Under the pieces are notes generated by a model. The model did not search any database. It was not told the origin of the DNA and worked only from the letters and a program-made list of their open reading frames with translations. A program made the translations under genes and the position numbers. This document shows positions 1-64,000 of a DNA stretch of 64,000 bases, one piece after another (position 1 is the first letter of the stretch; the number at the start of each line of letters is the position of its first letter). This DNA is from Acidimicrobiales bacterium (lineage in GTDB: Bacteria; Actinomycetota; Acidimicrobiia; Acidimicrobiales; Acidimicrobilacustridaceae), in contig JALOLR010000014.1 of assembly GCA_025455885.1 (NCBI GenBank), positions 1 through 64,000 of the forward strand. The letters are read 5' to 3'.

Positions 1-1725
<1,725 letters not shown>

Positions 1726-2231
1726 CGCCGGCGGGCGACGCCTCGACGAAGTCGGCGTTGACCACCTCGACGCGTCGGAAGTTGCGACGCACGAACACGG
1801 CGTTCCCCGCGGCGGCCAGGACCATGCCCACCACGATGGGGTGCACCAGGGAGGCGGCGAACAGCGCCCCCACCGTCACCAGGGGGAGCCAGAACCAGAA
1901 GAACCGGTACCAGGGACGGGCCCGCTGGTAGGTCGCGAACCCCACGGCCAGCGCGGCGTCGGCCGACGACGCCTGCGCCTGACCGTTGCGCACGAGACGG
2001 CGGATCTGCTTGCGGCGCACCTTGTCGGTGGCGTTCCACCGATCGGCGAACGCGGGGGTGGGCAGGGAGGAGGACGGGGTCGTACGGGCCATGACCGCCA
2101 GCCTGATCGAACCCCCTGCCGGCGACAAGACATCCGCGGCGGAGGTCACGGACCGTTCACATTCCGCCACTCCCTCCCGCTCCCGGACGTCGGGCCCGTC
2201 CCGTCGGATCACGACCGATCCCCGGACGCGG

Positions 2232-2264
2232 GAGGGGCCCGGCGGACGTGGCGCCGGGCCCCTC
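2232..2264 (-). terminator. hairpin terminator of glnK-amtB
   Basis: Perfect 13-bp inverted repeat (arms 2232-2244 and 2252-2264, 7-nt loop) made of GAGGGGCCCGGCG and its complement, starting 28 bp beyond the amtB stop codon in the direction of transcription. There is no T-tract, which is normal for terminator-like hairpins in high-GC actinomycetes. Confidence 0.6.
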
Positions 2265-2291
2265 GCGGAGCGACGGGGTGCTGCGGGTTGC

Positions 2292-3908
2292 CTAGGTCCC
2301 GGGGGTCCTCGTCGTGACGGCCCCGCCGTCGCTGTAGCCCTCATGGGTGCCGGCGAAGTCCGGGTAGGCGAGCACGCCCATCTCCGGGAGGTCCAGACCG
2401 GCTTCCTCCTCACCGACGTCGGAGCGGATCCCGCCCTTGGTGAGGGCGTTCTGGATCTTGAAGAAGGCGAAGGCCAGACCGAACATCACGGTCCAGATCA
2501 CGACGGCCCCCGCCAGCTGGGAGAGGAGCTGGCCGGCTCCGCCCCCGTAGAACAGCCCCTCGACCCCGAGCGCCGTGCCCTCGGCGTCGACGTTGGTGGT
2601 GGTGAGGTTCCAGCCGGCGCCGTACTTGCCGTTGGCCACCAGGCCGACGGCGAGGACGCCGAGGGTGCCGCACACGCCGTGGACGGAGATCGCACCGACC
2701 GGGTCGTCCACCTTCAGACGCCGCTCGATGAAGAACACCGACTCGACCACGATCACACCGGCGACGATGCCGAGGACCATGGCGATCCAGGGATCGACGA
2801 AGGCGCAGGGGGCGGTGATGATCACCAGGCCGCCGAGGAGGCCGTTGGCCATCATGGCGGGGTCCGGCTTGCCGGTCCGCTTCCAGATCCACAACATCGT
2901 GGTGAAGCCGCCGAAGGCCCCGGCGATCGCGGTGTTGGCTGCGATCAGGCCGATCTGCGGATCGCTCGAGGCGAACGTGGAGGCGGCGTTGAAGCCGAAC
3001 CATCCGAACAGCAGGATGAACGTCCCGAGCATCGCCATGGGGATGTTGTGGCCGGGGAGGCCTCGGGGCTTGCCGTCCTTGGTGAACTTGCCGAGCCGGG
3101 GGCCGAGCACGATGGCGCCGGCCAGGGCGGCCACGCCACCCGTGGCGTGCACGATCCCGGAACCGGCGAAGTCGGTGTAGCCGTTGCCCCACTCGAGGGA
3201 GTTGCCCAGCTGGGAGAGCCAGCCGCCACCCCACGTCCACGCGCCGAACAGCGGGTAGTAGAGCGCCCCGCAGAACAGACCCCAGAAGACGAACGACTTG
3301 AACTTCCAGCGCTCGGCCATGGAGCCGGTCGGGATGGTGGCGGTGGTGTCCATGAAGGCCACCATGTAGAGGAAGAACGCCGCCGTGGCGCCCGTGTTCA
3401 GCAGCGCCGCGCCGTCGAACCAGCTCCCGGCCCAGCCTCCCTGCCAGAGGAAGACCCACTCGCCGCTGCCGATGAGGGCCGAGCCCGCGGCATCGGTGAA
3501 GCCGTAGTCGAAGCCCGGGAGCACGTAGCTGTAGCCACCGAACATGAGCGGGTAGCCGACCAGGAAGAAGGCGACGAACCCGATGAAGAAGATGCCCAGG
3601 TTGGTGCTCACCACGTGCGCGGCGTGCTTGGCCCGGCAGAAGCCGACCTCGACCATGGCGAAGCCGGCCTGCATGAAGATCACCAGCGCGGCGCCGATGA
3701 CGATCCAGACGAGGTTGCCCGACTGGATGGCGGTGTCGGCGGTCGTGGCGACCGCCTCCAGGGTGGGCGCCTCCTCGGCGTCCTGGGCGAAGGCGGTGCC
3801 CGCCGTGGCCAGGAGTGTGAGGAGCACTGCGCCGAGGGCGAGGAGCACCCGTGAAGGGGTGAGGAAGGGTCGCGACGCCGCGACCGTCGCGTGAGGTGAC
3901 GTCGTCAT
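2292..3908 (-). CDS. amtB: ammonium transporter AmtB
   Basis: Trimeric Amt/Rh channel for NH4+/NH3 uptake in the cytoplasmic membrane. The 538-residue product has a cleavable signal peptide (hydrophobic residues 22-41 ending TAFAQD), then about eleven membrane helices. The two pore histidines typical of the family are visible in GIVHATGGVAALAG and ISVHGVCGTLG. QAGFAMVEVGFCRAKH near the first helix is a further family signature. A cytoplasmic tail of about 60 residues could dock the P-II protein. Its ATG overlaps the TGA of glnK by one base (TGATG), so translation is probably coupled and the two genes form one operon. Confidence 0.96.
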   Translation of the reverse strand: MTTSPHATVAASRPFLTPSRVLLALGAVLLTLLATAGTAFAQDAEEAPTLEAVATTADTAIQSGNLVWIVIGAALVIFMQAGFAMVEVGFCRAKHAAHVVSTNLGIFFIGFVAFFLVGYPLMFGGYSYVLPGFDYGFTDAAGSALIGSGEWVFLWQGGWAGSWFDGAALLNTGATAAFFLYMVAFMDTTATIPTGSMAERWKFKSFVFWGLFCGALYYPLFGAWTWGGGWLSQLGNSLEWGNGYTDFAGSGIVHATGGVAALAGAIVLGPRLGKFTKDGKPRGLPGHNIPMAMLGTFILLFGWFGFNAASTFASSDPQIGLIAANTAIAGAFGGFTTMLWIWKRTGKPDPAMMANGLLGGLVIITAPCAFVDPWIAMVLGIVAGVIVVESVFFIERRLKVDDPVGAISVHGVCGTLGVLAVGLVANGKYGAGWNLTTTNVDAEGTALGVEGLFYGGGAGQLLSQLAGAVVIWTVMFGLAFAFFKIQNALTKGGIRSDVGEEEAGLDLPEMGVLAYPDFAGTHEGYSDGGAVTTRTPGT

Positions 3909-4249
3909 CAGATGGCCTCCACGTCTCGTTCGCCGGTTCGGATGCGGATGACCTCTTCGACGTTGGTGATCCAGATCTTCCCGTCGCCGATCTTCCCGGT
4001 CGCCGCGGCGGCGACGATGGCGTCGGTGATGGCCCCGGTGGTCGACTCGTCGGCGAGGATCTCGATCTTGATCTTGGGCAGGAGGTCGACGGTGTACTCG
4101 GCACCTCGGTAGGTCTCGGTGTGACCACCCTGGCGCCCCACCCCCTTGACCTCGTCGACGGTGATCCCTTGGACCCCCGCCCCTCGGAGGGCGTCCTTGA
4201 CGTCCTCAAGTTTGTGCGGCTTGATGACCGCGGTGACCATTCGGATCAC
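3908..4249 (-). CDS. glnK: nitrogen regulatory protein P-II (GlnK)
   Basis: Trimeric P-II signal protein that senses ATP/ADP and 2-oxoglutarate and blocks AmtB when nitrogen is plentiful. The 113-residue product reads M(GTG)IRMVTAVIKPHKLEDV. The GTG at 4249 is preferred over the ATG at 4240 because AAAGGAG lies five bases before it and it restores the family's usual N-terminus. The T-loop has Tyr in TETYRGAEY, the position that is uridylylated or adenylylated in other bacteria. The C-terminal signature GKIGDGKIWITNVEEVIRIR is intact. It is first in an operon with amtB, overlapping by one base. Confidence 0.95.
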   Translation of the reverse strand: MIRMVTAVIKPHKLEDVKDALRGAGVQGITVDEVKGVGRQGGHTETYRGAEYTVDLLPKIKIEILADESTTGAITDAIVAAAATGKIGDGKIWITNVEEVIRIRTGERDVEAI

Positions 4250-4396
4250 GGCTGCTCCTTTGCTCGTGGTCGACATCCCGGGTGGCTGCCGGGACCTCGA
4301 TGTCACGGGCAGGCGTCAGGAGCCGGCTCTGTCTGACGCAAGGCTGACCGTACGCAGCATCGGTTTCCCCAGCGTGTGATGAGCGTTACCGACCCT

Positions 4397-4423
4397 GGTC
4401 AGTTCACTGAAAGAAAACTGACC
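4397..4423. promoter_or_regulatory. inverted repeat upstream of glnK-amtB
   Basis: Perfect 8-bp arms GGTCAGTT (4397-4404) and AACTGACC (4416-4423) with an 11-bp A-rich spacer. It lies between the end of the histidine kinase gene and the glnK start, about 150 bp upstream of the latter. No T-tract follows in either direction, so an operator for a nitrogen regulator (GlnR- or AmtR-type) is as likely as a terminator of the upstream operon. No clear GlnR consensus (GTnAC-n6-GnAAC) was found in it. Confidence 0.4.
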
Positions 4424-4447
4424 GACGGGCAGGGAGTCCGGAAACCG

Positions 4448-5788
4448 CTATCGGGAAGTCGGGATCGCGAGGGTGAAGACGGCGCCCCCCCCGGGGGCAT
4501 CCCCCACGCTCACCGAGCCCCCGTGGTCCCGCGCCGCCTGCTCGACGATGGCGAGCCCCAGCCCCGAGCCGGGGAGCGACCGGGCGTCGGCGGCGCGGTA
4601 GAAGCGGTCGAAGATCCGGCTGCGGTCCTCCTCGGCGACGCCCGGCCCGTGATCGCGCACGACGACGCGACCGGGTCCGACGGTGATCTCGATCGGACGG
4701 CCGGGTGGGCTGAACTTGGCGGCGTTGTCGATCAGGTTGCCGAGGGCGCGGGCCAGCTCCCGCCGCCGTCCGAGCACCCGGATCGGGCCGTCCTCCACCG
4801 AGACCGGCACCGGCCGGCCCGTGCGCCGCTCGGCCCGGTCGGCCACCTCACGGACGACCTCGTCCAGCGCGACCTCGGTCATGGGTTCGTCGTCGCGGGT
4901 GTCGGTGGCCAGCTCGACCAGCTCGTCGACCAGGGCCGCCAGCTCGCGGCTCTCGCTGTCGAGGTCGCGCAGGATCGCCACCCGGGTCTCGGCAGGGAGG
5001 TCGTCGTGGCGCTGGAGGGTCTCGACGTTGGTGCGCAGGCTCGTGAGCGGGGTGCGCAACTCGTGGCCCGCGTCCTGGACGAGCTGCTGTTGCTGGTCGC
5101 GTGACCGCCGGAGCGCGACCAGCATGGCCCCGAAGGAGCGGGCCAGCCGGCCGGGCTCGTCGTCACCGGGCGGAGGGAGGTCGACGTCGAGCCGACCGGT
5201 CTCGGCCACCTCCTCGGCGGCGTCGGTCAGCTGCACGAGCGGTCGCGTCGAGCGGCGGGCGATGAGCCAACCGGCGAGCGCGCCGGCGCCGATGACGACG
5301 ATCCCGATGAGGACCATCTGGCGACGCAGCCCGTCGAGCACCTCCTGGGTCTCGCCGTAACGGCGGGCGATCTGCACGACCCCGCCACCGGTGAGGGACA
5401 CGGTCTCCACCCGGAACGGCTCGCCGTCGACCTCGACGGTGGTCGTCTCGCGCCGTCGGTCGGCGTCCCCTCCGTCGGGATCGACGGGGAGCACCACCTC
5501 GCCGACCGTGCTCACGACCTCGCCGCTCGGGCTCACGCACTGCACGACGACGTCCCGCGCCACGAGATCCTCGACCGGGCCCCTCCCGCGAGGTCCGTCG
5601 GGGATGCACAGCGCTGTCAGGGCGCGCCCGTCGCCGTCGAGGAGCCGCCGGGCGGTCTCGCCGAGATCGTCGTCCACCACCTCGCGGAGGCGGTTGTCGG
5701 TGGCCACGTAGCCGGCCACCGACACGGCCAGGACTGCGAGACCGGCCAGGACAGCCAGCGCCAGCGCGATCCGCGAACGCAGGGTCAC
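4448..5788 (-). CDS. sensor histidine kinase, MprB-like
   Basis: Membrane-anchored sensor kinase of a two-component system. The 446-residue product begins with GTG at 5788, overlapping the response-regulator stop by four bases (GTGA). It has a first TM helix (residues 5-25), an extracytoplasmic sensor region of about 130 residues, a second TM helix (QMVLIGIVVIGAGALAGWLI), a HAMP linker, and the H-box DAGHELRTPLTSLRTNV with the phospho-accepting His. The N-box (NLIDNAAKFS), G1 (DHGPGVAEED), F-box and G2 (GSGLGLAIVE) motifs follow, all complete. Partner regulator is the gene immediately upstream. The signal is unknown; MprAB relatives respond to envelope stress. Confidence 0.93.
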   Translation of the reverse strand: MTLRSRIALALAVLAGLAVLAVSVAGYVATDNRLREVVDDDLGETARRLLDGDGRALTALCIPDGPRGRGPVEDLVARDVVVQCVSPSGEVVSTVGEVVLPVDPDGGDADRRRETTTVEVDGEPFRVETVSLTGGGVVQIARRYGETQEVLDGLRRQMVLIGIVVIGAGALAGWLIARRSTRPLVQLTDAAEEVAETGRLDVDLPPPGDDEPGRLARSFGAMLVALRRSRDQQQQLVQDAGHELRTPLTSLRTNVETLQRHDDLPAETRVAILRDLDSESRELAALVDELVELATDTRDDEPMTEVALDEVVREVADRAERRTGRPVPVSVEDGPIRVLGRRRELARALGNLIDNAAKFSPPGRPIEITVGPGRVVVRDHGPGVAEEDRSRIFDRFYRAADARSLPGSGLGLAIVEQAARDHGGSVSVGDAPGGGAVFTLAIPTSR

Positions 5789-6468
5789 GACGAGCGCAGC
5801 GTGTACCCCACGCCGCGGACGGTCTGGATGAGGCGGGCCTCGCCGTCCTCCTCGGTCTTGCGCCGGAGGTACCCGATGTAGACGGCGAGGGCCTTGGAGT
5901 CGGGGCCGAAGTCGTAGCCCCAGATCCGGTCGTAGATGACGGAGTGGGTGAGGACGACGTCGACGTTCTCGACGAGGAGCAGGAGCAGATCGAACTCGGT
6001 CTTGGTGAGCTCGAGCTCGCGACCGCCGCGCCACGCGCGGCGGGCGGCCTCGTCCACGACGACGTCGGCGGCGCGCACCTCCCGGCTCTCCTGCTCGGGC
6101 GACAGGGTGCGGCGCAGCAGGGCCCGCAGCCGGGCCAGGAGCTCGTCGAGGGAGAACGGCTTGGGCAGGTAGTCGTCGGCGCCGGCGTCGAGCCCCGAGA
6201 CCCGGTCGGACACCTCGGTGCGGGCGGTGAGGACCAGGATCGGCAACCGTGACCCCGCCGACCGGAGGCGGCGGCAGACCGTGAGGCCGTCGAGGTGGGG
6301 CAGGCCGAGGTCGAGGAGCAACAGGTCGACGTCGTCCGCCCCGGCGGCCTCGAGAGCCGCCGCGCCGTCGGGCACCGCGGTGACCCGGTAGCCCTCGAGC
6401 TCGAGCACCCTCGTGAGCGACTCGCGCACCGCACGGTCGTCCTCGGCGATCACGAGATGCGGACCCAT
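5785..6468 (-). CDS. OmpR-family response regulator, MprA-like
   Basis: 227-residue DNA-binding response regulator. The receiver domain (residues 3-118) has the acidic pair in AEDD, the phospho-accepting Asp in LLLLDLGLPH, the Thr in VLTART and the Lys in PKPF. The winged-helix output domain (about 130-227) contains ELTKTEFDLLLLLVEN and ends with the typical RTVRGVGYTLR-like strand. Start ATG 6468 is chosen because MGPHLVIAEDD is the usual family N-terminus; frame upstream is low-complexity Ser/Val and is not protein-like. It lies upstream of and overlaps its kinase gene, and is divergent from the FKBP lipoprotein gene 88 bp away, so an envelope-protein-folding link is possible. Confidence 0.94.
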   Translation of the reverse strand: MGPHLVIAEDDRAVRESLTRVLELEGYRVTAVPDGAAALEAAGADDVDLLLLDLGLPHLDGLTVCRRLRSAGSRLPILVLTARTEVSDRVSGLDAGADDYLPKPFSLDELLARLRALLRRTLSPEQESREVRAADVVVDEAARRAWRGGRELELTKTEFDLLLLLVENVDVVLTHSVIYDRIWGYDFGPDSKALAVYIGYLRRKTEEDGEARLIQTVRGVGYTLRSS

Positions 6469-6556
6469 GGGGACGGAGTCTGGCCGAGCGGGGTGAGAGG
6501 AGGGTGAGAACGCCCCCCTTACCTCACGTTGCCCCGGGAGGTCGTAGCGTGTCCGG

Positions 6557-7516
6557 GTGCCTTCCATCTCCCCCCGTCCCCGTCGCCGGCGCCTCGTGCT
6601 CGCCGGATCGACGCTCGCCCTCACCGCGCTGCTGCTCGGCGCCTGCTCCGACGACGGCGAGTCCTCGTCGACGACCACCGACCAGGCCACGACGACCACG
6701 ATCGTGAACACCTCGTCACTGGCCGACGTCGAGATCTCGACCGACGTCGCCGTGGCGCCCACGGTCACGTTCGACCCGTCCTTCGCGCTGGCCGACACCA
6801 CCACCGTGGACACCGAGGTCGTCGTCCCCGGCGAGGGCGCCACCGTGGAGGACGGCCAGCGGCTGAGCCTCGACTACGTGGTGATCAGCGGCATCGACGG
6901 GGCGGAGCTCGAGTCGACCTGGGGCCAGGGACCCGAGACGGTGCCCCTCGACGCGACGCTGCAGGAGGGCATCAAGAGCGCGCTCGTCGGCCAGCAGGTC
7001 GGCGCCCGCATCGCCGCCGCGTCCTACGCACAGGGGCAGTGGGTGATCTTCGTGTTCGACATCCGCGACACGGTCACCGTGCCCACCAGCGCCTCGGGCA
7101 CCGACGTGGCCCCGGTCGAGGGCCTCCCCACCGTCGCCCTCGTGGAGGGCGTCCCGACCGTCACCCTCCCCGGCACCCCGCCGCCCGCCGAGCTCGTGGT
7201 CCAGCCCCTCATCGTCGGCAACGGACCGGCGGTCGAGTCGGGACAGACCGTCACCGTGCAGTACGTCGGCGTGAAGTGGTCGGACGGCTCGATCTTCGAC
7301 TCGTCGTGGGACCGCGGCGCCCCCGCCGACTTCGCCGTCGGGACCGGCAACGTGATCGCCGGGTTCGAGGAGGGTCTGATCGGCCAGCCCGTCGGCTCCC
7401 GGGTGATGCTGATCATCCCGCCCGACAAGGGCTACGGCGAGCAGGGCAACCCGCAAGCCGGCATCTCCGGCACGGAGACCCTGGTCTTCGTGATCGACAT
7501 CCTCGCCGCCTCGTAG
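6557..7516 (+). CDS. FKBP-type peptidyl-prolyl isomerase lipoprotein (two domains)
   Basis: Exported lipoprotein foldase, predicted to catalyse prolyl cis-trans isomerisation outside the membrane. GTG start at 6557. Residues 9-30 form a signal with the lipobox LLGAC (lipidated Cys30), followed by a Ser/Thr/Asp linker. Two FKBP-like domains follow: residues about 75-160, where the active site is degenerate (DYVVISGIDGAELEST), and residues about 205-317, which keep VQYVGVKWSDGSIFDSSW and VIAGFEEGLIGQPVGSRVML with the PPDKGYG loop. The first copy probably has a structural rather than catalytic role. Divergent from the two-component system. Confidence 0.9.
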   Translation: MPSISPRPRRRRLVLAGSTLALTALLLGACSDDGESSSTTTDQATTTTIVNTSSLADVEISTDVAVAPTVTFDPSFALADTTTVDTEVVVPGEGATVEDGQRLSLDYVVISGIDGAELESTWGQGPETVPLDATLQEGIKSALVGQQVGARIAAASYAQGQWVIFVFDIRDTVTVPTSASGTDVAPVEGLPTVALVEGVPTVTLPGTPPPAELVVQPLIVGNGPAVESGQTVTVQYVGVKWSDGSIFDSSWDRGAPADFAVGTGNVIAGFEEGLIGQPVGSRVMLIIPPDKGYGEQGNPQAGISGTETLVFVIDILAAS

Positions 7517-7523
7517 CGAGGCC

Positions 7524-8645
7524 TCAGGCCACGGCGTCGGGCCCGTCGAAGCCGGCGGGCAGGTAGAGCCCCGCGCACAGGTTCTCGAACATCCCGTAGC
7601 CGACGCGTCCGTCGTCGGTCTCGTAGCGGCTGAGGGTCTCGTTGAGCCACGACGCCGCCGCCCGGCCCTCGGGCGAGGCGACGTCGTGGGTCAGGCCCTC
7701 GACGACGAGACCGCCCTGGTCGACGCCGTGACCCCAGGAGCCGTCGTACATGTAGCCCGAGCCCGCCTTGAGGTAGACGGTGCGCAGGGGCGTGACGCGC
7801 ACCCGCAGGTCCGACGCCCCGGCGCCGCTGAACCACACCTCGGCCGCGGCCACCTCGCGGGTGCCGGGGACGTACTCGATGGCGATCTCGGGCCGGCCGA
7901 GGTGCTCGTCGGGCCGGTCGGCGTCGATGCCCCAGACGCGGACCGCCTCCTGCTGGACCCGGGTGCCGTCGTGGATCTCGTCGATGGTGACCTTCACCAT
8001 GTGGTCGTCGAACTGCATGGGCAGCCAGTTGTGGAAGAACCCCATCGGCGCGCCGGCCGGCCTCGGGGCATCGGGGTCGACCGGCGCCGGACGACCGACC
8101 GGCCGGATCCCCCACGAGTGGTCGCGGGCACCCTTCCAGCGGTCCGGCGTGACGGCGAACGAGCGTCCCGCCACCTCGAGGGTGCCGGTCCACGTGCCCA
8201 CCTGGGCGAAGCGGCACGTCTCCTGGGTGCGCACCCCGCCGGACTCGCTGATGGTCTTCGGCTCCTCCAGCGCCCGCACCGACCCCTCGTAGACCAGGTC
8301 GAAGGCCACTCCCCACTCGTTCGGCTCGCAGACCACCCGCAGCGAACGCAACCCGTCGAGCACCTCGACGCGCAGGGGCCCGACCGAGGCGTCCATGCGG
8401 TCCTCGGTGAGGTGGCGTGACGCCCGCACGGTGTGCTGGGTCCCGTCGACGGCGACGGACACGAAGGCGTCCGTGACCCCGAGGTTCGGGTACTGGCCGA
8501 GACCGGTGACGAGGAAGAGCTCGTCGGTGCTGCCGTGGAGGTTGAAGTAGTAGCGGTCGTAGAAGTTCGGGTCGGCGTCGGACACCGTGCCGATCGGCTC
8601 GGGGATCTGGTGACCCAGGTAGTCGTCGAGTCGGCTGATCGGCAT
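7524..8645 (-). CDS. conserved protein of unknown function, possible CrtC/AttH-like beta-barrel
   Basis: 373-residue soluble protein beginning MPISRLDDYLGHQ. No signal peptide or TM segment is visible. The sequence is rich in aromatic and beta-forming residues, and contains FYDRYYFNLHG near residue 30 and ARDHSWGIRPVG about two thirds of the way along. The DHSWG motif also occurs in the AttH/CrtC (hydroxyneurosporene synthase-like) lipocalin-type family, so a lipid- or terpenoid-related role is possible but not shown. Start chosen at 8645 because a GAGGGGGACCCC purine stretch lies just upstream and the frame beyond it is not protein-like. It ends 7 bp from the convergent FKBP gene. Confidence 0.7.
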   Translation of the reverse strand: MPISRLDDYLGHQIPEPIGTVSDADPNFYDRYYFNLHGSTDELFLVTGLGQYPNLGVTDAFVSVAVDGTQHTVRASRHLTEDRMDASVGPLRVEVLDGLRSLRVVCEPNEWGVAFDLVYEGSVRALEEPKTISESGGVRTQETCRFAQVGTWTGTLEVAGRSFAVTPDRWKGARDHSWGIRPVGRPAPVDPDAPRPAGAPMGFFHNWLPMQFDDHMVKVTIDEIHDGTRVQQEAVRVWGIDADRPDEHLGRPEIAIEYVPGTREVAAAEVWFSGAGASDLRVRVTPLRTVYLKAGSGYMYDGSWGHGVDQGGLVVEGLTHDVASPEGRAAASWLNETLSRYETDDGRVGYGMFENLCAGLYLPAGFDGPDAVA

Positions 8646-8793
8646 GGGGTCCCCCTCGTCGGCCCCCGGGCGGTCCGGGCGCAGGAAGGCCGACCCTAGC
8701 GAGGCGGGGACCGGCGCCGTCCCTGGCCGAGCGGTGCCATCATGGCGTCCAGTGCGCCACAGCAACGGCCTGTGGCCGGCGAGGGGGACCCCG

Positions 8794-9186
8794 ATGAGCG
8801 ACGACCACGACTACGAGGCGCTGACCCGCGAGTTCATGAAGACCTGGGCGCAGGGCGACACCGCGGCGGTGGTGGCGTGGTTCACCGAGGACGCCACCTA
8901 CCACAACATCCCGGTCGACCCGCTCGTCGGCCACGAGGCCATCGCCGGGATGGTCGACATGTTCACCACCGGCCTCACCGTGGTGGAGTTCCGGATCCTC
9001 GAGATGCTCTCACGGGGCTCGACGGTCGTCACCGAGCGCGTCGACGTGTTCCGCAAGGACGACGGCGGGCTGGTGGAGCTGCCGGTGATGGGGATCCTCG
9101 AGTGGCGCGGCGACAAGCTGGCCGACTGGCGCGAGTACTTCGACCTCAACCAGTTCATGTCCCAGGCCGCCGACGCGATGGGCTGA
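8794..9186 (+). CDS. SnoaL-like / limonene-1,2-epoxide hydrolase-like protein
   Basis: 130-residue NTF2-fold protein. The pattern LTREFMKTWAQGDTAAVVAWFTEDATYHNIP at the N-terminus followed by GHEAIAGMV is characteristic of the SnoaL and limonene-epoxide hydrolase families. Members are small pocket-shaped enzymes or binding proteins acting on hydrophobic ketones and epoxides. ERVDVFR and WREYFDL line up with strands that carry the catalytic Asp/Arg triad in epoxide hydrolases, but identity of the substrate cannot be read. ATG 8794 is preceded by GAGGGGGA at 8781. Divergent from the unknown 373-residue gene. Confidence 0.8.
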   Translation: MSDDHDYEALTREFMKTWAQGDTAAVVAWFTEDATYHNIPVDPLVGHEAIAGMVDMFTTGLTVVEFRILEMLSRGSTVVTERVDVFRKDDGGLVELPVMGILEWRGDKLADWREYFDLNQFMSQAADAMG

Positions 9187-9223
9187 CGACGCCGGAGGCC
9201 ACCGCCGCCGCGTCCCGAAGGCG

Positions 9224-10018
9224 TCAGGAGGCCAGGAAGGCGAACAGGTCCGGGAAAGCGGCCGGGTCCTGGGCGAAGAAGGCGTGCCCGCCCTCGTAGA
9301 GGCGCAGCTCGGCACCGGGGACGCGCGAGGCGATCGCCTCGGCGTTGGCCGGCGGGGCGATGCCGTCGAAGCGCCCCGCGCACACCAGGGTGGGGCAGGT
9401 GATGCGATCGAGCCGGTCCCACACGTCGTGGCCCCGGCGGGCCTCCATCTGCTCGACCATGCCGCGTTCGGCGTCGCTGCCCGGGGCCGGCGCGGGGCGG
9501 TCGGCGATCGCCTGGACGAACAGCCGGTCGCCGGGGTGGTCGGCCAACCACTGCTCGTCGAACCGGGTGTCCATCACCTGCATGGCGGTCCGGGCGCGTT
9601 CGTCGGGGTCGAGGTCGCGCAGCTCGTGCAGCGGGTAGCTGCTCCCCCCGGCACCTCCCGGAGAGGTGCACAACAGGGCGAGGCGCTCGATCCGCTCCGG
9701 GGCGGTGACGGCCACCTCCTGGGCGACCATCCCGCCGAAGCTGATGCCCACGAGGGCGAAGGTGTCCCACCCGACATGGTCGGCGACGGCGAGGGCGTCG
9801 GCGGCGTAGTCGGCCATCGTGTACGGGCCGGGGGGCACGGCGGTCCGGCCCAGGCCGCGTTGGTCGTGGGCGACGGTGTCGAAGCGGGCGGTGAAGGCCT
9901 CCACCAGCGGACGGCTGGTGTCGAGGCTCTGGCCCGAGCCGTTGCAGAAGAGGACACGGGAACCTTCGCCGGCCCGCTCGAAGTGGACGTCGATCCCGTT
10001 GAGGTGGGCGGTGGGCAC
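9224..10018 (-). CDS. alpha/beta hydrolase
   Basis: 264-residue serine hydrolase fold. The nucleophile elbow GISFGG places catalytic Ser93. The acid is the Asp in GRFDGIAPP and the base the His in EGGHAFF near the C-terminus. The oxyanion region is LFCNGSGQS. Size and layout match small esterases, C-C bond hydrolases and lactonases, so the substrate is open. It is the third gene of a minus-strand run fumC, SDR, hydrolase with gaps of about 20 bp, and is probably co-transcribed. Confidence 0.88.
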   Translation of the reverse strand: MPTAHLNGIDVHFERAGEGSRVLFCNGSGQSLDTSRPLVEAFTARFDTVAHDQRGLGRTAVPPGPYTMADYAADALAVADHVGWDTFALVGISFGGMVAQEVAVTAPERIERLALLCTSPGGAGGSSYPLHELRDLDPDERARTAMQVMDTRFDEQWLADHPGDRLFVQAIADRPAPAPGSDAERGMVEQMEARRGHDVWDRLDRITCPTLVCAGRFDGIAPPANAEAIASRVPGAELRLYEGGHAFFAQDPAAFPDLFAFLAS

Positions 10019-10039
10019 AGGAGCGACGCTACCGGTGCG

Positions 10040-10975
10040 TCACGTCGTGGGGCCGCGGAAGCCGCCGAGCATGGCCGCCATCACCGGCGACGCGGTGGGG
10101 GTCACCTCGGTGGTCGGGCCGTCCATCACGGCGTCGAGGTGCTCGGCGATCGACTCGATGGTGGCCTCCCGGTCGACGTAGCCGTCGTTGACGACGAGCG
10201 ACACCCGGGCGACGTGCCCGCCCCCGACGCTGAAGCATTCGCCGCTGACGGGACACGACGGGTGGGCCAGCCAGGCGACGAGCGGGGCCACGAGGCGGGG
10301 GTGCAGCCACTCGCCCAGCTCGTCGCTCCACGGGATCGGACCGAAGCCCGTGCCGGCGCGCGTCTTCGCGTACGGGGCGACGACGTTGGCGGAGATGCCG
10401 ACCGCGGCGCCCTCGCCGGCCATCTGGCGGGTGAGGCCCACGACGCCCATCTTGGCCATCCCGTAGACCAGCCCGCCGGGCACGGAATTGAACGCCGCCC
10501 CGGACGCGACGTTGACGATCCGACCGCCCCCGGCGGCCTGCATGTGGCGCCAGGCGGGCCGGCTGACGTTGAGCGTGCCGCGGAGCTGGGTGCCGATCAC
10601 GGTGTCGACGTGCTCCTCGGGGAAGTCGGCGAAGGGGTGGAGGCGCACCTGGCCGGCGTTGTTCACGACGACGTCGACCCCGCCGAAGGTCTCGACGGCG
10701 GCGGCCACGATGGCCTCGCCGCCCTCCGGGGTGGCGATGGTGTCGTGGTTGGCGACCGCGCTGCCGCCGGCCGCGACGATCTCGGCCACGACGTCGTCGG
10801 CGGGGTTGGTGACCGGCGCCTCCCCTCCCTCGCCGGTGTCGGTGATGGCCACCCCCAGGTCGTTGACCACCACTCGGGCGCCGCGTGCGGCGAGGAGAAG
10901 GGCGTACTCGCGGCCGAGGCCCCGCCCGGCGCCGGTGATGACCACAGTCGTGTCGTCGAATCGCAGCTCGTCCAT
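10040..10975 (-). CDS. SDR-family oxidoreductase (MFE-2/HSD17B4-like)
   Basis: 311-residue NAD(P)-dependent short-chain dehydrogenase. The cofactor motif TGAGRGLG is at residues 14-21 and NNAG at the end of strand 4. The catalytic Ser is in NVASGAAF and the Tyr-Lys pair in YGMAKMG. The long insert after the first beta-alpha unit (VNDLGVAITDTGEGG) is typical of hydroxyacyl-CoA dehydrogenases of the peroxisomal multifunctional-enzyme type, which suggests a 3-hydroxyacyl-CoA or steroid substrate. It lies between fumC (22 bp upstream) and the hydrolase (21 bp downstream). Confidence 0.9.
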   Translation of the reverse strand: MDELRFDDTTVVITGAGRGLGREYALLLAARGARVVVNDLGVAITDTGEGGEAPVTNPADDVVAEIVAAGGSAVANHDTIATPEGGEAIVAAAVETFGGVDVVVNNAGQVRLHPFADFPEEHVDTVIGTQLRGTLNVSRPAWRHMQAAGGGRIVNVASGAAFNSVPGGLVYGMAKMGVVGLTRQMAGEGAAVGISANVVAPYAKTRAGTGFGPIPWSDELGEWLHPRLVAPLVAWLAHPSCPVSGECFSVGGGHVARVSLVVNDGYVDREATIESIAEHLDAVMDGPTTEVTPTASPVMAAMLGGFRGPTT

Positions 10976-10997
10976 GGGGCGAGTCTGGCCGACCGGA

Positions 10998-12461
10998 TCA
11001 GGGTCGGTCGGCGGTGCCGGGTCGGGTGAGGTCGAGCGGCACCACGATCCGGTCGAAGAGGTCCTCGTCGACCCCGGAGCGCAGGGCCGCCTGCTTGAGG
11101 GTGAGGCCCTCCTCGACGGCGAGGTGGGCGATGCCCGCCGCCCGGTCGTAGCCGATCACCGGGGCGAGGGCGGTGACGGGCATGACCGACTCCTCGACGT
11201 AGCGGGCGATGCGGTCCCGATTCAGCTCGATGCCCTCGACCATGAGCCGGCGGGCGTGGTCGCAGGTGTCGCCGAGGAGCTGCACCGAGTGCAGGAGGGC
11301 GGCGATGACGACCGGTCGGAAGGTGTTGAGCTCGAGGTTCCCCTCCCGGGCGGCCATGGCGATGGTGGCGTCGTTCCCCATGACCTGGGTGGCCACCATG
11401 AGCAGGGCCTCGGCCTGGGAGGGGTTGACCTTCCCGGGCATGATCGACGAGCCGGGCTCGTTGGCGGGCAGGCGCAGCTCGTCGAGGCCGGCCCGGGGCC
11501 CGGAGGCCAGCCAGCGCAGGTCGTTGCCGATCTTGAACAGCGAGACGGCGAGGTTTCGCAGCCCCCCGGAGCACCGGACCATCGTGTCGAGGGATGCTTG
11601 GGCGGCGAACTTGTTGGGGGCGGTCACGAACGGGCGGCCGGTCGCCTCGGCGATCGCCGCGGCGATCTCGACGTCGAACCCCGGCGACGTGTTGAGCCCG
11701 GTGCCGACCGCGGTGCCCCCGGCGGCCAGGCGCCAGAGGTCCTCGCTGTCGGCGAGCAGCCCTCGGCGGGCGTCGTCGAGCATGGCCACCCACCCGGACC
11801 ACTCCTGACCGACGGTGAGGGGGGTGGCGTCCTGGAGGTGGGTGCGGCCGATCTTGACCACGTCCGCCCAGGCCCGGGCCTTGGCGTCGAGTGCGTCGCG
11901 GAGCCGGTCGAGGGCGGGGAGGAGGTGGTCGTCGATCATGAGGCGGGCGGCGATGTGCATGGCCGTCGGGAAGGTGTCGTTGGACGACTGGGCCATGTTC
12001 ACGTGGTCGTTGGGGTGCACCGGCCGCTTGGAGCCGAGCTCGCCGCCGACGAGCTGGATGCACCGGTTGGAGATGACCTCGTTGACGTTCATGTTCGAGT
12101 GCGTGCCCGACCCGGACTGCCAGACGGCCAGCGGGAAGTGGTCGTCGAGCTGGCCGGTCACGACCTCGTCGGCGACCCGTTCGATCAGCGCGCCCATCCA
12201 CGGGGGCATGCGCCCGGACCGGGTGTTGACCTGGGCAGCGGCCTTCTTCACGTGCCCGAACGCCCGGTGGATCTCCGTGGGCATCGGGTCGTGGCCCCCG
12301 CCGATGGCGAAGTGCTCGAGGGACCGCTGGGTCTGCGCCCCCCAGTAGCGGTCGGCGGGCACGTCGATCGTGCCGAGGGAGTCGGACTCCGTGCGGGTCC
12401 CGGTGGCGGCGAGGCCCACGGCGAGGTCGAGGACCGTGGGCGGGGTGGGGTCGTGGGCCAT
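10998..12461 (-). CDS. fumC: fumarate hydratase class II
   Basis: Cytoplasmic TCA-cycle enzyme interconverting fumarate and L-malate; homotetramer without an iron-sulfur cluster. The 487-residue product carries the superfamily signature GSSIMPGKVNPSQ with the catalytic Ser loop, GSGTHSNMNVNEVISNR near the N-terminal third, and RTHLQDATPLTVGQE with the active-site His. ATG 12461 follows CCGGAGGAGACC, a strong ribosome-binding site, and gives the usual family length. First gene of the run fumC, SDR, hydrolase. Aspartase and argininosuccinate lyase share the fold, but the N-terminal RYWGAQTQRS pattern fits fumarase. Confidence 0.93.
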   Translation of the reverse strand: MAHDPTPPTVLDLAVGLAATGTRTESDSLGTIDVPADRYWGAQTQRSLEHFAIGGGHDPMPTEIHRAFGHVKKAAAQVNTRSGRMPPWMGALIERVADEVVTGQLDDHFPLAVWQSGSGTHSNMNVNEVISNRCIQLVGGELGSKRPVHPNDHVNMAQSSNDTFPTAMHIAARLMIDDHLLPALDRLRDALDAKARAWADVVKIGRTHLQDATPLTVGQEWSGWVAMLDDARRGLLADSEDLWRLAAGGTAVGTGLNTSPGFDVEIAAAIAEATGRPFVTAPNKFAAQASLDTMVRCSGGLRNLAVSLFKIGNDLRWLASGPRAGLDELRLPANEPGSSIMPGKVNPSQAEALLMVATQVMGNDATIAMAAREGNLELNTFRPVVIAALLHSVQLLGDTCDHARRLMVEGIELNRDRIARYVEESVMPVTALAPVIGYDRAAGIAHLAVEEGLTLKQAALRSGVDEDLFDRIVVPLDLTRPGTADRP

Positions 12462-12583
12462 GGTCTCCTCCGGTCCCGGGGCGGGCGCCCTCGGACCCAC
12501 CACTGTGACGCCCCTGCCCGGCGTCCGCCTCCCCGACCCCGGGGCGAGGTCGGCGGCGGGCACCCCGGGGTACGGTCGCCCCC

Positions 12584-13411
12584 GTGGACGACACAGCTGC
12601 GGCGCGGGTGACCGAGGTGTTCGAACGGGCGTCGGCGACCTACGACTCGGTGGGGGTCGACTTCTTCGGCCCGATCGCCGCCGGACTGGTCGACGAGCTT
12701 GCCCCCCGGCCGGGCGAGCGGGCCTTGGACGTCGGGTGCGGGCCGGGGGCCGTGCTGCTCGACGTGGCCTCCCGGGTCGGTCCCGAGGGGCGGGTCACCG
12801 GGATCGACGTCGCAGCGGGGATGGTGTCGCGCGCGTCGGCCGATGTCGCGGCCGCCGGGCTCGACGGGTGGGTGGACGTCCGCATCGGCGATGCCATGGC
12901 CCCCGAACTGCCGCCGGCGTCGTTCGATCTCGTGGCGTCGTCGCTCGTGCTGTTCTTCCTCGCCGATCCGCTGGTGGCGGTGCTGGCCTGGCACGGGCTG
13001 CTGGTCGACGGGGGCCGCATCGGCGTCTCCACGTTCGGGCCGTTCAACGACGAGTGGCGCGAAGTCGAGGCCGTCTTCCGTCCGTACCTCCCGGCCGAGA
13101 TGCGCGACGCCCGGGTCAACACCGGCGGACCGTTCGCCTCCGACGCCGCCATGGAGGAGCTCTTGACGATCGCTGGGTTCGAATCGGTGCGGACGGTCAC
13201 CACCACGGTGCCGGTGCGCTTCGAGGGCCCCGACGACTGGTACCGCTGGACGATGTCGCACGGCCAGCGCCAGATGTGGGACGCCGTGCCCGACGACGAG
13301 GTCGACGCGGTGCGGGCGCGCGCCGCCGAGATCCTCCTGGGGTCCCCCCGTCCGGACGGGCGGCTCGGCTTCGAGCAGGGGATCCGCTACACGCTCGGCT
13401 CGAAGGGCTGA
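12584..13411 (+). CDS. class I SAM-dependent methyltransferase
   Basis: 275-residue methyltransferase with a Rossmann-type fold. Motif I is ALDVGCGPGAVLLD at about residues 46-59, followed by GIDVAAGMVSRA for the adenosine-binding acid and IGDAMAPELPPASFDLV for motifs II/III. It resembles UbiE/COQ5 and type-11 methyltransferases, which modify small hydrophobic acceptors, but the acceptor is not identifiable. GTG start at 12584, no obvious Shine-Dalgarno sequence. Divergent from fumC with a 122-bp gap that must hold both promoters. Confidence 0.85.
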   Translation: MDDTAAARVTEVFERASATYDSVGVDFFGPIAAGLVDELAPRPGERALDVGCGPGAVLLDVASRVGPEGRVTGIDVAAGMVSRASADVAAAGLDGWVDVRIGDAMAPELPPASFDLVASSLVLFFLADPLVAVLAWHGLLVDGGRIGVSTFGPFNDEWREVEAVFRPYLPAEMRDARVNTGGPFASDAAMEELLTIAGFESVRTVTTTVPVRFEGPDDWYRWTMSHGQRQMWDAVPDDEVDAVRARAAEILLGSPRPDGRLGFEQGIRYTLGSKG

Positions 13412-13495
13412 CCAGCGCGGTCGGCCGCCTCCGCCGCCCCCGGTCCCGTCGTCGAGAAGTACGACGAAAAGTCCAACAAGACATTGAGAAATCTC

Positions 13496-13524
13496 TTGCA
13501 CAACGAACTCATGTTCGGTAGACT
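13496..13524 (+). promoter_or_regulatory. SOS-box promoter of the DUF222/HNH gene
   Basis: -35 TTGCAC (13496-13501), 17-bp spacer, -10 TAGACT (13519-13524), then six bases to the ATG at 13531, so the transcript is predicted to be leaderless. The spacer contains CGAACTCATGTTCG (13504-13517), a perfect match to the actinobacterial LexA operator CGAAC-N4-GTTCG. This predicts LexA repression and induction after DNA damage. Confidence 0.7.
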
Positions 13525-13530
13525 TCCAGT

Positions 13531-15039
13531 ATGCCCGCCGCACCGACCAGGAGCACCGACGACAGCCCGGCCGCCGGTGACCTCGTGCGCTCGCTGCTCG
13601 TCGAGCGGGATCGCCTGGAGGCCCGCCTGTGCGTCGCACTCGCCGAGTTCCTCCAGGCGGGGCGGCACGACGTCGAGGGATGGCGGTCCCCGGTCGGGTG
13701 GCTGAAGGCCAACGGCGGTCTCACCGACCGTGATGCCCGACGCCTGGCGGTCAGGGCCCTCCGCATGATCCGGTGGCCGGAGCTGGCGCACCGGTGGGGC
13801 GCCGGCGACGTGACCGGTGCCCAGGTGGAGACGGTCGTGGCGTCGGTCCCGAACGAGCTCGTCGAGCTCTACGCCGCCCACGACGCCGAGGTGTCGCCCT
13901 GCCTGGCGGGGTTGACCCCGGCGCAGACCCGGGTGGCGGTCCGCGAGTGGGTGCTGCGCGCCGAGGCGGCCCTCGCCGACGACCCGGGCCAGATCGACGG
14001 GACGGCGGAGGTCGACGGGCGGGTGCACCTGTCACGGACCATGGGCGGCCGGGGGGTCCTCGACGGCGACCTCGACCCGCTCACTGCCGAGCTGCTCGAC
14101 AGCGCCCTCCGGGTGGTCGAGGCGCCCGACGTGCCCGGCCGGTTCCGCACCGCCGCTGAGCGCCGGGCCGAGGCGCTGCGTACCATGGCCCGCTTCGCGC
14201 TGGACCACTTCTCGCCGGACGGGGCGAGGCCGGGCCGTCGACACCCCCACGTCGTGGCGGTGATGGACCTCCCGGACATCTATGCGGCGATGCTCGCCGC
14301 CCTCGGCGTTCGCACCGCCGCCGACCTCGAGCTGTTGCTGGCGGCGCGTGGGGCGTCACTGGTCGAGGAGGGGCTGCTGCGCCACGCGCTCGCCAACGCC
14401 ACTGGTGCGGCGACCACGCTCGACGGGCACCGGCTTCCTCCGGCAGCGGTGCGCGAGCTTTTCGGGGCCGGCACCACCATCGAGCGCCTCGTCACCGCCC
14501 GGGGGCGGGTGCTCGACCACGGGCGCAGCATCCGCCTCGCCGACGCCCCGCTCCGTGACGCCCTGATGGTCCGCGACCAGGGGTGTCGGTTCCCGGACTG
14601 CGACGCCCGGGCCGAGTGGATCGACGCCCACCACGTCCGGCACTGGAACGAGGGCGGCGCCACCGCGCTCGCCAACCTCGCCGGGCTGTGCGGGTCGCAC
14701 CACGGTGTGGTGCACCGGGAGGGCTGGGGGCTCGTCGCCGAACCCGACGGAACCCTGGTCATCACCCGCCCCGACGGCACCACCCTCACGTCCCCACCGC
14801 CACGGGCCCGGCCCACGCTCCGCCTGCCCCTCCGGCTCCCACCCCTCGACGAGTTGCTGCCCGAACCCGTCGACGCCGCGGCGCTACCTGGCGAACCCGC
14901 CGTGGCGCCGCTCGATCGCACCGGCGTCGTCGGGGGCCACCGCTGGCACCTGCGGATCTCCGCGGAGTCGGTCGCCGAGGAGCGCACCGCCGAGCGGCTC
15001 GTGCGACAGCGGGTCGCCGCCCTCGCCTCCGCCGCCTGA
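13531..15039 (+). CDS. DUF222 / HNH endonuclease domain protein (13E12 repeat family)
   Basis: 502-residue protein. The N-terminal two thirds form a helical DUF222 domain. The C-terminal HNH nuclease-like module (residues about 350-410) contains CRFPDCDARAEWIDAHHVRHW followed by NLAGLCGSHHGVVHREGW, with both zinc-binding Cys pairs and the catalytic His-Asn-His residues. Members are present in many copies in actinomycete genomes and include the M. tuberculosis 13E12 repeat proteins, some of which are known to be LexA-controlled; the SOS box here fits that. Role in DNA repair or recombination is inferred. The stop lies 95 bp before tRNA-Ala, the integration site of the adjoining elements. Confidence 0.9.
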   Translation: MPAAPTRSTDDSPAAGDLVRSLLVERDRLEARLCVALAEFLQAGRHDVEGWRSPVGWLKANGGLTDRDARRLAVRALRMIRWPELAHRWGAGDVTGAQVETVVASVPNELVELYAAHDAEVSPCLAGLTPAQTRVAVREWVLRAEAALADDPGQIDGTAEVDGRVHLSRTMGGRGVLDGDLDPLTAELLDSALRVVEAPDVPGRFRTAAERRAEALRTMARFALDHFSPDGARPGRRHPHVVAVMDLPDIYAAMLAALGVRTAADLELLLAARGASLVEEGLLRHALANATGAATTLDGHRLPPAAVRELFGAGTTIERLVTARGRVLDHGRSIRLADAPLRDALMVRDQGCRFPDCDARAEWIDAHHVRHWNEGGATALANLAGLCGSHHGVVHREGWGLVAEPDGTLVITRPDGTTLTSPPPRARPTLRLPLRLPPLDELLPEPVDAAALPGEPAVAPLDRTGVVGGHRWHLRISAESVAEERTAERLVRQRVAALASAA

Positions 15040-15134
15040 ACCGGCGGGCGAGCGCAGGCACGGCCCGGCCGGGCGATCGCCCGACCCGGCTACCGTGATG
15101 GTCCCGGTGGTCGCCCCCAGGCGGCCGCTCACTC

Positions 15135-15211
15135 GGGGCTGTAGCTCAGCTGGCTAGAGCACCTGCTTTGCAAGCAGGGGGTCGTGGGTTCGATTCCCAT
15201 CAGCTCCACCA
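15135..15211 (+). tRNA. tRNA-Ala(UGC)
   Basis: 77-nt cloverleaf with encoded CCA. Acceptor GGGGCTG pairs with CAGCTCC, the anticodon stem CCTGC/GCAGG encloses TTTGCAA with anticodon TGC at 15169-15171, and the T-arm is GTGGG-TTCGATT-CCCAT. Discriminator base A at 15208. Its 3' 45 nt are duplicated twice downstream, showing that the gene is the attachment site of integrated elements. Its T-loop has T at 15194, where both displaced copies have G, so the 3' half of the present tRNA gene was probably supplied by the most recent element. Confidence 0.98.
15165..15209 (+). repeat. att core copy 1 (attL, inside tRNA-Ala)
   Basis: 45-nt segment from the anticodon stem to the CCA end, repeated at 26426-26470 and 28012-28056 with one base difference (T at 15194, G in both other copies). 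Left boundary of element 1. Confidence 0.92.
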
Positions 15212-15258
15212 AGTATTTACTGGTGTTTCTGGGTTCAGCGAGGTTGCTGGGTCTGCGG

Positions 15259-15279
15259 TTGACACCGGGTTTGACACCG
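15259..15279 (+). promoter_or_regulatory. left-end TTGACACCG direct repeats (arm-type sites?) over the int promoter
   Basis: Two copies of TTGACACCG (15259-15267 and 15271-15279) in 12-bp phase, the first starting 50 bp from the att core. The same motif starts 50 bp from the core in element 2 and recurs at both right ends. The second copy could also serve as a -35 box for int, with a weak -10 TACCGT at 15297-15302 placing the transcript start at or near the int ATG. Inference: integrase arm-binding sites that also give autoregulation. Confidence 0.55.
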
Positions 15280-15310
15280 AATCGGCGTTTCCTCGCTACC
15301 GTGTCCCTCG

Positions 15311-16477
15311 ATGAAGGGCACAGCACGTAAGCGCGGCACTGACCGGTGGCAGATCCAGGTCTACGCCGGTGTCGATCCGGGCACGGGTCGCGAACGGCGC
15401 GTGACGCGCACGATCGTGGCGCCTCACACCAAGGCCGGGCAGAAGGCCGTCGACCAGGCCCTCGCCACGCTGATCCTCGATGTCGAGCATGGCCGAATCG
15501 GCGCCGGCGACGATCCGACGGTCACCGAGCTGCTGGATCGTTGGGTGCGAGCTCGTGAGCCCGAGTGGTCGCCGAAGACGACGCTGGAGAACCGTCGGCA
15601 GATCCGGTTGAAGATCGTCCCGAACATCGGCAACCGGCGCGTATCGAAGGTCCGAGCTGCCGACCTCGATCTGCTCTACGCCCAGCTCCGCAACGGGGGT
15701 GGCGAGACTGGTGGGCCCCTCTCGCCCGCATCGGTGCGACGCATCCACGTGATCATGCACGCCGCACTCGGCCAGGCCGTGAAGTGGGGACTGATCGCGA
15801 ACAACCCCGCCGACGCAGCGACGGCACCATCGTTGCCCCCGAGTCGGATCACGCCGCCCGAACCCGACGCGCTGGCCAGAGCGATGCGCCTCGTCGACGA
15901 GGGCGATATCGACTACGCGACCTACCTGCGGCTCGCGGCCACTACGGGCGCCCGCCGCTCGCAGCTGGTGGCCCTCCACTGGTCGGACATCGACCTCGAG
16001 GTCGGCACTGTGACGTTCTGCCGGGCGATCATCGACGGCGGCCCCGATGTCGGCCTGGTCGAGCGAGGCACGAAGACCGGCCGCAAGTGGAAGGTGGCCC
16101 TCGCCCCGGCAACGGCCGAGCGGGTCAGGGCGTTTCAGTCGGTCTGCGAGGAACGTGCAGCCGCAGTCGGCGTGAAACTCGATCGTGACGGCTACGTGTT
16201 CGCGGCCGAGCCCGACGGCAGCGCATCGTGGCGACCGGACAACGTCTCGGCACGCTGGCGTCGAATCCGGAAGGCGGCCGATCTCGACGGCGTGCGCCTG
16301 CACGACCTCCGCCACTACGTGGCCACCCAGCTTCTCGGTGCGGGGGTCGATCCCCGCACGGTCGCCGGCCGGCTGGGCCATGCCAACCCGGCGGTCACCA
16401 TGACCGTCTACGGCCACTTCCTCCCCGAGAAGGACCGAGCGGCCGCTGACTTCCTGGACGACCTGCTCGACGGCTGA
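15311..16477 (+). CDS. int: tyrosine recombinase / integrase
   Basis: 388-residue phage-type integrase that would catalyse integration and excision at tRNA-Ala. Residues 1-60 resemble an arm-binding AP2-like domain (WQIQVYAGVDPGTGRERR), 68-165 form the SAM-like core-binding domain, and 185-380 the catalytic domain. Catalytic residues are complete: Arg215 (TGARRSQL), Lys255, His331 and Arg334 (HDLRH), His357 (GRLGHANP) and nucleophile Tyr367 (MTVYGHF). The usual Glu three residues after the first Arg is Gln here. It begins 100 bp inside the element, pointing away from the tRNA gene, and converges with the excisionase gene. Confidence 0.95.
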   Translation: MKGTARKRGTDRWQIQVYAGVDPGTGRERRVTRTIVAPHTKAGQKAVDQALATLILDVEHGRIGAGDDPTVTELLDRWVRAREPEWSPKTTLENRRQIRLKIVPNIGNRRVSKVRAADLDLLYAQLRNGGGETGGPLSPASVRRIHVIMHAALGQAVKWGLIANNPADAATAPSLPPSRITPPEPDALARAMRLVDEGDIDYATYLRLAATTGARRSQLVALHWSDIDLEVGTVTFCRAIIDGGPDVGLVERGTKTGRKWKVALAPATAERVRAFQSVCEERAAAVGVKLDRDGYVFAAEPDGSASWRPDNVSARWRRIRKAADLDGVRLHDLRHYVATQLLGAGVDPRTVAGRLGHANPAVTMTVYGHFLPEKDRAAADFLDDLLDG

Positions 16478-16485
16478 CACGACAG

Positions 16486-16701
16486 CTAGGCCGCCTCGCC
16501 GCCGTGCTCGGCCGAGGACTCGCCGACGAGACGCTCCACGGCCCACGCCGGGATCAGTGTCCGTCGGGTGACACCGAGGTCAACGGACGGGAGCACGCCA
16601 TCACGCACCAGGCGGTCGACGGTCGGTCGCGACACGCCGAGCATGACGGCGACCTCACGAGTCGAGTAGGTCAGCCTCGGAAGTCTGGTGATCTCGGCCA
16701 T
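16486..16701 (-). CDS. xis: excisionase-like MerR/HTH DNA-binding protein
   Basis: 71-residue protein beginning MAEITRLPRL. A winged-helix/excisionase-type HTH spans about residues 12-50 (YSTREVAVMLGVSRPTVDRL, then VRDGVLPSVDLG). This is the family annotated as excisionase or helix-turn-helix-17 in actinobacterial islands. ATG 16701 is preceded by GGAGGAG six bases upstream. It converges with int, leaving an 8-bp gap, the usual int/xis neighbourhood. Predicted recombination directionality factor; its promoter is not obvious. Confidence 0.8.
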   Translation of the reverse strand: MAEITRLPRLTYSTREVAVMLGVSRPTVDRLVRDGVLPSVDLGVTRRTLIPAWAVERLVGESSAEHGGEAA

Positions 16702-16976
16702 GAGCTCCTCCGGCACGGGTGAAGAAGAGGGCGAGGCACGGGTCCGGCCCCGTCGCGATGGAATCCTCACCCTTCAGACCCACTCCCAACCTGCCCTCGC
16801 GTCGCGCGCGTTCGCGGATTTCCTTCGAGTCGGACCGGGGACCTCCCCCGGTCACGAGTGCGGAGCGCGATGCCATTCGGGACCCACGGACTGCACACGA
16901 CGAGCAGAAGGCACTGGTGGGTGCCCGTGGCCGGAAGTGTCGTCCTTCGGGTGCGGGCGGCGGAGCTTCGCCGGTC

Positions 16977-17642
16977 TCAGCTGGTCGCGCGGTCCGCCGC
17001 GGTCTTGACCTGTGATCGGAGTGCGTCCGCGTCAAGCGAGGTGAGCGAACGGAAAGGTTCTGGTGCCTGCCAGGACGCCAAGGTCTGATCGTCAGGGCGT
17101 GGCTCGATGGGGATCGCACCTAGACGTGGAAGTGCATAGAAGGTGCCATCGGGCTGGCGCTGGAGGAACAGCATGTAGACCTCGCCCGGGCAGTACCAGG
17201 GTTCGCCACTCCACGATCCAACGGATGTCCCTGGCGTCCCGGTCACGGTGGACTGCGTCTGCAATCGCTGGACCGTCAGGTTGTCGCCGAGGCTGCCTCG
17301 GTAGGTCTCCACGACGGCGACCTCCATCGGCTGACTGACCTCGGTTGCTTCGCCCACATCACCCACGATGCGGCCTTCGACGACGACGTCCGAATCCGTG
17401 ATCATCTCATCGAGGCTCGCTGGATAGCGGCCGGCGTCGCCTGTGCCGGTGATGGGCGGGCGTTCACAGGACACGCTCTCTGTCGCTGATGGTTGGGACG
17501 CCGTGTCCAGTGGTCCCGCCGCTGTGTCGGTCGAGTCCTGCGAGCAGGCGGCGGTCGCCGCAATCGTGACGGCAGCAAGGAGGAAGCCGACCCGACGCGT
17601 CCGAGTTCTCGTGGATGCTGGTTGCTTCGAGTCGGATTCCAT
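16977..17642 (-). CDS. lipoprotein of unknown function (island cargo)
   Basis: 221-residue exported lipoprotein. Basic N-region (RTRTRR), hydrophobic core and a lipobox ending AACSQ give lipidated Cys33. After a Ser/Thr/Asp-rich linker the mature domain contains SDVVVEGRIVGDVGEATE and YRGSLGDNLTVQRLQTQ and ends with a predicted beta-rich region. The pattern 'SDVVVEGRV ... VVETYRG' is seen in many secreted actinobacterial proteins of unknown function. Start ATG 17642 has AGGAGGGG upstream. Monocistronic, with a long non-coding stretch behind it. Confidence 0.75.
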   Translation of the reverse strand: MESDSKQPASTRTRTRRVGFLLAAVTIAATAACSQDSTDTAAGPLDTASQPSATESVSCERPPITGTGDAGRYPASLDEMITDSDVVVEGRIVGDVGEATEVSQPMEVAVVETYRGSLGDNLTVQRLQTQSTVTGTPGTSVGSWSGEPWYCPGEVYMLFLQRQPDGTFYALPRLGAIPIEPRPDDQTLASWQAPEPFRSLTSLDADALRSQVKTAADRATS

Positions 17643-18577
17643 GGCCCGCCCCTCCTGTCTCGGTTGTGCTGTTCGACGACCGAGGGTGTCGTCAGGTTCC
17701 GCGGGGGTCGAGATTTGGATGCTCGCATCAGCCGCATGGCGCCGCGTACCCATTTCAGCCGATAGAGCCTTCCTCGATCCTGCCCCCAGGTCCGAGTCTC
17801 GTGCGATGGGGTGCAGGACGCTCGCAATGGACGAAGGCTGGAGCACAAGCACCCAGGTCGCGAGCTCGGCAGGATCGAGCACCCGACCTGCCCAGCGGCC
17901 CGCCGCCGCCAGCGGGAACTGGCAGGCCACGCACCCCGCCGGCCGCTCGGTCCCGGTCCTGCATCGGACCAAACACGACTCACCACACAGATCATCACCG
18001 GGCGGTGTGCACGCGCTGAGGCCCCCTCCGCCATCCGCCACGAGACCCCGCGCTCGACACCAGAAGCAGACTCACGAACTTGCACCCATTGTCCCGGGAC
18101 CCAGTCAGCGCAGGTCCGTCACCACGGTGCCCGGCGATGACGACATCGCACGGTCCCGGAACTGACCGCAGACCAAGGCGAACACGATTGCAACCCCTCG
18201 GGGGTTGGGTTGCGTCGCGTCGCCCCCGCTCGAGCCGGCGACAGCGGATGGCCTCCGTCCCTGCGCCTGGCGGTCAGCAGACGGCGGCCACCGCCGCCGG
18301 CCATCGCGGTGGCGCACCATCGACGACACGACGGACGCACCCGAGGCCAGTTGCCAGCCCACGTCATCCAGCCCGAAGCAGAGCCGCTGCCGCGTCGGGA
18401 GACGGTCCCGGAATCGGTCCCGAGGGCGGTCCCGGAATCGGTCCCAGCCCCTGGTCAGGGGGGTAGGCGCGTAGTTACCTACCGTCCCCAACCGGCACCT
18501 CGGGGATACCCATCTCGGTTCGGTTTGGAGGCTGCGCCGAGTGGTGTGGCAGGTGCTCTCAAACGTCGGCTAAGCGG
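17643..18577. other. 935-bp stretch without a convincing gene
   Basis: Open frames here lack protein-like composition and codon bias. The only structure seen is a cluster of CGGTCCC repeats at 18403-18445 and a short inverted repeat (GGTAGG/CCTACC) at about 18471-18492, just beyond the end of the next minus-strand gene. It may hold the regulatory or unannotated region of the island. Confidence 0.5.
18403..18445. repeat. four CGGTCCC repeats in 12-bp phase
   Basis: A 19-bp unit CGGTCCCGGAATCGGTCCC occurs at 18403-18421 and 18427-18445. Together they give four CGGTCCC(G/A) words spaced 12 bp, an iteron-like pattern. Located in non-coding DNA downstream of the minus-strand gene ending at 18578. 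Confidence 0.6.
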
Positions 18578-19225
18578 TCAGGTTCTTGCCCACAGGATCT
18601 TCGAACGGCTCGCTGCGTCGAGGATCGGAGTGGCGTCGAGATCGATCGCAACTTCGTCGAAGTGGTCGGGCCAGTCGGCATGGATCGTCATGCTTCCCGG
18701 CGACGGGAGACCGAAGCACCAAAACTGGCTGGCATACCGGTTTTGGGACCCGCCTCCCCCTTGCATTCGGAGCACGTGTCCGGTCGGTACACCGTCGTCG
18801 TCGAAGCCCGGCCCCTCCGGGGGGAGAGCGTTTGATGTGAGCGTGATCGACGACGAGCGGCCGGGACCGCCGCCGAATGGTGCCGCTGGAGTTCCGGTCT
18901 GCTCGGTGCTGGCGATCGAGCCGTCAGCGAACTCAAGACCGAGTCGGGGACCGTTCATAAACATCCGCCGTTGGCGCATGTGCGTCACATCGAGGGGGAT
19001 GTTCGGGTTGTGGATCTGCACCAGGTCAAAAGTGAAGCCGTTGGCGAAGGCGTGCACGTTGTCGAAGATGACGGCGTGCTCATCCGTGACCGCCAGCAGC
19101 ACTGACATGCCGACCGAGACACCGAGAGTGTCCTCGGCGGCGCGGTCCCACACAGGAGGACCCCACTTCGGGGGCTCCATCGGCATCCCTGCCGGGGAAT
19201 CCGGTGGTGACCCGAAGAATGACAT
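18578..19225 (-). CDS. hypothetical protein (island cargo)
   Basis: 215-residue soluble protein starting MSFFGSPPDSPAG, with a Pro/Gly-rich N-terminus. Residues 30-90 contain LGVSVGMSVLLAVTDEHAVI and a beta-rich pattern, and the C-terminal part is SMTIHADWPDHFDEVAIDLD. The sequence resembles unnamed actinobacterial proteins of similar length that share the layered beta pattern, but no catalytic motif was recognised. ATG 19225 is preceded by GGAG six bases upstream. Transcribed in the same direction as the TIR gene further upstream, with a strong hairpin between them. Confidence 0.65.
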   Translation of the reverse strand: MSFFGSPPDSPAGMPMEPPKWGPPVWDRAAEDTLGVSVGMSVLLAVTDEHAVIFDNVHAFANGFTFDLVQIHNPNIPLDVTHMRQRRMFMNGPRLGLEFADGSIASTEQTGTPAAPFGGGPGRSSSITLTSNALPPEGPGFDDDGVPTGHVLRMQGGGGSQNRYASQFWCFGLPSPGSMTIHADWPDHFDEVAIDLDATPILDAASRSKILWART

Positions 19226-19402
19226 GGCGACGCTCCGATCATGACAGCGGTGGCTCGCACCTCCACCCGGGCCGAAAAGTCCCACGCTGCCCTCCGCCCC
19301 GGAGGATACGGGGTTGTGAGCGGTCACGACTGGGCAGGGATCTCCTAACGCCAAGAGCAGGGCGCAGGTTTGGCGGCCAAAGGCGGCTCGAGAGCACGGT
19401 GT

Positions 19403-19460
19403 TGCTCACCTCGCAGCGACAATCTCTGTCCCGCTCGACGTTGTCGCTGCGAGGTGAGCA
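19403..19460. terminator. perfect 20-bp inverted repeat between TIR gene and next gene
   Basis: Arms 19403-19422 (TGCTCACCTCGCAGCGACAA) and 19441-19460 are exact reverse complements, separated by 18 bp. It lies 79 bp beyond the TIR gene stop and would form a very stable RNA hairpin. No T-tract follows on either strand. Most economical reading is a transcription terminator; a recombination or protein-binding site is the alternative. Confidence 0.55.
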
Positions 19461-19538
19461 TTTCCGCCATCGGCATCCCCGACCGCCGGGATGCGGCGTC
19501 GCTTAGCGCACGGACCCTGACGAACCCCGACCGGTGGA

Positions 19539-20444
19539 TCAGAAAGGTTCCTCATCAGGGTCGTACCCCGCCGGATTTGCCGCCACCGTCGGCTGGATGC
19601 TGTGTCGAGTCTCAATCTCATCGAGGATCCCGGTATTCACGACGGCGGCATCGCCCACCTCGACATTGGTCTTCTGCGCTCGTCGCAAAGTCGCAGCGTC
19701 TACGGTCGTCAGGTGGGATCCGTGGTCGCGTAACAGCGGCAGGGCTTCATTTGAAAACCTCCATGACGGCGACCTCGCGATCGCTTGAACCAGCGCCGCA
19801 GACATAGCTGCGCCACTCCGACGGTCAGTGAGCAGGAGCTTCACGATCTCTGGGGCCACCTGCTCCGGACGCTGACGGGCATTGATCGCCTGCTTGTTCC
19901 CAAGGAACCCGTGGGGGTCGACTTCGTAGGACAGCGAGATCACCGGTTGATGTCGGCCGAAGACGAAGCCAACCTCCTGGTCGCACCACCGACTCTCCAG
20001 AAAGTCAGCATGAAGCAGTGCAGCGAGCGCGTCGCAGGTCGCGAGCGATGCCTCGATGACCCTCTGCCATTCGCGGTTGGGCTCGATCGACACGTGGGCA
20101 ACGAAGCCCTCGATACCCCAGCGGCTGAGAGTCTGTGCGAGCTCAGTGGCCGTTGCCCTGTGCGCGGCCAGGTGGCTCAGAAATAGACGAAGCCTGTCCG
20201 CGTCCTGCCAGGGTTCATCCTCCGGTGCCGTGCTGGTGGCGCTGTGGAGATACGCGTCGAGAAGCAAGAGGGTCTCGTCGCTGGCATCCTCCACCGACCA
20301 AAGACAGCTCTCGTAGAGCTCGCCCTCCTCGTTGAGATGGCGGAGATTCGCCTGGCGCGCTATCAGCCCTGCGTCGGCCCACCCTTGTGCGGCGAGAGAG
20401 CGACTGACCTTCTTGATCAGCTCAACTCTCGTCCCAAAGTCCAT
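19539..20444 (-). CDS. TIR-domain protein, candidate NADase / anti-phage effector
   Basis: 301-residue protein. Residues 1-80 are helical (MDFGTRVELIKKVSRSLAAQ). Residues about 84-190 form a bacterial TIR domain: RLRLFLSH opens strand A, ASLATCDALAALLHADF is the strand D region, and SRWCDQE places a putative catalytic Glu157 as in TIR NAD+-cleaving enzymes. Residues 190-301 contain helices of unknown role. TIR effectors act in Thoeris, CBASS and related abortive-infection systems by depleting NAD+ or making signalling nucleotides. No SIR2, cyclase or other Thoeris/CBASS partner is adjacent, so it is either stand-alone or partnered by an unrecognised gene. Anti-phage role is inferred from fold plus island location. 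Confidence 0.8.
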   Translation of the reverse strand: MDFGTRVELIKKVSRSLAAQGWADAGLIARQANLRHLNEEGELYESCLWSVEDASDETLLLLDAYLHSATSTAPEDEPWQDADRLRLFLSHLAAHRATATELAQTLSRWGIEGFVAHVSIEPNREWQRVIEASLATCDALAALLHADFLESRWCDQEVGFVFGRHQPVISLSYEVDPHGFLGNKQAINARQRPEQVAPEIVKLLLTDRRSGAAMSAALVQAIARSPSWRFSNEALPLLRDHGSHLTTVDAATLRRAQKTNVEVGDAAVVNTGILDEIETRHSIQPTVAANPAGYDPDEEPF

Positions 20445-20551
20445 GACGCCACGCTAGGTCCCAGCGACCTCGTGGCCTTGGAACAACATGTTCATCGTGG
20501 GTTCAAGCCTCATCCTGCAGGAGTGTCCCAGAACGCCGGAGGTGGGAGGCG

Positions 20552-21073
20552 CTATGACTCGACAGTCACCGAGTACAGCAGTCGCTTGCCATCGACCTCC
20601 CAAGCTGCGAGGTAGTCGCCCGGGGTTAGCGGTGTGCCGTAGGCATCAGTCGCTCTGAATGCGAACCCGGTGTACTCCTCGCTGGCGCCAGGTTCATAGG
20701 TGAAAGGACCGCCGCAGTCGACGGTGTAGCCCTGCCAGAGCCCACCGTCGGGGTCCTCGACAGGCAAGAGCCCGAATCGGGCGGCACCCAGCTGGCACCC
20801 TGGGTCGGTGACGGGCTGCTCCGACTTGTTCTCCGCACGCATCGTCGTCTGAAGGCTGCCTCCGGATCGGACAGAGGGCGGAACGATCAGCTCGACGGTG
20901 AGGCCGCCGAGGACCTCTGTCTGGCTGACTGACCCTGCGGGCATTGAGCTAGGTGACGCAGGCTGCGGTAGGCCGGCTACCTCGTCGTCGCCCCGATCGC
21001 CACAGCCGCTAGCCAAGACCGCCGCTGCAAGGGCGAAAAGGACGAGCGACGCCAAGCGGATCATGCGGTCCAT
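20552..21073 (-). CDS. lipoprotein of unknown function (island cargo)
   Basis: 173-residue exported lipoprotein. Signal MDRMIRLASLVLFALAAA ends in lipobox LASGC with lipidated Cys24. The mature part after an acidic linker looks like an immunoglobulin-like beta sandwich: LTVELIVPPSVRSGG, then TMRAENKSEQPV, then EYTGFAFRATDAYGTPLTPGD. That pattern is common in cell-surface intracellular-protease-inhibitor-like (BsuPI) domains. ATG 21073 was chosen because it begins the signal peptide; there is no strong ribosome-binding site. It lies upstream of the TIR gene on the same strand, 107 bp away. Confidence 0.7.
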   Translation of the reverse strand: MDRMIRLASLVLFALAAAVLASGCGDRGDDEVAGLPQPASPSSMPAGSVSQTEVLGGLTVELIVPPSVRSGGSLQTTMRAENKSEQPVTDPGCQLGAARFGLLPVEDPDGGLWQGYTVDCGGPFTYEPGASEEYTGFAFRATDAYGTPLTPGDYLAAWEVDGKRLLYSVTVES

Positions 21074-21170
21074 AGGTTGGTCTGACGATCGTATTCGTCT
21101 CTCAGTTCCCAAAACGTCCCGAAACGCCCTGGGGGAGACGCTGGCTGCTTCCATGTGGTCAGCTTAGGGG

Positions 21171-21395
21171 GTGACCGATGCTGGCGAGATCCATCGATGG
21201 CTTATCAGAGAGTTCGGCGTCGGCGGTCGCCTGACGGACGCTGGCCTGCAAGCAGTCAGCTGGAACGAAGGCGAACGAGTCCTCGTCTGGGTGTTGCCTG
21301 GGACCACGGATGACTTCTTGGCCATCGTTCACGAGCGGTTCCCAGGCGCGGACCTCGACGTGGTGGAGGGAATCGTGCGGGGCAGCACAACGTAG
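21171..21395 (+). CDS. small hypothetical protein
   Basis: 74-residue acidic protein starting with GTG at 21171 (IHRWLIREFGVGG, then VSWNEGERVLVWVLPGTTDDFLAIVHERFPGADLDVVEGIVRG). The alternating hydrophobic pattern and sensible codon use suggest a real small alpha/beta protein, but there is no good ribosome-binding site. It is divergent from the preceding lipoprotein gene. No family recognised. Confidence 0.45.
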   Translation: MTDAGEIHRWLIREFGVGGRLTDAGLQAVSWNEGERVLVWVLPGTTDDFLAIVHERFPGADLDVVEGIVRGSTT

Positions 21396-21462
21396 GTATC
21401 CCAGACCGCCGGGTCGAGGTGACGGGTCCAGTCCGCTCCGCTCGACGCAGCCCCTGACGGGC

Positions 21463-21849
21463 TCAAGGGTTGGGGAACATCCGGCAGTCCCTGCTCTCAC
21501 CCTGGTAGCCCGGTCGCTCACCGCACCCCAGCAGCGCACGGTCGCTCAATGGTGAGCTCAACTCGACCTCGACCTGCCGCAGCCGCATGTCGCTGGTGCA
21601 AGCCTCCGCCCCGGAGGAGTGGATCGTCGCTGTGATCGTGACTGCGTCGGCCGATTCGTCCACGTCGGCGGTCTCGAACCGGTCGCAGGACGACGAGCCG
21701 ACGTAGACCGTGATCGGTATCACCGACGTGCTTGAGTCCACAGCACTTCGCAACTCCCACGGGACGCTCGACGTGGTTCCGTTTCCCCCGCTACACGCTC
21801 CGCCGACCGCCACAAGAGCTATCGCTCCCACCAGTGCGTGCATCCGCAT
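21463..21849 (-). CDS. small Cys-containing lipoprotein (island cargo)
   Basis: 128-residue lipoprotein: short basic N-terminus, hydrophobic residues 5-16 and lipobox AVGGAC with lipidated Cys19. The mature domain holds four further cysteines (SSCDRF, EACTSD, LLGCGE, SRDCRM) that could form two disulfides. There is beta-type patterning around VTITATIHSSG and VEVELSSPL. Unknown function; a ligand-binding or protease-inhibitor-like exported domain is plausible. Confidence 0.7.
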   Translation of the reverse strand: MRMHALVGAIALVAVGGACSGGNGTTSSVPWELRSAVDSSTSVIPITVYVGSSSCDRFETADVDESADAVTITATIHSSGAEACTSDMRLRQVEVELSSPLSDRALLGCGERPGYQGESRDCRMFPNP

Positions 21850-21933
21850 GAGAGCAAGCCTGGCATGCGCTTCGACCGTCTCCTATCGCCGGGTCTGAGT
21901 GTCGTTCCGGCAACTGCGTGAGTTACCCACTCC

Positions 21934-22410
21934 TCAGTTCGGAGGCGCAGGAGTGGCGATGGGGAACCATCCCCTTCGGTCGGGCGGCAGGGCCTCGAGG
22001 AACCTGATCATTACGACGTTGAGCCGGCGGATCGTCTCCGTAACATCTCGCCCATCGCTCTCTCGACGTTCTCGGTAGGCGGTTAGATGCATGACCCGCT
22101 TGTTGATCTCTGGCACGTGTCCGTCGAGCCAGGCGAGATCTTCGGAGTTCGGGTCCCACCCGGGGAGGTAGTGCAACGCAGAGAGGTCATCCCGCGTCGG
22201 TGGTCGGCAGAAGAAGTCGGTGAGTACTCGGCTGTGGAGGAGCAGGACCTCGACCCACGCGCTCCAGACGAAGTCGCCGTTCTCTTGCGGTTGTCCGAGA
22301 GCGAGGAGACGTGAGGCGCCCAGGTTCGCCATGGCGATCTCGTAGGCCACATGCCTCGCAAGACCAGGCAACTCCGCCTCGGTCGGCGGGGGCTCCATCT
22401 CCGAACTCAT
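21934..22410 (-). CDS. hypothetical helical protein (HEPN-like?)
   Basis: 158-residue protein starting MSSEMEPPPTEAELPG, predicted almost entirely alpha-helical. ARHVAYEIAMANLGASRLL, then VEVLLLHSRVLTDFFCRPPTRDD and EINKRVMHLTAYRE recall an unnamed four-helix family often placed near HEPN proteins. The HEPN catalytic Rx4-6H is not clearly present (NKRVMH lacks the leading Arg), so a nuclease role is not supported. ATG 22410 chosen because the frame upstream is proline-rich and unlike the rest. Confidence 0.6.
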   Translation of the reverse strand: MSSEMEPPPTEAELPGLARHVAYEIAMANLGASRLLALGQPQENGDFVWSAWVEVLLLHSRVLTDFFCRPPTRDDLSALHYLPGWDPNSEDLAWLDGHVPEINKRVMHLTAYRERRESDGRDVTETIRRLNVVMIRFLEALPPDRRGWFPIATPAPPN

Positions 22411-22546
22411 GAGGATCGACCCTATGCAGGTGGGCGGCCTCGGCGAGGGAGCGACCAACTGTCCTCCAACGCGCACGTCCCAAACGCCGGCAGAGTGACG
22501 CCTGGGAGATGTGCTGCACTAGAGACCTGGCCCAGAGGAGACTGTG

Positions 22547-22849
22547 GTGTACGGCGAAATGACGCCTGAGGAGCTACGTGAGCACCGGCGGAGCATCGCC
22601 GAGCACCGCCTCTCGATCGTCGAAGCTCTGCTCAGGGCCATCGATCTTGGCTGGCCGGTACTCGAAACGATCGAGAACTCCCCCGATCGATCGGAGGCTC
22701 GTCGCCGGTTGACGGACACTCCGTTCTCGTTCGATGAGGTGCAGGCAGAGCACGTGCTGGACATGCAGCACGGACGCCGCACCGAAGAGGGCCGTCGCTC
22801 TCTCAGCGAGGAAATGTCGGACTTGAAGCGCCTCCTATCCGAGAGCTGA
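22547..22849 (+). CDS. stand-alone GyrA-type coiled-coil (exit-gate) domain protein
   Basis: 100-residue protein that matches only the coiled-coil region of DNA gyrase/topoisomerase IV subunit A. EHRLSIVEALLRAIDLGWPV corresponds to the long helix, SPDRSEARRRL to the connecting segment and FSFDEVQAEHVLDMQHGR to the conserved 'LSEVQAQAILDMRLQRLT' turn of GyrA. The catalytic Tyr domain and DNA-wrapping C-terminal domain are absent. Small proteins of this type occur in actinomycetes, often misnamed gyrase subunit A. It may dimerise through the exit-gate surface. GTG 22547 follows AGAGGAG six bases upstream; GTG 22544 and ATG 22559 are alternatives. Confidence 0.7.
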   Translation: MYGEMTPEELREHRRSIAEHRLSIVEALLRAIDLGWPVLETIENSPDRSEARRRLTDTPFSFDEVQAEHVLDMQHGRRTEEGRRSLSEEMSDLKRLLSES

Positions 22850-22969
22850 AGCGGCACGCCACGCACCGTCGCTGCCCCTAAGGGCCTCCGTTACCTATCC
22901 CTGAACGCCGGGAGCACGCGGGGCCAATCGCCGTCGAACAGGACCACACGCTCGGCTACCGTCGGCTCG

Positions 22970-23464
22970 ATGAGGGCGGTGCGGTTCATTGCGGGGGTTG
23001 TGTTTGTGGGTGCGGCCTGTGCGAGCTGCGGGAGCCCATCGGCTTCCACGGCTCCGCCGACCGTTCCCGCCACTGCCGCTCCGACCTCCGTGGTCGACGG
23101 AAGCTCTCCCGCCCTGTCTGCGAGCAGTTGCCGCGATCCCCAACCCTCAGTGGTTGTCTGGCTCGCGATAGATGCGACCTCAACACAGGTGGATGCGGTC
23201 AAAGCGAGCCTCATCGCGACCAGCGGCGTCGACCAGGTCATCTACATCGACAAGGACGCGGCCTACGCGGAGTTTCGCGAGCTCTTCCCGGATTCCCCGG
23301 AGATGCTTGCTTCGGTCAAGCCGGCGGATCTGCCCGCAAGCTTCAGAGTCGTGACCACTGCGCCCCTTCCGATCGGGACGGTGGACAACTGGTCCTCGAT
23401 ACCCGGCGTCGACTCCACGACCCTCAATCCGTGCCAACCACAGGAGGTTCCGCCGACGAAATAG
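22970..23464 (+). CDS. lipoprotein with FtsX extracellular-domain-like fold (island cargo)
   Basis: 164-residue exported lipoprotein. Signal residues 1-16 lead to a Cys-rich lipobox (VGAACASC; Cys17 or Cys20). After a Ser/Thr/Pro linker, residues about 60-130 read VVVWLAIDATSTQVDAVK, then VDQVIYIDKDAAYAEFREL and LPASFRVV. This is the signature order of the FtsX extracellular domain, the loop by which FtsEX activates peptidoglycan hydrolases during division. The four FtsX membrane helices are absent. It may bind an FtsEX-controlled hydrolase or mimic the FtsX loop; that is inference. Confidence 0.75.
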   Translation: MRAVRFIAGVVFVGAACASCGSPSASTAPPTVPATAAPTSVVDGSSPALSASSCRDPQPSVVVWLAIDATSTQVDAVKASLIATSGVDQVIYIDKDAAYAEFRELFPDSPEMLASVKPADLPASFRVVTTAPLPIGTVDNWSSIPGVDSTTLNPCQPQEVPPTK

Positions 23465-23488
23465 AGGGCCCGCTCCCGTTCAGATTGG

Positions 23489-24016
23489 TCAGTCGGGTGC
23501 AAGTTCGCCGATAGGTGCGATGGGATGCTCGCCCTTTCGACACCACCACACTCCGCTGTCGTCACGCACCTCCGGATGAGCACCGGTGTCGTGTCGGTCG
23601 CACGTCGGCCACATCCCGCTCTCCTGAGCGAGCTCGCCTTGGAAGTAGTCCGCCACCTGCGCGTAGGCCTCGGCCCGGTCCATGGTGTCCATCGATGGGG
23701 TTCTGTAGCCGCGGTTGATGGAGATCCGTACCCGGTCCCCGTCCCAGAAATCGACCACGACCTCGGGGCGAAGCGGGGTCGTTCGACGAAGATCAGCTAC
23801 CACCGCCGCAGTGGCCTCCCGGGCCAGGGACAACTGGTGCGCCGTCGCCGCAGCCTTCACGATGTCGCTCGATACCGGCCCCTCCTGCTCGAAGTAGTCC
23901 TCGAGCCAACGGCGCGATGCGGGATCGAGGGTGCCGGAGTCGGGCCCGTCGATCGATGACCCAGCATCGATGTCATTGAGCCACCGCTCAAACGCACTGC
24001 CGTTGTCATCCGCCAC
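23489..24016 (-). CDS. hypothetical protein with C-terminal CxxH...C zinc-ribbon-like motif
   Basis: 175-residue protein starting MADDNGSAFERW. N-terminal acidic helical region (to about residue 110) with VVDFWDGDRVRISINRGY in the middle. The C-terminus reads WPTCDRHDTGAHPEV and WWCRKGEHPIAPIG, resembling one half of a zinc ribbon found at the end of many short actinobacterial proteins. Function not recognised. It is on the opposite strand to the FtsX-like gene, whose stop is 25 bp away (convergent ends). Confidence 0.65.
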   Translation of the reverse strand: MADDNGSAFERWLNDIDAGSSIDGPDSGTLDPASRRWLEDYFEQEGPVSSDIVKAAATAHQLSLAREATAAVVADLRRTTPLRPEVVVDFWDGDRVRISINRGYRTPSMDTMDRAEAYAQVADYFQGELAQESGMWPTCDRHDTGAHPEVRDDSGVWWCRKGEHPIAPIGELAPD

Positions 24017-24088
24017 CGGAACAGGTTCGTGGATCCGGGCGGCGGCGCCAAGTGCGTTCGTCGACGCCGTCTCACAAGGCCAGCTGGA

Positions 24089-24697
24089 TCAGCAGGGTGG
24101 GGGCCACAAGGTTGGGCCGGTCGTGTCGTTGGCGCGTTCGAAGCTGTACCAGACGCTGTCGATCTTGGAGCCCTCGGGTAGTCGGTGGGGTGCCGAGCCT
24201 CGATAGGTAGCGCCGGCGCGCTCGACCACTCGCCGGTTGGCAGTGTTGTTCACGGCGGTGTGGATCCGAACTCGGCTCGTGCCGAGATGGTTGTGCCCGT
24301 AGTCGATGATCAGGGGCAGTGTGGCGGTCGCGAGCCCCTTCCCACGACCGGTTGGCCCGAACCAGTAGCCGAGGCTCGAACCTGTCTTCGGAGGGCCAAG
24401 TGTGAGGATGTAAACGCCGACCAGTTCTCCGTCGGGCCGGTACACGCCGAGCATGGTCGGGCACGAAGCCTCTGGAGCTGGCTGCTTGGGCGTTCGAGTG
24501 GAGGTCGCCTTCATCCGGCTTGCCGCTGCGCGGGGGTCGGGCCACCCCTGCGCACGGATTACCTCGTCATCGATCGTGGCCTCAAAGGCCGCTGGATCGA
24601 GCGGTAGCGGTGCGATCGTGAAGGAGTCGGTGACGAGGGTATGGGTCTGCTCCCAGATCTCGCGTGACGGGACCTCGGGTTTGCGGGTCCTTCGCAT
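24089..24697 (-). CDS. GNAT-family N-acetyltransferase (RimJ/RimL-like)
   Basis: 202-residue acetyl-CoA-dependent acetyltransferase. The acetyl-CoA pyrophosphate loop is FGPTGRGKGLATATLPLI (R/Q-x-x-G-x-G/A form), after the strand GVYILTLGPPKTGSSLGYW. RVRIHTAVNNTANRRVVERAG is the strand-helix pair typical of RimJ/RimL and antibiotic- or protein-N-terminal-modifying members. Acceptor unknown. Same strand as the gene at 23489, which follows 72 bp downstream. Confidence 0.85.
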   Translation of the reverse strand: MRRTRKPEVPSREIWEQTHTLVTDSFTIAPLPLDPAAFEATIDDEVIRAQGWPDPRAAASRMKATSTRTPKQPAPEASCPTMLGVYRPDGELVGVYILTLGPPKTGSSLGYWFGPTGRGKGLATATLPLIIDYGHNHLGTSRVRIHTAVNNTANRRVVERAGATYRGSAPHRLPEGSKIDSVWYSFERANDTTGPTLWPPPC

Positions 24698-24964
24698 CCA
24701 CGCAGCCTACGGATTCCCGGTCGTCTGATCGAAGAGTCCCAATCCGCCGGAGACGTGCAGCGGCAACTGGTTGGACACCCCCCGAAGCCCGGATCGATCC
24801 ATCATCAGGTAGCTGGTGCGACATCGGCGTGCCTCGGTCCCGTTGGCACCGAGATTCCTCTCAGGCGAAAGGAGAGGCCGATGGATCATCGAATCTCACG
24901 GTCGTGTTGGTCAGCCGGAAGGGCTCATTGGGGACGGGTCTTTCCGCGCGGGGCCCCTGGGGAT

Positions 24965-25579
24965 CTAGTAGCAGGTCGGAGTTCGATCGGCGATCGAGAT
25001 CAACACGGTGCTGTCGACCAAGAGGGGTCTCGTCACTCCACCCCAGTCGTTCCCTTCATGGAGGGTGGTTGTCCACTTCACGGCGCCGTCCTGAGCACTC
25101 GTCGCGATGAGGTGGAGGTCATCGGGCGTCGATACGCGATCGGCGGCGATCTTCAACCCACCGAACTCGACGACATCGGGACGTACCTCACCGTTGATGG
25201 ACTGTGTCCCGATCGGGCCGGTCTCGCCGGACGCATCGATGACGAGACGGTCATTGGAGTCCGCAACGGTTCCGACGATGGCGCCTGTTGCGACGTTAAC
25301 CACCGTGTCATCGAGTTCGAGGGGCTCTCTCGCCGGCACCCGGGCGCGGTCTCCGCCCACAGGCATCAGGTAGGCCGCGTCCAACGGGACGTTCGTCGAC
25401 CAGCGAACCTGCCCGGACGCAGCGTCCACCGCGACCAGGCGACTCTGTGCTCCGGAGATGTCGTGACCGCACGCATCGAGTCGAGGCTGCGTGCAGGCGG
25501 CGCCTGCCAAGACCACCGCCGCAAGGCCCGCCAGGAGCCACGGCCAGGCCACGAGTCGGGCGCGGCGGATGCTCATCAC
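24965..25579 (-). CDS. lipoprotein with PQQ-like beta-propeller repeats (island cargo)
   Basis: 204-residue exported lipoprotein: signal residues 8-27 and lipobox LAGAAC with lipidated Cys29. The mature part has blade-like repeats SRLVAVDAASGQVRWSTNV and LHLIATSAQDGAVKWTTTL, the 'A.D..TG...W' pattern of PQQ/BamB-type propellers. It is too short for a complete propeller (two or three blades), so it may be truncated or a partial sensor-like domain. Two adjacent ATG codons at the start; 25579 is used. Followed by a 267-bp gap before the GNAT gene in which no gene was seen. Confidence 0.7.
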   Translation of the reverse strand: MMSIRRARLVAWPWLLAGLAAVVLAGAACTQPRLDACGHDISGAQSRLVAVDAASGQVRWSTNVPLDAAYLMPVGGDRARVPAREPLELDDTVVNVATGAIVGTVADSNDRLVIDASGETGPIGTQSINGEVRPDVVEFGGLKIAADRVSTPDDLHLIATSAQDGAVKWTTTLHEGNDWGGVTRPLLVDSTVLISIADRTPTCY

Positions 25580-25766
25580 GACACCCTATTCAGCTCCTCT
25601 ACCGCAATCGTGGCCCCCGGTGCCCCTAACGCCGGGCACTGGTCGCACCAGGTGGCACTCGTGACACGGTGCTTGGTTCTGCACCGGAGCGACTCAGTTT
25701 TCACCGCCCAGAGCTCAGCTGCTTGCTCACTCCTGGTCGGCGGAGGACTGTGGGAAGCTCCTGCAC

Positions 25767-26219
25767 GTGGCGACGATCTGGCGACGAGTCCCGGCGGCTG
25801 CGGACTGGGCTGTTGCGGTCGTGGCGGGGATTGCCCTCTATGCGCTGAACGTCACTGACCAGGGCGGCCCACTGGACGGTGCGGGGTTGTCGGCCGGCCC
25901 CACAACCGCCGGGATCACCGAAGGTGGGCGGGTGACGTTCTACGGAGCGCTGGCCATCGTCGGCGCTGTGCTTGCCATGGGTGGCCTTCTGATCACGATT
26001 GCCGGGCCCGGATGGAGAAGCGCCGGCCTGCTTGCGTCTCGCTCTTTTGGCGGGCTCGCTGCGGCCGGGCTCGCGGGGCTACTGCTCGATTACCGGGATG
26101 GACCCGTGAGCCTGATTCGTTCCGTTGTCTACGTGCTCCTCGTGTTGAGTGTGGTGCGGTTCGTGCGCGTCTCAATCATGCTGGCGAGCCTGTCCGACGA
26201 GGAGACACTCCGCGCGTAG
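25767..26219 (+). CDS. four-helix integral membrane protein, unknown function
   Basis: 150-residue membrane protein with GTG start at 25767. Hydrophobic segments are at residues about 12-27 (DWAVAVVAGIALYAL), 58-80 (ALAIVGAVLAMGGLLITIAG), 86-107 (GLLASRSFGGLAAAGLAGLLL) and 113-132 (VVYVLLVLSVVRFV). Charged loops are short. No transporter motif. It is the last cargo gene before the right end of element 1. Confidence 0.65.
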   Translation: MATIWRRVPAAADWAVAVVAGIALYALNVTDQGGPLDGAGLSAGPTTAGITEGGRVTFYGALAIVGAVLAMGGLLITIAGPGWRSAGLLASRSFGGLAAAGLAGLLLDYRDGPVSLIRSVVYVLLVLSVVRFVRVSIMLASLSDEETLRA

Positions 26220-26254
26220 CTCAACGAGCGCTGCATCCTGAGCTTCGGGTGGCC

Positions 26255-26425
26255 CAGTCCAGTTCCTCGACATCGCCGAGACGGCTCAGCTACGCGACTC
26301 CCAACGCGGCCTGATCTGACACCGGATTGACACCGGACTTGGCGGTTCCGGTGTCATTTTCCGGCTCTCGGCGCTCATTGGTGAGCCATATGTGCTGCTA
26401 GAGCCGCTGCTGCGCGACTTGAGCG
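26255..26425. repeat. right-end sequence of element 1, repeated at 27842-28011
   Basis: About 170 bp preceding att copy 2 is nearly the same as the segment before att copy 3, including GACATCGCCGAGACGGCTC, the TGACACCGG sites, CCGGCTCTCGGCGCTCAT and GCAATATGTGCTG-like words. It contains no gene. Confidence 0.85.
26317..26356. promoter_or_regulatory. right-end arm-type site cluster of element 1
   Basis: TGACACCGG at 26317-26325 and 26328-26336 (11-bp phase) and the inverted copy CCGGTGTCA at 26348-26356. They start 109, 98 and 78 bp before the att core, the same distances as in element 2. Likely binding sites for integrase arms or excisionase. Confidence 0.55.
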
Positions 26426-26470
26426 GCTTTGCAAGCAGGGGGTCGTGGGTTCGAGTCCCATCAGCTCCAC
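26426..26470 (+). repeat. att core copy 2 (attR of element 1 / attL of element 2)
   Basis: 45-nt copy of the tRNA-Ala 3' segment with G instead of T at 26455. Only the 3' half of a tRNA is present (no acceptor 5' strand or D-arm before it), so this is not a tRNA gene. Confidence 0.92.
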
Positions 26471-26519
26471 TCAGTACTTGCTGGTATTTCTCGGTGCCGC
26501 TGGGTTGCCCATGCGGCGG

Positions 26520-26527
26520 TTGACACC
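26520..26527. promoter_or_regulatory. left-end TTGACACC site of element 2
   Basis: TTGACACC begins exactly 50 bp after the end of the att core, as in element 1. Only one clear copy; the second position is degenerate (TTGGGCTGA). Confidence 0.45.
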
Positions 26528-26663
26528 ATGGGTTGGGCTGACGTCGCCGGTGTAGCCGATGACGCCTACGCGGCCTGCAACGGCACGGCGCCGGGCTGCC
26601 AGCCGGCTTCATCGGTGGTGCTACGATTCCCGAATTCCACAGGGTGAATGAGGGAAGTGGCAC

Positions 26664-27386
26664 ATGCGAAACCCTTTGGCACGGAGGCGATTCGTCGCGA
26701 CGCTCACATCCTTTGTGCTCGCTGTGGCCGTTGTCGTGGTCGCACCGGGTTCGGCCGGTGCTTCAGGCGCGACGCTCGTGATCAACAGCAACACCAGCTC
26801 CATCTATGGCGGTTTCAGTAGCACGGACTCCGGCACGACCTGGTCGAGCTACTACCAGTTCATGCAGACCGGCCGCGACACCAGTTCGTCCCTCCTCGTG
26901 GAGGAGTTTCGCTGGGCGTTCGAGCTCCCGCTCGCGGCCCTGCCGACCGACGCGACCATCACCAGCGCGATCCTGCAACTGCGCACGGCTAATCCCGACC
27001 TAGCCGGCCAAACCGCTCTGGTGGGGTACGCAGGCGACGGCGCAGTGACGCTCGGCGATGCCGATGTCATGGGCCCACAGGTGCTGTTCACCCCCACAGT
27101 CCCCGCCTACCAAGCGGTGGACGTGACCACATTGATCACGGCCGGGGCCCGCTCAGCCGGATTTGTCGGGTTCTCGTTGCGCCAATCGCCCGTGGGCAGC
27201 ACCTACACCCTCTGGGACAGTCCTGAGTTCTTCAACCCTCCGTTTCTGACCATCACCTACACGACCCCTGATCCGACAACGACAACGTCGACCCCACCGA
27301 CCACCTCCACGGCCGATTCGTCGGTCACGACCCTCGACGTGAGTGTCTCGGCGGGTGGCGAAGTCGTTCCCGCCTTCACCGGCTGA
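26664..27386 (+). CDS. secreted protein ending in VPAFTG (element 2 cargo)
   Basis: 240-residue exported protein. Sec signal: RRRF, hydrophobic core VLAVAVVVVAPG, cleavage near AGAS (about residue 33). Residues 35-175 form a beta-rich domain (ATLVINSNTSSIYGGF, FELPLAALPTDATITSAILQL, FVGFSLRQSPVGSTYTLWDS) with the layout of the DNRLRE/CBM-like sandwich that binds surfaces or glycans. Then comes a Thr/Pro linker and the end GGEVVPAFTG-stop. The last five residues recur at the end of the protein at 54847. PAFTG resembles sortase sorting motifs (LAxTG) but no hydrophobic anchor or basic tail follows. It is unknown whether this is a sortase substrate. Confidence 0.8.
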   Translation: MRNPLARRRFVATLTSFVLAVAVVVVAPGSAGASGATLVINSNTSSIYGGFSSTDSGTTWSSYYQFMQTGRDTSSSLLVEEFRWAFELPLAALPTDATITSAILQLRTANPDLAGQTALVGYAGDGAVTLGDADVMGPQVLFTPTVPAYQAVDVTTLITAGARSAGFVGFSLRQSPVGSTYTLWDSPEFFNPPFLTITYTTPDPTTTTSTPPTTSTADSSVTTLDVSVSAGGEVVPAFTG

Positions 27387-27571
27387 CCGGAGATCGCCGG
27401 ACGATCCTGCCAGTCCGGGCCCCGGGTCCCGACCTCGGCTCGGCCCAGCACCGCGGGGAAGGCTCAGGGGTGAAGGCGGATCAGTGTCCCAGACCACCGG
27501 TCATACGGGTGACGGCGCGACCACCATCCCAGAACGGCTCAGCGCATGAGACCGTCGACCTTGCTCCGGGC

Positions 27572-27817
27572 CTACCGCGGGGGCCGCTTACGCTCGTTAC
27601 GCCTTCGGACTGGATCCAGACCGAATGCGTCCGGGAACCAGATGACCATGGCCCCGCACCCGGCCACCGCCATGAGCAATCCCGCGTTCCTGAGCCACGC
27701 CGGACCGATGAACGCAGAGGCGACGAGCAGCGCAAACCCGAGAACTACGGCGATGGCGCGTACGCCATAGGCGAGCGATAGCAATCCACTCCTGAGCCCG
27801 TCCTTCTCGCGTCGCAC
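27572..27817 (-). CDS. small two-TM membrane protein
   Basis: 81-residue membrane protein with a GTG start at 27817 (M-RREKDGLRSG). Two hydrophobic segments, about residues 16-34 (YGVRAIAVVLGFALLVASAF) and 43-60 (AGLLMAVAGCGAMVIWF), and a strongly basic C-terminus (RRRNERKRPPR). Upstream frame reads into the element's right-end repeat and is not protein-like, so the downstream start is used; ribosome-binding site is weak. Function unknown. Confidence 0.45.
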   Translation of the reverse strand: MRREKDGLRSGLLSLAYGVRAIAVVLGFALLVASAFIGPAWLRNAGLLMAVAGCGAMVIWFPDAFGLDPVRRRNERKRPPR

Positions 27818-27841
27818 GGAGGCGACGTACCCCGTCCTCAC

Positions 27842-28011
27842 CAGTCGAGTCCCTCGACGTCGCCGAGACGGCTCTGCGACGCGACCCCAACGCGGCGTGA
27901 CCTGACACCGGATTGACACCGGACTTGGCGGATCCGGTGTCATCTTCCGGCTCTCGGCGCTCATCGGTGAGCAATATGTGCTGGTAGAGCCGTCCTTGCG
28001 AAACTTAGGCG
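27842..28011. repeat. right-end sequence of element 2, repeated from 26255-26425
   Basis: Non-coding copy of the element 1 right end. It keeps TGACACCGG at 27903-27911 and 27914-27922, and CCGGTGTCA at 27934-27942, 109, 98 and 78 bp before the att core. Confidence 0.85.
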
Positions 28012-28056
28012 GCTTTGCAAGCAGGGGGTCGTGGGTTCGAGTCCCATCAGCTCCAC
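28012..28056 (+). repeat. att core copy 3 (distal attR)
   Basis: Third copy of the 45-nt tRNA-Ala 3' segment, with G at 28041 as in copy 2. What follows (CCATCTCCCCACGG) is unlike the element left ends, so this is the outer right boundary and probably the chromosome's original tRNA 3' end. Confidence 0.92.
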
Positions 28057-28127
28057 TCCATCTCCCCACGGTTCAGAGGACCGCCTCGCTCATCCCGACC
28101 GGCGATCCGTGTCGGCACGCGGTCGAG

Positions 28128-28454
28128 CTACTCGGAGTCGTCCCATTCGCTGTCGAGATCGAGCCGGATGTAGAGGAGTTCGATCGACCCGTCAGAGGTC
28201 CTCTGCCCGATCACCGCGACACCGCGCACTAGGACGCCGGCCGAGATCAGCAGTCGGTAGTCCGGACGACCGCTCACGGCCTCCGGCAGTTCGTCGAAGC
28301 GGGTGGCGAAGGCGTCGACGATCGGGAGCAGGTCGATGGTCAGGAAGTCGTTGACCGAGGGCTCGCCACCGGGGCCGCGATCGGTGCCGAGGACCCGGTC
28401 CAGCTCGTCGAACACCGCGTGCGAGACGCGAACTGAGCGCCGCTCCTCGCTCAC
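28128..28454 (-). CDS. possible toxin-like partner protein, unknown family
   Basis: 108-residue protein with a GTG start at 28454, eight bases after the stop of the small gene upstream. It reads SEERRSVRVSHAVFDELDRVL at the N-terminus, then a helical region (FLTIDLLPIVDAFATRFDEL), and ends with beta strands DYRLLISAGVLVRGVAVIGQ and IELLYIRLDLDSEWDD. The helix-then-sheet order and small size recall RelE/ParE-type toxins, but no catalytic residues could be matched. Together with the 59-residue gene before it, the layout is that of a toxin-antitoxin operon. Confidence 0.55.
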   Translation of the reverse strand: MSEERRSVRVSHAVFDELDRVLGTDRGPGGEPSVNDFLTIDLLPIVDAFATRFDELPEAVSGRPDYRLLISAGVLVRGVAVIGQRTSDGSIELLYIRLDLDSEWDDSE

Positions 28455-28461
28455 CGAGCGG

Positions 28462-28641
28462 TCAATCGGTGGGCTGGGACTCGTGAGACTCGATGAGACG
28501 GTCGGCGTCGGCCCGGACCTGGTCGAGGAACTCGGAAGGAACCGAGTCGAGGTCGGTGACCACGCTCTCGTCGAAGATGGCCTGCTGCTGGCGGCGGCTG
28601 AGGTTCTCCATCTCGGCGGCGGTCCAGACCTTGCGTGCCAT
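28462..28641 (-). CDS. 59-residue antitoxin-like protein
   Basis: Very short gene: MARKVWTAAEMENLSRRQQ, then AIFDESVVTDLDSVPSEFLD and RADADRLIESHESQPTD. It is charged and almost wholly helical. The pattern 'WTAAEME-L...QQAIFDESVV-DL---P-EFL--VR' matches small actinobacterial proteins that precede an unknown second gene, in the manner of antitoxins. ATG 28641; stop 28462. Next gene begins eight bases on. No HTH or ribbon-helix-helix can be assigned. Confidence 0.6.
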   Translation of the reverse strand: MARKVWTAAEMENLSRRQQQAIFDESVVTDLDSVPSEFLDQVRADADRLIESHESQPTD

Positions 28642-28770
28642 CCGGTCACCCTACCCGGGCGGTCCGACAGCGAACAGGCCACCACCGCACTCTGACGTCG
28701 CCGCGAATGGATCCAGCAGCGGGAGGACCGTTCCTTGCCCGATCGGAATGGGGCCTGGGAGGATGCGTGC

Positions 28771-31362
28771 GTGTCAGGCAGCGGGGGCAACGGGGTGGAT
28801 GGACCTGACGACGACCACGCTCGTCCCCGGCGCGCGGTCGCGCGCAGGACGGCCTTCCGACCGCCCCGGCTCGTCGGGCGAGACGCCGAGATCGCCGAAC
28901 TGACCAAGGTCGTCGAATCGACACCGTTGACCACCGTGACCGGCCCCGGTGGGGTCGGAAAGACGGCGATCGCCCTCGCCGTCGCCGACGCCACGGAGGA
29001 GCGCTTCCCCGACGGTGTGTTCGTCGTCTGGCTCGCGTCGTTACGGTCGGCCGACCACATCAGCAGCGAGGTGGCCGCGCAGGTCGGGATGCCGCGGTCG
29101 GGCGGTGAGTCCTACGAGGACGCACTCGTCCGCTGGCTGGCCGAGCGTGACGTGCTCCTCGTGCTCGACAACTGCGAACACGTCACCTCCGCCGTCGCCG
29201 AACTCGTCGAGGACCTGACCGCCCGGCTTCCGGGTCTGAATGTGCTGGCGACGAGCAGAGAGCCGCTCTGGGTCGTCGACGAGATGACCTACCGGCTGGC
29301 GCCGCTGACGGTCGCGGAGCGTGAGGCGACCGGCGAAGAGATCGACTCGAGCCCGGCAGTGCGCCTCTTCCGGGAACGCGCCGGCGCCCGGATGCAGGCC
29401 TCGCTCGAGACGGACGACGCCGGTCGTCTCATCGCTGATATCTGCCGTCGGGTCGACGGCCTTCCGCTCGCGATCGAGCTCGCCGCGGCACGGGTGGCAG
29501 GACTCGAGCTGGTGGACATCGAACGTCACCTCGATGAACTGTTCGAGTTGCTCCCCCAGTCGGCCCGCCGGGTCGACGGCGCCCAGCGGTCGCTTCGCGC
29601 CACGGTGGAGTGGAGTGACGCGCTGCTCCGGGACGACGAACGGCGCCTGCTGCACCGGATGGGGGTGTTCGCTGGAGGGTTCGACCTCACTGCGATCGAG
29701 GCGGTGTGCGCCGACGACGGCCAGACCGCAGCACAGGTCGCGGACCTGACCGCGCGCCTCGTCGAGAAGTCACTCCTCATGAAGCAGGAAGGCGGCGGCC
29801 CGTACCAGCTGCTCGAAACGATCCGCCAGTACGCGACCGAACACCTCGACGCCGCGGGAGAGCTCGGCATCATCCGTGACCGCCACGCTCGCTACTACCT
29901 CGACCTCGCCATGCAGGAAGGAGCGGCGACGCTCGCCGGCCCGGAACGTCCGCACCTGGAGGTGCTCCGCCGCATCGACGACAACACCCGTGTCGCGCTC
30001 GAACGCCTCCTCTCGATCGATCCGACGGCAGCACTGGAGCTGGCCGCGACCCTGAACAGCTACTGGTGGACCCAGGGCAAGCTCCGCGAGGGCATCACCT
30101 GGCTCGAGCGGGGGCGCGCGGCGGTGCCGGACGCACCGGCCGAGCTGCGCGCCACGAGCCTCTTCTGCGAGGCCTTCCTCATCGCCCACGACACCGACGA
30201 CTGGCAGGCCGCGGCAGCCCTGCTCGACCTCGGGATCGCAGCCATCGGCGATGCTGCCGATCCCCCGCTCATCCTCGGCATGCTGCACTGCCTGCGCGGC
30301 GAGTGCGACGTCTTCGCCGGCGACGCGCCGGCGGCGGTGGTCCGCACCGAGACGGGGATCGCGATCTCGTCCCGGTACCCCGACTCGTGGGGGCACGGCT
30401 TCTGCCTCTGGAACGCCGCGTTCGCCCGCCTCAACGTCGGCGACGACGACGCCGCTCTCGAGTTGCTGATGCAGATGCTCGACGTGACGACCGCCGGCGG
30501 CTACGCGATGCCGGGTTTGGTCTGCGAGCAGTCGCTGGGCGAGATCTGGGAGGCGCGCGGCGAGCTCGACAAGGCCCGGTTCTTCTGGGAGGAGGCGCTC
30601 CGCCATCGGCGGGAGCTCGGTGCGCTCCGCACCGGGTACGTGCACGGCTCCATGGCGACCGGGCTCCTCGCAGTGGCGCGGGTCGCCGTCGAGCAGGGCG
30701 ACCTGGAGACCGCGGCGAGCCTCCTGCGCGAAGGTCTGCCCCTCGCGGAGGAGATCCGAGACGCCGACACGGCCGCGAAGATGACCGAGCTCCTGGCGAG
30801 GACATCACGGTCGGCGCCGGTGGAGCGGGCGATCCTCCGACCGGAGGACGGAGTCTGGCGCATCGAGTTCAACGGCACCGAGGTCCACGTGCCCGACCTG
30901 AAGGGGCTCTGGCATCTCCGCGAGCTCGTCTGCCGACCCGGTGAGCCGGTATCGGCCCTGGCCTTGGTCGGTGCATCGGCGGACGAGGCGATGCACCGAG
31001 GGGACACCGGTCCACTGCTCGATCGCGAAGCCCTGAGGCAGTACCGGCGCCGGCTGGCCGAACTGGACGACCGGCTGGACGATGCGGCTCTGCGGGGAGA
31101 TGCCCGGCGGCAGGAGGAATGGGCCGCCGAGCGAGACGCCCTGATCAGAGAGCTGAAACGGGCGACAGGGCTGCAGGGCAGGCCGCGCCGGTCGGGCTCA
31201 CCGGCGGAGAGGGCCCGCCTCAACGTCACGAGGACGATCCGCCACGCGATCGCCGAGCTCTCGGCGAAGGCGCCCGATCTGGGCGCACATCTCGATGAGT
31301 CGATCGTGACGGGGGTCTCGTGCTGCTACGAGCCGCGAACCCCGGTCTCGTGGTCGACCTGA
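28771..31362 (+). CDS. STAND/NB-ARC ATPase with TPR-like region and conserved C-terminal domain
   Basis: 863-residue signalling ATPase. A basic N-terminal stretch leads to the NTPase: P-loop GPGGVGKTA (residues 58-66), Walker B LLVLDNCEH (about 129), sensor TSREPL, and the GLPLAIELAAAR motif typical of AfsR/LuxR-type STAND proteins. A winged helix and repeat region (about 350-680, Ala/Leu-rich TPR-like pairs) follow. The C-terminal about 180 residues carry EVHVPDLKGLWHLRELVC, a coiled coil, and SPAERARLNVTRTIRHAIAEL ending with SCCYEP. That conserved domain is seen on actinobacterial ATPases and cyclase-linked proteins in place of an HTH. GTG 28771 with GGGAGG eight bases before. Could be a regulator or a defence-type sensor. 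Confidence 0.85.
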   Translation: MSGSGGNGVDGPDDDHARPRRAVARRTAFRPPRLVGRDAEIAELTKVVESTPLTTVTGPGGVGKTAIALAVADATEERFPDGVFVVWLASLRSADHISSEVAAQVGMPRSGGESYEDALVRWLAERDVLLVLDNCEHVTSAVAELVEDLTARLPGLNVLATSREPLWVVDEMTYRLAPLTVAEREATGEEIDSSPAVRLFRERAGARMQASLETDDAGRLIADICRRVDGLPLAIELAAARVAGLELVDIERHLDELFELLPQSARRVDGAQRSLRATVEWSDALLRDDERRLLHRMGVFAGGFDLTAIEAVCADDGQTAAQVADLTARLVEKSLLMKQEGGGPYQLLETIRQYATEHLDAAGELGIIRDRHARYYLDLAMQEGAATLAGPERPHLEVLRRIDDNTRVALERLLSIDPTAALELAATLNSYWWTQGKLREGITWLERGRAAVPDAPAELRATSLFCEAFLIAHDTDDWQAAAALLDLGIAAIGDAADPPLILGMLHCLRGECDVFAGDAPAAVVRTETGIAISSRYPDSWGHGFCLWNAAFARLNVGDDDAALELLMQMLDVTTAGGYAMPGLVCEQSLGEIWEARGELDKARFFWEEALRHRRELGALRTGYVHGSMATGLLAVARVAVEQGDLETAASLLREGLPLAEEIRDADTAAKMTELLARTSRSAPVERAILRPEDGVWRIEFNGTEVHVPDLKGLWHLRELVCRPGEPVSALALVGASADEAMHRGDTGPLLDREALRQYRRRLAELDDRLDDAALRGDARRQEEWAAERDALIRELKRATGLQGRPRRSGSPAERARLNVTRTIRHAIAELSAKAPDLGAHLDESIVTGVSCCYEPRTPVSWST

Positions 31363-31375
31363 TCACTTCGCAGCC

Positions 31376-31396
31376 TGGTTCGTTCGGAACGAACCA
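31376..31396. promoter_or_regulatory. 21-bp palindrome, putative operator
   Basis: TGGTTCGTTC-G-GAACGAACCA: two 10-bp arms around a single central base, 73 bp before the next start codon and 14 bp after the ATPase stop. CGAACGAAC recurs at about 31408. The absence of a loop argues for a protein-binding operator rather than a terminator. Confidence 0.6.
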
Positions 31397-31468
31397 CCGA
31401 TCAGGCCCGAACGAACGCCTTTCCTGTGGGTGGCACCACGGCCGCCCACGAGAGAAGGACGGTACGAG

Positions 31469-31729
31469 ATGTTCGTGACGGTCATCCATCGAATCCACGA
31501 TCCCGAAGGCTTCCAGGCCGCCGAGGCGAAGGCGCTCGAGGCCGGGCTGCCCACCCACGTCGCACTTCCGATCCATGCGGCGACGAACGACCACGGCCTC
31601 GGGGTCTGCATCTGGGAGGGCGAGTCGGTCGAGGCGGTCCGTGAAGTGGTCGAGGGCGCCGTCGGGGCTTGGGCCGACAACGAGTACTACGAGATGCAGG
31701 TCGACGGGCTCACCCCGAGCTTCGCGTAA
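31469..31729 (+). CDS. small alpha/beta protein, DUF4242-like?
   Basis: 86-residue protein MFVTVIHRIHDPEGFQAAEA followed by VALPIHAATNDHGLGVCIWEG, VREVVEGAVGAW and EYYEMQV. The beta-alpha-beta-beta-alpha-beta pattern is that of ferredoxin-like dimeric barrels (EthD/DUF4242 class). No active-site residues can be named. ATG 31469 has GAGAAGGA upstream. Preceded by a 21-bp palindrome, so probably regulated. Confidence 0.65.
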   Translation: MFVTVIHRIHDPEGFQAAEAKALEAGLPTHVALPIHAATNDHGLGVCIWEGESVEAVREVVEGAVGAWADNEYYEMQVDGLTPSFA

Positions 31730-32154
31730 CGACCGCCAACGCACGCCGGCCGGGCGCCTGCGGCCCGTGTGGATCCGCTGACCGGGGACCGTTCCAGAGA
31801 TGGGCCCCGGTCAGCGATCCGGAACACCGATCGGCGTGGCCATGCCCTCGAAGAACCGCGTGCGCGGGTTCGAGAGCAGTCCCATCAGCTCTACCCAGAG
31901 GCACCCGGCAGGAACATCACACCTGTGACCATGCCGATCCGGCGCACATCGCCCGCACCGGAGTGGCGCTGCGGCGTATGCTCGCCTTGGCGGGTTCGCT
32001 CACGATGTGGAGCGAGGGGGCCAATGCAGCACCAGCGACTGGAAGCGCGATCCCTGGTTCGAGGGCACCCTTCCGGAGAACGACCCTGCGCGCGACCCCG
32101 CCCACCCTGTCGCGCCGGCGATCCCGCAGTTCTGACGACGCTCCTCGGATCTTG
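31730..32154. other. 425-bp intergenic stretch with a degenerate tRNA-3'-like sequence
   Basis: At 31866-31895 GGGTTCGAG, four or five extra bases, and TCCCATCAGCTCTACC resemble the att core (GGGTTCGAGTCCCATCAGCTCCACC). A GTG-initiated small frame lies at 32007-32135. Otherwise nothing recognised. Confidence 0.45.
32007..32135 (+). CDS. possible 42-residue protein or gene remnant
   Basis: Short frame M(GTG)ERGGQCSTSDWKRDPWFE, then LPENDPARDPAHPVAPAIPQF. Its codons follow the high-GC third-position pattern of the chromosome, unlike the surrounding sequence, and the composition is protein-like. There is no ribosome-binding site, so it may be a leaderless small gene or the decayed 3' end of a larger one. 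Confidence 0.3.
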   Translation: MERGGQCSTSDWKRDPWFEGTLPENDPARDPAHPVAPAIPQF

Positions 32155-32730
32155 CTAGGCCGTGGCGCCGTGCACGTGTGCCTTGACCAGGTGCGTGATG
32201 CCCAACACGATGCCGACGGCGAACGAGCCGATCCCGGTGAGGACGACCGCGATCCCGAGGAACCAGGCGTTGACTCCCAGTGCCGCAGCTCCGATCACAC
32301 CGACGACGAGGCACGGCCCGGCCACCAGGAACTTCCACCACACGGCGGCGGAGCCCGGTTCGGTGACCGGACTCGAGCGCCGCCAGGCGATGATGCCGAT
32401 CGCACCCGCGACGACGGCGATCAGCACGCCCGCCCCGAGCGCAGCTGGTTCGCTGCCTCCCACGACGGCTACCGCAAGTCCTGCGACCGCGAGGGCGAGG
32501 AGGACGGTCGGGATGAGACGGTCGGGGGTGCGCATGTGGGCCTCCAGGTGTTGGTGAGGGAGCGTGAGAGCGAGGTCGAGGGTCGCCCGGGCGGCGACCG
32601 CGGCGGTGGACTCGTCCCGGAGCTGATCCGTCAACAGCTGTTCCATGTCTTCGCCGTACTCCTGACGGAACCCTCGGGGATAGAGGTGGAGCGCCATCCC
32701 GTAGAGCCGGGCGACGACCGACGCGATCAT
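32155..32730 (-). CDS. membrane protein partnered with PadR regulator
   Basis: 191-residue protein. Residues 1-65 are a soluble helical domain (MIASVVARLYGMALHLYPRG, then YGEDMEQLLTDQLRDE) typical of the short permease-prefix domain that follows padR genes in actinomycetes. Four TM helices follow (about 72-90, 96-113, 130-150, 155-180). ATG 32730 overlaps the padR TGA by three bases (ATGA arrangement), showing translational coupling. Membrane role unknown; perhaps a bilayer-stress effector controlled by PadR. Confidence 0.75.
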   Translation of the reverse strand: MIASVVARLYGMALHLYPRGFRQEYGEDMEQLLTDQLRDESTAAVAARATLDLALTLPHQHLEAHMRTPDRLIPTVLLALAVAGLAVAVVGGSEPAALGAGVLIAVVAGAIGIIAWRRSSPVTEPGSAAVWWKFLVAGPCLVVGVIGAAALGVNAWFLGIAVVLTGIGSFAVGIVLGITHLVKAHVHGATA

Positions 32731-33068
32731 GCGATCGCCCCCCCGGGGAAGTCGTGTCGCACTCTCTCGACGAGCGTGGCCAGTCGGCTGAGCTCGTCGA
32801 GTGCGACGCTCCTGCCTGCCGCGGTGAGCTCGTAGTAGCGGCGGCGTTCGGTCTCGTCGCGCTCGACGCGGTCGCTGGTCTCGATGATGAGCCCCTCGTC
32901 GACGAGTCGATTGAGTGTCCCGTAGAGGGTGCCCGGGCCCATTCGCACGGCGCCGTCGCTGAGTTCGGCGACTCGCTTCATCAGCGCGTAGCCGTGCAGC
33001 TCTCCGCCGAGCAGGGCCAGGGTGAGATGGAGTGACGCAGAGGGGAGCGGTTTCCGACCGGCAGCCAT
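32727..33068 (-). CDS. PadR-family transcriptional regulator
   Basis: 113-residue winged-helix repressor. LHLTLALLGGELHGYALMKRV, then VRMGPGTLYGTLNRLVDEGL and ERRRYYELTAAGRSVALDE are the hallmark PadR segments, followed by a short dimerisation helix. It would bind the palindrome in its own promoter and control the coupled membrane-protein gene. The ATG at 33068 coincides with the predicted transcript start, so the mRNA is probably leaderless. Confidence 0.92.
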   Translation of the reverse strand: MAAGRKPLPSASLHLTLALLGGELHGYALMKRVAELSDGAVRMGPGTLYGTLNRLVDEGLIIETSDRVERDETERRRYYELTAAGRSVALDELSRLATLVERVRHDFPGGAIA

Positions 33069-33074
33069 AGTCGA

Positions 33075-33103
33075 AGTATGATGTATCGGAAACCGATAGT
33101 CAA
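33075..33103 (-). promoter_or_regulatory. padR promoter with embedded operator palindrome
   Basis: On the minus strand: -35 TTGACT (33103-33098), 17-bp spacer, -10 CATACT (33080-33075), then six bases to ATG. TATCGG-AAA-CCGATA (33084-33098) lies inside the spacer, so a bound dimer would block RNA polymerase. This fits autorepression by PadR. Confidence 0.65.
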
Positions 33104-33180
33104 GCGCCGCCCCCGACGCTGGGCGCCGCCCCCGACGTCGGGCGGGCAGCCGCCCGGGCGCCCGTCCGAGAGTGACGCCG

Positions 33181-34353
33181 TCAGCGCGAGCGGGGGAAGC
33201 CGAGGCCGAACATGGCGATGAGGTCGCGCTGCAGCTCGTTGGTGCCGCCACCGAAGGTGAGGATCACGACGCCGCGCACCATCGCCTCCAGGCGACCGGC
33301 CAACACCGCCGCCGGCGAGTCCTCCTTGACGTAGGCCCTCGGGCCGAGCACCTCCATCAGGAGCCGGTAGCACTCCAGGTAGAACTCGGTGCCGAACACC
33401 TTGACCGTCGACGCGTCGGCCGGGTCGAGCGAGTGCTCCTTGGCCGACCACGCCACCTTCCAGTTGGCCAGGCGGAGGAACTCGAGGCGGGCGTGGACCC
33501 GGGCCAGGTTGAGCTGCACCCACTCCTGGTCGATCACCCGCCGCCCGTCCGCCAGCAGGGTCTCCTGCGCCCAGCGGCGCACGTCGGTCAGGTTGCGCTC
33601 CGGGCTCCCGCTGGCGCACAGGGTGACCCGCTCGTGGTTGAGCTGGTTGGTGATGAGCCCCCACCCGCCGTTCTCCTCGCCGACGAGGTACTTCGCCGGC
33701 ACCCTCACGTCGTCGAAGAACGTGGCGTTGATGTCGTGGGAGGCCATCAGCGTCAGCGGCTGGAGGGTGATCCCCGGCGTGTCGAGGGGAACGATCAGCA
33801 CCGAGATCCCCTTGTGCTTCTTGACCTCCGGATCGGTGCGCACCGCCAGCCAGATGTAGTCGGACCCGCCGGCCAGCGACGTCCACATCTTCTGGCCGTT
33901 GACGACGTACTCGTCGCCGTCGCGCACCGCCCTCGTCTGGAGGGCGGCGAGGTCGGTCCCCGCCTCGGGCTCGGAGTAGCCGATGGCGAAGTGGATGTCG
34001 CCCGCCAGGATCCGGGGCAGGAAGAAGTCCTTCTGCCACTCCGTGCCGTAGTTCATGATCGTCGGGCCGACCGTGTTGAGGGTGAGGGTGGGCACCGGCG
34101 CACCCGCCCGCATCGACTCGTCGAAGAAGATGAACTGCTCGATCGGGTCGAGCTCCCGCCCGCCGTACTCCTTGGGCCAGCTCAGCCCCGCCCAGCCGTC
34201 GGCGCACATCTGCTTCCACACCCGCTTGCTGGTGGGGCCGATGCTGTTGCCGTGGCGGATCTCGCGCATCGTCTCGTCGTCGAGCAGGCGGTCGTAGTAG
34301 TCGCGCAGCTCCGTGCGCAGCGCCTCCTGATCGGGCGAGTAACTGATCTCCAT
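33181..34353 (-). CDS. acyl-CoA dehydrogenase
   Basis: 390-residue FAD enzyme of the acyl-CoA dehydrogenase family, oxidising an acyl-CoA to the 2,3-enoyl-CoA. N-terminal helical domain begins MEISYSPDQEALRTELR. The middle beta domain contains IGYSEPEAGTDLAALQT, the family signature 1, and NGQKMWTSLAGGSDYIWL. The C-terminal helices hold EVLGPRAYVKEDSPAAV and GGTNELQRDLIAMFGL, the signature 2 region. The catalytic Glu cannot be placed without an alignment. Relatives act on steroid side chains or fatty acids. Start 34353 avoids an Arg-rich upstream extension. Confidence 0.92.
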   Translation of the reverse strand: MEISYSPDQEALRTELRDYYDRLLDDETMREIRHGNSIGPTSKRVWKQMCADGWAGLSWPKEYGGRELDPIEQFIFFDESMRAGAPVPTLTLNTVGPTIMNYGTEWQKDFFLPRILAGDIHFAIGYSEPEAGTDLAALQTRAVRDGDEYVVNGQKMWTSLAGGSDYIWLAVRTDPEVKKHKGISVLIVPLDTPGITLQPLTLMASHDINATFFDDVRVPAKYLVGEENGGWGLITNQLNHERVTLCASGSPERNLTDVRRWAQETLLADGRRVIDQEWVQLNLARVHARLEFLRLANWKVAWSAKEHSLDPADASTVKVFGTEFYLECYRLLMEVLGPRAYVKEDSPAAVLAGRLEAMVRGVVILTFGGGTNELQRDLIAMFGLGFPRSR

Positions 34354-34456
34354 CGCGCCACACCTCCGGACCGGGCGCGCTCCCCTCGAGGCGCCCGACC
34401 CGCAGCGTCGCACACGCCGACAGACGCCGACGGATCGGGATCGCCCCTCCGACCCG

Positions 34457-35071
34457 TCAGGTCGGAGCCGCCACCGGGACCTCGGGGCCCAGCACGGCCC
34501 CCCCGACGAGATCGAGACGATCGCCGCTCCAGAACCGGCCCGGATCGAACCAGTTGGCCGGCGCCCGCCCGTCGAGCAGTCCCATGCGGGTGTAGGTGAT
34601 GGCCAGCAGCTCCGCGCAGTACACCGCCTGCTCGGAGGCGTCGCGCCGCAGCCGTCCCGACAGCCACTTGCCCACCAGGCGACGGGTGCGGGGGAACGGT
34701 CGACCCTCGTACTCCGCCACCACCCGCAACACGTCGTCCTCCATGCGAGGAGTGATCTCGGCGTCGAGGTGCCGGACGAACGCCGACTGCGAGTACCGGC
34801 CGGTCCACACGTCGAGCGCCTCGTCGAGGCGGTTGAGCTGCGCCCCGCGGTGGCGGTCGCCGCTCCACACGCTCTCGAGCGACTGGCCCAGCTCGGTGTG
34901 CCAGAGCAGCGGCGGCAGGTCGTCCAACGCCACCACCATGGCCACGTGGTTCACCGGGGCGTTGGTGAACACCCGGATGGCCCGGTCGGCGCCGGACGGC
35001 CCGCGGAACAACCACACGTCGCCGGTGCCCGCGGTGGCGAGCGCCTCGGAAGCCGTCATCGCAGGAGCCAT
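34457..35071 (-). CDS. permuted NlpC/P60 (YiiX/YebB-like) papain-fold protein
   Basis: 204-residue protein. GDVWLFRGPSGADRAIRVFTNAP precedes NHVAMVV with the His, and AVYCAELLAITYTRMGLL carries the Cys in the circularly permuted NlpC/P60 arrangement (His before Cys). Members cleave or bind lipid or amide-linked groups and may remodel envelope components. No signal peptide is evident, so it may act in the cytoplasm. ATG 35071 was chosen over a further upstream frame because it leaves a 19-bp gap to the divergent small membrane-protein gene. Confidence 0.75.
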   Translation of the reverse strand: MAPAMTASEALATAGTGDVWLFRGPSGADRAIRVFTNAPVNHVAMVVALDDLPPLLWHTELGQSLESVWSGDRHRGAQLNRLDEALDVWTGRYSQSAFVRHLDAEITPRMEDDVLRVVAEYEGRPFPRTRRLVGKWLSGRLRRDASEQAVYCAELLAITYTRMGLLDGRAPANWFDPGRFWSGDRLDLVGGAVLGPEVPVAAPT

Positions 35072-35090
35072 CGTCGCTAGCGTACGAGCC

Positions 35091-35270
35091 TTGGGATCCC
35101 GAGGATGGAAGTGGATCGGGCTCGGCGCCCTCGCCGCCATCGCGGCCGGGTCGGCGATCGCCGTCGGCCGGCAGCAACGGCGCCGCCGCCGTTGGCGGGA
35201 CTACGACACGGACGAGATCCGCGAGCGCCTCCAGGCCCGCTTCGCCGCCCTCGACCCGCCGGACGACTGA
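35091..35270 (+). CDS. 59-residue single-TM protein
   Basis: Short gene with a TTG start at 35091 (M-GSRGWKWIGLGALAAIAAG). One TM segment (residues 7-24) is followed by a very basic RQQRRRRRWRDY region and an acidic helical tail EIRERLQARFAALDPP. The layout is that of small membrane-anchored proteins of unknown function. Start uncertain; the frame upstream overlaps the divergent gene. Confidence 0.5.
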   Translation: MGSRGWKWIGLGALAAIAAGSAIAVGRQQRRRRRWRDYDTDEIRERLQARFAALDPPDD

Positions 35271-35286
35271 GGGTCGGCGGTGGGCG

Positions 35287-35961
35287 TCAGCCCGTCGGAT
35301 CCCCCTCGGCGGTGCGGGACCGTTCGGCGCACGTCTTGATGCCCCGCAGCATCCGCTGGGTCATCACGAAGCTCACGACGCCGATCGGCGCCATGAGCGC
35401 CCTGGTCAGCCGGCTGTCGAAGCCCGTGCGCTCCCGCACGATCAGCCGCGACCGCCCGCCGGGCGCGGGCCGCACGACGAAGGTCCACTGGAACTCCCAC
35501 CGGAGCTGTTCGTCGCGTCGCACCGGCCGTCCGGCCTTCACGTCGGCGACCTTCAGGACCAGCGCCTCCCGGGGCACCACCTCCACGACGTACCAGCCGC
35601 CCGACCCCTTGGCGTCGGCGAGGACGAGGTCCCCCACCGCCCGCTCCTGCCACTCGGGCACGATCACGTCGCGGTTGTGGATGCCCAGGCCGAAGAGGTT
35701 CTCGAGTGCCTCGTACGAGTAGAAGCCGCCGCGGTCGGCACCGAGCTGGAGCAGCCACGGCCAGACGTCGCCGGGCGAGGCGTCGACGGTCACCGCCCGG
35801 GTCACCTGGTCGGCCGGCTCGGCCACCAGGTCGTCGCCGGGCAGCGCCATGTGCACCTCGTCGTCGGTCGCCCCCCACCGCTGCTGCCAGGGGGTCACGA
35901 ACCGGTGCCACGCCGCCGCCAGCGCCGCGGCGAGGAGACCAACGGTGACGAGACGCCTCAT
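35287..35961 (-). CDS. SRPBCC-fold membrane-anchored protein
   Basis: 224-residue protein with an N-terminal hydrophobic anchor (residues 3-17), then a helix-grip (START/polyketide cyclase-like) domain. Key patterns are VTVDASPGDVWPWLLQLGADRGG, then YSYEALENLFGLGI, VPEWQERAVGDLV and RWEFQWTFVVRP. C-terminal helix MTQRMLRGIKTCAER. The domain binds hydrophobic ligands; the family is common in actinomycetes with unknown substrates. ATG 35961 gives the signal-anchor. Confidence 0.75.
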   Translation of the reverse strand: MRRLVTVGLLAAALAAAWHRFVTPWQQRWGATDDEVHMALPGDDLVAEPADQVTRAVTVDASPGDVWPWLLQLGADRGGFYSYEALENLFGLGIHNRDVIVPEWQERAVGDLVLADAKGSGGWYVVEVVPREALVLKVADVKAGRPVRRDEQLRWEFQWTFVVRPAPGGRSRLIVRERTGFDSRLTRALMAPIGVVSFVMTQRMLRGIKTCAERSRTAEGDPTG

Positions 35962-36053
35962 GGCTGTCCTCCCTCGTCGTCAGGGACGCCCCGATGGTCG
36001 GCGCCCGGGCGCCGACCCGCCAGGGCTGAACGTCCCCGATCCCCGGGGGAGCA

Positions 36054-36094
36054 CGTCCGGCGGCCCGGACCGGGTGGGACCGGGCCGCCGGACG
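36054..36094 (-). terminator. katG terminator hairpin
   Basis: Perfect 15-bp GC-rich stem (arms 36054-36068 and 36080-36094, 11-nt loop), six bases after the katG stop codon. No T-tract, as usual in this genome. Confidence 0.7.
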
Positions 36095-36099
36095 GGACC

Positions 36100-38834
<2,735 letters not shown>

Positions 38835-38841
38835 GGCCGTC

Positions 38842-38896
38842 ACACTACCGGAAGATTCTGGATTCGATCAAAATCACGTCAGGATCCAGAATCTTC
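38842..38896 (-). promoter_or_regulatory. furA promoter with 13-bp dyad
   Basis: Minus-strand -35 TTGATC (38871-38866), 18-bp spacer, -10 TAGTGT (38847-38842), then ATG 38834. A perfect inverted repeat GAAGATTCTGGAT (38851-38863) and its complement (38884-38896) brackets the -35 box with a 20-bp spacer. One arm falls in the spacer of the promoter and one upstream. Likely FurA operator. Confidence 0.6.
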
Positions 38897-39047
38897 GGAG
38901 GGAGGGCGACCGCGGCCGGCGCGACGGGCCGCCGGTACCATCCGCACGGCCGACGTCGCCCGCCGAGGAGCCGAGCGTGTCCCTGAACCAACGGTGCGTG
39001 CCCCACGTCGCGGCGCCCACGACCTCGGCGGCGACGCGAGGCGGCTC

Positions 39048-40208
39048 GTGACGAGCCCGTTCGAGGACGTCGACCTCGAACGGCTGCGCCGCCGACGCAC
39101 GGCCAAGTGGACGCTGTACGGCGACGAGGTGCTGGCGGCCTGGGTCGCCGAGATGGACTTCCGGGTCGCGCCACCGGTGCGCGCCGCCCTGCTCGCGGCG
39201 ATCGACCGGGAGGACTTCGGCTACCTCGTGGCCGATCTCTCCGAGCTCACCACGGCGTGCTGCGGCTACCTGCAGGATGCCCACGGCTGGGAGGTCCCGC
39301 CCACGCGGGTCTTCCCGGTCGCCGACGTCCTGGCGGGGATCCGGGCGGTGCTCGAGCAGCTGGTCACCCCGGGCAGCGAGGTGATCGTCCCCACCCCCGC
39401 CTATCCGCCCTTCTTCGAGATCGTCGCGCTCAGCGGGCACCGGGTCGTCGAGGTGCCCCTGGCCGTCGACGACGGTCGCCACTCCCTCGACCTCGACGCC
39501 GTCGACGCGGCCTTCGCCGCCGGGGCTCGGGCGCTCGTGCTGTGCAACCCCCACAACCCCACCGGCCGAGTGTTCACCCGCGAGGAGATGACGGCGCTCA
39601 CCGCCGTCGTCGAACGCCACGGGGCCCGCGTCGTGTCCGACGAGGTGCACGCCCCACTCGTGTACCCGGGGCACCGCCACGTGCCCTACGCGTCGACGTC
39701 CGAGACCGCCGCCGCCCACACCACGACCGTCATGTCGGCCTCGAAGGCCTGGAACATCCCCGGCCTGCGCTGCGCGCAGGTCGTGGCCTCCAACCATCCC
39801 GACGCCGCCCTCTGGCGCTCGCTCGGGTCCTTCGCCGTGCCCGCCCCGACGCCGATCGGGATCGCTGCGTCCGTGGCCGCGTACACCGACGGCCGCGACT
39901 GGCTCTCCGACCTCCTCGTCCACCTCGACGCCCGGCGACGACACCTGGTCGACCTCGTGGCGAACGAGCTCCCCGGTGTCGGCTACCGGGCCCCCGAGGG
40001 CACCTACCTGGCGTGGCTCGACTGCGCGGCCCTCGGCCTCGACGACCCGGCCCGGTTCTTCCTCGACCACGCCGCGGTGGCGGTGAACGACGGCGCCTCG
40101 TTCGGGTTGGGCGCCGAACGACACGTCCGGCTCAACTTCGCCACCTCCACCGAGCTGCTCGAGCGCATCGTGACCGCGATGGGAGCGGCCGTCCGAGCCC
40201 GAGGCTGA
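39048..40208 (+). CDS. PatB/MalY-type PLP-dependent C-S lyase (aminotransferase class I/II)
   Basis: 386-residue pyridoxal-phosphate enzyme of the MalY/PatB branch, cleaving cystathionine or cysteine conjugates. The Schiff-base Lys is in SASKAWNIPGL. VLCNPHNPTGRVF and SDEVHAPLVYPGHRHVPYAS are signatures of the cystathionine beta-lyase sub-group, and LAAWVAEMDFRVAPPV is the usual N-terminal segment. GTG 39048; no clear Shine-Dalgarno sequence. Divergent from furA with a shared intergenic region of about 210 bp. Confidence 0.88.
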   Translation: MTSPFEDVDLERLRRRRTAKWTLYGDEVLAAWVAEMDFRVAPPVRAALLAAIDREDFGYLVADLSELTTACCGYLQDAHGWEVPPTRVFPVADVLAGIRAVLEQLVTPGSEVIVPTPAYPPFFEIVALSGHRVVEVPLAVDDGRHSLDLDAVDAAFAAGARALVLCNPHNPTGRVFTREEMTALTAVVERHGARVVSDEVHAPLVYPGHRHVPYASTSETAAAHTTTVMSASKAWNIPGLRCAQVVASNHPDAALWRSLGSFAVPAPTPIGIAASVAAYTDGRDWLSDLLVHLDARRRHLVDLVANELPGVGYRAPEGTYLAWLDCAALGLDDPARFFLDHAAVAVNDGASFGLGAERHVRLNFATSTELLERIVTAMGAAVRARG

Positions 40209-40306
40209 CGGTCCGGCACGGTCCGCCCCGACGCGAAGGCCTTCGGCCCTGGACACCGCGCCCCGGGGAGTGCACGATCGCCATGGCACGATCCGAGGAG
40301 GCCGTC

Positions 40307-40843
40307 ATGCGAGCAGTGGTCGTCTACGAGTCGGTGTTCGGCAACACCCACCGGATCGCCGAGGCCGTCGCCGAGGGCCTGCGCCAGGAGATCGGTGACG
40401 TGACCGTCCTGATGCCCGACGTGGTCACCGACACCTCGATCGAGGGCACCGACCTGGTCGTCGTGGGCGGGCCCACCCACGTGCACGGGATGGCCCGGCC
40501 GTCGACCAAGCACGACGGCGTCGAGCAGGCCGAGAAGGCGGGGAGCGACGTCGACGAGCAGGCCTACGGCGAGACGCTGCGGCACTGGTTCGACGGCATC
40601 GGCCGACACGAGGGGGAGGCGGCCGCCTTCGACACCCGCTTCGACGCCTCGAAGCTGATCACCGGGCAGGCGTCGCACGGCATCCGCAAGCGGCTCCGCC
40701 GTCACGGCTGGACGGTGAGCACCGAGCCCGAGAGCTTCATCGTCGACGGGGAGAACGAGCTGCTCGACGGCGAGCTCGACCGGGCCCGTGACTGGGGAGC
40801 CGGCCTGGCCCGGAGCTTCGTCACCCGCCACGCCACCGACTGA
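40307..40843 (+). CDS. flavodoxin-like protein
   Basis: 178-residue FMN-binding protein. The phosphate loop VYESVFGNTHRIAEAVAEGL (T/S-x-F/Y-G-N-T) is at the N-terminus, and VVVGGPTHVHGMARP lies at the second FMN loop. AFDTRFDASKLITGQASHGI completes the fold. Flavodoxin-fold proteins of this length are electron carriers or quinone reductases. ATG 40307 follows GAGGAGG six bases before; ATG 40283 lacks such a site. Confidence 0.82.
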   Translation: MRAVVVYESVFGNTHRIAEAVAEGLRQEIGDVTVLMPDVVTDTSIEGTDLVVVGGPTHVHGMARPSTKHDGVEQAEKAGSDVDEQAYGETLRHWFDGIGRHEGEAAAFDTRFDASKLITGQASHGIRKRLRRHGWTVSTEPESFIVDGENELLDGELDRARDWGAGLARSFVTRHATD

Positions 40844-40848
40844 CCGGG

Positions 40849-42096
40849 TCAGGCGCTCTCGGGCGACGCGCTCGATCCCTCGAACCTCGTTCCGAGGTGC
40901 TCGACCTGGCCGTCCTCGGCGCCGAGGAGCACGTCGTTGTAGTGACGGCCCCCGAGATGGTGACCCGAGGTCGGGGGCACGAAGGCCAACAGCACGCTGA
41001 TCCGGTGGGGACCCGCCTCCGAGGTCGGTGGGAGCGAGGCGTGCATGAGGTCGGAGTAGTGCAACGACACATCGCCGGCCCGGACCTCGAGCGAGACCCC
41101 CCGCGGGGCGTCGTCGCGGCGTCCGTCGATGAACGGGTAGGTGCCGCGGTGCGACCCCGGGAGGACGCGGAGCTCGCCCGCCTCGGGTGTGCCCTCGGTC
41201 AGGCAGGTCGTCACGATGACCGTCGGACAGTTGAGGGCGTGCCCACCGAGCCCGCAATCACGGTGCCAGGGCAGGTCGGCCAGGCCCTCGGTCACGTTCG
41301 GGAGCTTCCAGAGCACCGTGCCCGAGTCGAGGGCGTCGGGGTCCCGCCCGACCAGCGGCTCGGGCACCAGGTCGCGCAGGGCCAGGATCCGAGGGTCCTC
41401 GCCGAGCGCCCGGTAGCGCTCGAAGCGGTTGGCGTCGAGGACCCGGCACAGGACCTCCTCGCCGTCGGCGGTGCGACCCCACCACGAGCGGCCGTCCCCC
41501 GGCGTGGCCTCGGTCCGCATCACGGCGGCGTCGGCGAGCAGCGCCTCCACCTCTTCGGGCGAGAAGACCCCGCGCACGACCACGTAGCCGGCGGCCCCCA
41601 GGAAGTGGGCGACGTCCTCGGGTCGGTCGGCGACGTCGGCGAGCGTGAAGGACGCGGTCGGGTCGAGCGGCTCACCGGTGCGATCGCGCAGGTCGACGTT
41701 CGCCGGGTCGAACGGAGCCAGCCCGTGGAACATGGCCCGCAGGCCCGGCTCCCAGCGCACGAACCGCAGCGGCTTGCCGTGCGTGGCCTCGACCCGGCCG
41801 CTGTAGAAGAGCCCCGGCGCGGTGTCGAGGTCGGAGACGAGCCCGAACCAGGCGTCGAGCTCCATCGAGATCACCGTGTCGGCCCGCCCCGTCCCCTCGA
41901 CCACCTCGACGGTGCCGTCGACCGGGACGTAGGTGTAGGAACCTGCGGGCGTGGACAGCCCGAGCGTGCCGAGCGGTGCGAGGTCGGCGAACGCCAGCGC
42001 CCCGTTCCCCGCCGCCAGGCGTCGGGGGAGCTCGACGGTGTGGAACCGGTGGAACGAGTCCGCATCGGCCCCCAGAGCGACATCGGTCACAGCCAT
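40849..42096 (-). CDS. phytanoyl-CoA dioxygenase (PhyH) family protein
   Basis: 415-residue protein with two parts. Residues 1-140 are a helical region of unknown role. Residues about 150-400 form a PhyH-type Fe(II)/2-oxoglutarate oxygenase: HxD iron ligands in LPWHRDCGLGG, the distal His in DLMHASLPPT, and the 2-oxoglutarate-binding Arg in GPHRISVLLAF. The substrate is probably a CoA ester or small hydrophobic molecule. ATG 42096. Convergent with the flavodoxin gene (5-bp gap). Confidence 0.85.
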   Translation of the reverse strand: MAVTDVALGADADSFHRFHTVELPRRLAAGNGALAFADLAPLGTLGLSTPAGSYTYVPVDGTVEVVEGTGRADTVISMELDAWFGLVSDLDTAPGLFYSGRVEATHGKPLRFVRWEPGLRAMFHGLAPFDPANVDLRDRTGEPLDPTASFTLADVADRPEDVAHFLGAAGYVVVRGVFSPEEVEALLADAAVMRTEATPGDGRSWWGRTADGEEVLCRVLDANRFERYRALGEDPRILALRDLVPEPLVGRDPDALDSGTVLWKLPNVTEGLADLPWHRDCGLGGHALNCPTVIVTTCLTEGTPEAGELRVLPGSHRGTYPFIDGRRDDAPRGVSLEVRAGDVSLHYSDLMHASLPPTSEAGPHRISVLLAFVPPTSGHHLGGRHYNDVLLGAEDGQVEHLGTRFEGSSASPESA

Positions 42097-42201
42097 GCGG
42101 GCAGCGTACGCGACGGCGGCGGCGGAACGCCGGGGGGTGCAGGTCACCGCCGAGAGGGGGAACCGGCGCACGCGGCCCCGGCGACGGGCGAGAATGGGCC
42201 G

Positions 42202-43380
42202 GTGAGCAACCCGAACCCCCTCGACCGGCTCCTCGGCGCGATCGTCAACCCCGTCGTGGGCGCGGTCGACGTGGGCGAGGTCATCGGCCAGGTCGACGTC
42301 GACCAGCTCGTCGCCGAGGTCGACGTGAACGCCGTGATCGAGCGGGTCGACGTCGACGCGGTCGTCAAGCGGGTCGACGTCGACGACGTGATCGCCCGCG
42401 TCGACGTGGACACCGTGATCGGGAGGGTGGACATCGACCAGGTGATCCAGCGGGTCGACATGCAGGCGGTGCTCGCCCGGGTGGACCTCGACGAGGTGCT
42501 CGGCAAGGTCGACCTCGACGCCCTGCTGGCGAAGGTGGACGTCGCCGCGCTGCTCGACCGGATCGACGCCGACGCCCTCGTCCAGCGCATCGACCTCAAC
42601 GCGCTGATGGAGCGCGTCGACCTCGACGCCATGCTGCGACGCGTCGACGTCCAGGACCTCATGGCCAGGGCCAACATCGACTCCATCGTCCGCGACGCCA
42701 GCAAGGGCGTGTTCGCCCGGAGCATCGACGCCATCCGCCGCCAGGTCGTGGGCCTCGACGCCCTCCTCATCGGTGTCGTGACCCGGGTCTTCCGGCGCCG
42801 CCGCGAGCAGGACCGCATCGTGACCGGGGAGTCGGTGACCGGTCAGGTCGCCGGAGGCGTGAGCCGGCTGGCCGCCTACCTGATCGACGTGCTCGTCATC
42901 ACGACCGGCTTCTCGATCACCACGGCCGTGATCGGCTACCTGCTCTCCCTGTTCCTCACCGAACGACCCGACCCGTCGCTCCCCGGGCTCCTGGCCCTCG
43001 GCGGCTACGCCGGGTTCAGCTTCGTGTACTTCGCGGTCGGCCTCATCATCACCGGCCGCTCGGTCGGCAAGGGCGTCGTCGGCCTGAAGGTGGTGGCCCT
43101 CGACGGTTCGCCCATCAGCCCCGGTCGGGCGATCGTGCGCGGCCTCGTCTACCCGTTCAGCTTCATCCTGGGACTGGGCCTGCTCCCCATCGTGGTCGGT
43201 CGCCACCGTCGGGCGCTGCACGACTGGGCGGGCCGCGACAAGGTGCTCTACGACTGGGGCGACCGGCCCGCCGAGCTGCCCGCCCCCCTCACCGACTGGG
43301 TGCGCCGGCGGGCCGCCGCCGAGGCCGCCGAGGACACCCCCGCGCCGGAGGAGACGGGCCCGTCGGCCGTCCCGGCGTGA
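42202..43380 (+). CDS. RDD-family membrane protein with sixteen 9-residue repeats
   Basis: 392-residue protein. Residues 22-165 are sixteen consecutive 9-residue repeats with consensus V-D-[VL]-D-x-[VL]-[IL]-x-R, the last being degenerate (ANIDSIVRD). They would form an extended amphipathic or left-handed beta/solenoid-like surface. Residues about 230-390 form the RDD domain: TM segments LAAYLIDVLVITTGFSIT, LGGYAGFSFVYFAVGL and GLVYPFSFILGLGLLPIV, with the RDD arginines and aspartates in SRLAAYLIDV and LHDWAGRDKV. GTG 42202 start. Transport or ion role unknown. Confidence 0.88.
   Translation: MSNPNPLDRLLGAIVNPVVGAVDVGEVIGQVDVDQLVAEVDVNAVIERVDVDAVVKRVDVDDVIARVDVDTVIGRVDIDQVIQRVDMQAVLARVDLDEVLGKVDLDALLAKVDVAALLDRIDADALVQRIDLNALMERVDLDAMLRRVDVQDLMARANIDSIVRDASKGVFARSIDAIRRQVVGLDALLIGVVTRVFRRRREQDRIVTGESVTGQVAGGVSRLAAYLIDVLVITTGFSITTAVIGYLLSLFLTERPDPSLPGLLALGGYAGFSFVYFAVGLIITGRSVGKGVVGLKVVALDGSPISPGRAIVRGLVYPFSFILGLGLLPIVVGRHRRALHDWAGRDKVLYDWGDRPAELPAPLTDWVRRRAAAEAAEDTPAPEETGPSAVPA
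42265..42696 (+). repeat. 27-bp tandem coding repeat (16 units)
   Basis: In-frame repeats of nine codons, residues 22-165 of the RDD protein, each GTCGACGTCGAC-like with variation. It spans 432 bp without a break in phase. Confidence 0.9.
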
Positions 43381-43420
43381 GCGGCGCGGCACCGAACGGG
43401 GCACCTGGCACGATGGCACC

Positions 43421-43825
43421 ATGAGCGAGTCGCCGACCTTCCCCCTCCCGGAGATCCCGGTGCACCTCGGTCTGGGGGCCACCGCCGTCCCCCAGGAGCC
43501 CTTCGACGGGACGATGGAGTGGTACGACCGCTACGTCGCGGCCACCGTCGACGACGGCCACGAGGGGCGGCTGGTGTCGATGGCCAGCTTCGACGAGCCC
43601 TGGGCGATGTGGGAGATGCACCCCCACGGCGAGGAGCTCGTGGTGTGCACCGCCGGCACGATCACCGTGCACCAGGAGATCGACGGCGGCACGCAGACGG
43701 TGACCCTGGGCGTCGGCGACGCGGTGGTGAACCCGCCCGGGGTGTGGCACACCGCCGACGTCGACGCCCCCTGCACCGTGTTGTTCATCACCCCTGGCGC
43801 CGGGACCGAGCACCGGCCCCGCTGA
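43421..43825 (+). CDS. cupin-domain protein
   Basis: 134-residue single-cupin protein. The N-terminal strand set MWEMHPHGEELVVCTAGTITVHQ supplies metal-binding His/Glu residues of motif 1, and NPPGVWHTADVDAPCTVLFI supplies the His of motif 2. Likely metal-binding isomerase or dioxygenase; substrate not readable. Next gene starts one base after its stop. Confidence 0.8.
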   Translation: MSESPTFPLPEIPVHLGLGATAVPQEPFDGTMEWYDRYVAATVDDGHEGRLVSMASFDEPWAMWEMHPHGEELVVCTAGTITVHQEIDGGTQTVTLGVGDAVVNPPGVWHTADVDAPCTVLFITPGAGTEHRPR

Positions 43826-43826
43826 G

Positions 43827-45092
43827 GTGACTGCGGCCTCCGTCACCCGCCGGCTCCAGGGCTGGTGGAGCCTGATCGCGGTCGTCGCCGTCGCGGGCGT
43901 GGCGCGCGCCGCCTACGGCGCCTTCGTGATCCGTTCGTACCAACCGAACAGCGACGCCTTCCAGTACTACGACCTGGCCCGCAACATCGGCGACGGGCTC
44001 GGGTTCTCGATGTCGTTCTCGTGGGTCACGGTTGGCCCCACCGCGTTCCGCCCTCCCGCGTACCCCTACCTCCTGGCCGGCGCGATGAGCGTGTTCGGCG
44101 AGTCGGTGAGGGTCGGCCAGGTCCTCAACCTGCTCATCGGCCTCGTGGTCGTTGCGCTCGCCTGGCTCCTGGCCCGTCGCCTGGGCGGGCCGCGCGCCGC
44201 CGCGGCCGCCGGCCTCACCGTCGCGCTCTACCCCCCGCTGATCGCCAACGACGTCGTGCTGTTGACCGAGCCCCTGTCGCTGGCCGCCCTGCTCGGCGCC
44301 CTCCTGGCGCTGACCGACCACCGGTGGGCCCTCGCCGGGCTGCTCACCGGGCTGTTGATCCTCACCCGGCCGTCCGCGCAGTTCCTGGTGGTGCTGTTCG
44401 CGCTGTGGATGCTCTGGCAGGTCGGGTGGCGACGCGCCCTCGGCCTGGTGGGGGTGACGGTCCTCGTCGTCACGCCGTGGGTCGCCCGCAACTGGGTGGT
44501 GATGGGTTCGCCGCTGCTCGTCACGTCCAACGGCTTCAACCTCGCGGCGATGTACTCGAGCGAAGCCCAGCAGGCGGACAGGTTCGTCGACCCGGCCAAC
44601 AGCCCCCTGTTCGACACCTACGAGCTGCGACTGATGCGCAGCGACGAGGTGGTCTGGACCGACGAGCTACGGAACCGCGGGCTCCAGGGCATCCGCGACA
44701 ACCCGACCTACGTCGCCAAGGTGGTGGGGCGCAACATCCTGCACTACCTGGAGCTGACGCCGTGGCACAACGAGTTCGCCGAGGGGCTCGACGGGCGGAA
44801 CCTCGAGTTCCGGCGGGCCACCCTGCCGCTGTTCTACCTCGTGACCGCCGTGGGCTGGTTCGGCCTCGTCGTCCGGCGCCGCCGGCCCGATGTGGTGCTG
44901 CTCATCGGCGTGGCTCTGTACTTCATGCTGTCGAGCATCGTGTTCGTCGCGCCCCCACGGCTGCGCGCCCCGTTCGACCTGATCTGTTGCATCGGGGTGG
45001 GCCTGGCGTGGGCGTGGTGGCGGGAACGAGGGGAACGGGAGCAGCCGGCCGACGACCCCGCCCCGGAGGTCACGGCTCCAGCACGACCTTGA
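43827..45092 (+). CDS. GT39-like multi-spanning glycosyltransferase
   Basis: 421-residue membrane protein with about nine to eleven TM helices. The early acidic loop YQPNSDAFQYYDLARNI after the first helix is the expected catalytic Asp region of dolichyl/polyprenyl-phosphate-mannose-type transferases (GT-C fold). RPPAYPYLLA and LLILTRPSAQFLVVLF follow. It would use a polyprenyl-phosphate sugar donor on the outside of the membrane. GTG 43827, one base after the cupin stop, so coupled. Acceptor unknown. Confidence 0.75.
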   Translation: MTAASVTRRLQGWWSLIAVVAVAGVARAAYGAFVIRSYQPNSDAFQYYDLARNIGDGLGFSMSFSWVTVGPTAFRPPAYPYLLAGAMSVFGESVRVGQVLNLLIGLVVVALAWLLARRLGGPRAAAAAGLTVALYPPLIANDVVLLTEPLSLAALLGALLALTDHRWALAGLLTGLLILTRPSAQFLVVLFALWMLWQVGWRRALGLVGVTVLVVTPWVARNWVVMGSPLLVTSNGFNLAAMYSSEAQQADRFVDPANSPLFDTYELRLMRSDEVVWTDELRNRGLQGIRDNPTYVAKVVGRNILHYLELTPWHNEFAEGLDGRNLEFRRATLPLFYLVTAVGWFGLVVRRRRPDVVLLIGVALYFMLSSIVFVAPPRLRAPFDLICCIGVGLAWAWWRERGEREQPADDPAPEVTAPARP

Positions 45093-46008
45093 TGGCACCG
45101 GCGGCGCGATCCTGGGCCACGGCGAACGCCTCGACGGCGGCGTCGAGGGGGAACCGGTGGGTGACCACCGCGTCGACGAACTCGGGGCGGGCGGCGAGCA
45201 GCGCCGCCGCGACATCGACGTCACGGGAGGGCCCCACCCGGCTGTACATGGTGGCCGGCACCAGGGTGACCTCCTTCATCGTCACCGCGAGGCCCGGCAT
45301 GGTGACGTCGCCGTCCCAGTAGCTGCCGAGCAGCAGGACCCGCCCGCCGGGGCGGGCCAGGTCGACGGCACGGGCCAGCGCCGACGCCGTCCCGGCGGCC
45401 TCGACCACGACGTCGTAGGACCCCGCCACCTCGCCGGCGCCGAGGCGGTGGGCGGCCTCGCGCTGGCGGTCGTGGCGGGCCTCGAGGTCGACCGGGGCGC
45501 CCGTGGCCTGGGCGGCCAGGAGCGCGGTCTGGCCGATGCTCCCGCCGCCCACCACGGCGACGCGGTCGGCGGCGGTGATCCCGACCCGCCGGACGCCGTG
45601 CACGGCGACCGCGAGGGGCTCGACCAGGCTGGCGTCACGCGGGTCGACGCCGGCCGGCAACGGAGCCAGCGAGCCCACCGGGACGAGGCACTGCTCGGCC
45701 ATCCCGCCGTCCCGCCCGACACCGAGCACGATCGACGGGCCGAGCACGCACCGCGGCAGCTCGCCGGCCAGGCACGCCGGGCACGTACCGCACGGGGCGA
45801 GCGGCTCGACGGCGACGGGCGTCCCGTCGCTCAGCACACCAGCCAGCTCGTGGCCGAAGGTGAACGGGAGCCCGAACCCGAGCATGTGCAGGTCGGAGCC
45901 GCAGATGCCCGCCGACGCCACCGTGACGACCACCTCGTCGTCGGTCCGCTCCGGCGCGGGGACGTCGACCACGGTGGGGACCCCCGCAGGGCACCGCACC
46001 GCCCTCAC
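45070..46008 (-). CDS. zinc-dependent alcohol dehydrogenase (MDR)
   Basis: 312-residue medium-chain dehydrogenase/reductase. Catalytic zinc ligands lie in AGICGSDLHMLG and FTFGHELAG, with the four-Cys structural zinc site CGTCPACLAGELPRC. The cofactor-binding motif is VVGGGSIGQTALL. Length is shorter than the usual 340-350, mainly in the C-terminal part. Substrate unknown. It overlaps the 3' end of the GT39-like gene by 23 bp tail-to-tail. Confidence 0.85.
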   Translation of the reverse strand: MRAVRCPAGVPTVVDVPAPERTDDEVVVTVASAGICGSDLHMLGFGLPFTFGHELAGVLSDGTPVAVEPLAPCGTCPACLAGELPRCVLGPSIVLGVGRDGGMAEQCLVPVGSLAPLPAGVDPRDASLVEPLAVAVHGVRRVGITAADRVAVVGGGSIGQTALLAAQATGAPVDLEARHDRQREAAHRLGAGEVAGSYDVVVEAAGTASALARAVDLARPGGRVLLLGSYWDGDVTMPGLAVTMKEVTLVPATMYSRVGPSRDVDVAAALLAARPEFVDAVVTHRFPLDAAVEAFAVAQDRAAGAIKVVLEP

Positions 46009-46021
46009 GCCGCGCCGCCGC

Positions 46022-46993
46022 TCAGAGCCATCCGGCCTTGCGGAACCGCCGGTACATGAACCCGCACACGAAGAGCATGAAGGCGATCACGACGAAGTAC
46101 CCGTACTCGTACTCGAGCTCAGGGAGGTTGTCGAAGTTCATGCCGTAGATGCCGGCGATCATCGTGGGCACGGCGGCGATGGCGACCCAGGCCGAGATCT
46201 TGCGCATGTCCTCGTTCTGCTGCACCGAGATGGTGGCGAGGGAAGCATCGAGGGCGCTGGCGAGGAGGTCGGAGAGCGTGCGGGCCCGGTTGACGCTGCG
46301 GTCGAGCAGGTCGGCGGCTTCCTCGAGCTCGGCCACCGCGTCGGGCGGCCAGAACACCCGGCGCCGCCGGATGAGACGGTCGAGGGGCTCGTCGAGGGCG
46401 TCGGTGGCGACGGACAGCTCACGCACCTGGCGCTTCAACTGGTACACCCGCTGCACCGGGCGGCGCAGGGATTCGGCGAACACCTCCTTCTCGATCTCGA
46501 GGGCGGCCCGCTCGAAGGCGTCGAGCACCGGCCGGTAGTCCTCGACGACCCGGCTCACGATGGCGGCGAGCACCGCCGGCGGGCCGAGCGCCAGCTGGTC
46601 GGGGTCGTTCTCGAGCTCCCGGCGCGTGCCCGACAAGGGGCTGGCCTGGCCGTGGCGGACGGACAGGACGAACGACGGTCCGGTGATCACCGACAGCTCC
46701 CCCAGCTTCACCTCGCCGAGGGCGGTGTTGTAGTGCGCGGTGCGCAGCACCAGCGTGGACTGGTCGCCGTCCACCGCGAAGACGGGCCGTTCGTGCGGGG
46801 CGAGCACCTCGTCGACCTCGAGGTCCTGCACGCCGCACTGGGCGAAGCCCTCGGCGAGCTCCTCCACCGACGGCATGCGCAGGCCGAGCCACACGAATGT
46901 CTCAGGCCGGGACAACCACTCGCCGATCTCAGAGAGATGCAGGCGATCGGTGACCCGCTTCCCGTGCTCGTACGCGGCGCAGTCGACGATCAC
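46022..46993 (-). CDS. corA: CorA-family Mg2+/Co2+ transporter
   Basis: 323-residue homopentameric divalent-cation channel. A cytoplasmic alpha/beta domain is followed by long helices and two C-terminal TM segments. The pore motif is IYGMNFDNLPE with GMN and the downstream acidic loop. Coiled-coil DLLASALDASLATISVQQNEDMRK is the classic pre-TM helix. GTG 46993. Start is 14 bp before the ADH end on the same strand; a joint transcript is possible. Confidence 0.93.
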   Translation of the reverse strand: MIVDCAAYEHGKRVTDRLHLSEIGEWLSRPETFVWLGLRMPSVEELAEGFAQCGVQDLEVDEVLAPHERPVFAVDGDQSTLVLRTAHYNTALGEVKLGELSVITGPSFVLSVRHGQASPLSGTRRELENDPDQLALGPPAVLAAIVSRVVEDYRPVLDAFERAALEIEKEVFAESLRRPVQRVYQLKRQVRELSVATDALDEPLDRLIRRRRVFWPPDAVAELEEAADLLDRSVNRARTLSDLLASALDASLATISVQQNEDMRKISAWVAIAAVPTMIAGIYGMNFDNLPELEYEYGYFVVIAFMLFVCGFMYRRFRKAGWL

Positions 46994-47121
46994 GAGCCGA
47001 GCGTACCCGGGCAGCCCCGCAGGACCGAGGTCCCCCCGGCCCTCACCCGGCGCGACGACCTCCCCCGACCCCTCCGACCGCGCCCGTAGCGGTCTCCTCC
47101 GCAACCGACGAGAAGGACACC

Positions 47122-49569
47122 GTGCGCGCCCCGGACAACCCCACTCCCTCCTCCTCGACCCCCGCCCCCTCCCCTTCGACACCCGCCCTCGGCGCGCTCG
47201 GGCGGCTCGGCCGATGGATCGCCCGGCACCACCGGTGGGTGGCGCTGGTGTGGCTGGTGGCCATCGTCGCGGCCGGCTACCTGAACGGGGCCTACGCCAA
47301 GAGCCTCTCGGACAACTTCCGGATCCCCGGAACCGACTCCCAGGCCGCCTACGAGCTGCTCGAACAGCGCTTCGACTCCCAGAACGGCGCCACCGCCACG
47401 GTGGTCTTCACCGTCCAGGAGGGACAGCTCACCGACACCATCGACGCCGAGATCGTCGACGCGGTCACCACCGCCCTCGGGAAGGTCGACGGCGTGGCAT
47501 CCGCCCCCGATCCGCTCAGCTCGAACCCCGAGACCGCCCTCGCCCGCATCGCCGGGCAGCTCCCGGCGAACGAGGCGCAGGCGGCGAGCGAGATCGCCCG
47601 GAACCTCCCCCCGTCCATCTCCGCCGACGGGCGGACCGCCTACGCCACGGTCACGTTCACCGACGCGCTGCCCGAGCTCATGAAGGCCTTCCCCCCGAAG
47701 CCCGAGGACGAGGGCGACGCCTACCCCAACCCGTACTCGGCGCTGCGCGACGCGGTGCGCAGCGTGGACACGGGCGACGTGCGCGTCGCCATCGGCGGCA
47801 CCGTCGCCGACACGTGGAACGCCCCGGTGTCGTGGTGGGCGAACCACGCCGACGAGGTCGGTCTCGGGATCGGGGCGATCCTCCTGCTGGTCGCCTTCGG
47901 CTCGCTCTGGGGGATGGCCATCCCCATCGCCACGGCGCTGCTCGGTGCGGTGACCGCCAGCGGGCTCGTGTACCTCCTGGCCGACGTGACCACCGTGTCG
48001 TCGGCGGCGCCCCCGGTGACGTTGATGATCTCGATCGGGGTGGGCCTCGACTACTCGCTGTTGATCGTCACCCGCTACCGGGCCTTCGTCGCCGAGGGCC
48101 ATGAGCCCCACGACGCCGTCGGCCTGGCCATGGCATCGGCGGGCAAGGCCTCGCTGTTCGCCGGTCTCACCGTGTGCGTGGCGCTCCTGGGCCTCGTGCT
48201 CGTGCCGATCCCCCTGGTGCAGACCCTCGGGCTGGCGGCGGCGATCGGCGTGGCCACGATGATCGTGGCCGCCACGACGATGCTGCCGATGCTGCTCGGC
48301 TTCGCAGGGGGCAAGATCGACCGGATCCGCCTGCCCTTCGGCAGGGAGGACCCGACCGTCGACCCCACCACCACCTTCTGGGGTCGCTTCGCCCGGCGCA
48401 TGTCGAGCCGTCCGTGGCTGGCGGTAGGCGCCGGGACGCTGCTCCTGCTCCTCCTGGCGACGCCCTTCCTGCGGGTGCAGTTCGGCATCCCCGACGACTC
48501 GTCGCTGCCGTCGGGGCTCTCCCAACGCGACGCCTTCGTCGCGGTGAGCGATGCGTTCGGGCCCGGCACGAACGGGCCGCTCGTCGTGGCGGTCGGCCTG
48601 CCGACCGAGAACCCGGGGAACTTCGAGTCCGCCCTGACGACCCTCGAACCGGTGAGCACGGCCGTGGCGGCGCTGCAGCCTCCGGGCACGATCCCGGGGA
48701 TCGAGTCCTCCGTGGGCCCGATCCCCAACGACGCCGACGCCACGACGGCGGTGATCTACCAGATCACCCCGACCAGCGGGCCCGACAGCGCGGCGACGCG
48801 CGCCCTCGTCGAGACCCTGCGCACCGACCTCGAGAAGGCCACCGCCGGGACCGGGCTCACCGCCCACGTCGGCGGGGCGACCGCCACCGTGATCGACCTC
48901 ACCGCCATCGTGGTGAGGTACCTGCCCCTCGTGATCCTGGCCGTGGTGGCCGGATCGTTCCTCCTGTTGACGCTCGTGTTCCGGTCGATCCTGGTGCCAC
49001 TGAAGGCGGCGGTCATGAACCTGCTGTCCATCGGTGCCGCCTACGGGGTGGTGGTGGCGGTCTTCCAGCTCGGCTGGGCCAAGGGGGCGGTGGGGCTCTC
49101 CGAGACGATCCCGATCGTGTCGTTCGTACCGCTCGTGATGTTCGTGATCCTCTTCGGCCTGTCGATGGACTACGAGGTCTTCCTCATGTCCCGCATCCGG
49201 GAGGAGTGGGACCGCAGCGGCGAGCCCCGGGCGTCGGTGGTGCTCGGCGTCGCCAAGACGGCGAGGGTGATCACCACGGCGGCGCTCATCATGATCGCCG
49301 TGTTCGCGTCGTTCATCACCAACCCGAGCCCCACCGTGAAGCTCATCGGCTTCGGCATGGCCGTGGCCGTGCTCATCGACTCGACGATCGTGCGCATGGT
49401 GCTCGTCCCCGCGGTGATGGAGCTCCTCGGCCGGCGGGCGTGGTGGTTCCCGTCGTGGCTGGGGTGGCTGCCGAAGCTGGACGTCGAGGGTCCGACCGGC
49501 CGCGACGCTCCGGACGTGGCGACGCCCGAGCGCCGCGAGGAGGCCCCGTCGGCCGTCAGTAGAGGATGA
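47122..49569 (+). CDS. MMPL-family RND transporter
   Basis: 815-residue proton-driven exporter of lipids or small molecules, with twelve TM helices in two six-helix halves each preceded by a periplasmic-type loop of about 150-180 residues. SIGVGLDYSLLIVTRYR carries the conserved Asp-Tyr pair of the proton relay in TM4, and ILFGLSMDYEVFLMSRIREEW the equivalent in TM10. GTG 47122. The last 14 bp overlap the end of the NDMA-dependent dehydrogenase on the other strand. Confidence 0.93.
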   Translation: MRAPDNPTPSSSTPAPSPSTPALGALGRLGRWIARHHRWVALVWLVAIVAAGYLNGAYAKSLSDNFRIPGTDSQAAYELLEQRFDSQNGATATVVFTVQEGQLTDTIDAEIVDAVTTALGKVDGVASAPDPLSSNPETALARIAGQLPANEAQAASEIARNLPPSISADGRTAYATVTFTDALPELMKAFPPKPEDEGDAYPNPYSALRDAVRSVDTGDVRVAIGGTVADTWNAPVSWWANHADEVGLGIGAILLLVAFGSLWGMAIPIATALLGAVTASGLVYLLADVTTVSSAAPPVTLMISIGVGLDYSLLIVTRYRAFVAEGHEPHDAVGLAMASAGKASLFAGLTVCVALLGLVLVPIPLVQTLGLAAAIGVATMIVAATTMLPMLLGFAGGKIDRIRLPFGREDPTVDPTTTFWGRFARRMSSRPWLAVGAGTLLLLLLATPFLRVQFGIPDDSSLPSGLSQRDAFVAVSDAFGPGTNGPLVVAVGLPTENPGNFESALTTLEPVSTAVAALQPPGTIPGIESSVGPIPNDADATTAVIYQITPTSGPDSAATRALVETLRTDLEKATAGTGLTAHVGGATATVIDLTAIVVRYLPLVILAVVAGSFLLLTLVFRSILVPLKAAVMNLLSIGAAYGVVVAVFQLGWAKGAVGLSETIPIVSFVPLVMFVILFGLSMDYEVFLMSRIREEWDRSGEPRASVVLGVAKTARVITTAALIMIAVFASFITNPSPTVKLIGFGMAVAVLIDSTIVRMVLVPAVMELLGRRAWWFPSWLGWLPKLDVEGPTGRDAPDVATPERREEAPSAVSRG

Positions 49570-50668
49570 CGCCCCGGATGTTCTCCCCGTCGCGCATGGC
49601 CTGGTAGCCGTCGTTGATGCCGTCGAGGGTGTAGGTCTTGGTGATCATCCCCTCCAGGTCGAGCTGGCCCTTGCGGAACAGCTCGGCGAGGCGGGGGATG
49701 TCGGCCCGGGGGTTGGCCGAGCCGTAGATGGAGCCGACCACCGACTTCTCCGAGAGGGTCAGGTCGGTCAGGGGGATGTTGTTGGTGGCCTCGTCCCACG
49801 GATGGATGTTGGTGACGACGACCTTGCCCCGCTTCGACGTGATGCCCATCACCGCGGCCATCTCGTCGCCGCGTCCGACACCCTTGGTGAGGATCACCTT
49901 GTTGCACATCCGGCCCCAGGTCTCCTGCTGGATGAGCTCGAACGCCTCCTCCACGGAGGTGGCGGTGTGGGTGGCACCGAACTTCTGCGCCGTCTCCCGC
50001 TTGAACTCGACGGGGTCGATGGCGAAGATCCGCTCGGCGCCGGCCAGCGCCGCACCCTGCACGGCGGCCGATCCGAGCCCGCCCACGCCGACGACGGCCA
50101 CGTTGTCGCCGGGACGCACCTCGGCGGCGTAGACCGCCGATCCCCAGCCCGTGGTGGCGCCGCAACCGAGCAGGCAGAGCTTGTCGAGCGGCAGGTCGTC
50201 GAGGACCTTCACGACCGACCACTCGTGGACGACGCAGTGCTCGGCGAAGGTGCCCAGCCCGGCCATCACCGAGGCGTCCTCGCCTCGGGCGTGGATGCGC
50301 GACGTCCCGTCGAGCATCTTGCCGCCCATGATCAGCGCGCCGTTGTCGCAGAGGTTGGAGTGCCCCTCGGCGCAGCTCGGGCACTGCCCGCAGGCGGCGA
50401 TGAAGGAGTAGACGACGTGGTCGCCGGGGACGACGCCCTGGACGTCGGGACCGACGGCCTCGACGATGCCCGCCCCCTCGTGGCCCCCGATGTAGGGCAC
50501 GGCGGCCAGAGGGAAGTCGCCGGTGATGAAGTGCTCGTCGCTGTGGCACAGGCCGGAGGCCACGTTGCGCACGAGGACCTCGCGGCCCTGCGGCGGGTCG
50601 ACCTCGATCTCCTCCACCGACCACCCGGTGTCCTCGTTGCTCCACAGCATGGCCGCGCGGCTCTTCAT
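49556..50668 (-). CDS. NDMA-dependent alcohol dehydrogenase
   Basis: 370-residue zinc alcohol dehydrogenase of the actinobacterial Rxyl_3153-type. It keeps a tightly bound NAD(H) and needs an external electron carrier (assayed with N,N-dimethyl-4-nitrosoaniline). Catalytic Zn ligands are CHSDEH (residues about 41-46) and GHEGAG, with structural CGQCPSCAEGHSNLC. The cofactor motif is VGVGGLGSAAVQGA. GAGGGGGACCCG precedes ATG 50668. Mycofactocin genes are not in this window. Confidence 0.9.
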   Translation of the reverse strand: MKSRAAMLWSNEDTGWSVEEIEVDPPQGREVLVRNVASGLCHSDEHFITGDFPLAAVPYIGGHEGAGIVEAVGPDVQGVVPGDHVVYSFIAACGQCPSCAEGHSNLCDNGALIMGGKMLDGTSRIHARGEDASVMAGLGTFAEHCVVHEWSVVKVLDDLPLDKLCLLGCGATTGWGSAVYAAEVRPGDNVAVVGVGGLGSAAVQGAALAGAERIFAIDPVEFKRETAQKFGATHTATSVEEAFELIQQETWGRMCNKVILTKGVGRGDEMAAVMGITSKRGKVVVTNIHPWDEATNNIPLTDLTLSEKSVVGSIYGSANPRADIPRLAELFRKGQLDLEGMITKTYTLDGINDGYQAMRDGENIRGVILY

Positions 50669-50751
50669 CGGGTCCCCCTCGATCCTGCCGGGCTGGCGCC
50701 GGCTCCGCCGCAATCTAGCGGCGGCCGCCACCCCGTCGCCTCGGCGCGTCC

Positions 50752-52278
50752 CTAGCCGAGGCGATAGGCCACGAGCTGGGGAGGCTGGGCGTTGCCGACG
50801 GGCACGACGAGGAGATCCCCGGCCACGGACATCCACCCGTTGATCCCACCCCCGGTGTCCTCGATCCACACGATCTCGCCGTCGGCCCGGCTCAGCGCCA
50901 CCAGCCGGCCGTCGAGCAACGCGGTCAGGACGAGGTCGTTGACCACGGTCACCCCGCCGAGGGGGTCGCCGGGCACGTCGGTCGACCACCGCAGCTCTCC
51001 GGTGGCGGCGTCGACCGCGACGACCTGTCCGTCGTTGACGCCCAGGTCGGCCCCGAAGTACGCCGTCTCGTCGGGTCGCAGCACGGTCGGGGCGTGGAGG
51101 ACGGCGGCGTAGACGACCCCGTCGGCGGTGGCCGGCGGGGTGAGGATGCCGCCGAAGGTGCCGGGGGTGACCTCGGTGGGTCCCGGCAGTGCCTCGAGGT
51201 CGTCGTTGCGGTGCACGCCGACCGGGGTGGTCCAGAGCCGGGTGCCGCTCTCGGGGTCGATCCCGACGACCACCGCCCCCTTCCCGGCGCCGACGACCAC
51301 CTCGCCGCGGCCGGCGGGGCGGGCGATCAGGGTGTGGACGAGGTCCCGGTCGAAGAGGTCGTGGGGGTGGACCTGGTCGTACCACCGCAGCGCGCCGGTG
51401 GCGAGGTCGAGGGCCACCACCGAGTTCGTGTACAGGTTCGGTCCCGGCCGGCTCGTCCCGTTCGGGAACTCCGCCGTGCCGGGGAAGGGGGCGGGGTTGG
51501 CCACGCCCCAGTAGACGACCGAACGGCCCGGGTCGACGGCCGGCGGGTACCAGGCCCCACCGCCGGAGTTGACCGTCGGGTCGCCCCACAGGTCGGGCGA
51601 CACGACGGTGTCGAACTGCCAGAGGGTGGCCCCGGTCGCCGCGTCCAGGGCGTGGATGACACCCCGATCCCCTCCGGCGTAGATGCCCCCGATGGAGATC
51701 GGGACGGTGCTGACCAGCACCTTCCCGTCGACGACGACAGGTTGGATGTCGATGCCCGCGGTGGGGGTGGCGGTGATGTCGCGAGCCCAGAGCTCCGCCC
51801 CGGTGTCGGCGTCGAGGGCCACGACTCCCGTCGATCCCCGCAGGCCGAACACGCGCCCGTCGGCCACCGCCGCTCCGAAGGGCCCGATGTTGAAGCCGGT
51901 CCCCTCCCGCTCCCAGCGGGGTTCGCCGGTCGCGCGGTCGAGGGCGCTGACGGCGCCCCGCCCGTCCTGGACGTAGACCGAGTCGCCGACGATCAGCGGC
52001 ACCGTGGAGAGCGCCCCGTCCATCTCGTGGCGCCAGGCCACCTCCAGCCGCCGCACGTTGGACGCGTCGATGCTCGACGACGCGGCCGTGCGGCTGTTGT
52101 CGTAGTCGCGACCGGGCAGCACCCAGTCGCCCGGATGGGCGACCACCTCCGCCGGTGCACCCGCCGGGAACGTCGTGGTGGTCGCGGCACCGCCTCGGTC
52201 CCCGTCGTCACCGTCGGTGCAGGACGCACCGAGGAGGACCAGCGCGAGCGCGACGAGGAACGTCGAGCGGCCCCTCAC
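50752..52278 (-). CDS. PQQ-type beta-propeller lipoprotein
   Basis: 508-residue exported lipoprotein: signal RGRSTFLVALALVLL and lipobox LGASC (lipidated Cys20). Seven to eight propeller blades with the repeating 'ALDAxTGxxxW' pattern (SALDRATGEPRWEREG, VALDADTGAELWARDI, HALDAATGATLWQFDT, AVDAATGELRWSTDV). PQQ-dependent dehydrogenases keep such repeats but need specific active-site residues (Glu, Asp) that were not located, so a BamB-like or sensor role is equally possible. GTG 52278 overlaps the DUF2889 stop by four bases. Confidence 0.85.
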   Translation of the reverse strand: MRGRSTFLVALALVLLGASCTDGDDGDRGGAATTTTFPAGAPAEVVAHPGDWVLPGRDYDNSRTAASSSIDASNVRRLEVAWRHEMDGALSTVPLIVGDSVYVQDGRGAVSALDRATGEPRWEREGTGFNIGPFGAAVADGRVFGLRGSTGVVALDADTGAELWARDITATPTAGIDIQPVVVDGKVLVSTVPISIGGIYAGGDRGVIHALDAATGATLWQFDTVVSPDLWGDPTVNSGGGAWYPPAVDPGRSVVYWGVANPAPFPGTAEFPNGTSRPGPNLYTNSVVALDLATGALRWYDQVHPHDLFDRDLVHTLIARPAGRGEVVVGAGKGAVVVGIDPESGTRLWTTPVGVHRNDDLEALPGPTEVTPGTFGGILTPPATADGVVYAAVLHAPTVLRPDETAYFGADLGVNDGQVVAVDAATGELRWSTDVPGDPLGGVTVVNDLVLTALLDGRLVALSRADGEIVWIEDTGGGINGWMSVAGDLLVVPVGNAQPPQLVAYRLG

Positions 52279-53090
52279 GTCGCCGACACGGAGCCGGACG
52301 GGGGAGGGCCGACGGCCTCCAGGGGCCCACCCGGGATCGGCGTGCCGGGCGGGTCGACCTCGGTCTCGCGGGCGGTGCCGACGCAGCGGTGGGCGACCTC
52401 GGGGATCCCGACCCGGTAGGTGTGGCAGGAGTCGTCGGCTCCCCGGACGTCGCCGGCCACGGCGATGACATCCATCTCCATGAGGCGACCGATGCCGATC
52501 GAGCAGGCGCGGCGCATGACGAAGAGCGGTTCGCGATCGGGAGGGTCCGTCGCCGCCAACCACGCCGAGAACCGCGGGCGGTCCAGACCGAAGCCGACGA
52601 AGCGATCGGGGCTCACGACGGACTGGCCCTCCATCCGCACGTCGAGGACGGTCTCACCGTTGCGCTCCAGGACCCCCCGACGCTCGGTGAAGGACGCGAG
52701 GTCGAGGCGGACCTCGTAGACGGTCGGCTCGGTGTCGTGGGCGTGGGCGGCGGCCAGCGACGCCAGGTCGAGGGTGTGGACGCACTGCGTCCGGCGGTCG
52801 TCGACCCAGCGGTCGGGGCGGACGGCGGCGTCGAGCGACGTCCCCGCCAGCGCGGCGAGGCCGGCGGCGCCGGTCGGGCAGGTGGACCAGGGCACCCGCA
52901 CCGGGGTGGCCTCCGCGGCCGTGATGGTCGTGCCGTCGTGGGTGAGCGCCACCCGGAAGTGGTGGATGTAGTCCTCCATCGCCGCGACGACGCGGCCTGC
53001 GCCGGGGACGACCTCGATGCGCCGCCGGTACGTCGCCGGCCCGTCGTTGAACCCGACCCCCAGCTCCTCGTGGCCTGCGCCCTCGTCCAC
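52275..53090 (-). CDS. DUF2889 domain protein
   Basis: 271-residue protein with the DUF2889 layout: YRRRIEVVPGAGRVVAAMED, HHFRVALTHDGTTITAAEA and VPWSTCPTGAAGL. The repeat of His-containing strands suggests a lipocalin-like binding fold. No signal peptide. DUF2889 proteins are widespread in aromatic- and steroid-degrading bacteria. GTGA overlap with the downstream propeller lipoprotein implies a coupled pair. Confidence 0.8.
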   Translation of the reverse strand: MDEGAGHEELGVGFNDGPATYRRRIEVVPGAGRVVAAMEDYIHHFRVALTHDGTTITAAEATPVRVPWSTCPTGAAGLAALAGTSLDAAVRPDRWVDDRRTQCVHTLDLASLAAAHAHDTEPTVYEVRLDLASFTERRGVLERNGETVLDVRMEGQSVVSPDRFVGFGLDRPRFSAWLAATDPPDREPLFVMRRACSIGIGRLMEMDVIAVAGDVRGADDSCHTYRVGIPEVAHRCVGTARETEVDPPGTPIPGGPLEAVGPPPSGSVSAT

Positions 53091-53161
53091 CGCTCCCCCT
53101 CCCGGGCCGCCAGCCTGGCACGACGAGCGCCTCCGGGTCCGCGACGTGGTTGTCTGAGGCG

Positions 53162-54736
53162 ATGGACGACACCGCCGACCGGGCCCCGGCGCACCCCGAC
53201 AGCTTCTGGCAGCTCGTCGAGCGCCGTGCGGCCAGCACGCCGGAGCACGTGGTGCTGGCCGACGACCTGGGCCGCGAGCTCACCGCCGAGGGTCTCCGCG
53301 ACACCGCGCTGGCGGTGGCGGCCGCACTCCACGGCGACGGGATCGGCGACGGCTCCTCGGTCAGCTGGCAGCTCCCGACGTGCCTGGAGGCGCTGGTGCT
53401 CAGCGTCGCGCTGACCCGCCTCGGCGTGGTGCAGAACCCGATCATCGCGATGCTCCGCGAGCGCGAGGTCTCCAGCGTCCTCGACCAGGTGCACCCCGAC
53501 CTCGTGGTCGTCCCCGGCGTGTGGCGTGACTTCGACCACGAGGCGATGGTCCGACACCTGGCCCCGCAGGCCGCGGTGCGGATCGTCGACCACCGGTCGG
53601 CGGCCTCCACCGGCGGCCTGGCCCTGGCGACGGGCGACCCGGCCACCCTGCCCCCGGCGGTGCCGCCGACCACGGACGAGACCCGGTGGGTCTTCTCCAC
53701 CTCGGGGAGCACCGGCGGCCCGAAGGGGGTGCGCCACAGCGACGCGTCCGTGATGGCGGGGTGCAACGGGATGGTCCCCCGCCTGCGGATGGACCGCCAC
53801 GACGTGTACCCGATCGCCTTCCCCATCGCCCACATCGGCGGCCCGGTGATGCTGGCCATGGCGCTGCACTCGGGGTGCCGCCTCGTGCTGCTCGACGCCT
53901 TCGACCCGGCGACGAGCCCGGAGGTGATGGCCGAGGCCGGCGCCACCCTGTTGGGCTCGGCGCTGCCCTTCCACCTGGCGTACATGGCGGCCCAGGAGCG
54001 CCACGGCCCGGAGCCGCTCTACCCCCACCTGAAGGCCTGCACGAGCGGTGGGGCGGCCAAGCCCGCCGGGCACCACGAGCGGGTGAAGGCCGCGCTCGGT
54101 GGGGCCGGGACGGTGTCGGCGTGGGGTCTCACCGAGTTCCCGCTGGCCACGCAGGCGTCGCTCGACGACACCGACGAACAGCTCGGTCGGACCGAGGGCC
54201 GCCCCGCTCCCGGCACCGAGATCAGGGTCGTGGCCGCCGACGGCTCGGTGTGCGCGCCCGGCGAGGAGGGCGAGCTGCGCCTCAAGGGCGCGCCGATGTT
54301 CCTCGGCTACGCCGATGCCTCGCTCGACGCCGCCGCCTTCGACGACGAGGGCTGGTTCCGCAGCGGCGACCTGGGTGTGCAGTGGCCCACCGGGCACGTC
54401 GAGATCACCGGGCGGCTGAAGGACCTGATCGTGCGCAACGCCGAGAACATCTCGGCCAAGGCGGTCGAGGACGTGGTCCGCACCCACCCCGGGGTGGTCG
54501 ACGCCGCCGTCGTCGGCCTCCCTCACCCGCGCACCGGCGAGCAGGTCTGCGCGGTCCTGGTCATGGCGCCCGGTGCGGACCTGCCCACCGTTGCCGCGCT
54601 GGGAGCGCACTGCACCGGCGCCGGCCTGGCCCGCTACGCCTGCCCGGAGCGGGTCGAGGTGCGGGCCTCGATCCCCCGCAACGCCATGGGCAAGGTGCTC
54701 ACCCAGGACCTGCGGCGGTCGCTGCTCGCGATCTGA
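53162..54736 (+). CDS. class I adenylate-forming acyl-CoA synthetase
   Basis: 524-residue AMP-binding enzyme that activates a carboxylic acid as acyl-AMP and passes it to CoA. The phosphate loop is FSTSGSTGGPKGVRHS (about residue 180), the A5 region AWGLTEFPLATQ, A7 SGDLGVQWPTGHVEITGRLKD and the catalytic Lys of A10 in RNAMGKVLTQDLRR. Substrate is unknown; FadD-type relatives act on fatty or aromatic acids. ATG 53162. Divergent from the DUF2889 gene by 71 bp. Confidence 0.9.
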   Translation: MDDTADRAPAHPDSFWQLVERRAASTPEHVVLADDLGRELTAEGLRDTALAVAAALHGDGIGDGSSVSWQLPTCLEALVLSVALTRLGVVQNPIIAMLREREVSSVLDQVHPDLVVVPGVWRDFDHEAMVRHLAPQAAVRIVDHRSAASTGGLALATGDPATLPPAVPPTTDETRWVFSTSGSTGGPKGVRHSDASVMAGCNGMVPRLRMDRHDVYPIAFPIAHIGGPVMLAMALHSGCRLVLLDAFDPATSPEVMAEAGATLLGSALPFHLAYMAAQERHGPEPLYPHLKACTSGGAAKPAGHHERVKAALGGAGTVSAWGLTEFPLATQASLDDTDEQLGRTEGRPAPGTEIRVVAADGSVCAPGEEGELRLKGAPMFLGYADASLDAAAFDDEGWFRSGDLGVQWPTGHVEITGRLKDLIVRNAENISAKAVEDVVRTHPGVVDAAVVGLPHPRTGEQVCAVLVMAPGADLPTVAALGAHCTGAGLARYACPERVEVRASIPRNAMGKVLTQDLRRSLLAI

Positions 54737-54846
54737 CCGCGCTCGGCGTAGCGCTCCCTCCCCGAAAGCCGGGCGGATCGATCCACTCAAGTCCGACCAC
54801 CTCCAGCCGATCTCTGTAGTCAGCGGCGACGAACGAGGGCGAGACC

Positions 54847-56223
54847 ATGCGAGGCCGGATCGGGACGAAGCACCTCTACGTCGCATCCACCGCCGCCCTC
54901 CTCTGGGCCAGCTCAGCGGTCGCCCTCGCTCCGGTCGGGCCGGTCGGCGCGGCAGGCCTCGAGATCGGTTGCAACACGGCTCTCGTGGCCCTTCCGTCCA
55001 TCGATCAGGTCCTCCCCGTCGACGTGGTGACGCGGGAGTTCGGGACGCCGATCACCGTGGAGGGCGCCTACTCGGTGACGATCTCGCCGGATGCGCGGAC
55101 GGCCTACGTGCTCGGCAACCGAGCAGCGGCGCCCTATTGGACGCTCACGACACTGGCCCTCCCCTCGGGCGAGATCCAGCGGGAGATGTCGCTCGACCGG
55201 ATTCCGCAGGGCGGCCCGGTGAGTGGCCCCGTCGTCACCCCGGACGGATCGAGGCTCCTGTTGGGCAGCGGCGGGTTCCTCGACGTGATCGATCCCACGA
55301 CCAGCACCGTCGAGCGGACGATCGACCTCCCGTTCCCCGGGGCGTACGGGACTTCCCTGACACCGGACGGGCGCACGGCCCTCCTCACCTCCGAGTTCAA
55401 CGGACTCCTCCTGGTCGACCTCCCGACGGGGTCGCTCGGACCGACGATCTCCGTACCGGCCTACACCTCAGCCGTGGCACCCGACGGCAGGGTTGCCTAC
55501 ATCACGAGCAACCTCGGCCGCATCGTGACGCCCTTCGACCTGACCACCCAGACGGCTGGTGCACCCATCCCGCTGCCCTTCGGCCCCTACGGGATCGAGC
55601 TGGACCCCGACGGCGCCTTTGCGGTGATGAGTTCTGGGATCGGCATGCTGCAGCTCGACATCTCCTCGGGCGTGGTGACCGGTCCGACAGGGCCGTCGCT
55701 GCCACTCTGGCAGGTCCTCACCCCGAGCGGCCGAACCGCTCTCGTGGTGTCGCAGAGCCCCGACGCACTCACCTCGATCGACGTGACGACCGGTGCGTCG
55801 GCTGAGCCCATCTCGCTGCCGAGCACTCCCCTCGGGGTGGGGGCGTTGAGCGCTGACCAGGCGCCGGTCGCCGCCGCCTCGGCCGATCCGTCCGCTGCCG
55901 GTCAGCCGACGACGTTCGACGCCTCGAGCTCCACCACCCCGTGCGGTGAGATCGCCAGCTACTCCTGGGACTTCGGTGACGGGAGCGAGGTGATGACGAC
56001 CACCGCAGCGATCGTCGAACACACCTACGCCGCCGGCGGCGACTACACGGCCACTCTCCGGGTCACCAACACCGCGGGCACGTCGACCACCAAGGTGTTC
56101 ACCGGACGAGCGATGAACAGAAACGGAGGCCCTGAGGCCCAGACCGCGATCGCCGTCGCGGTGCCACCCGCCGAGACGCCTCCGGCGGGCGCCATCAACG
56201 CAATCCCTGCCTTCACCGGTTGA
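54847..56223 (+). CDS. secreted beta-propeller protein with PKD domain, ending IPAFTG
   Basis: 458-residue exported protein. Signal MRGRIGTKHLYVASTAALLW, cleavage near VGAAG. Residues 40-330 hold blade-like repeats with 'TPDGRTALL' (TISPDARTAYVLGN, VTPDGSRLLLGSG, LTPDGRTALLTSE, LDPDGAFAVMSSG), a YVTN/lactonase-type propeller. Residues about 335-420 are a PKD domain (YSWDFGDGSEVM, then HTYAAGGDYTATLRV). The C-terminus is INAIPAFTG-stop, the same five-residue end as the element 2 protein. GAGGGCGAG lies upstream of ATG 54847. Confidence 0.85.
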   Translation: MRGRIGTKHLYVASTAALLWASSAVALAPVGPVGAAGLEIGCNTALVALPSIDQVLPVDVVTREFGTPITVEGAYSVTISPDARTAYVLGNRAAAPYWTLTTLALPSGEIQREMSLDRIPQGGPVSGPVVTPDGSRLLLGSGGFLDVIDPTTSTVERTIDLPFPGAYGTSLTPDGRTALLTSEFNGLLLVDLPTGSLGPTISVPAYTSAVAPDGRVAYITSNLGRIVTPFDLTTQTAGAPIPLPFGPYGIELDPDGAFAVMSSGIGMLQLDISSGVVTGPTGPSLPLWQVLTPSGRTALVVSQSPDALTSIDVTTGASAEPISLPSTPLGVGALSADQAPVAAASADPSAAGQPTTFDASSSTTPCGEIASYSWDFGDGSEVMTTTAAIVEHTYAAGGDYTATLRVTNTAGTSTTKVFTGRAMNRNGGPEAQTAIAVAVPPAETPPAGAINAIPAFTG

Positions 56224-56368
56224 GATCGGCCTCCGAACCGCTGAAGTGAACCCCTTTGGTCGGCGTCTCGCGACCGGCGGGATGCGACCAGCGAGCCGCC
56301 GGTCGAGGATCGCCCCGAATCGGTGAACCGAAGAGCCGAGCGCGCTCAGCGCCGCCGTGGCGCTTCGT

Positions 56369-57553
56369 CTAGTGCGGCTGGCGCTGCACCAGCAGCTTGC
56401 AGTTGTCGTGCATGATCAGCCGCTGCTCGTCCTCGGTGTAGCCCGCCTCGGTGAGGTCGACGGTGAACGACAGCGGGTCGACCAGGCCCTCGGTGTGGGG
56501 CCAGTCGGAGCCCAGGAGGAGGTGGTCGGCGCCCATGATGTCGCGAAGGCCGGCGAGGTCGTTCTCGTAGAACGGCGACACCCAGACGTTGCGCTTGAAC
56601 ACCTCGCGGGGGTCCTCGGGGAACGCCGCCGGGGTCTGGCTGTACATCTTCCCGAGCCGCTTGAGCAGCGGGGCGACCCAGTCGGCACCGGTCTCGATGG
56701 CGGCGAAGCGCAGGTGCGGGAAGCGGTGCAGGAGGCCGTGGAGGACGATGGCCGCGAACGTGTCAGCCACGGCGTCGTGCGAGAGCGCCGAACGCAGCGG
56801 CTCGAACCGGTGGGCCTCCATCTCGGCCGACTCGCCCCACATGGTGATGAGGTCCTGGTAGGCGTTGCCGCCGCCGTGGTACACGACGGCCACGCCCGAC
56901 TCCTGGACGCGGGCCCAGAAGGGGTCGAAGCGGGGGTCGGCCGGGCTCTTGAACCCCTCGGCGGTGGAGACCGGGCCGGTCTGGATGAGCACGGCGCGGG
57001 CGTCGCGCTCGAGGCACCACTCGAGTTGCTCGACGGCGTTGTCGAGGTCGGAGAGGGTGAGGTAGGGCACGCCGAAGATGCGCTCCTCGTAGGCGAAGCC
57101 CCAGTCCTCGTCGAGCCACTTGTTGAACGCCCGGAAGGCCGCCCGCGCGGCGGGGAGGTCGTCCTTGAGGGCCTGTTCCATGCCGACGCCCAGCGTGGGG
57201 AAGAAGAGGGCCCCCTCGATGCCGAGGCTGTCCATGGTCTTCAGCCGGATCTCGCGGTCGCGGTAGGCGGGGTCGCAGGGCTCGAGGTCACCGAAGAGGT
57301 CCTTGACGCTCTCGCCCTTGGGGTTGTTGCCCCGGAAGTACTGCTCGAGGCTGCCCGGTGCCGACAGACGGTCGAAGGTGGGGTTCGGGATGAAGCGGTT
57401 GATCTTGCCGCCCACGAGCAGCATCTGGCGGCCGTTCACCTCGGCCCACTGCATGGCCCGCTTGGCGTACTCGGGCTCGATGTAGCGGGTGAAGGCGTCG
57501 AGCGCCTCGTAGTAGTGGTTGTCGGCGTCGAACGCCTTGAGCTCCTCGGCCAT
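56369..57553 (-). CDS. amidohydrolase family 2 (metal-dependent hydrolase)
   Basis: 394-residue TIM-barrel hydrolase of the ACMSD/amidohydrolase_2 type. Metal-binding DxH in FDADNHYYEALD at the N-terminus, then VYHGGGNAYQDL, the conserved HG...H and GSDWPHTEGLVDP with the final Asp. Relatives decarboxylate or hydrolyse aromatic or steroid metabolites. ATG 57553. Long relative to the family's usual 300, owing to inserts near residues 60-110. Confidence 0.88.
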   Translation of the reverse strand: MAEELKAFDADNHYYEALDAFTRYIEPEYAKRAMQWAEVNGRQMLLVGGKINRFIPNPTFDRLSAPGSLEQYFRGNNPKGESVKDLFGDLEPCDPAYRDREIRLKTMDSLGIEGALFFPTLGVGMEQALKDDLPAARAAFRAFNKWLDEDWGFAYEERIFGVPYLTLSDLDNAVEQLEWCLERDARAVLIQTGPVSTAEGFKSPADPRFDPFWARVQESGVAVVYHGGGNAYQDLITMWGESAEMEAHRFEPLRSALSHDAVADTFAAIVLHGLLHRFPHLRFAAIETGADWVAPLLKRLGKMYSQTPAAFPEDPREVFKRNVWVSPFYENDLAGLRDIMGADHLLLGSDWPHTEGLVDPLSFTVDLTEAGYTEDEQRLIMHDNCKLLVQRQPH

Positions 57554-57765
57554 GTGGACCCCCTGGTCTGGTCGGGTCGACCCCGTCGACCCCGTGCAGC
57601 TCGCCGCGTCGCCACGAGCACGTCCAAGCGTAGGCCGATACTTGACCGTGTGCAGCGTCCGCCTCGGGGTCCACCGGACCGGCAGCACCCACGGCCCCGC
57701 ACGACGCCTCGCCGGTAGGGTCGCCGCAGGCGCGACGCGGCGCCCGTCGCCGCCAGGAGGCACCC

Positions 57766-58482
57766 ATGACCACGCTCGACGCGGTACCCGAGGACTGGGA
57801 GCGGGGCCTGGCCGTCGTCGCCCACCCCGACGACCTGGAGTACGGCGCGGCCAGCGCCGTCGCCCGCTGGACCGGCCAGGGCAAGACGATCACCTACTGC
57901 ATGGTCACGTCCGGTGAGGCCGGCATCGACACGATGGCGCCCGAGGAGTGCGCGCGGCTGCGCCAGCAGGACGAGCGCGACTCCGCGGCCGCGGTGGGCG
58001 TGCACGACGTGGAGTTCCTGGCCCACCCCGACGGGTTGGTCGAAGCGTCGATCGTGCTGCGGCGCGACCTCGCTGCCGCCATCCGGCGCCACCGTCCGCA
58101 TGTGCTCATCAGCATCAACTACCGCGACTCGTGGGGCGCGGGCTTCAACCACGCCGACCACCGCGCCGTGGGCATCGCCCTCATCGACGCCGCCCGCGAC
58201 GCCGGCAACCGTTGGGTCTTCCCCGGGGCGGGGGGACCGCCGTGGTCGGGGGCCCGCTTCGCCCTCTTCGGCGGCTCACCGCAGGCCACGCACGCCGTCG
58301 ACATCACCGACACCATCGACGCCGGGGTGGCGTCGCTACTCGCCCACCAGACCTACCTCGACGCGCTGCCCGAGGGCACCACCGGCAAGGACCCCGAGCC
58401 GTTCCTTCGCGGCATGGCCGAAGCGGCCGGCCCGGCGTTGGGTGTCGCGGCGGCGACCACCTTCGAGCTGGTCGAGCTGTGA
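57766..58482 (+). CDS. PIG-L family deacetylase
   Basis: 238-residue zinc deacetylase acting on N-acetyl sugars or similar. Motif AVVAHPDDLEYGAASA (residues about 15-30) gives the AHPDDxE signature, and NHADHRAVG the C-terminal zinc His. Related enzymes deacetylate mycothiol or phosphatidylinositol sugars; substrate not assignable. ATG 57766, 212 bp from the divergent amidohydrolase. Confidence 0.88.
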   Translation: MTTLDAVPEDWERGLAVVAHPDDLEYGAASAVARWTGQGKTITYCMVTSGEAGIDTMAPEECARLRQQDERDSAAAVGVHDVEFLAHPDGLVEASIVLRRDLAAAIRRHRPHVLISINYRDSWGAGFNHADHRAVGIALIDAARDAGNRWVFPGAGGPPWSGARFALFGGSPQATHAVDITDTIDAGVASLLAHQTYLDALPEGTTGKDPEPFLRGMAEAAGPALGVAAATTFELVEL

Positions 58483-58534
58483 CGCGCTCGCCGACTGGCA
58501 TCATCGGCACCGACCCGACCCAGGAGGACCGATC

Positions 58535-59620
58535 GTGACCATCGACTCGCCGCCGGTGTGCGACGCACCCGAGGACCTCACCCCCGAGTGGGTCACGGCG
58601 GCCCTGGCCACCCGCGACATCACCACCCCGGTGACCGGGGTGCGCTTCGAGCGGGTCGGCACCGGGCAGATGGGCACCAGCTACCGGCTCTGGCTCGACT
58701 ACGCCGACCCCGCCTCCGCCGAAGCCGAAGGCGCGCCGGCCACGCTGGTGGCGAAGATGGCCGCCGGTGACCCGGCGTCGCGCGACATCATCGCCGAGGG
58801 CTATCGCAACGAGGTGGGCTTCTACCGCGAGCTGGCCGGCACGCTGGCCGTGCGCACCCCGAGGTGCTGGTACGCCACCATCGCCGATGACTGGAAGTGC
58901 TTCGTGCTGTTGCTGGAGGACCTCGCCCCGTCGGTGCCCGGCGACCAGGTGCGCGGCGTGACCGTCGACGAGGCCCGCGATGCGGTGGTGAACCTTGCCG
59001 GGCTGCACGGCCCGCGCTGGAAGGACGACTCACTACTGCAGATCGAGTGGCTGAAGCGCCACGAGCGCGAGGGCGCCGAGTTCTACGCCCAGGTGCTCGA
59101 CGGGGCCATCCCCACGTTCCTCGAGCGATTCGAGGCCCGGATGGGCCCCGACGATCCCGCTACGTTGCGCGAGGTGCCGGCCCACCTGGCCGACTGGCTC
59201 CTCACCCGCCCGGAGCGCTTCTCGGTGATCCACGGCGACTACCGACCGGACAACCTGATGTTCCCCGCGCACGGTGCGGGCGTGAGCGCCGTCGACTGGC
59301 AGACCCTGGCTCTGGGCCTACCAGGTCGCGACATCGGCTACTTCCTCGCCACCAGCCTCGACGTCGCCGACCGGCGGGCCCACGAGCGCGAGCTCGTCGC
59401 CGCCTACCACGAGGCCCTCGCCGCCCACGGAGTGACCGACCACGACCTCGACGAGTGCTTCGACGACTACCGGCTCGGGGTGGTGCAGGGTCCCATGATC
59501 ACCGTGCTCGGCGCGGTGTACGCCACCGACCCCAACGACGCCAGCGACGCCATGTTCACCGCCATGATCACCCGCTCGCTGGCCGCCATCCGCGACCTGC
59601 GTCCGTACGAGTTGCTCTGA
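58535..59620 (+). CDS. phosphotransferase-fold protein (APH / EcKinase-like)
   Basis: 361-residue kinase-like protein of the aminoglycoside phosphotransferase/ecdysteroid-kinase class. The catalytic Brenner loop is VIHGDYRPDNLMFPA (HGDxxxxN), followed by AVDWQTLALGLPGRDIGYFL with the metal-binding Asp. The N-lobe Lys is in TLVAKMAAGD. Similar proteins lie in acyl-CoA catabolic clusters, often beside acyl-CoA dehydrogenases. GTG 58535 follows CAGGAGGA at 58521; gap of 52 bp after the deacetylase gene. Confidence 0.88.
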   Translation: MTIDSPPVCDAPEDLTPEWVTAALATRDITTPVTGVRFERVGTGQMGTSYRLWLDYADPASAEAEGAPATLVAKMAAGDPASRDIIAEGYRNEVGFYRELAGTLAVRTPRCWYATIADDWKCFVLLLEDLAPSVPGDQVRGVTVDEARDAVVNLAGLHGPRWKDDSLLQIEWLKRHEREGAEFYAQVLDGAIPTFLERFEARMGPDDPATLREVPAHLADWLLTRPERFSVIHGDYRPDNLMFPAHGAGVSAVDWQTLALGLPGRDIGYFLATSLDVADRRAHERELVAAYHEALAAHGVTDHDLDECFDDYRLGVVQGPMITVLGAVYATDPNDASDAMFTAMITRSLAAIRDLRPYELL

Positions 59621-59666
59621 ACGTAAGCGGCGGAAGATCCGAACCCGAGCGAGGGGCCGAGGAGGG

Positions 59667-60128
59667 TCACGGTGCGGCCGGCTGCTTCTCGGCCAGGAGG
59701 GTCGAGTCCTCGGTGTCGAGCACGACGTTCATGTCGGAGATCCGCAGCTCACCGCCCTCGATCCGAAGCGAGCCGTGCACGATGGCGGTGGACAGCGGCG
59801 ATGGTGACCCACCGACGATCTGCGTCACCCAAATGTAGGAGCGGAAGTCGGCGGTCGTATCGTCGGCGCGGGTCAGGTGCACGTTGGTGCCATGGTGGCG
59901 CAGCGGATGCGGGCTGTTCATGCGGTGGTGGATCTGCCAGGCGATCACTTCGTCACGGCCGATGACATCGGCGTTGACGAAGTCCTCGAAGGCCGTGGCA
60001 CCAGTATCGGTGCGACAGGAGAAGTGCGGCTCGTAGCTCCACATCTTCGGCCATTCGTCGAAGAGGGCGTTGTCGTAGGCGAACCACCACTTCGTCAGCA
60101 GTTGGACGGCATCGCTCGGCTGGATCAT
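59667..60128 (-). CDS. NTF2/SnoaL-like protein
   Basis: 153-residue NTF2-fold protein starting MIQPSDAVQLLTKWWFAYD. WPKMWSYEPHFSCRT, VIAWQIHHRMNSPHPLRHHG and FRSYIWVTQIV are placed as in SnoaL-like hydratases and isomerases. The two His-rich stretches could form an active site. ATG 60128 after GGGGGAACGATCG. Divergent from the putative oxygenase gene, 125 bp apart. Confidence 0.8.
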   Translation of the reverse strand: MIQPSDAVQLLTKWWFAYDNALFDEWPKMWSYEPHFSCRTDTGATAFEDFVNADVIGRDEVIAWQIHHRMNSPHPLRHHGTNVHLTRADDTTADFRSYIWVTQIVGGSPSPLSTAIVHGSLRIEGGELRISDMNVVLDTEDSTLLAEKQPAAP

Positions 60129-60198
60129 CGATCGTTCCCCCTGGTTCGCCCGGCCTGCCTCACGCCGCCGGGACCTCGAGACACTCACATCAGATAGC

Positions 60199-60209
60199 AA
60201 TGTTACATT
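60199..60209. promoter_or_regulatory. AT-rich palindrome in the divergent promoter region
   Basis: AATGT-T-ACATT, 11 bp, in a short A/T-rich island between the NTF2-like and oxygenase genes. Possible operator for the TetR protein of the same cluster. Confidence 0.35.
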
Positions 60210-60253
60210 AAGGGCGGGCGCCCCGGAGAGGGCCGCAGCCAGGGAGAAGCGAG

Positions 60254-61297
60254 ATGGCGCTGAGCGACGACGACATGGCAGCAGTCCTGCGACCGGTGGC
60301 TCCGCCACGTGTGATCGAGGGCGTGTACACCGACGACCAACACGACCGAATCGTCCGGATGATCCAGACGAAGGGCCCGTGGCCGACGATCACTGCGCAC
60401 CACTTCGACACGGTGGAGGAGCTGATCGCCACCTCCACCGGGGTCATGCCGGAAGGTCTCGAGCTCACGCTCGACGATGTCGCCACCGGCCACTTCCGCG
60501 GCTACATCGCCAACGGTTCGACGTGCTTCGAGACCGAGATCGAGGACTGCTTCTACAACCTGAAGTTCCTCGACCTCGTTCGCGACTACTGGGGTGTCGC
60601 CTACGCCCAGCCCACCCACATGCTGTTCAACCTGTGCGGACCCCACCACACCGGGCTCAGCGCGCACCTCGACGCTGTCCAGTTCCGGGGGATCCGCTTG
60701 CACAACTCACCGGTGTGGCTGCAGAACGTGATGGGCAAGTCCGGGCTCTTCCAGGAGCACATGGTGAAGATGGCCCAAGTCATCACTTGGTGGTACCTCG
60801 GCGAGAACGGGACCTTCACGTACTGGCCCGACGGGCCCCACGGCGAGCCTCGCGTCCTCGAGCACCCGCTTTGGAACAAGGGCGTGGTGGTGCAGAACGA
60901 GGTGATGTTCCATCGCGGCGACCCCGTCGGCCGGCCCGAGGAGCGCGACATCCCGGGGCTGAGACACCGATCGCTGCTGGGCTACGACGCCAACCGCGAC
61001 GACTGGGCGATCACGACCGACGGCGAGGTGGTCCGGCGCTACCGACCCGACGAGATGCGCCTGCTGGTCCACTGGAGCGCCGAACTCTACGCCGATCGCG
61101 CCGAGGCCGAGAAGGCCGCCGACCACAGCGACGACCTCACCTTCGACGAGGTCTTCGAACGCCTCCTGGCCGACCTCAGGAACCGGGGCGTCGTGGTCGC
61201 CGACCCAACCGATCCGCTTCACGACTCCGACTTCATCCGGGCCCTCATCGCCACCTACACCATCGCCCCGACCACCGACTGGATAAGCGCTTCCTAG
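60254..61297 (+). CDS. putative Fe(II)-dependent oxygenase-like protein
   Basis: 347-residue protein. Residues 130-220 contain THMLFNLCGPHHTGLSAHLD and VMFHRGDPVGRPEERDI, giving an HxD (LSAHLDAVQF) and distal His-Arg pattern as in the Fe(II)/2-oxoglutarate superfamily, but the spacing is unusual and no family name could be assigned. WWYLGENGTFTYWPDGPHG is a further notable motif. ATG 60254 has AGGGAGAAGCGAG just upstream. Probably co-transcribed with the SDR gene 53 bp downstream. Confidence 0.6.
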   Translation: MALSDDDMAAVLRPVAPPRVIEGVYTDDQHDRIVRMIQTKGPWPTITAHHFDTVEELIATSTGVMPEGLELTLDDVATGHFRGYIANGSTCFETEIEDCFYNLKFLDLVRDYWGVAYAQPTHMLFNLCGPHHTGLSAHLDAVQFRGIRLHNSPVWLQNVMGKSGLFQEHMVKMAQVITWWYLGENGTFTYWPDGPHGEPRVLEHPLWNKGVVVQNEVMFHRGDPVGRPEERDIPGLRHRSLLGYDANRDDWAITTDGEVVRRYRPDEMRLLVHWSAELYADRAEAEKAADHSDDLTFDEVFERLLADLRNRGVVVADPTDPLHDSDFIRALIATYTIAPTTDWISAS

Positions 61298-61350
61298 AAG
61301 CGCCACGGCGCCACTCCACCACGCATCATCCACAGAACGGACCAAGCCCG

Positions 61351-62127
61351 ATGAACAACAGCGACGTGTTCGACCTCGACGGCAAGGTGGCCATCGTCAC
61401 CGGCTCAACCAAAGGAATCGGTCGGGCCATGGTCGAGGGCCTCGCCGCTGCTGGAGCCAAGGTCGTGGTCAGCTCCCGGAAGCAGAACCTCTGCAACGAC
61501 GTCGCCGCCGAGATCCGGGCATCGACCGGCGCCGAGGTACTGCCCCTCGCGTGCCACGTCGGCGACTGGGATGCCATCCCCGACTTCGTCGACGAGGTCG
61601 TCGAGCGGTTCGATCGCATCGACGTCCTGGTCAACAACGCTGGCATCAACCCCGCCCCGGTCACCGTCGGCGAGATGACCCTCGACTACTGGCGCAAGGT
61701 CTTCTCAGTCAATCTCGAGGGGCCCCTTCGCATGAGCCAGCAGGTCGCTCCCGTGATGCGCGACGGAGGCGGAGGCAGCATCGTCCACATCGGCACGATG
61801 GCTGCATACGGGCCGGGCCCCAACATCTGCGCCTACGGCTCTTCGAAGGCCGGTCTGAAGAACCTCACCCGGGCCATGGCGATGGAATGGGCGGACTGGA
61901 AGATCCGGGTCAACATCCTCAGCCCTGGACCGTTCATGAGCGAGATGCTCGCTGGCGCCGCAGCCCGCAGCGACATCGACTACCTCGCCATGGTCTCCGA
62001 GGGCACCCTGCTCAAGCGGGTCGCCGAACCCCACGAGATCGTCGGACCGGTCCTCTACCTCGCCAGCGACGCCTCCTCGTTCGTCACCGCCGACGACATC
62101 TCCGTATCCGGCGGAATGATGAAGTGA
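61351..62127 (+). CDS. SDR-family NAD(P)-dependent oxidoreductase
   Basis: 258-residue short-chain dehydrogenase. TGSTKGIG (residues about 18-25) binds the cofactor, NNAG follows strand 4, the Ser is in IHIGTMAAYG (Thr/Met in the usual Ser place), and the Tyr-Lys pair is YGSSKAG. SGGMMK is the typical C-terminal end. Close in pattern to FabG-type alcohol/ketone dehydrogenases of catabolic clusters. ATG 61351. Confidence 0.92.
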   Translation: MNNSDVFDLDGKVAIVTGSTKGIGRAMVEGLAAAGAKVVVSSRKQNLCNDVAAEIRASTGAEVLPLACHVGDWDAIPDFVDEVVERFDRIDVLVNNAGINPAPVTVGEMTLDYWRKVFSVNLEGPLRMSQQVAPVMRDGGGGSIVHIGTMAAYGPGPNICAYGSSKAGLKNLTRAMAMEWADWKIRVNILSPGPFMSEMLAGAAARSDIDYLAMVSEGTLLKRVAEPHEIVGPVLYLASDASSFVTADDISVSGGMMK

Positions 62128-62271
62128 GTGAGGGGGAAGACAGAACGAGCCGACACCCGCTCGGGCATCGCTGCCGAGCCCGCTGACACGTAGACGGCGG
62201 ATCAATGGCCTCGCAGCACCCCGATGTGCTGACCGCTACGCCAGAATGCAGGTCCATCCGACTGCGAGGCG

Positions 62272-62946
62272 GTGATCGTCGTTCCCCCTCTCAACCCTGA
62301 CAAGCGGCGGCCGCCGCTCCGCACGAGCGCGAAGGCGATCGCGACGCGCGCCAGCCTGGTCGAGCTCGCGGCCGAGCTCTTTGCGACCCGCGGGTACCTG
62401 GAGACATCCATACGCGACATCGCCCGCGCCGCCGAGCTGACGACCGGGGCGATCTACGGCCACTTCCGCAACAAGGCCGACCTACTGGCCGAGGCGATCA
62501 GCTCGAGGACCGTCACCGACCTCGAATCCCTATCCCTCGACATCACCGGACAGGCGACCACCTCTGAAGAACCACTCCACGTCGAGACTCTGCGACGCCT
62601 CTCCAGCCGCTATCCCGACCGACGCCAGCTCCGGGCCTTGATCCTCCAGGGAGCCGCTGCGGCGTTGAACGACGAGGAGACACGACACCGACTCCGGGAC
62701 GAGCAGCTGAGCCACCTGCAGGTGTGGATCGATTCCTACGAGGAGCATCGGTCCGAGCTGGGCATCGATCCCTCCGTCGACATCCGCGAGGCTGTGCTCT
62801 ACACCTGGGCCGCGGAAGTCGGCCTCGGGGTCATGGAAGCGGTAGGCATCGAGCCCCGCACCAAGCGGGGGTGGGCAGACATGGCGGCCCGCTTCGGGCG
62901 AGGGCTCAACCTTCCTGACCAGCCCGGTCGCGCCGGTAAACGATGA
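62272..62946 (+). CDS. TetR-family transcriptional regulator
   Basis: 224-residue repressor. N-terminal HTH: LVELAAELFATRGYLETSIR, then IARAAELTTGAIYGHFRNKADLLAEAI, the TetR signature. The rest is the helical ligand-binding domain. GTG 62272. Situated between the SDR and the solute-binding protein, so it likely controls this cluster; candidate operators are the palindromes at 60199 and 62996. Confidence 0.92.
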   Translation: MIVVPPLNPDKRRPPLRTSAKAIATRASLVELAAELFATRGYLETSIRDIARAAELTTGAIYGHFRNKADLLAEAISSRTVTDLESLSLDITGQATTSEEPLHVETLRRLSSRYPDRRQLRALILQGAAAALNDEETRHRLRDEQLSHLQVWIDSYEEHRSELGIDPSVDIREAVLYTWAAEVGLGVMEAVGIEPRTKRGWADMAARFGRGLNLPDQPGRAGKR

Positions 62947-62960
62947 CTCCGAAGACTAAA

Positions 62961-63011
62961 TTGTATCAGTGTTATGTAATAGCGTAATGTGCTTAGGTGA
63001 CGTCCGTCACC
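62961..63011 (+). promoter_or_regulatory. promoter and operator-like repeat before the substrate-binding protein
   Basis: -35 TTGTAT (62961-62966), 18-bp spacer, -10 TAATGT (62985-62990) in an A/T-rich pocket. GGTGACG-TC-CGTCACC (62996-63011) overlaps the expected transcript start. A repressor bound there would block initiation. About 65-nt leader precedes ATG 63065. Confidence 0.5.
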
Positions 63012-63064
63012 CCTGGTGAGCACGCCTGAGCGGCTTCGGGGCTGATCGAAGGGGGACCACCCGA

Positions 63065-64000
63065 ATGCGAAGGGCACACCAGCAACTCCTGGCCGTTGTG
63101 ATGGCACTGGGACTGCTCGCCACAGCATGTGGCAGTGGTCGATCCGACTCCGCCGACGGCGGTGGCGGCTCGACCGACACCACGACCGCTGCCGCAACCG
63201 CCGAGGCTTTCGGTGATCTCGCCTCGCCGTGTGGGACTACCGACGGCACCAACACCCCCTCGGGCGATCAGGGTGTCACCGCCGACTCCGTCACCATCGG
63301 ATACGGCGACGACGCCGGGTACCAGGCCGCGCCCGGCCTCAACAAGGAGATGGCCGAGGCGGTCAGGGCCATGATCAGCTGGTGCAACGAGCAGGGCGGC
63401 ATCAACGGCCGCACGGTCGTCGGCAACTACTACGACGCCGCCATCTTGAACGCCACCAACGTGATGCAGGAAGCGTGCAACGAGGTCTTCATGCTCGTCG
63501 GCCAGGGGTGGGCGCTCGACGGAGGCGCAGAGGCGACACGCGTGGGCTGCGGCCTGCCCCAGGTGCCGGGTTACACAGTCAGTGCGACGGTGGCCCACGG
63601 ACCGATGACCTACGTTGCCCTACCCAACCCGGTGGACCTGACCCCCACGGGAAACGCCGATCTGTTCGCCCAGCAATACCCGGAGCAGGTGAAAATGGCC
63701 GGGCTCGTCTACGCCGACTTTGCTGCGAACGTCGAGGTAGCGGACAAGGTGAGGGCGACCTACCCGAAGTGGGGCTGGGACTTCCTCGGCGACTGCGAGC
63801 AGACCTATCCGATCGCCGGCGTGGCTCAGTGGGCTCCGTACATCCAGAAGCTGAAGGACTGCGGGGCCGAGGTCGTGTACTTCGTCGGCTCTCCGATTCC
63901 GAACTTCTTGAACTTCCTCGATGCCGCCGCGCAGGCTGAATACGAACCGCTCTACATGACCGATTCGAACTTCTACGTCCAAGACTTCGCCAACGCAAAC
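63065..64000 (+). CDS. branched-chain-type ABC transporter substrate-binding lipoprotein (3' truncated)
   Basis: Solute-binding lipoprotein of the LivJ/periplasmic-binding type I class; the window ends after 312 codons with the frame open. Signal MRRAHQQLLAVVMALG and lipobox LATAC place lipidated Cys22. The mature part begins TVTIGYGDDAGYQAAPGLNK-like (residues about 75-95), then AVRAMISWCNEQGGINGR and VGQGWALDGG, all usual for amino-acid- or aromatic-binding proteins. GAAGGGGGA lies upstream. Permease and ATPase genes are expected beyond the window. Confidence 0.9.
   Translation, partial: MRRAHQQLLAVVMALGLLATACGSGRSDSADGGGGSTDTTTAAATAEAFGDLASPCGTTDGTNTPSGDQGVTADSVTIGYGDDAGYQAAPGLNKEMAEAVRAMISWCNEQGGINGRTVVGNYYDAAILNATNVMQEACNEVFMLVGQGWALDGGAEATRVGCGLPQVPGYTVSATVAHGPMTYVALPNPVDLTPTGNADLFAQQYPEQVKMAGLVYADFAANVEVADKVRATYPKWGWDFLGDCEQTYPIAGVAQWAPYIQKLKDCGAEVVYFVGSPIPNFLNFLDAAAQAEYEPLYMTDSNFYVQDFANAN

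Follow-up and report, generated by a model that had tools for sequence, protein, structure and literature searches.

A probable CIME-type element without an integrase, in tandem with a tRNA-Ala integrative element, and cassette-like joints in an Acidimicrobiales genome

Small DNA units that keep both attachment ends but encode no enzyme to act on them raise the question of what they are and how they came to be where they are. Such a unit, here called element 2, lies next to a longer element carrying an integrase gene (element 1) in a 64,000-nucleotide stretch of an Acidimicrobiales genome (contig JALOLR010000014.1), hereafter the window. An initial annotation made from the letters of the sequence had proposed that element 2 is a miniature satellite mobilised by the integrase of element 1, or possibly a deletion product. 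Based on the analyses presented here, we consider it fairly probable that element 2 is instead a non-autonomous, tRNA-Ala-anchored element of the CIME type, whose ancestor, a relative of element 1, lost its integrase, and which stands in tandem with an element 1 that arrived later and whose own cargo is organised in the manner of cassettes.

The locus is built on an intact tRNA-Ala (TGC) gene, detected with ARAGORN on the forward strand at 15135-15211, the 3' part of which serves element 1 as attachment site on its left. A 45-nt segment of this 3' part is present as three direct repeats on the forward strand, one within the tRNA gene (15165-15209), one separating elements 1 and 2 (26426-26470) and one at the outer boundary of the tandem (28012-28056), and these copies bound both elements in the order tRNA, element 1, att, element 2, att. 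The annotated att core on each side of element 2 was thereby confirmed, and the unit itself is real, although its annotated span of 26471-28011 falls slightly short of the 1,586 bp that separate att from att (26426-28056 including the outer core). The three cores differ at a single position, 15194, which is T in the tRNA copy and G in both distal copies; G is also found at the matching position in another genome of the same genus (G001). Since T at 15194 occurs in the intact tRNA only, it would have been brought with element 1 by a crossover to the left of this position, from which we infer that element 1 arrived last. An unoccupied site with matching flanks was not found; the tRNA-Ala gene of G001 is intact, its contig stops ~420 nt further on, and at this gene it has essentially only the tRNA in common with the window. 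Further downstream in the window, a degenerate tRNA-Ala 3' fragment (GGGTTCGAGAGCAGTCCCATCAGCTCTACC) at 31862-31894 may represent the outer end of an older element spanning 28057-31894, a region in which a gene for an NB-ARC/TPR regulator is also located.

The kinship of the two elements is recorded in their ends, and the possibility that this similarity is confined to the tRNA part can be dismissed. With the tRNA part set aside, elements 1 and 2 share 150 of 165 aligned nucleotides (91%) in their right ends (26254-26425 and 27841-28011), with an alignment score of 240 against a best score of 25 in 500 shuffles, and the homology sets in sharply at 26254 and 27841. The left ends (15210-15283 in element 1 and 26471-26534 in element 2, all ends being read on the forward strand) match over ~60 nt outside the tRNA part and are more diverged than the right ends, their score of 44 comparing with maxima of 31 in 2,000 shuffles and 34 among ~3,000 random segments of the window. 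A related left end and a nearly identical right end, as annotated, are thus supported. Additionally, the words TTGACACC/TGACACCGG are found at all four ends and at one further place in the 64-kb window (55358), and at the ends they are placed as arm-type integrase sites would be. In both right ends they follow the same layout, with two direct copies 11 nt apart and one inverted copy (26317, 26328 and inverted 26347 in element 1; 27903, 27914 and inverted 27933 in element 2), and in the left ends there are two copies in element 1 (15259 and 15271) and one clear copy in element 2 (26520). As a ten-letter form of the arm word with one mismatch allowed was not enriched across the whole window, the case for these repeats rests on their position and not on their count.

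With cores on both sides and end homology reaching beyond the tRNA, element 2 has kept both attL and attR, and the genes between them include none for integration or transfer. On the forward strand it encodes a secreted protein of 240 aa (26664-27386) with a weak, below-cutoff DNRLRE-like match. The last residues of this protein, VVPAFTG (27350-27386), resemble a cell-wall sorting signal cut before the membrane helix, and the protein is possibly truncated, as judged from its sequence. On the reverse strand lies a small membrane protein of ~89 aa (27572-27841), which is the inner part of a 165-aa open reading frame that spans the right end together with the tRNA fragment; both annotated cargo genes thus hold, except that for the second the full frame is too long and only the inner ~89 residues make a plausible protein. 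These are the only two reading frames of note, and neither gave a Pfam or NCBIfam match to a recombinase, an excisionase or a transfer gene, in line with the annotated lack of an integrase. Since its ends are complete and no integrase is present, element 2 would be movable only by the integrase of another element.

The left end of element 2, with one of the two arm-like repeats retained, and the secreted protein stopping straight after the sorting-signal-like PAFTG, and therefore perhaps truncated, could also be read as signs of an immobile relic, whose ends have drifted and which merely marks an old insertion. Its ends may indeed no longer work, given the single clear repeat on the left. At the right end, however, 91% identity to element 1 is combined with three exact arm-like repeats and an intact core, and we regard a mere relic as unlikely.

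Element 1 opens with a gene for a tyrosine integrase of 388 aa (15311-16477, forward strand; Pfam Phage_integrase, 2.2e-22), followed by a convergent gene for an excisionase-like HTH protein of 94 aa (16486-16770, reverse strand; TIGR01764 excise, 5.8e-10). This integrase is the obvious candidate for acting on element 2. Its relatives in phages are distant, with at most 32% identity among the matches listed, and none was confirmed in the viral contigs scanned. No conjugation gene was recognised in either element among the proteins scanned. The further cargo of element 1 includes a TIR-domain protein (19539-20444) with weak, below-cutoff similarity to Thoeris-type TIR proteins, a 101-aa protein (22544-22849) that matches the DNA gyrase/topoisomerase IV subunit A model below threshold, and a product in which an FtsX extracellular domain was recognised (22970-23464).

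The similar right ends and the adjacent position in the tandem might suggest that element 2 was derived from element 1 itself, either by internal deletion or by a local duplication of the right end with captured DNA. Against such a derivation, which we find very improbable, the right ends are ~9% apart and the left ends more so, and the two interiors share no significant similarity by blastn; tblastx between them returned merely scattered short GC-rich matches. A simple deletion of element 1 was rejected on the same grounds, the ends having diverged and no interior being shared. Where the initial annotation allowed for a deletion product, the leading reading is that a relative of element 1 lost its integrase, a direct deletion of element 1 itself being unlikely. 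The ends are related, yet the interior of element 2 shows no trace of int or xis, which weighs against an origin by integrase loss.

Whether element 2 exists anywhere else bears directly on the satellite proposal. The secreted protein had no match in 98 relatives, in 326 other genomes of the order (a sample overlapping with the 98 relatives) or in 72,556 plasmids, and no viral contig scanned yielded a confirmed relative. Likewise, no second copy of the unit at an independent site or in another genome was found among the relatives, the order sample and the plasmids, so that the unit was not seen apart from element 1 in any of these collections. As queries including the tRNA part return floods of tRNA genes, in plasmids as well, the ends were searched for with their non-tRNA part and with a profile built from four right ends, for which matches below ~25 bits were treated as chance. 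Strong profile matches (397 genomes of the order, 37 of the family) were limited to two in the window, one in G006:C36 and two in G364:C23, and none of the weak blastn end matches whose sequence was inspected was a convincing element end.

In G006:C36:2070-3400, the right end is followed in order by a different tRNA-like 3' part, an apparent scrap of an integrase C-terminus, a toxin-antitoxin-like pair and a xis gene 70% identical to that of element 1, and from its sequence this neighbour of the element 1 type seems to have lost its integrase. In G364:C23:14901-16285, two diverged right ends facing outward enclose a ~1.4-kb piece lacking an integrase and carrying a Fic-domain gene; the piece sits between CoA-transferase-like and phosphorylase-like genes, and no integrase relative was found near it in the 32 kb examined. 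The Fic gene is apparently shortened at its N-terminus compared with its relatives in G428 and G142, which are without element ends, and the relatives of G364 offered no clean empty site. Since this type of right end is conserved in both genomes, and in G006 stands beside another tRNA-like 3' part, it can be regarded as one half of an attachment site and not as a product of tRNA similarity. Both sets of ends look like relics with a missing or broken integrase, and we do not take the G364 piece as proof of active mini-elements.

For an active, MITE-like miniature satellite, spreading as a unit by means of an element 1-type integrase acting in trans, one can point to the compactness of element 2, to its ends resembling those of an element with an integrase, and to the same right-end type bounding the piece in G364, with no integrase relative in the 32 kb examined there. 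The evidence on the other side weighs more: element 2 is present in a single copy, its main gene is absent from the genomes and plasmids searched, and the outward-facing right ends and the shortened Fic gene suggest that the G364 piece is itself a relic. An independent satellite, as first annotated, was consequently not borne out, and we consider it distinctly unlikely.

Under the favoured reading of an integrase-deprived CIME, a relative of element 1 would have lost its integrase while keeping both att sites, giving rise to element 2, and element 1, with int and xis, would next have integrated beside it in the same tRNA gene by tandem accretion. The Int and Xis proteins of element 1 would then recombine attL, the middle att and attR, and could release element 1 (~11.3 kb), element 2 (1.59 kb) or both together (~12.8 kb). 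The cargo of element 1, and possibly that of element 2, would consist of cassettes joined by a short directional site, on which a separate XerC-like recombinase encoded elsewhere in the genome probably acts.

This second part of the proposal, which had escaped the initial annotation, starts from a motif, TCCCNNAACGCCGG, which together with its relatives occurs between the genes of element 1 and points in one direction irrespective of gene direction. The cassette-like site measures ~25-30 nt, is directional and has the spacer NNAACGCC. A matrix that draws solely on sites beyond the window (the external matrix) picked out five sites in element 1, with 14-29 bits and all on the forward strand. 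Four of them are strong (19476-19489 with 21.4 bits, 20526-20539 with 22.9, 21399-21412 with 28.8 and 21879-21892 with 27.8) and the fifth, at 22898-22911, reaches 14.5 bits. The TIR-domain gene described above lies alone in one cassette-like interval. With an earlier matrix, based on sites from contigs C10 and C7 of the same genome only, nine sites of at least 10 bits were found in the element region against a shuffle mean of 0.5, with one in the other 51 kb. Further possible sites at 19341, 22477, 24737, 25622 and 27487 are weak or shifted. That at 25622-25635 (forward) is a possible degenerate copy, found by pattern match and scoring only 5.7 bits, and that at 27487-27500 (forward), the possible site of element 2, scores 6.9 bits ungapped with the external matrix and resembles a site at C7:11357 in the same genome, the GGGTGACG block being shifted in both.

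The same genome contains two clusters of such sites, on contig C10 (108873-119977) and on contig C7 (10836-14993). Both flank a 1.6-kb unit, ~90% identical between them, which encodes a XerC/XerD-like tyrosine recombinase (113104-114069 on C10), and the sites on either side point toward this unit. Positions that were not used in choosing the sites are conserved as well, chiefly G at +20 and C at +24. Genome-wide counts, obtained by pattern searches, gave a strong enrichment in this genome (21 against 1 in the control) and an excess in several others. In G004, belonging to another genus of the family, ~ten sites in the same direction were found within 7 kb of contig C22, and exactly one site-to-site unit is common to the two genomes (C7:14438-14999 and G004:C22:152216-152777; 87% identity). 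Compared column by column, the shared homology in this one example starts within one site and stops within the next, with unrelated sequence beyond. Members of the recombinase family (~75% identity) are present in G005, G093, G045 and G060, where the matrix finds few sites, and the link between recombinase and site therefore rests mainly on the genome of the window. On these sequence patterns, the joint appears to serve a separate integron-like system of this genome as its recombination site.

The C10 array is enclosed by a 17-kb tRNA-Leu element (G000:C10:103771-120862), in which an integrase gene adjoins the tRNA-Leu gene (103771-103857), whose 3' part recurs without mismatch over 55 nt at 120808-120862. 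Because the array is situated inside this element, at least two tRNA-anchored elements of the genome carry such sites, the tRNA-Leu one with the cassette recombinase and element 1 without it. A further integrative element occupies a tRNA-Arg gene (G000:C2:144781-155745); a 40-nt repeat recurs there exactly after 10.9 kb, and the integrase of this element shares 37% identity with the element 1 enzyme. We tentatively propose, as a plausible reading still short of being the probable one, that Acidimicrobiales have a cassette system distinct from integrons, with a XerC-like recombinase, short asymmetric sites and arrays of small genes, which rides in tRNA elements moved by a second, ordinary integrase. 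In this scheme, elements 1 and 2 would carry arrays but lack the cassette recombinase, and element 2, as the smallest carrier, would rely on others for either kind of movement.

Among known systems, accretion in ICE/IME tandems is described as one way in which a CIME comes to lie next to an element with an integrase (PMC5704250), including the ICESt1-type tandems of Pavlovic 2004 as cited in that work. This known class fits element 2 as well as or better than a satellite. Element 2 is like a CIME in keeping att on both sides, in having no genes for integration or transfer and in standing in tandem with an integrase element at the 3' end of a gene; it differs in its size of just 1.6 kb and in that neither element has a recognised conjugation gene, and its mobilisation is putative. 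In Dehalococcoides, integration modules are missing from 15 known ssrA islands, for which the same route has been suggested (PMC3146451). These islands likewise form tandems at an RNA gene, flanked by direct repeats and in some cases without an integration module, whereas their target is ssrA and their cargo is unrelated to that of the elements described here.

The cassette-like arrays resemble integrons and CALIN arrays (PMC11389934) in having sites in the same direction between small genes, in occurring both with and without a recombinase, and in a site-to-site unit common to different genomes, the cassette as mobile unit being represented by the one example of C7 and G004. They differ in that the recombinase is XerC/XerD-like (44 bits with TIGR02249 against a cut-off of 265, and 106 bits with the XerC model against a cut-off of 335), and in their sites of ~25-30 nt, in which a complementary second half was not detected. 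Pairing between a site and its flanks was no higher than with mismatched flanks (39 sites, 8 of them entered 7 nt out of register and the other 31 correctly), unlike the two halves of an attC hairpin. Integron attC sites were accordingly rejected as an explanation of the joints, there being no second half and no IntI. The pdif (dif) modules of Acinetobacter plasmids (PMC6449649, PMC13141974) are also gene modules bounded by short Xer-type sites, but the inverted orientation of pdif sites is not seen here, where the sites run in the same direction along each array arm and, in two arrays, a dedicated recombinase gene lies between the arms. No description of such a cassette system was found in open-access full texts, with searches partly on other topics, which speaks weakly for its novelty. 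By itself, element 2 adds another case of hitch-hiking mobility; greater weight attaches to the cassette-like joints. If such arrays are indeed built by a XerC-type recombinase acting on simple double-stranded sites, the stockpiling of genes in the style of integrons evolved more than once, and its coupling to tRNA-integrating elements would let whole arrays travel.
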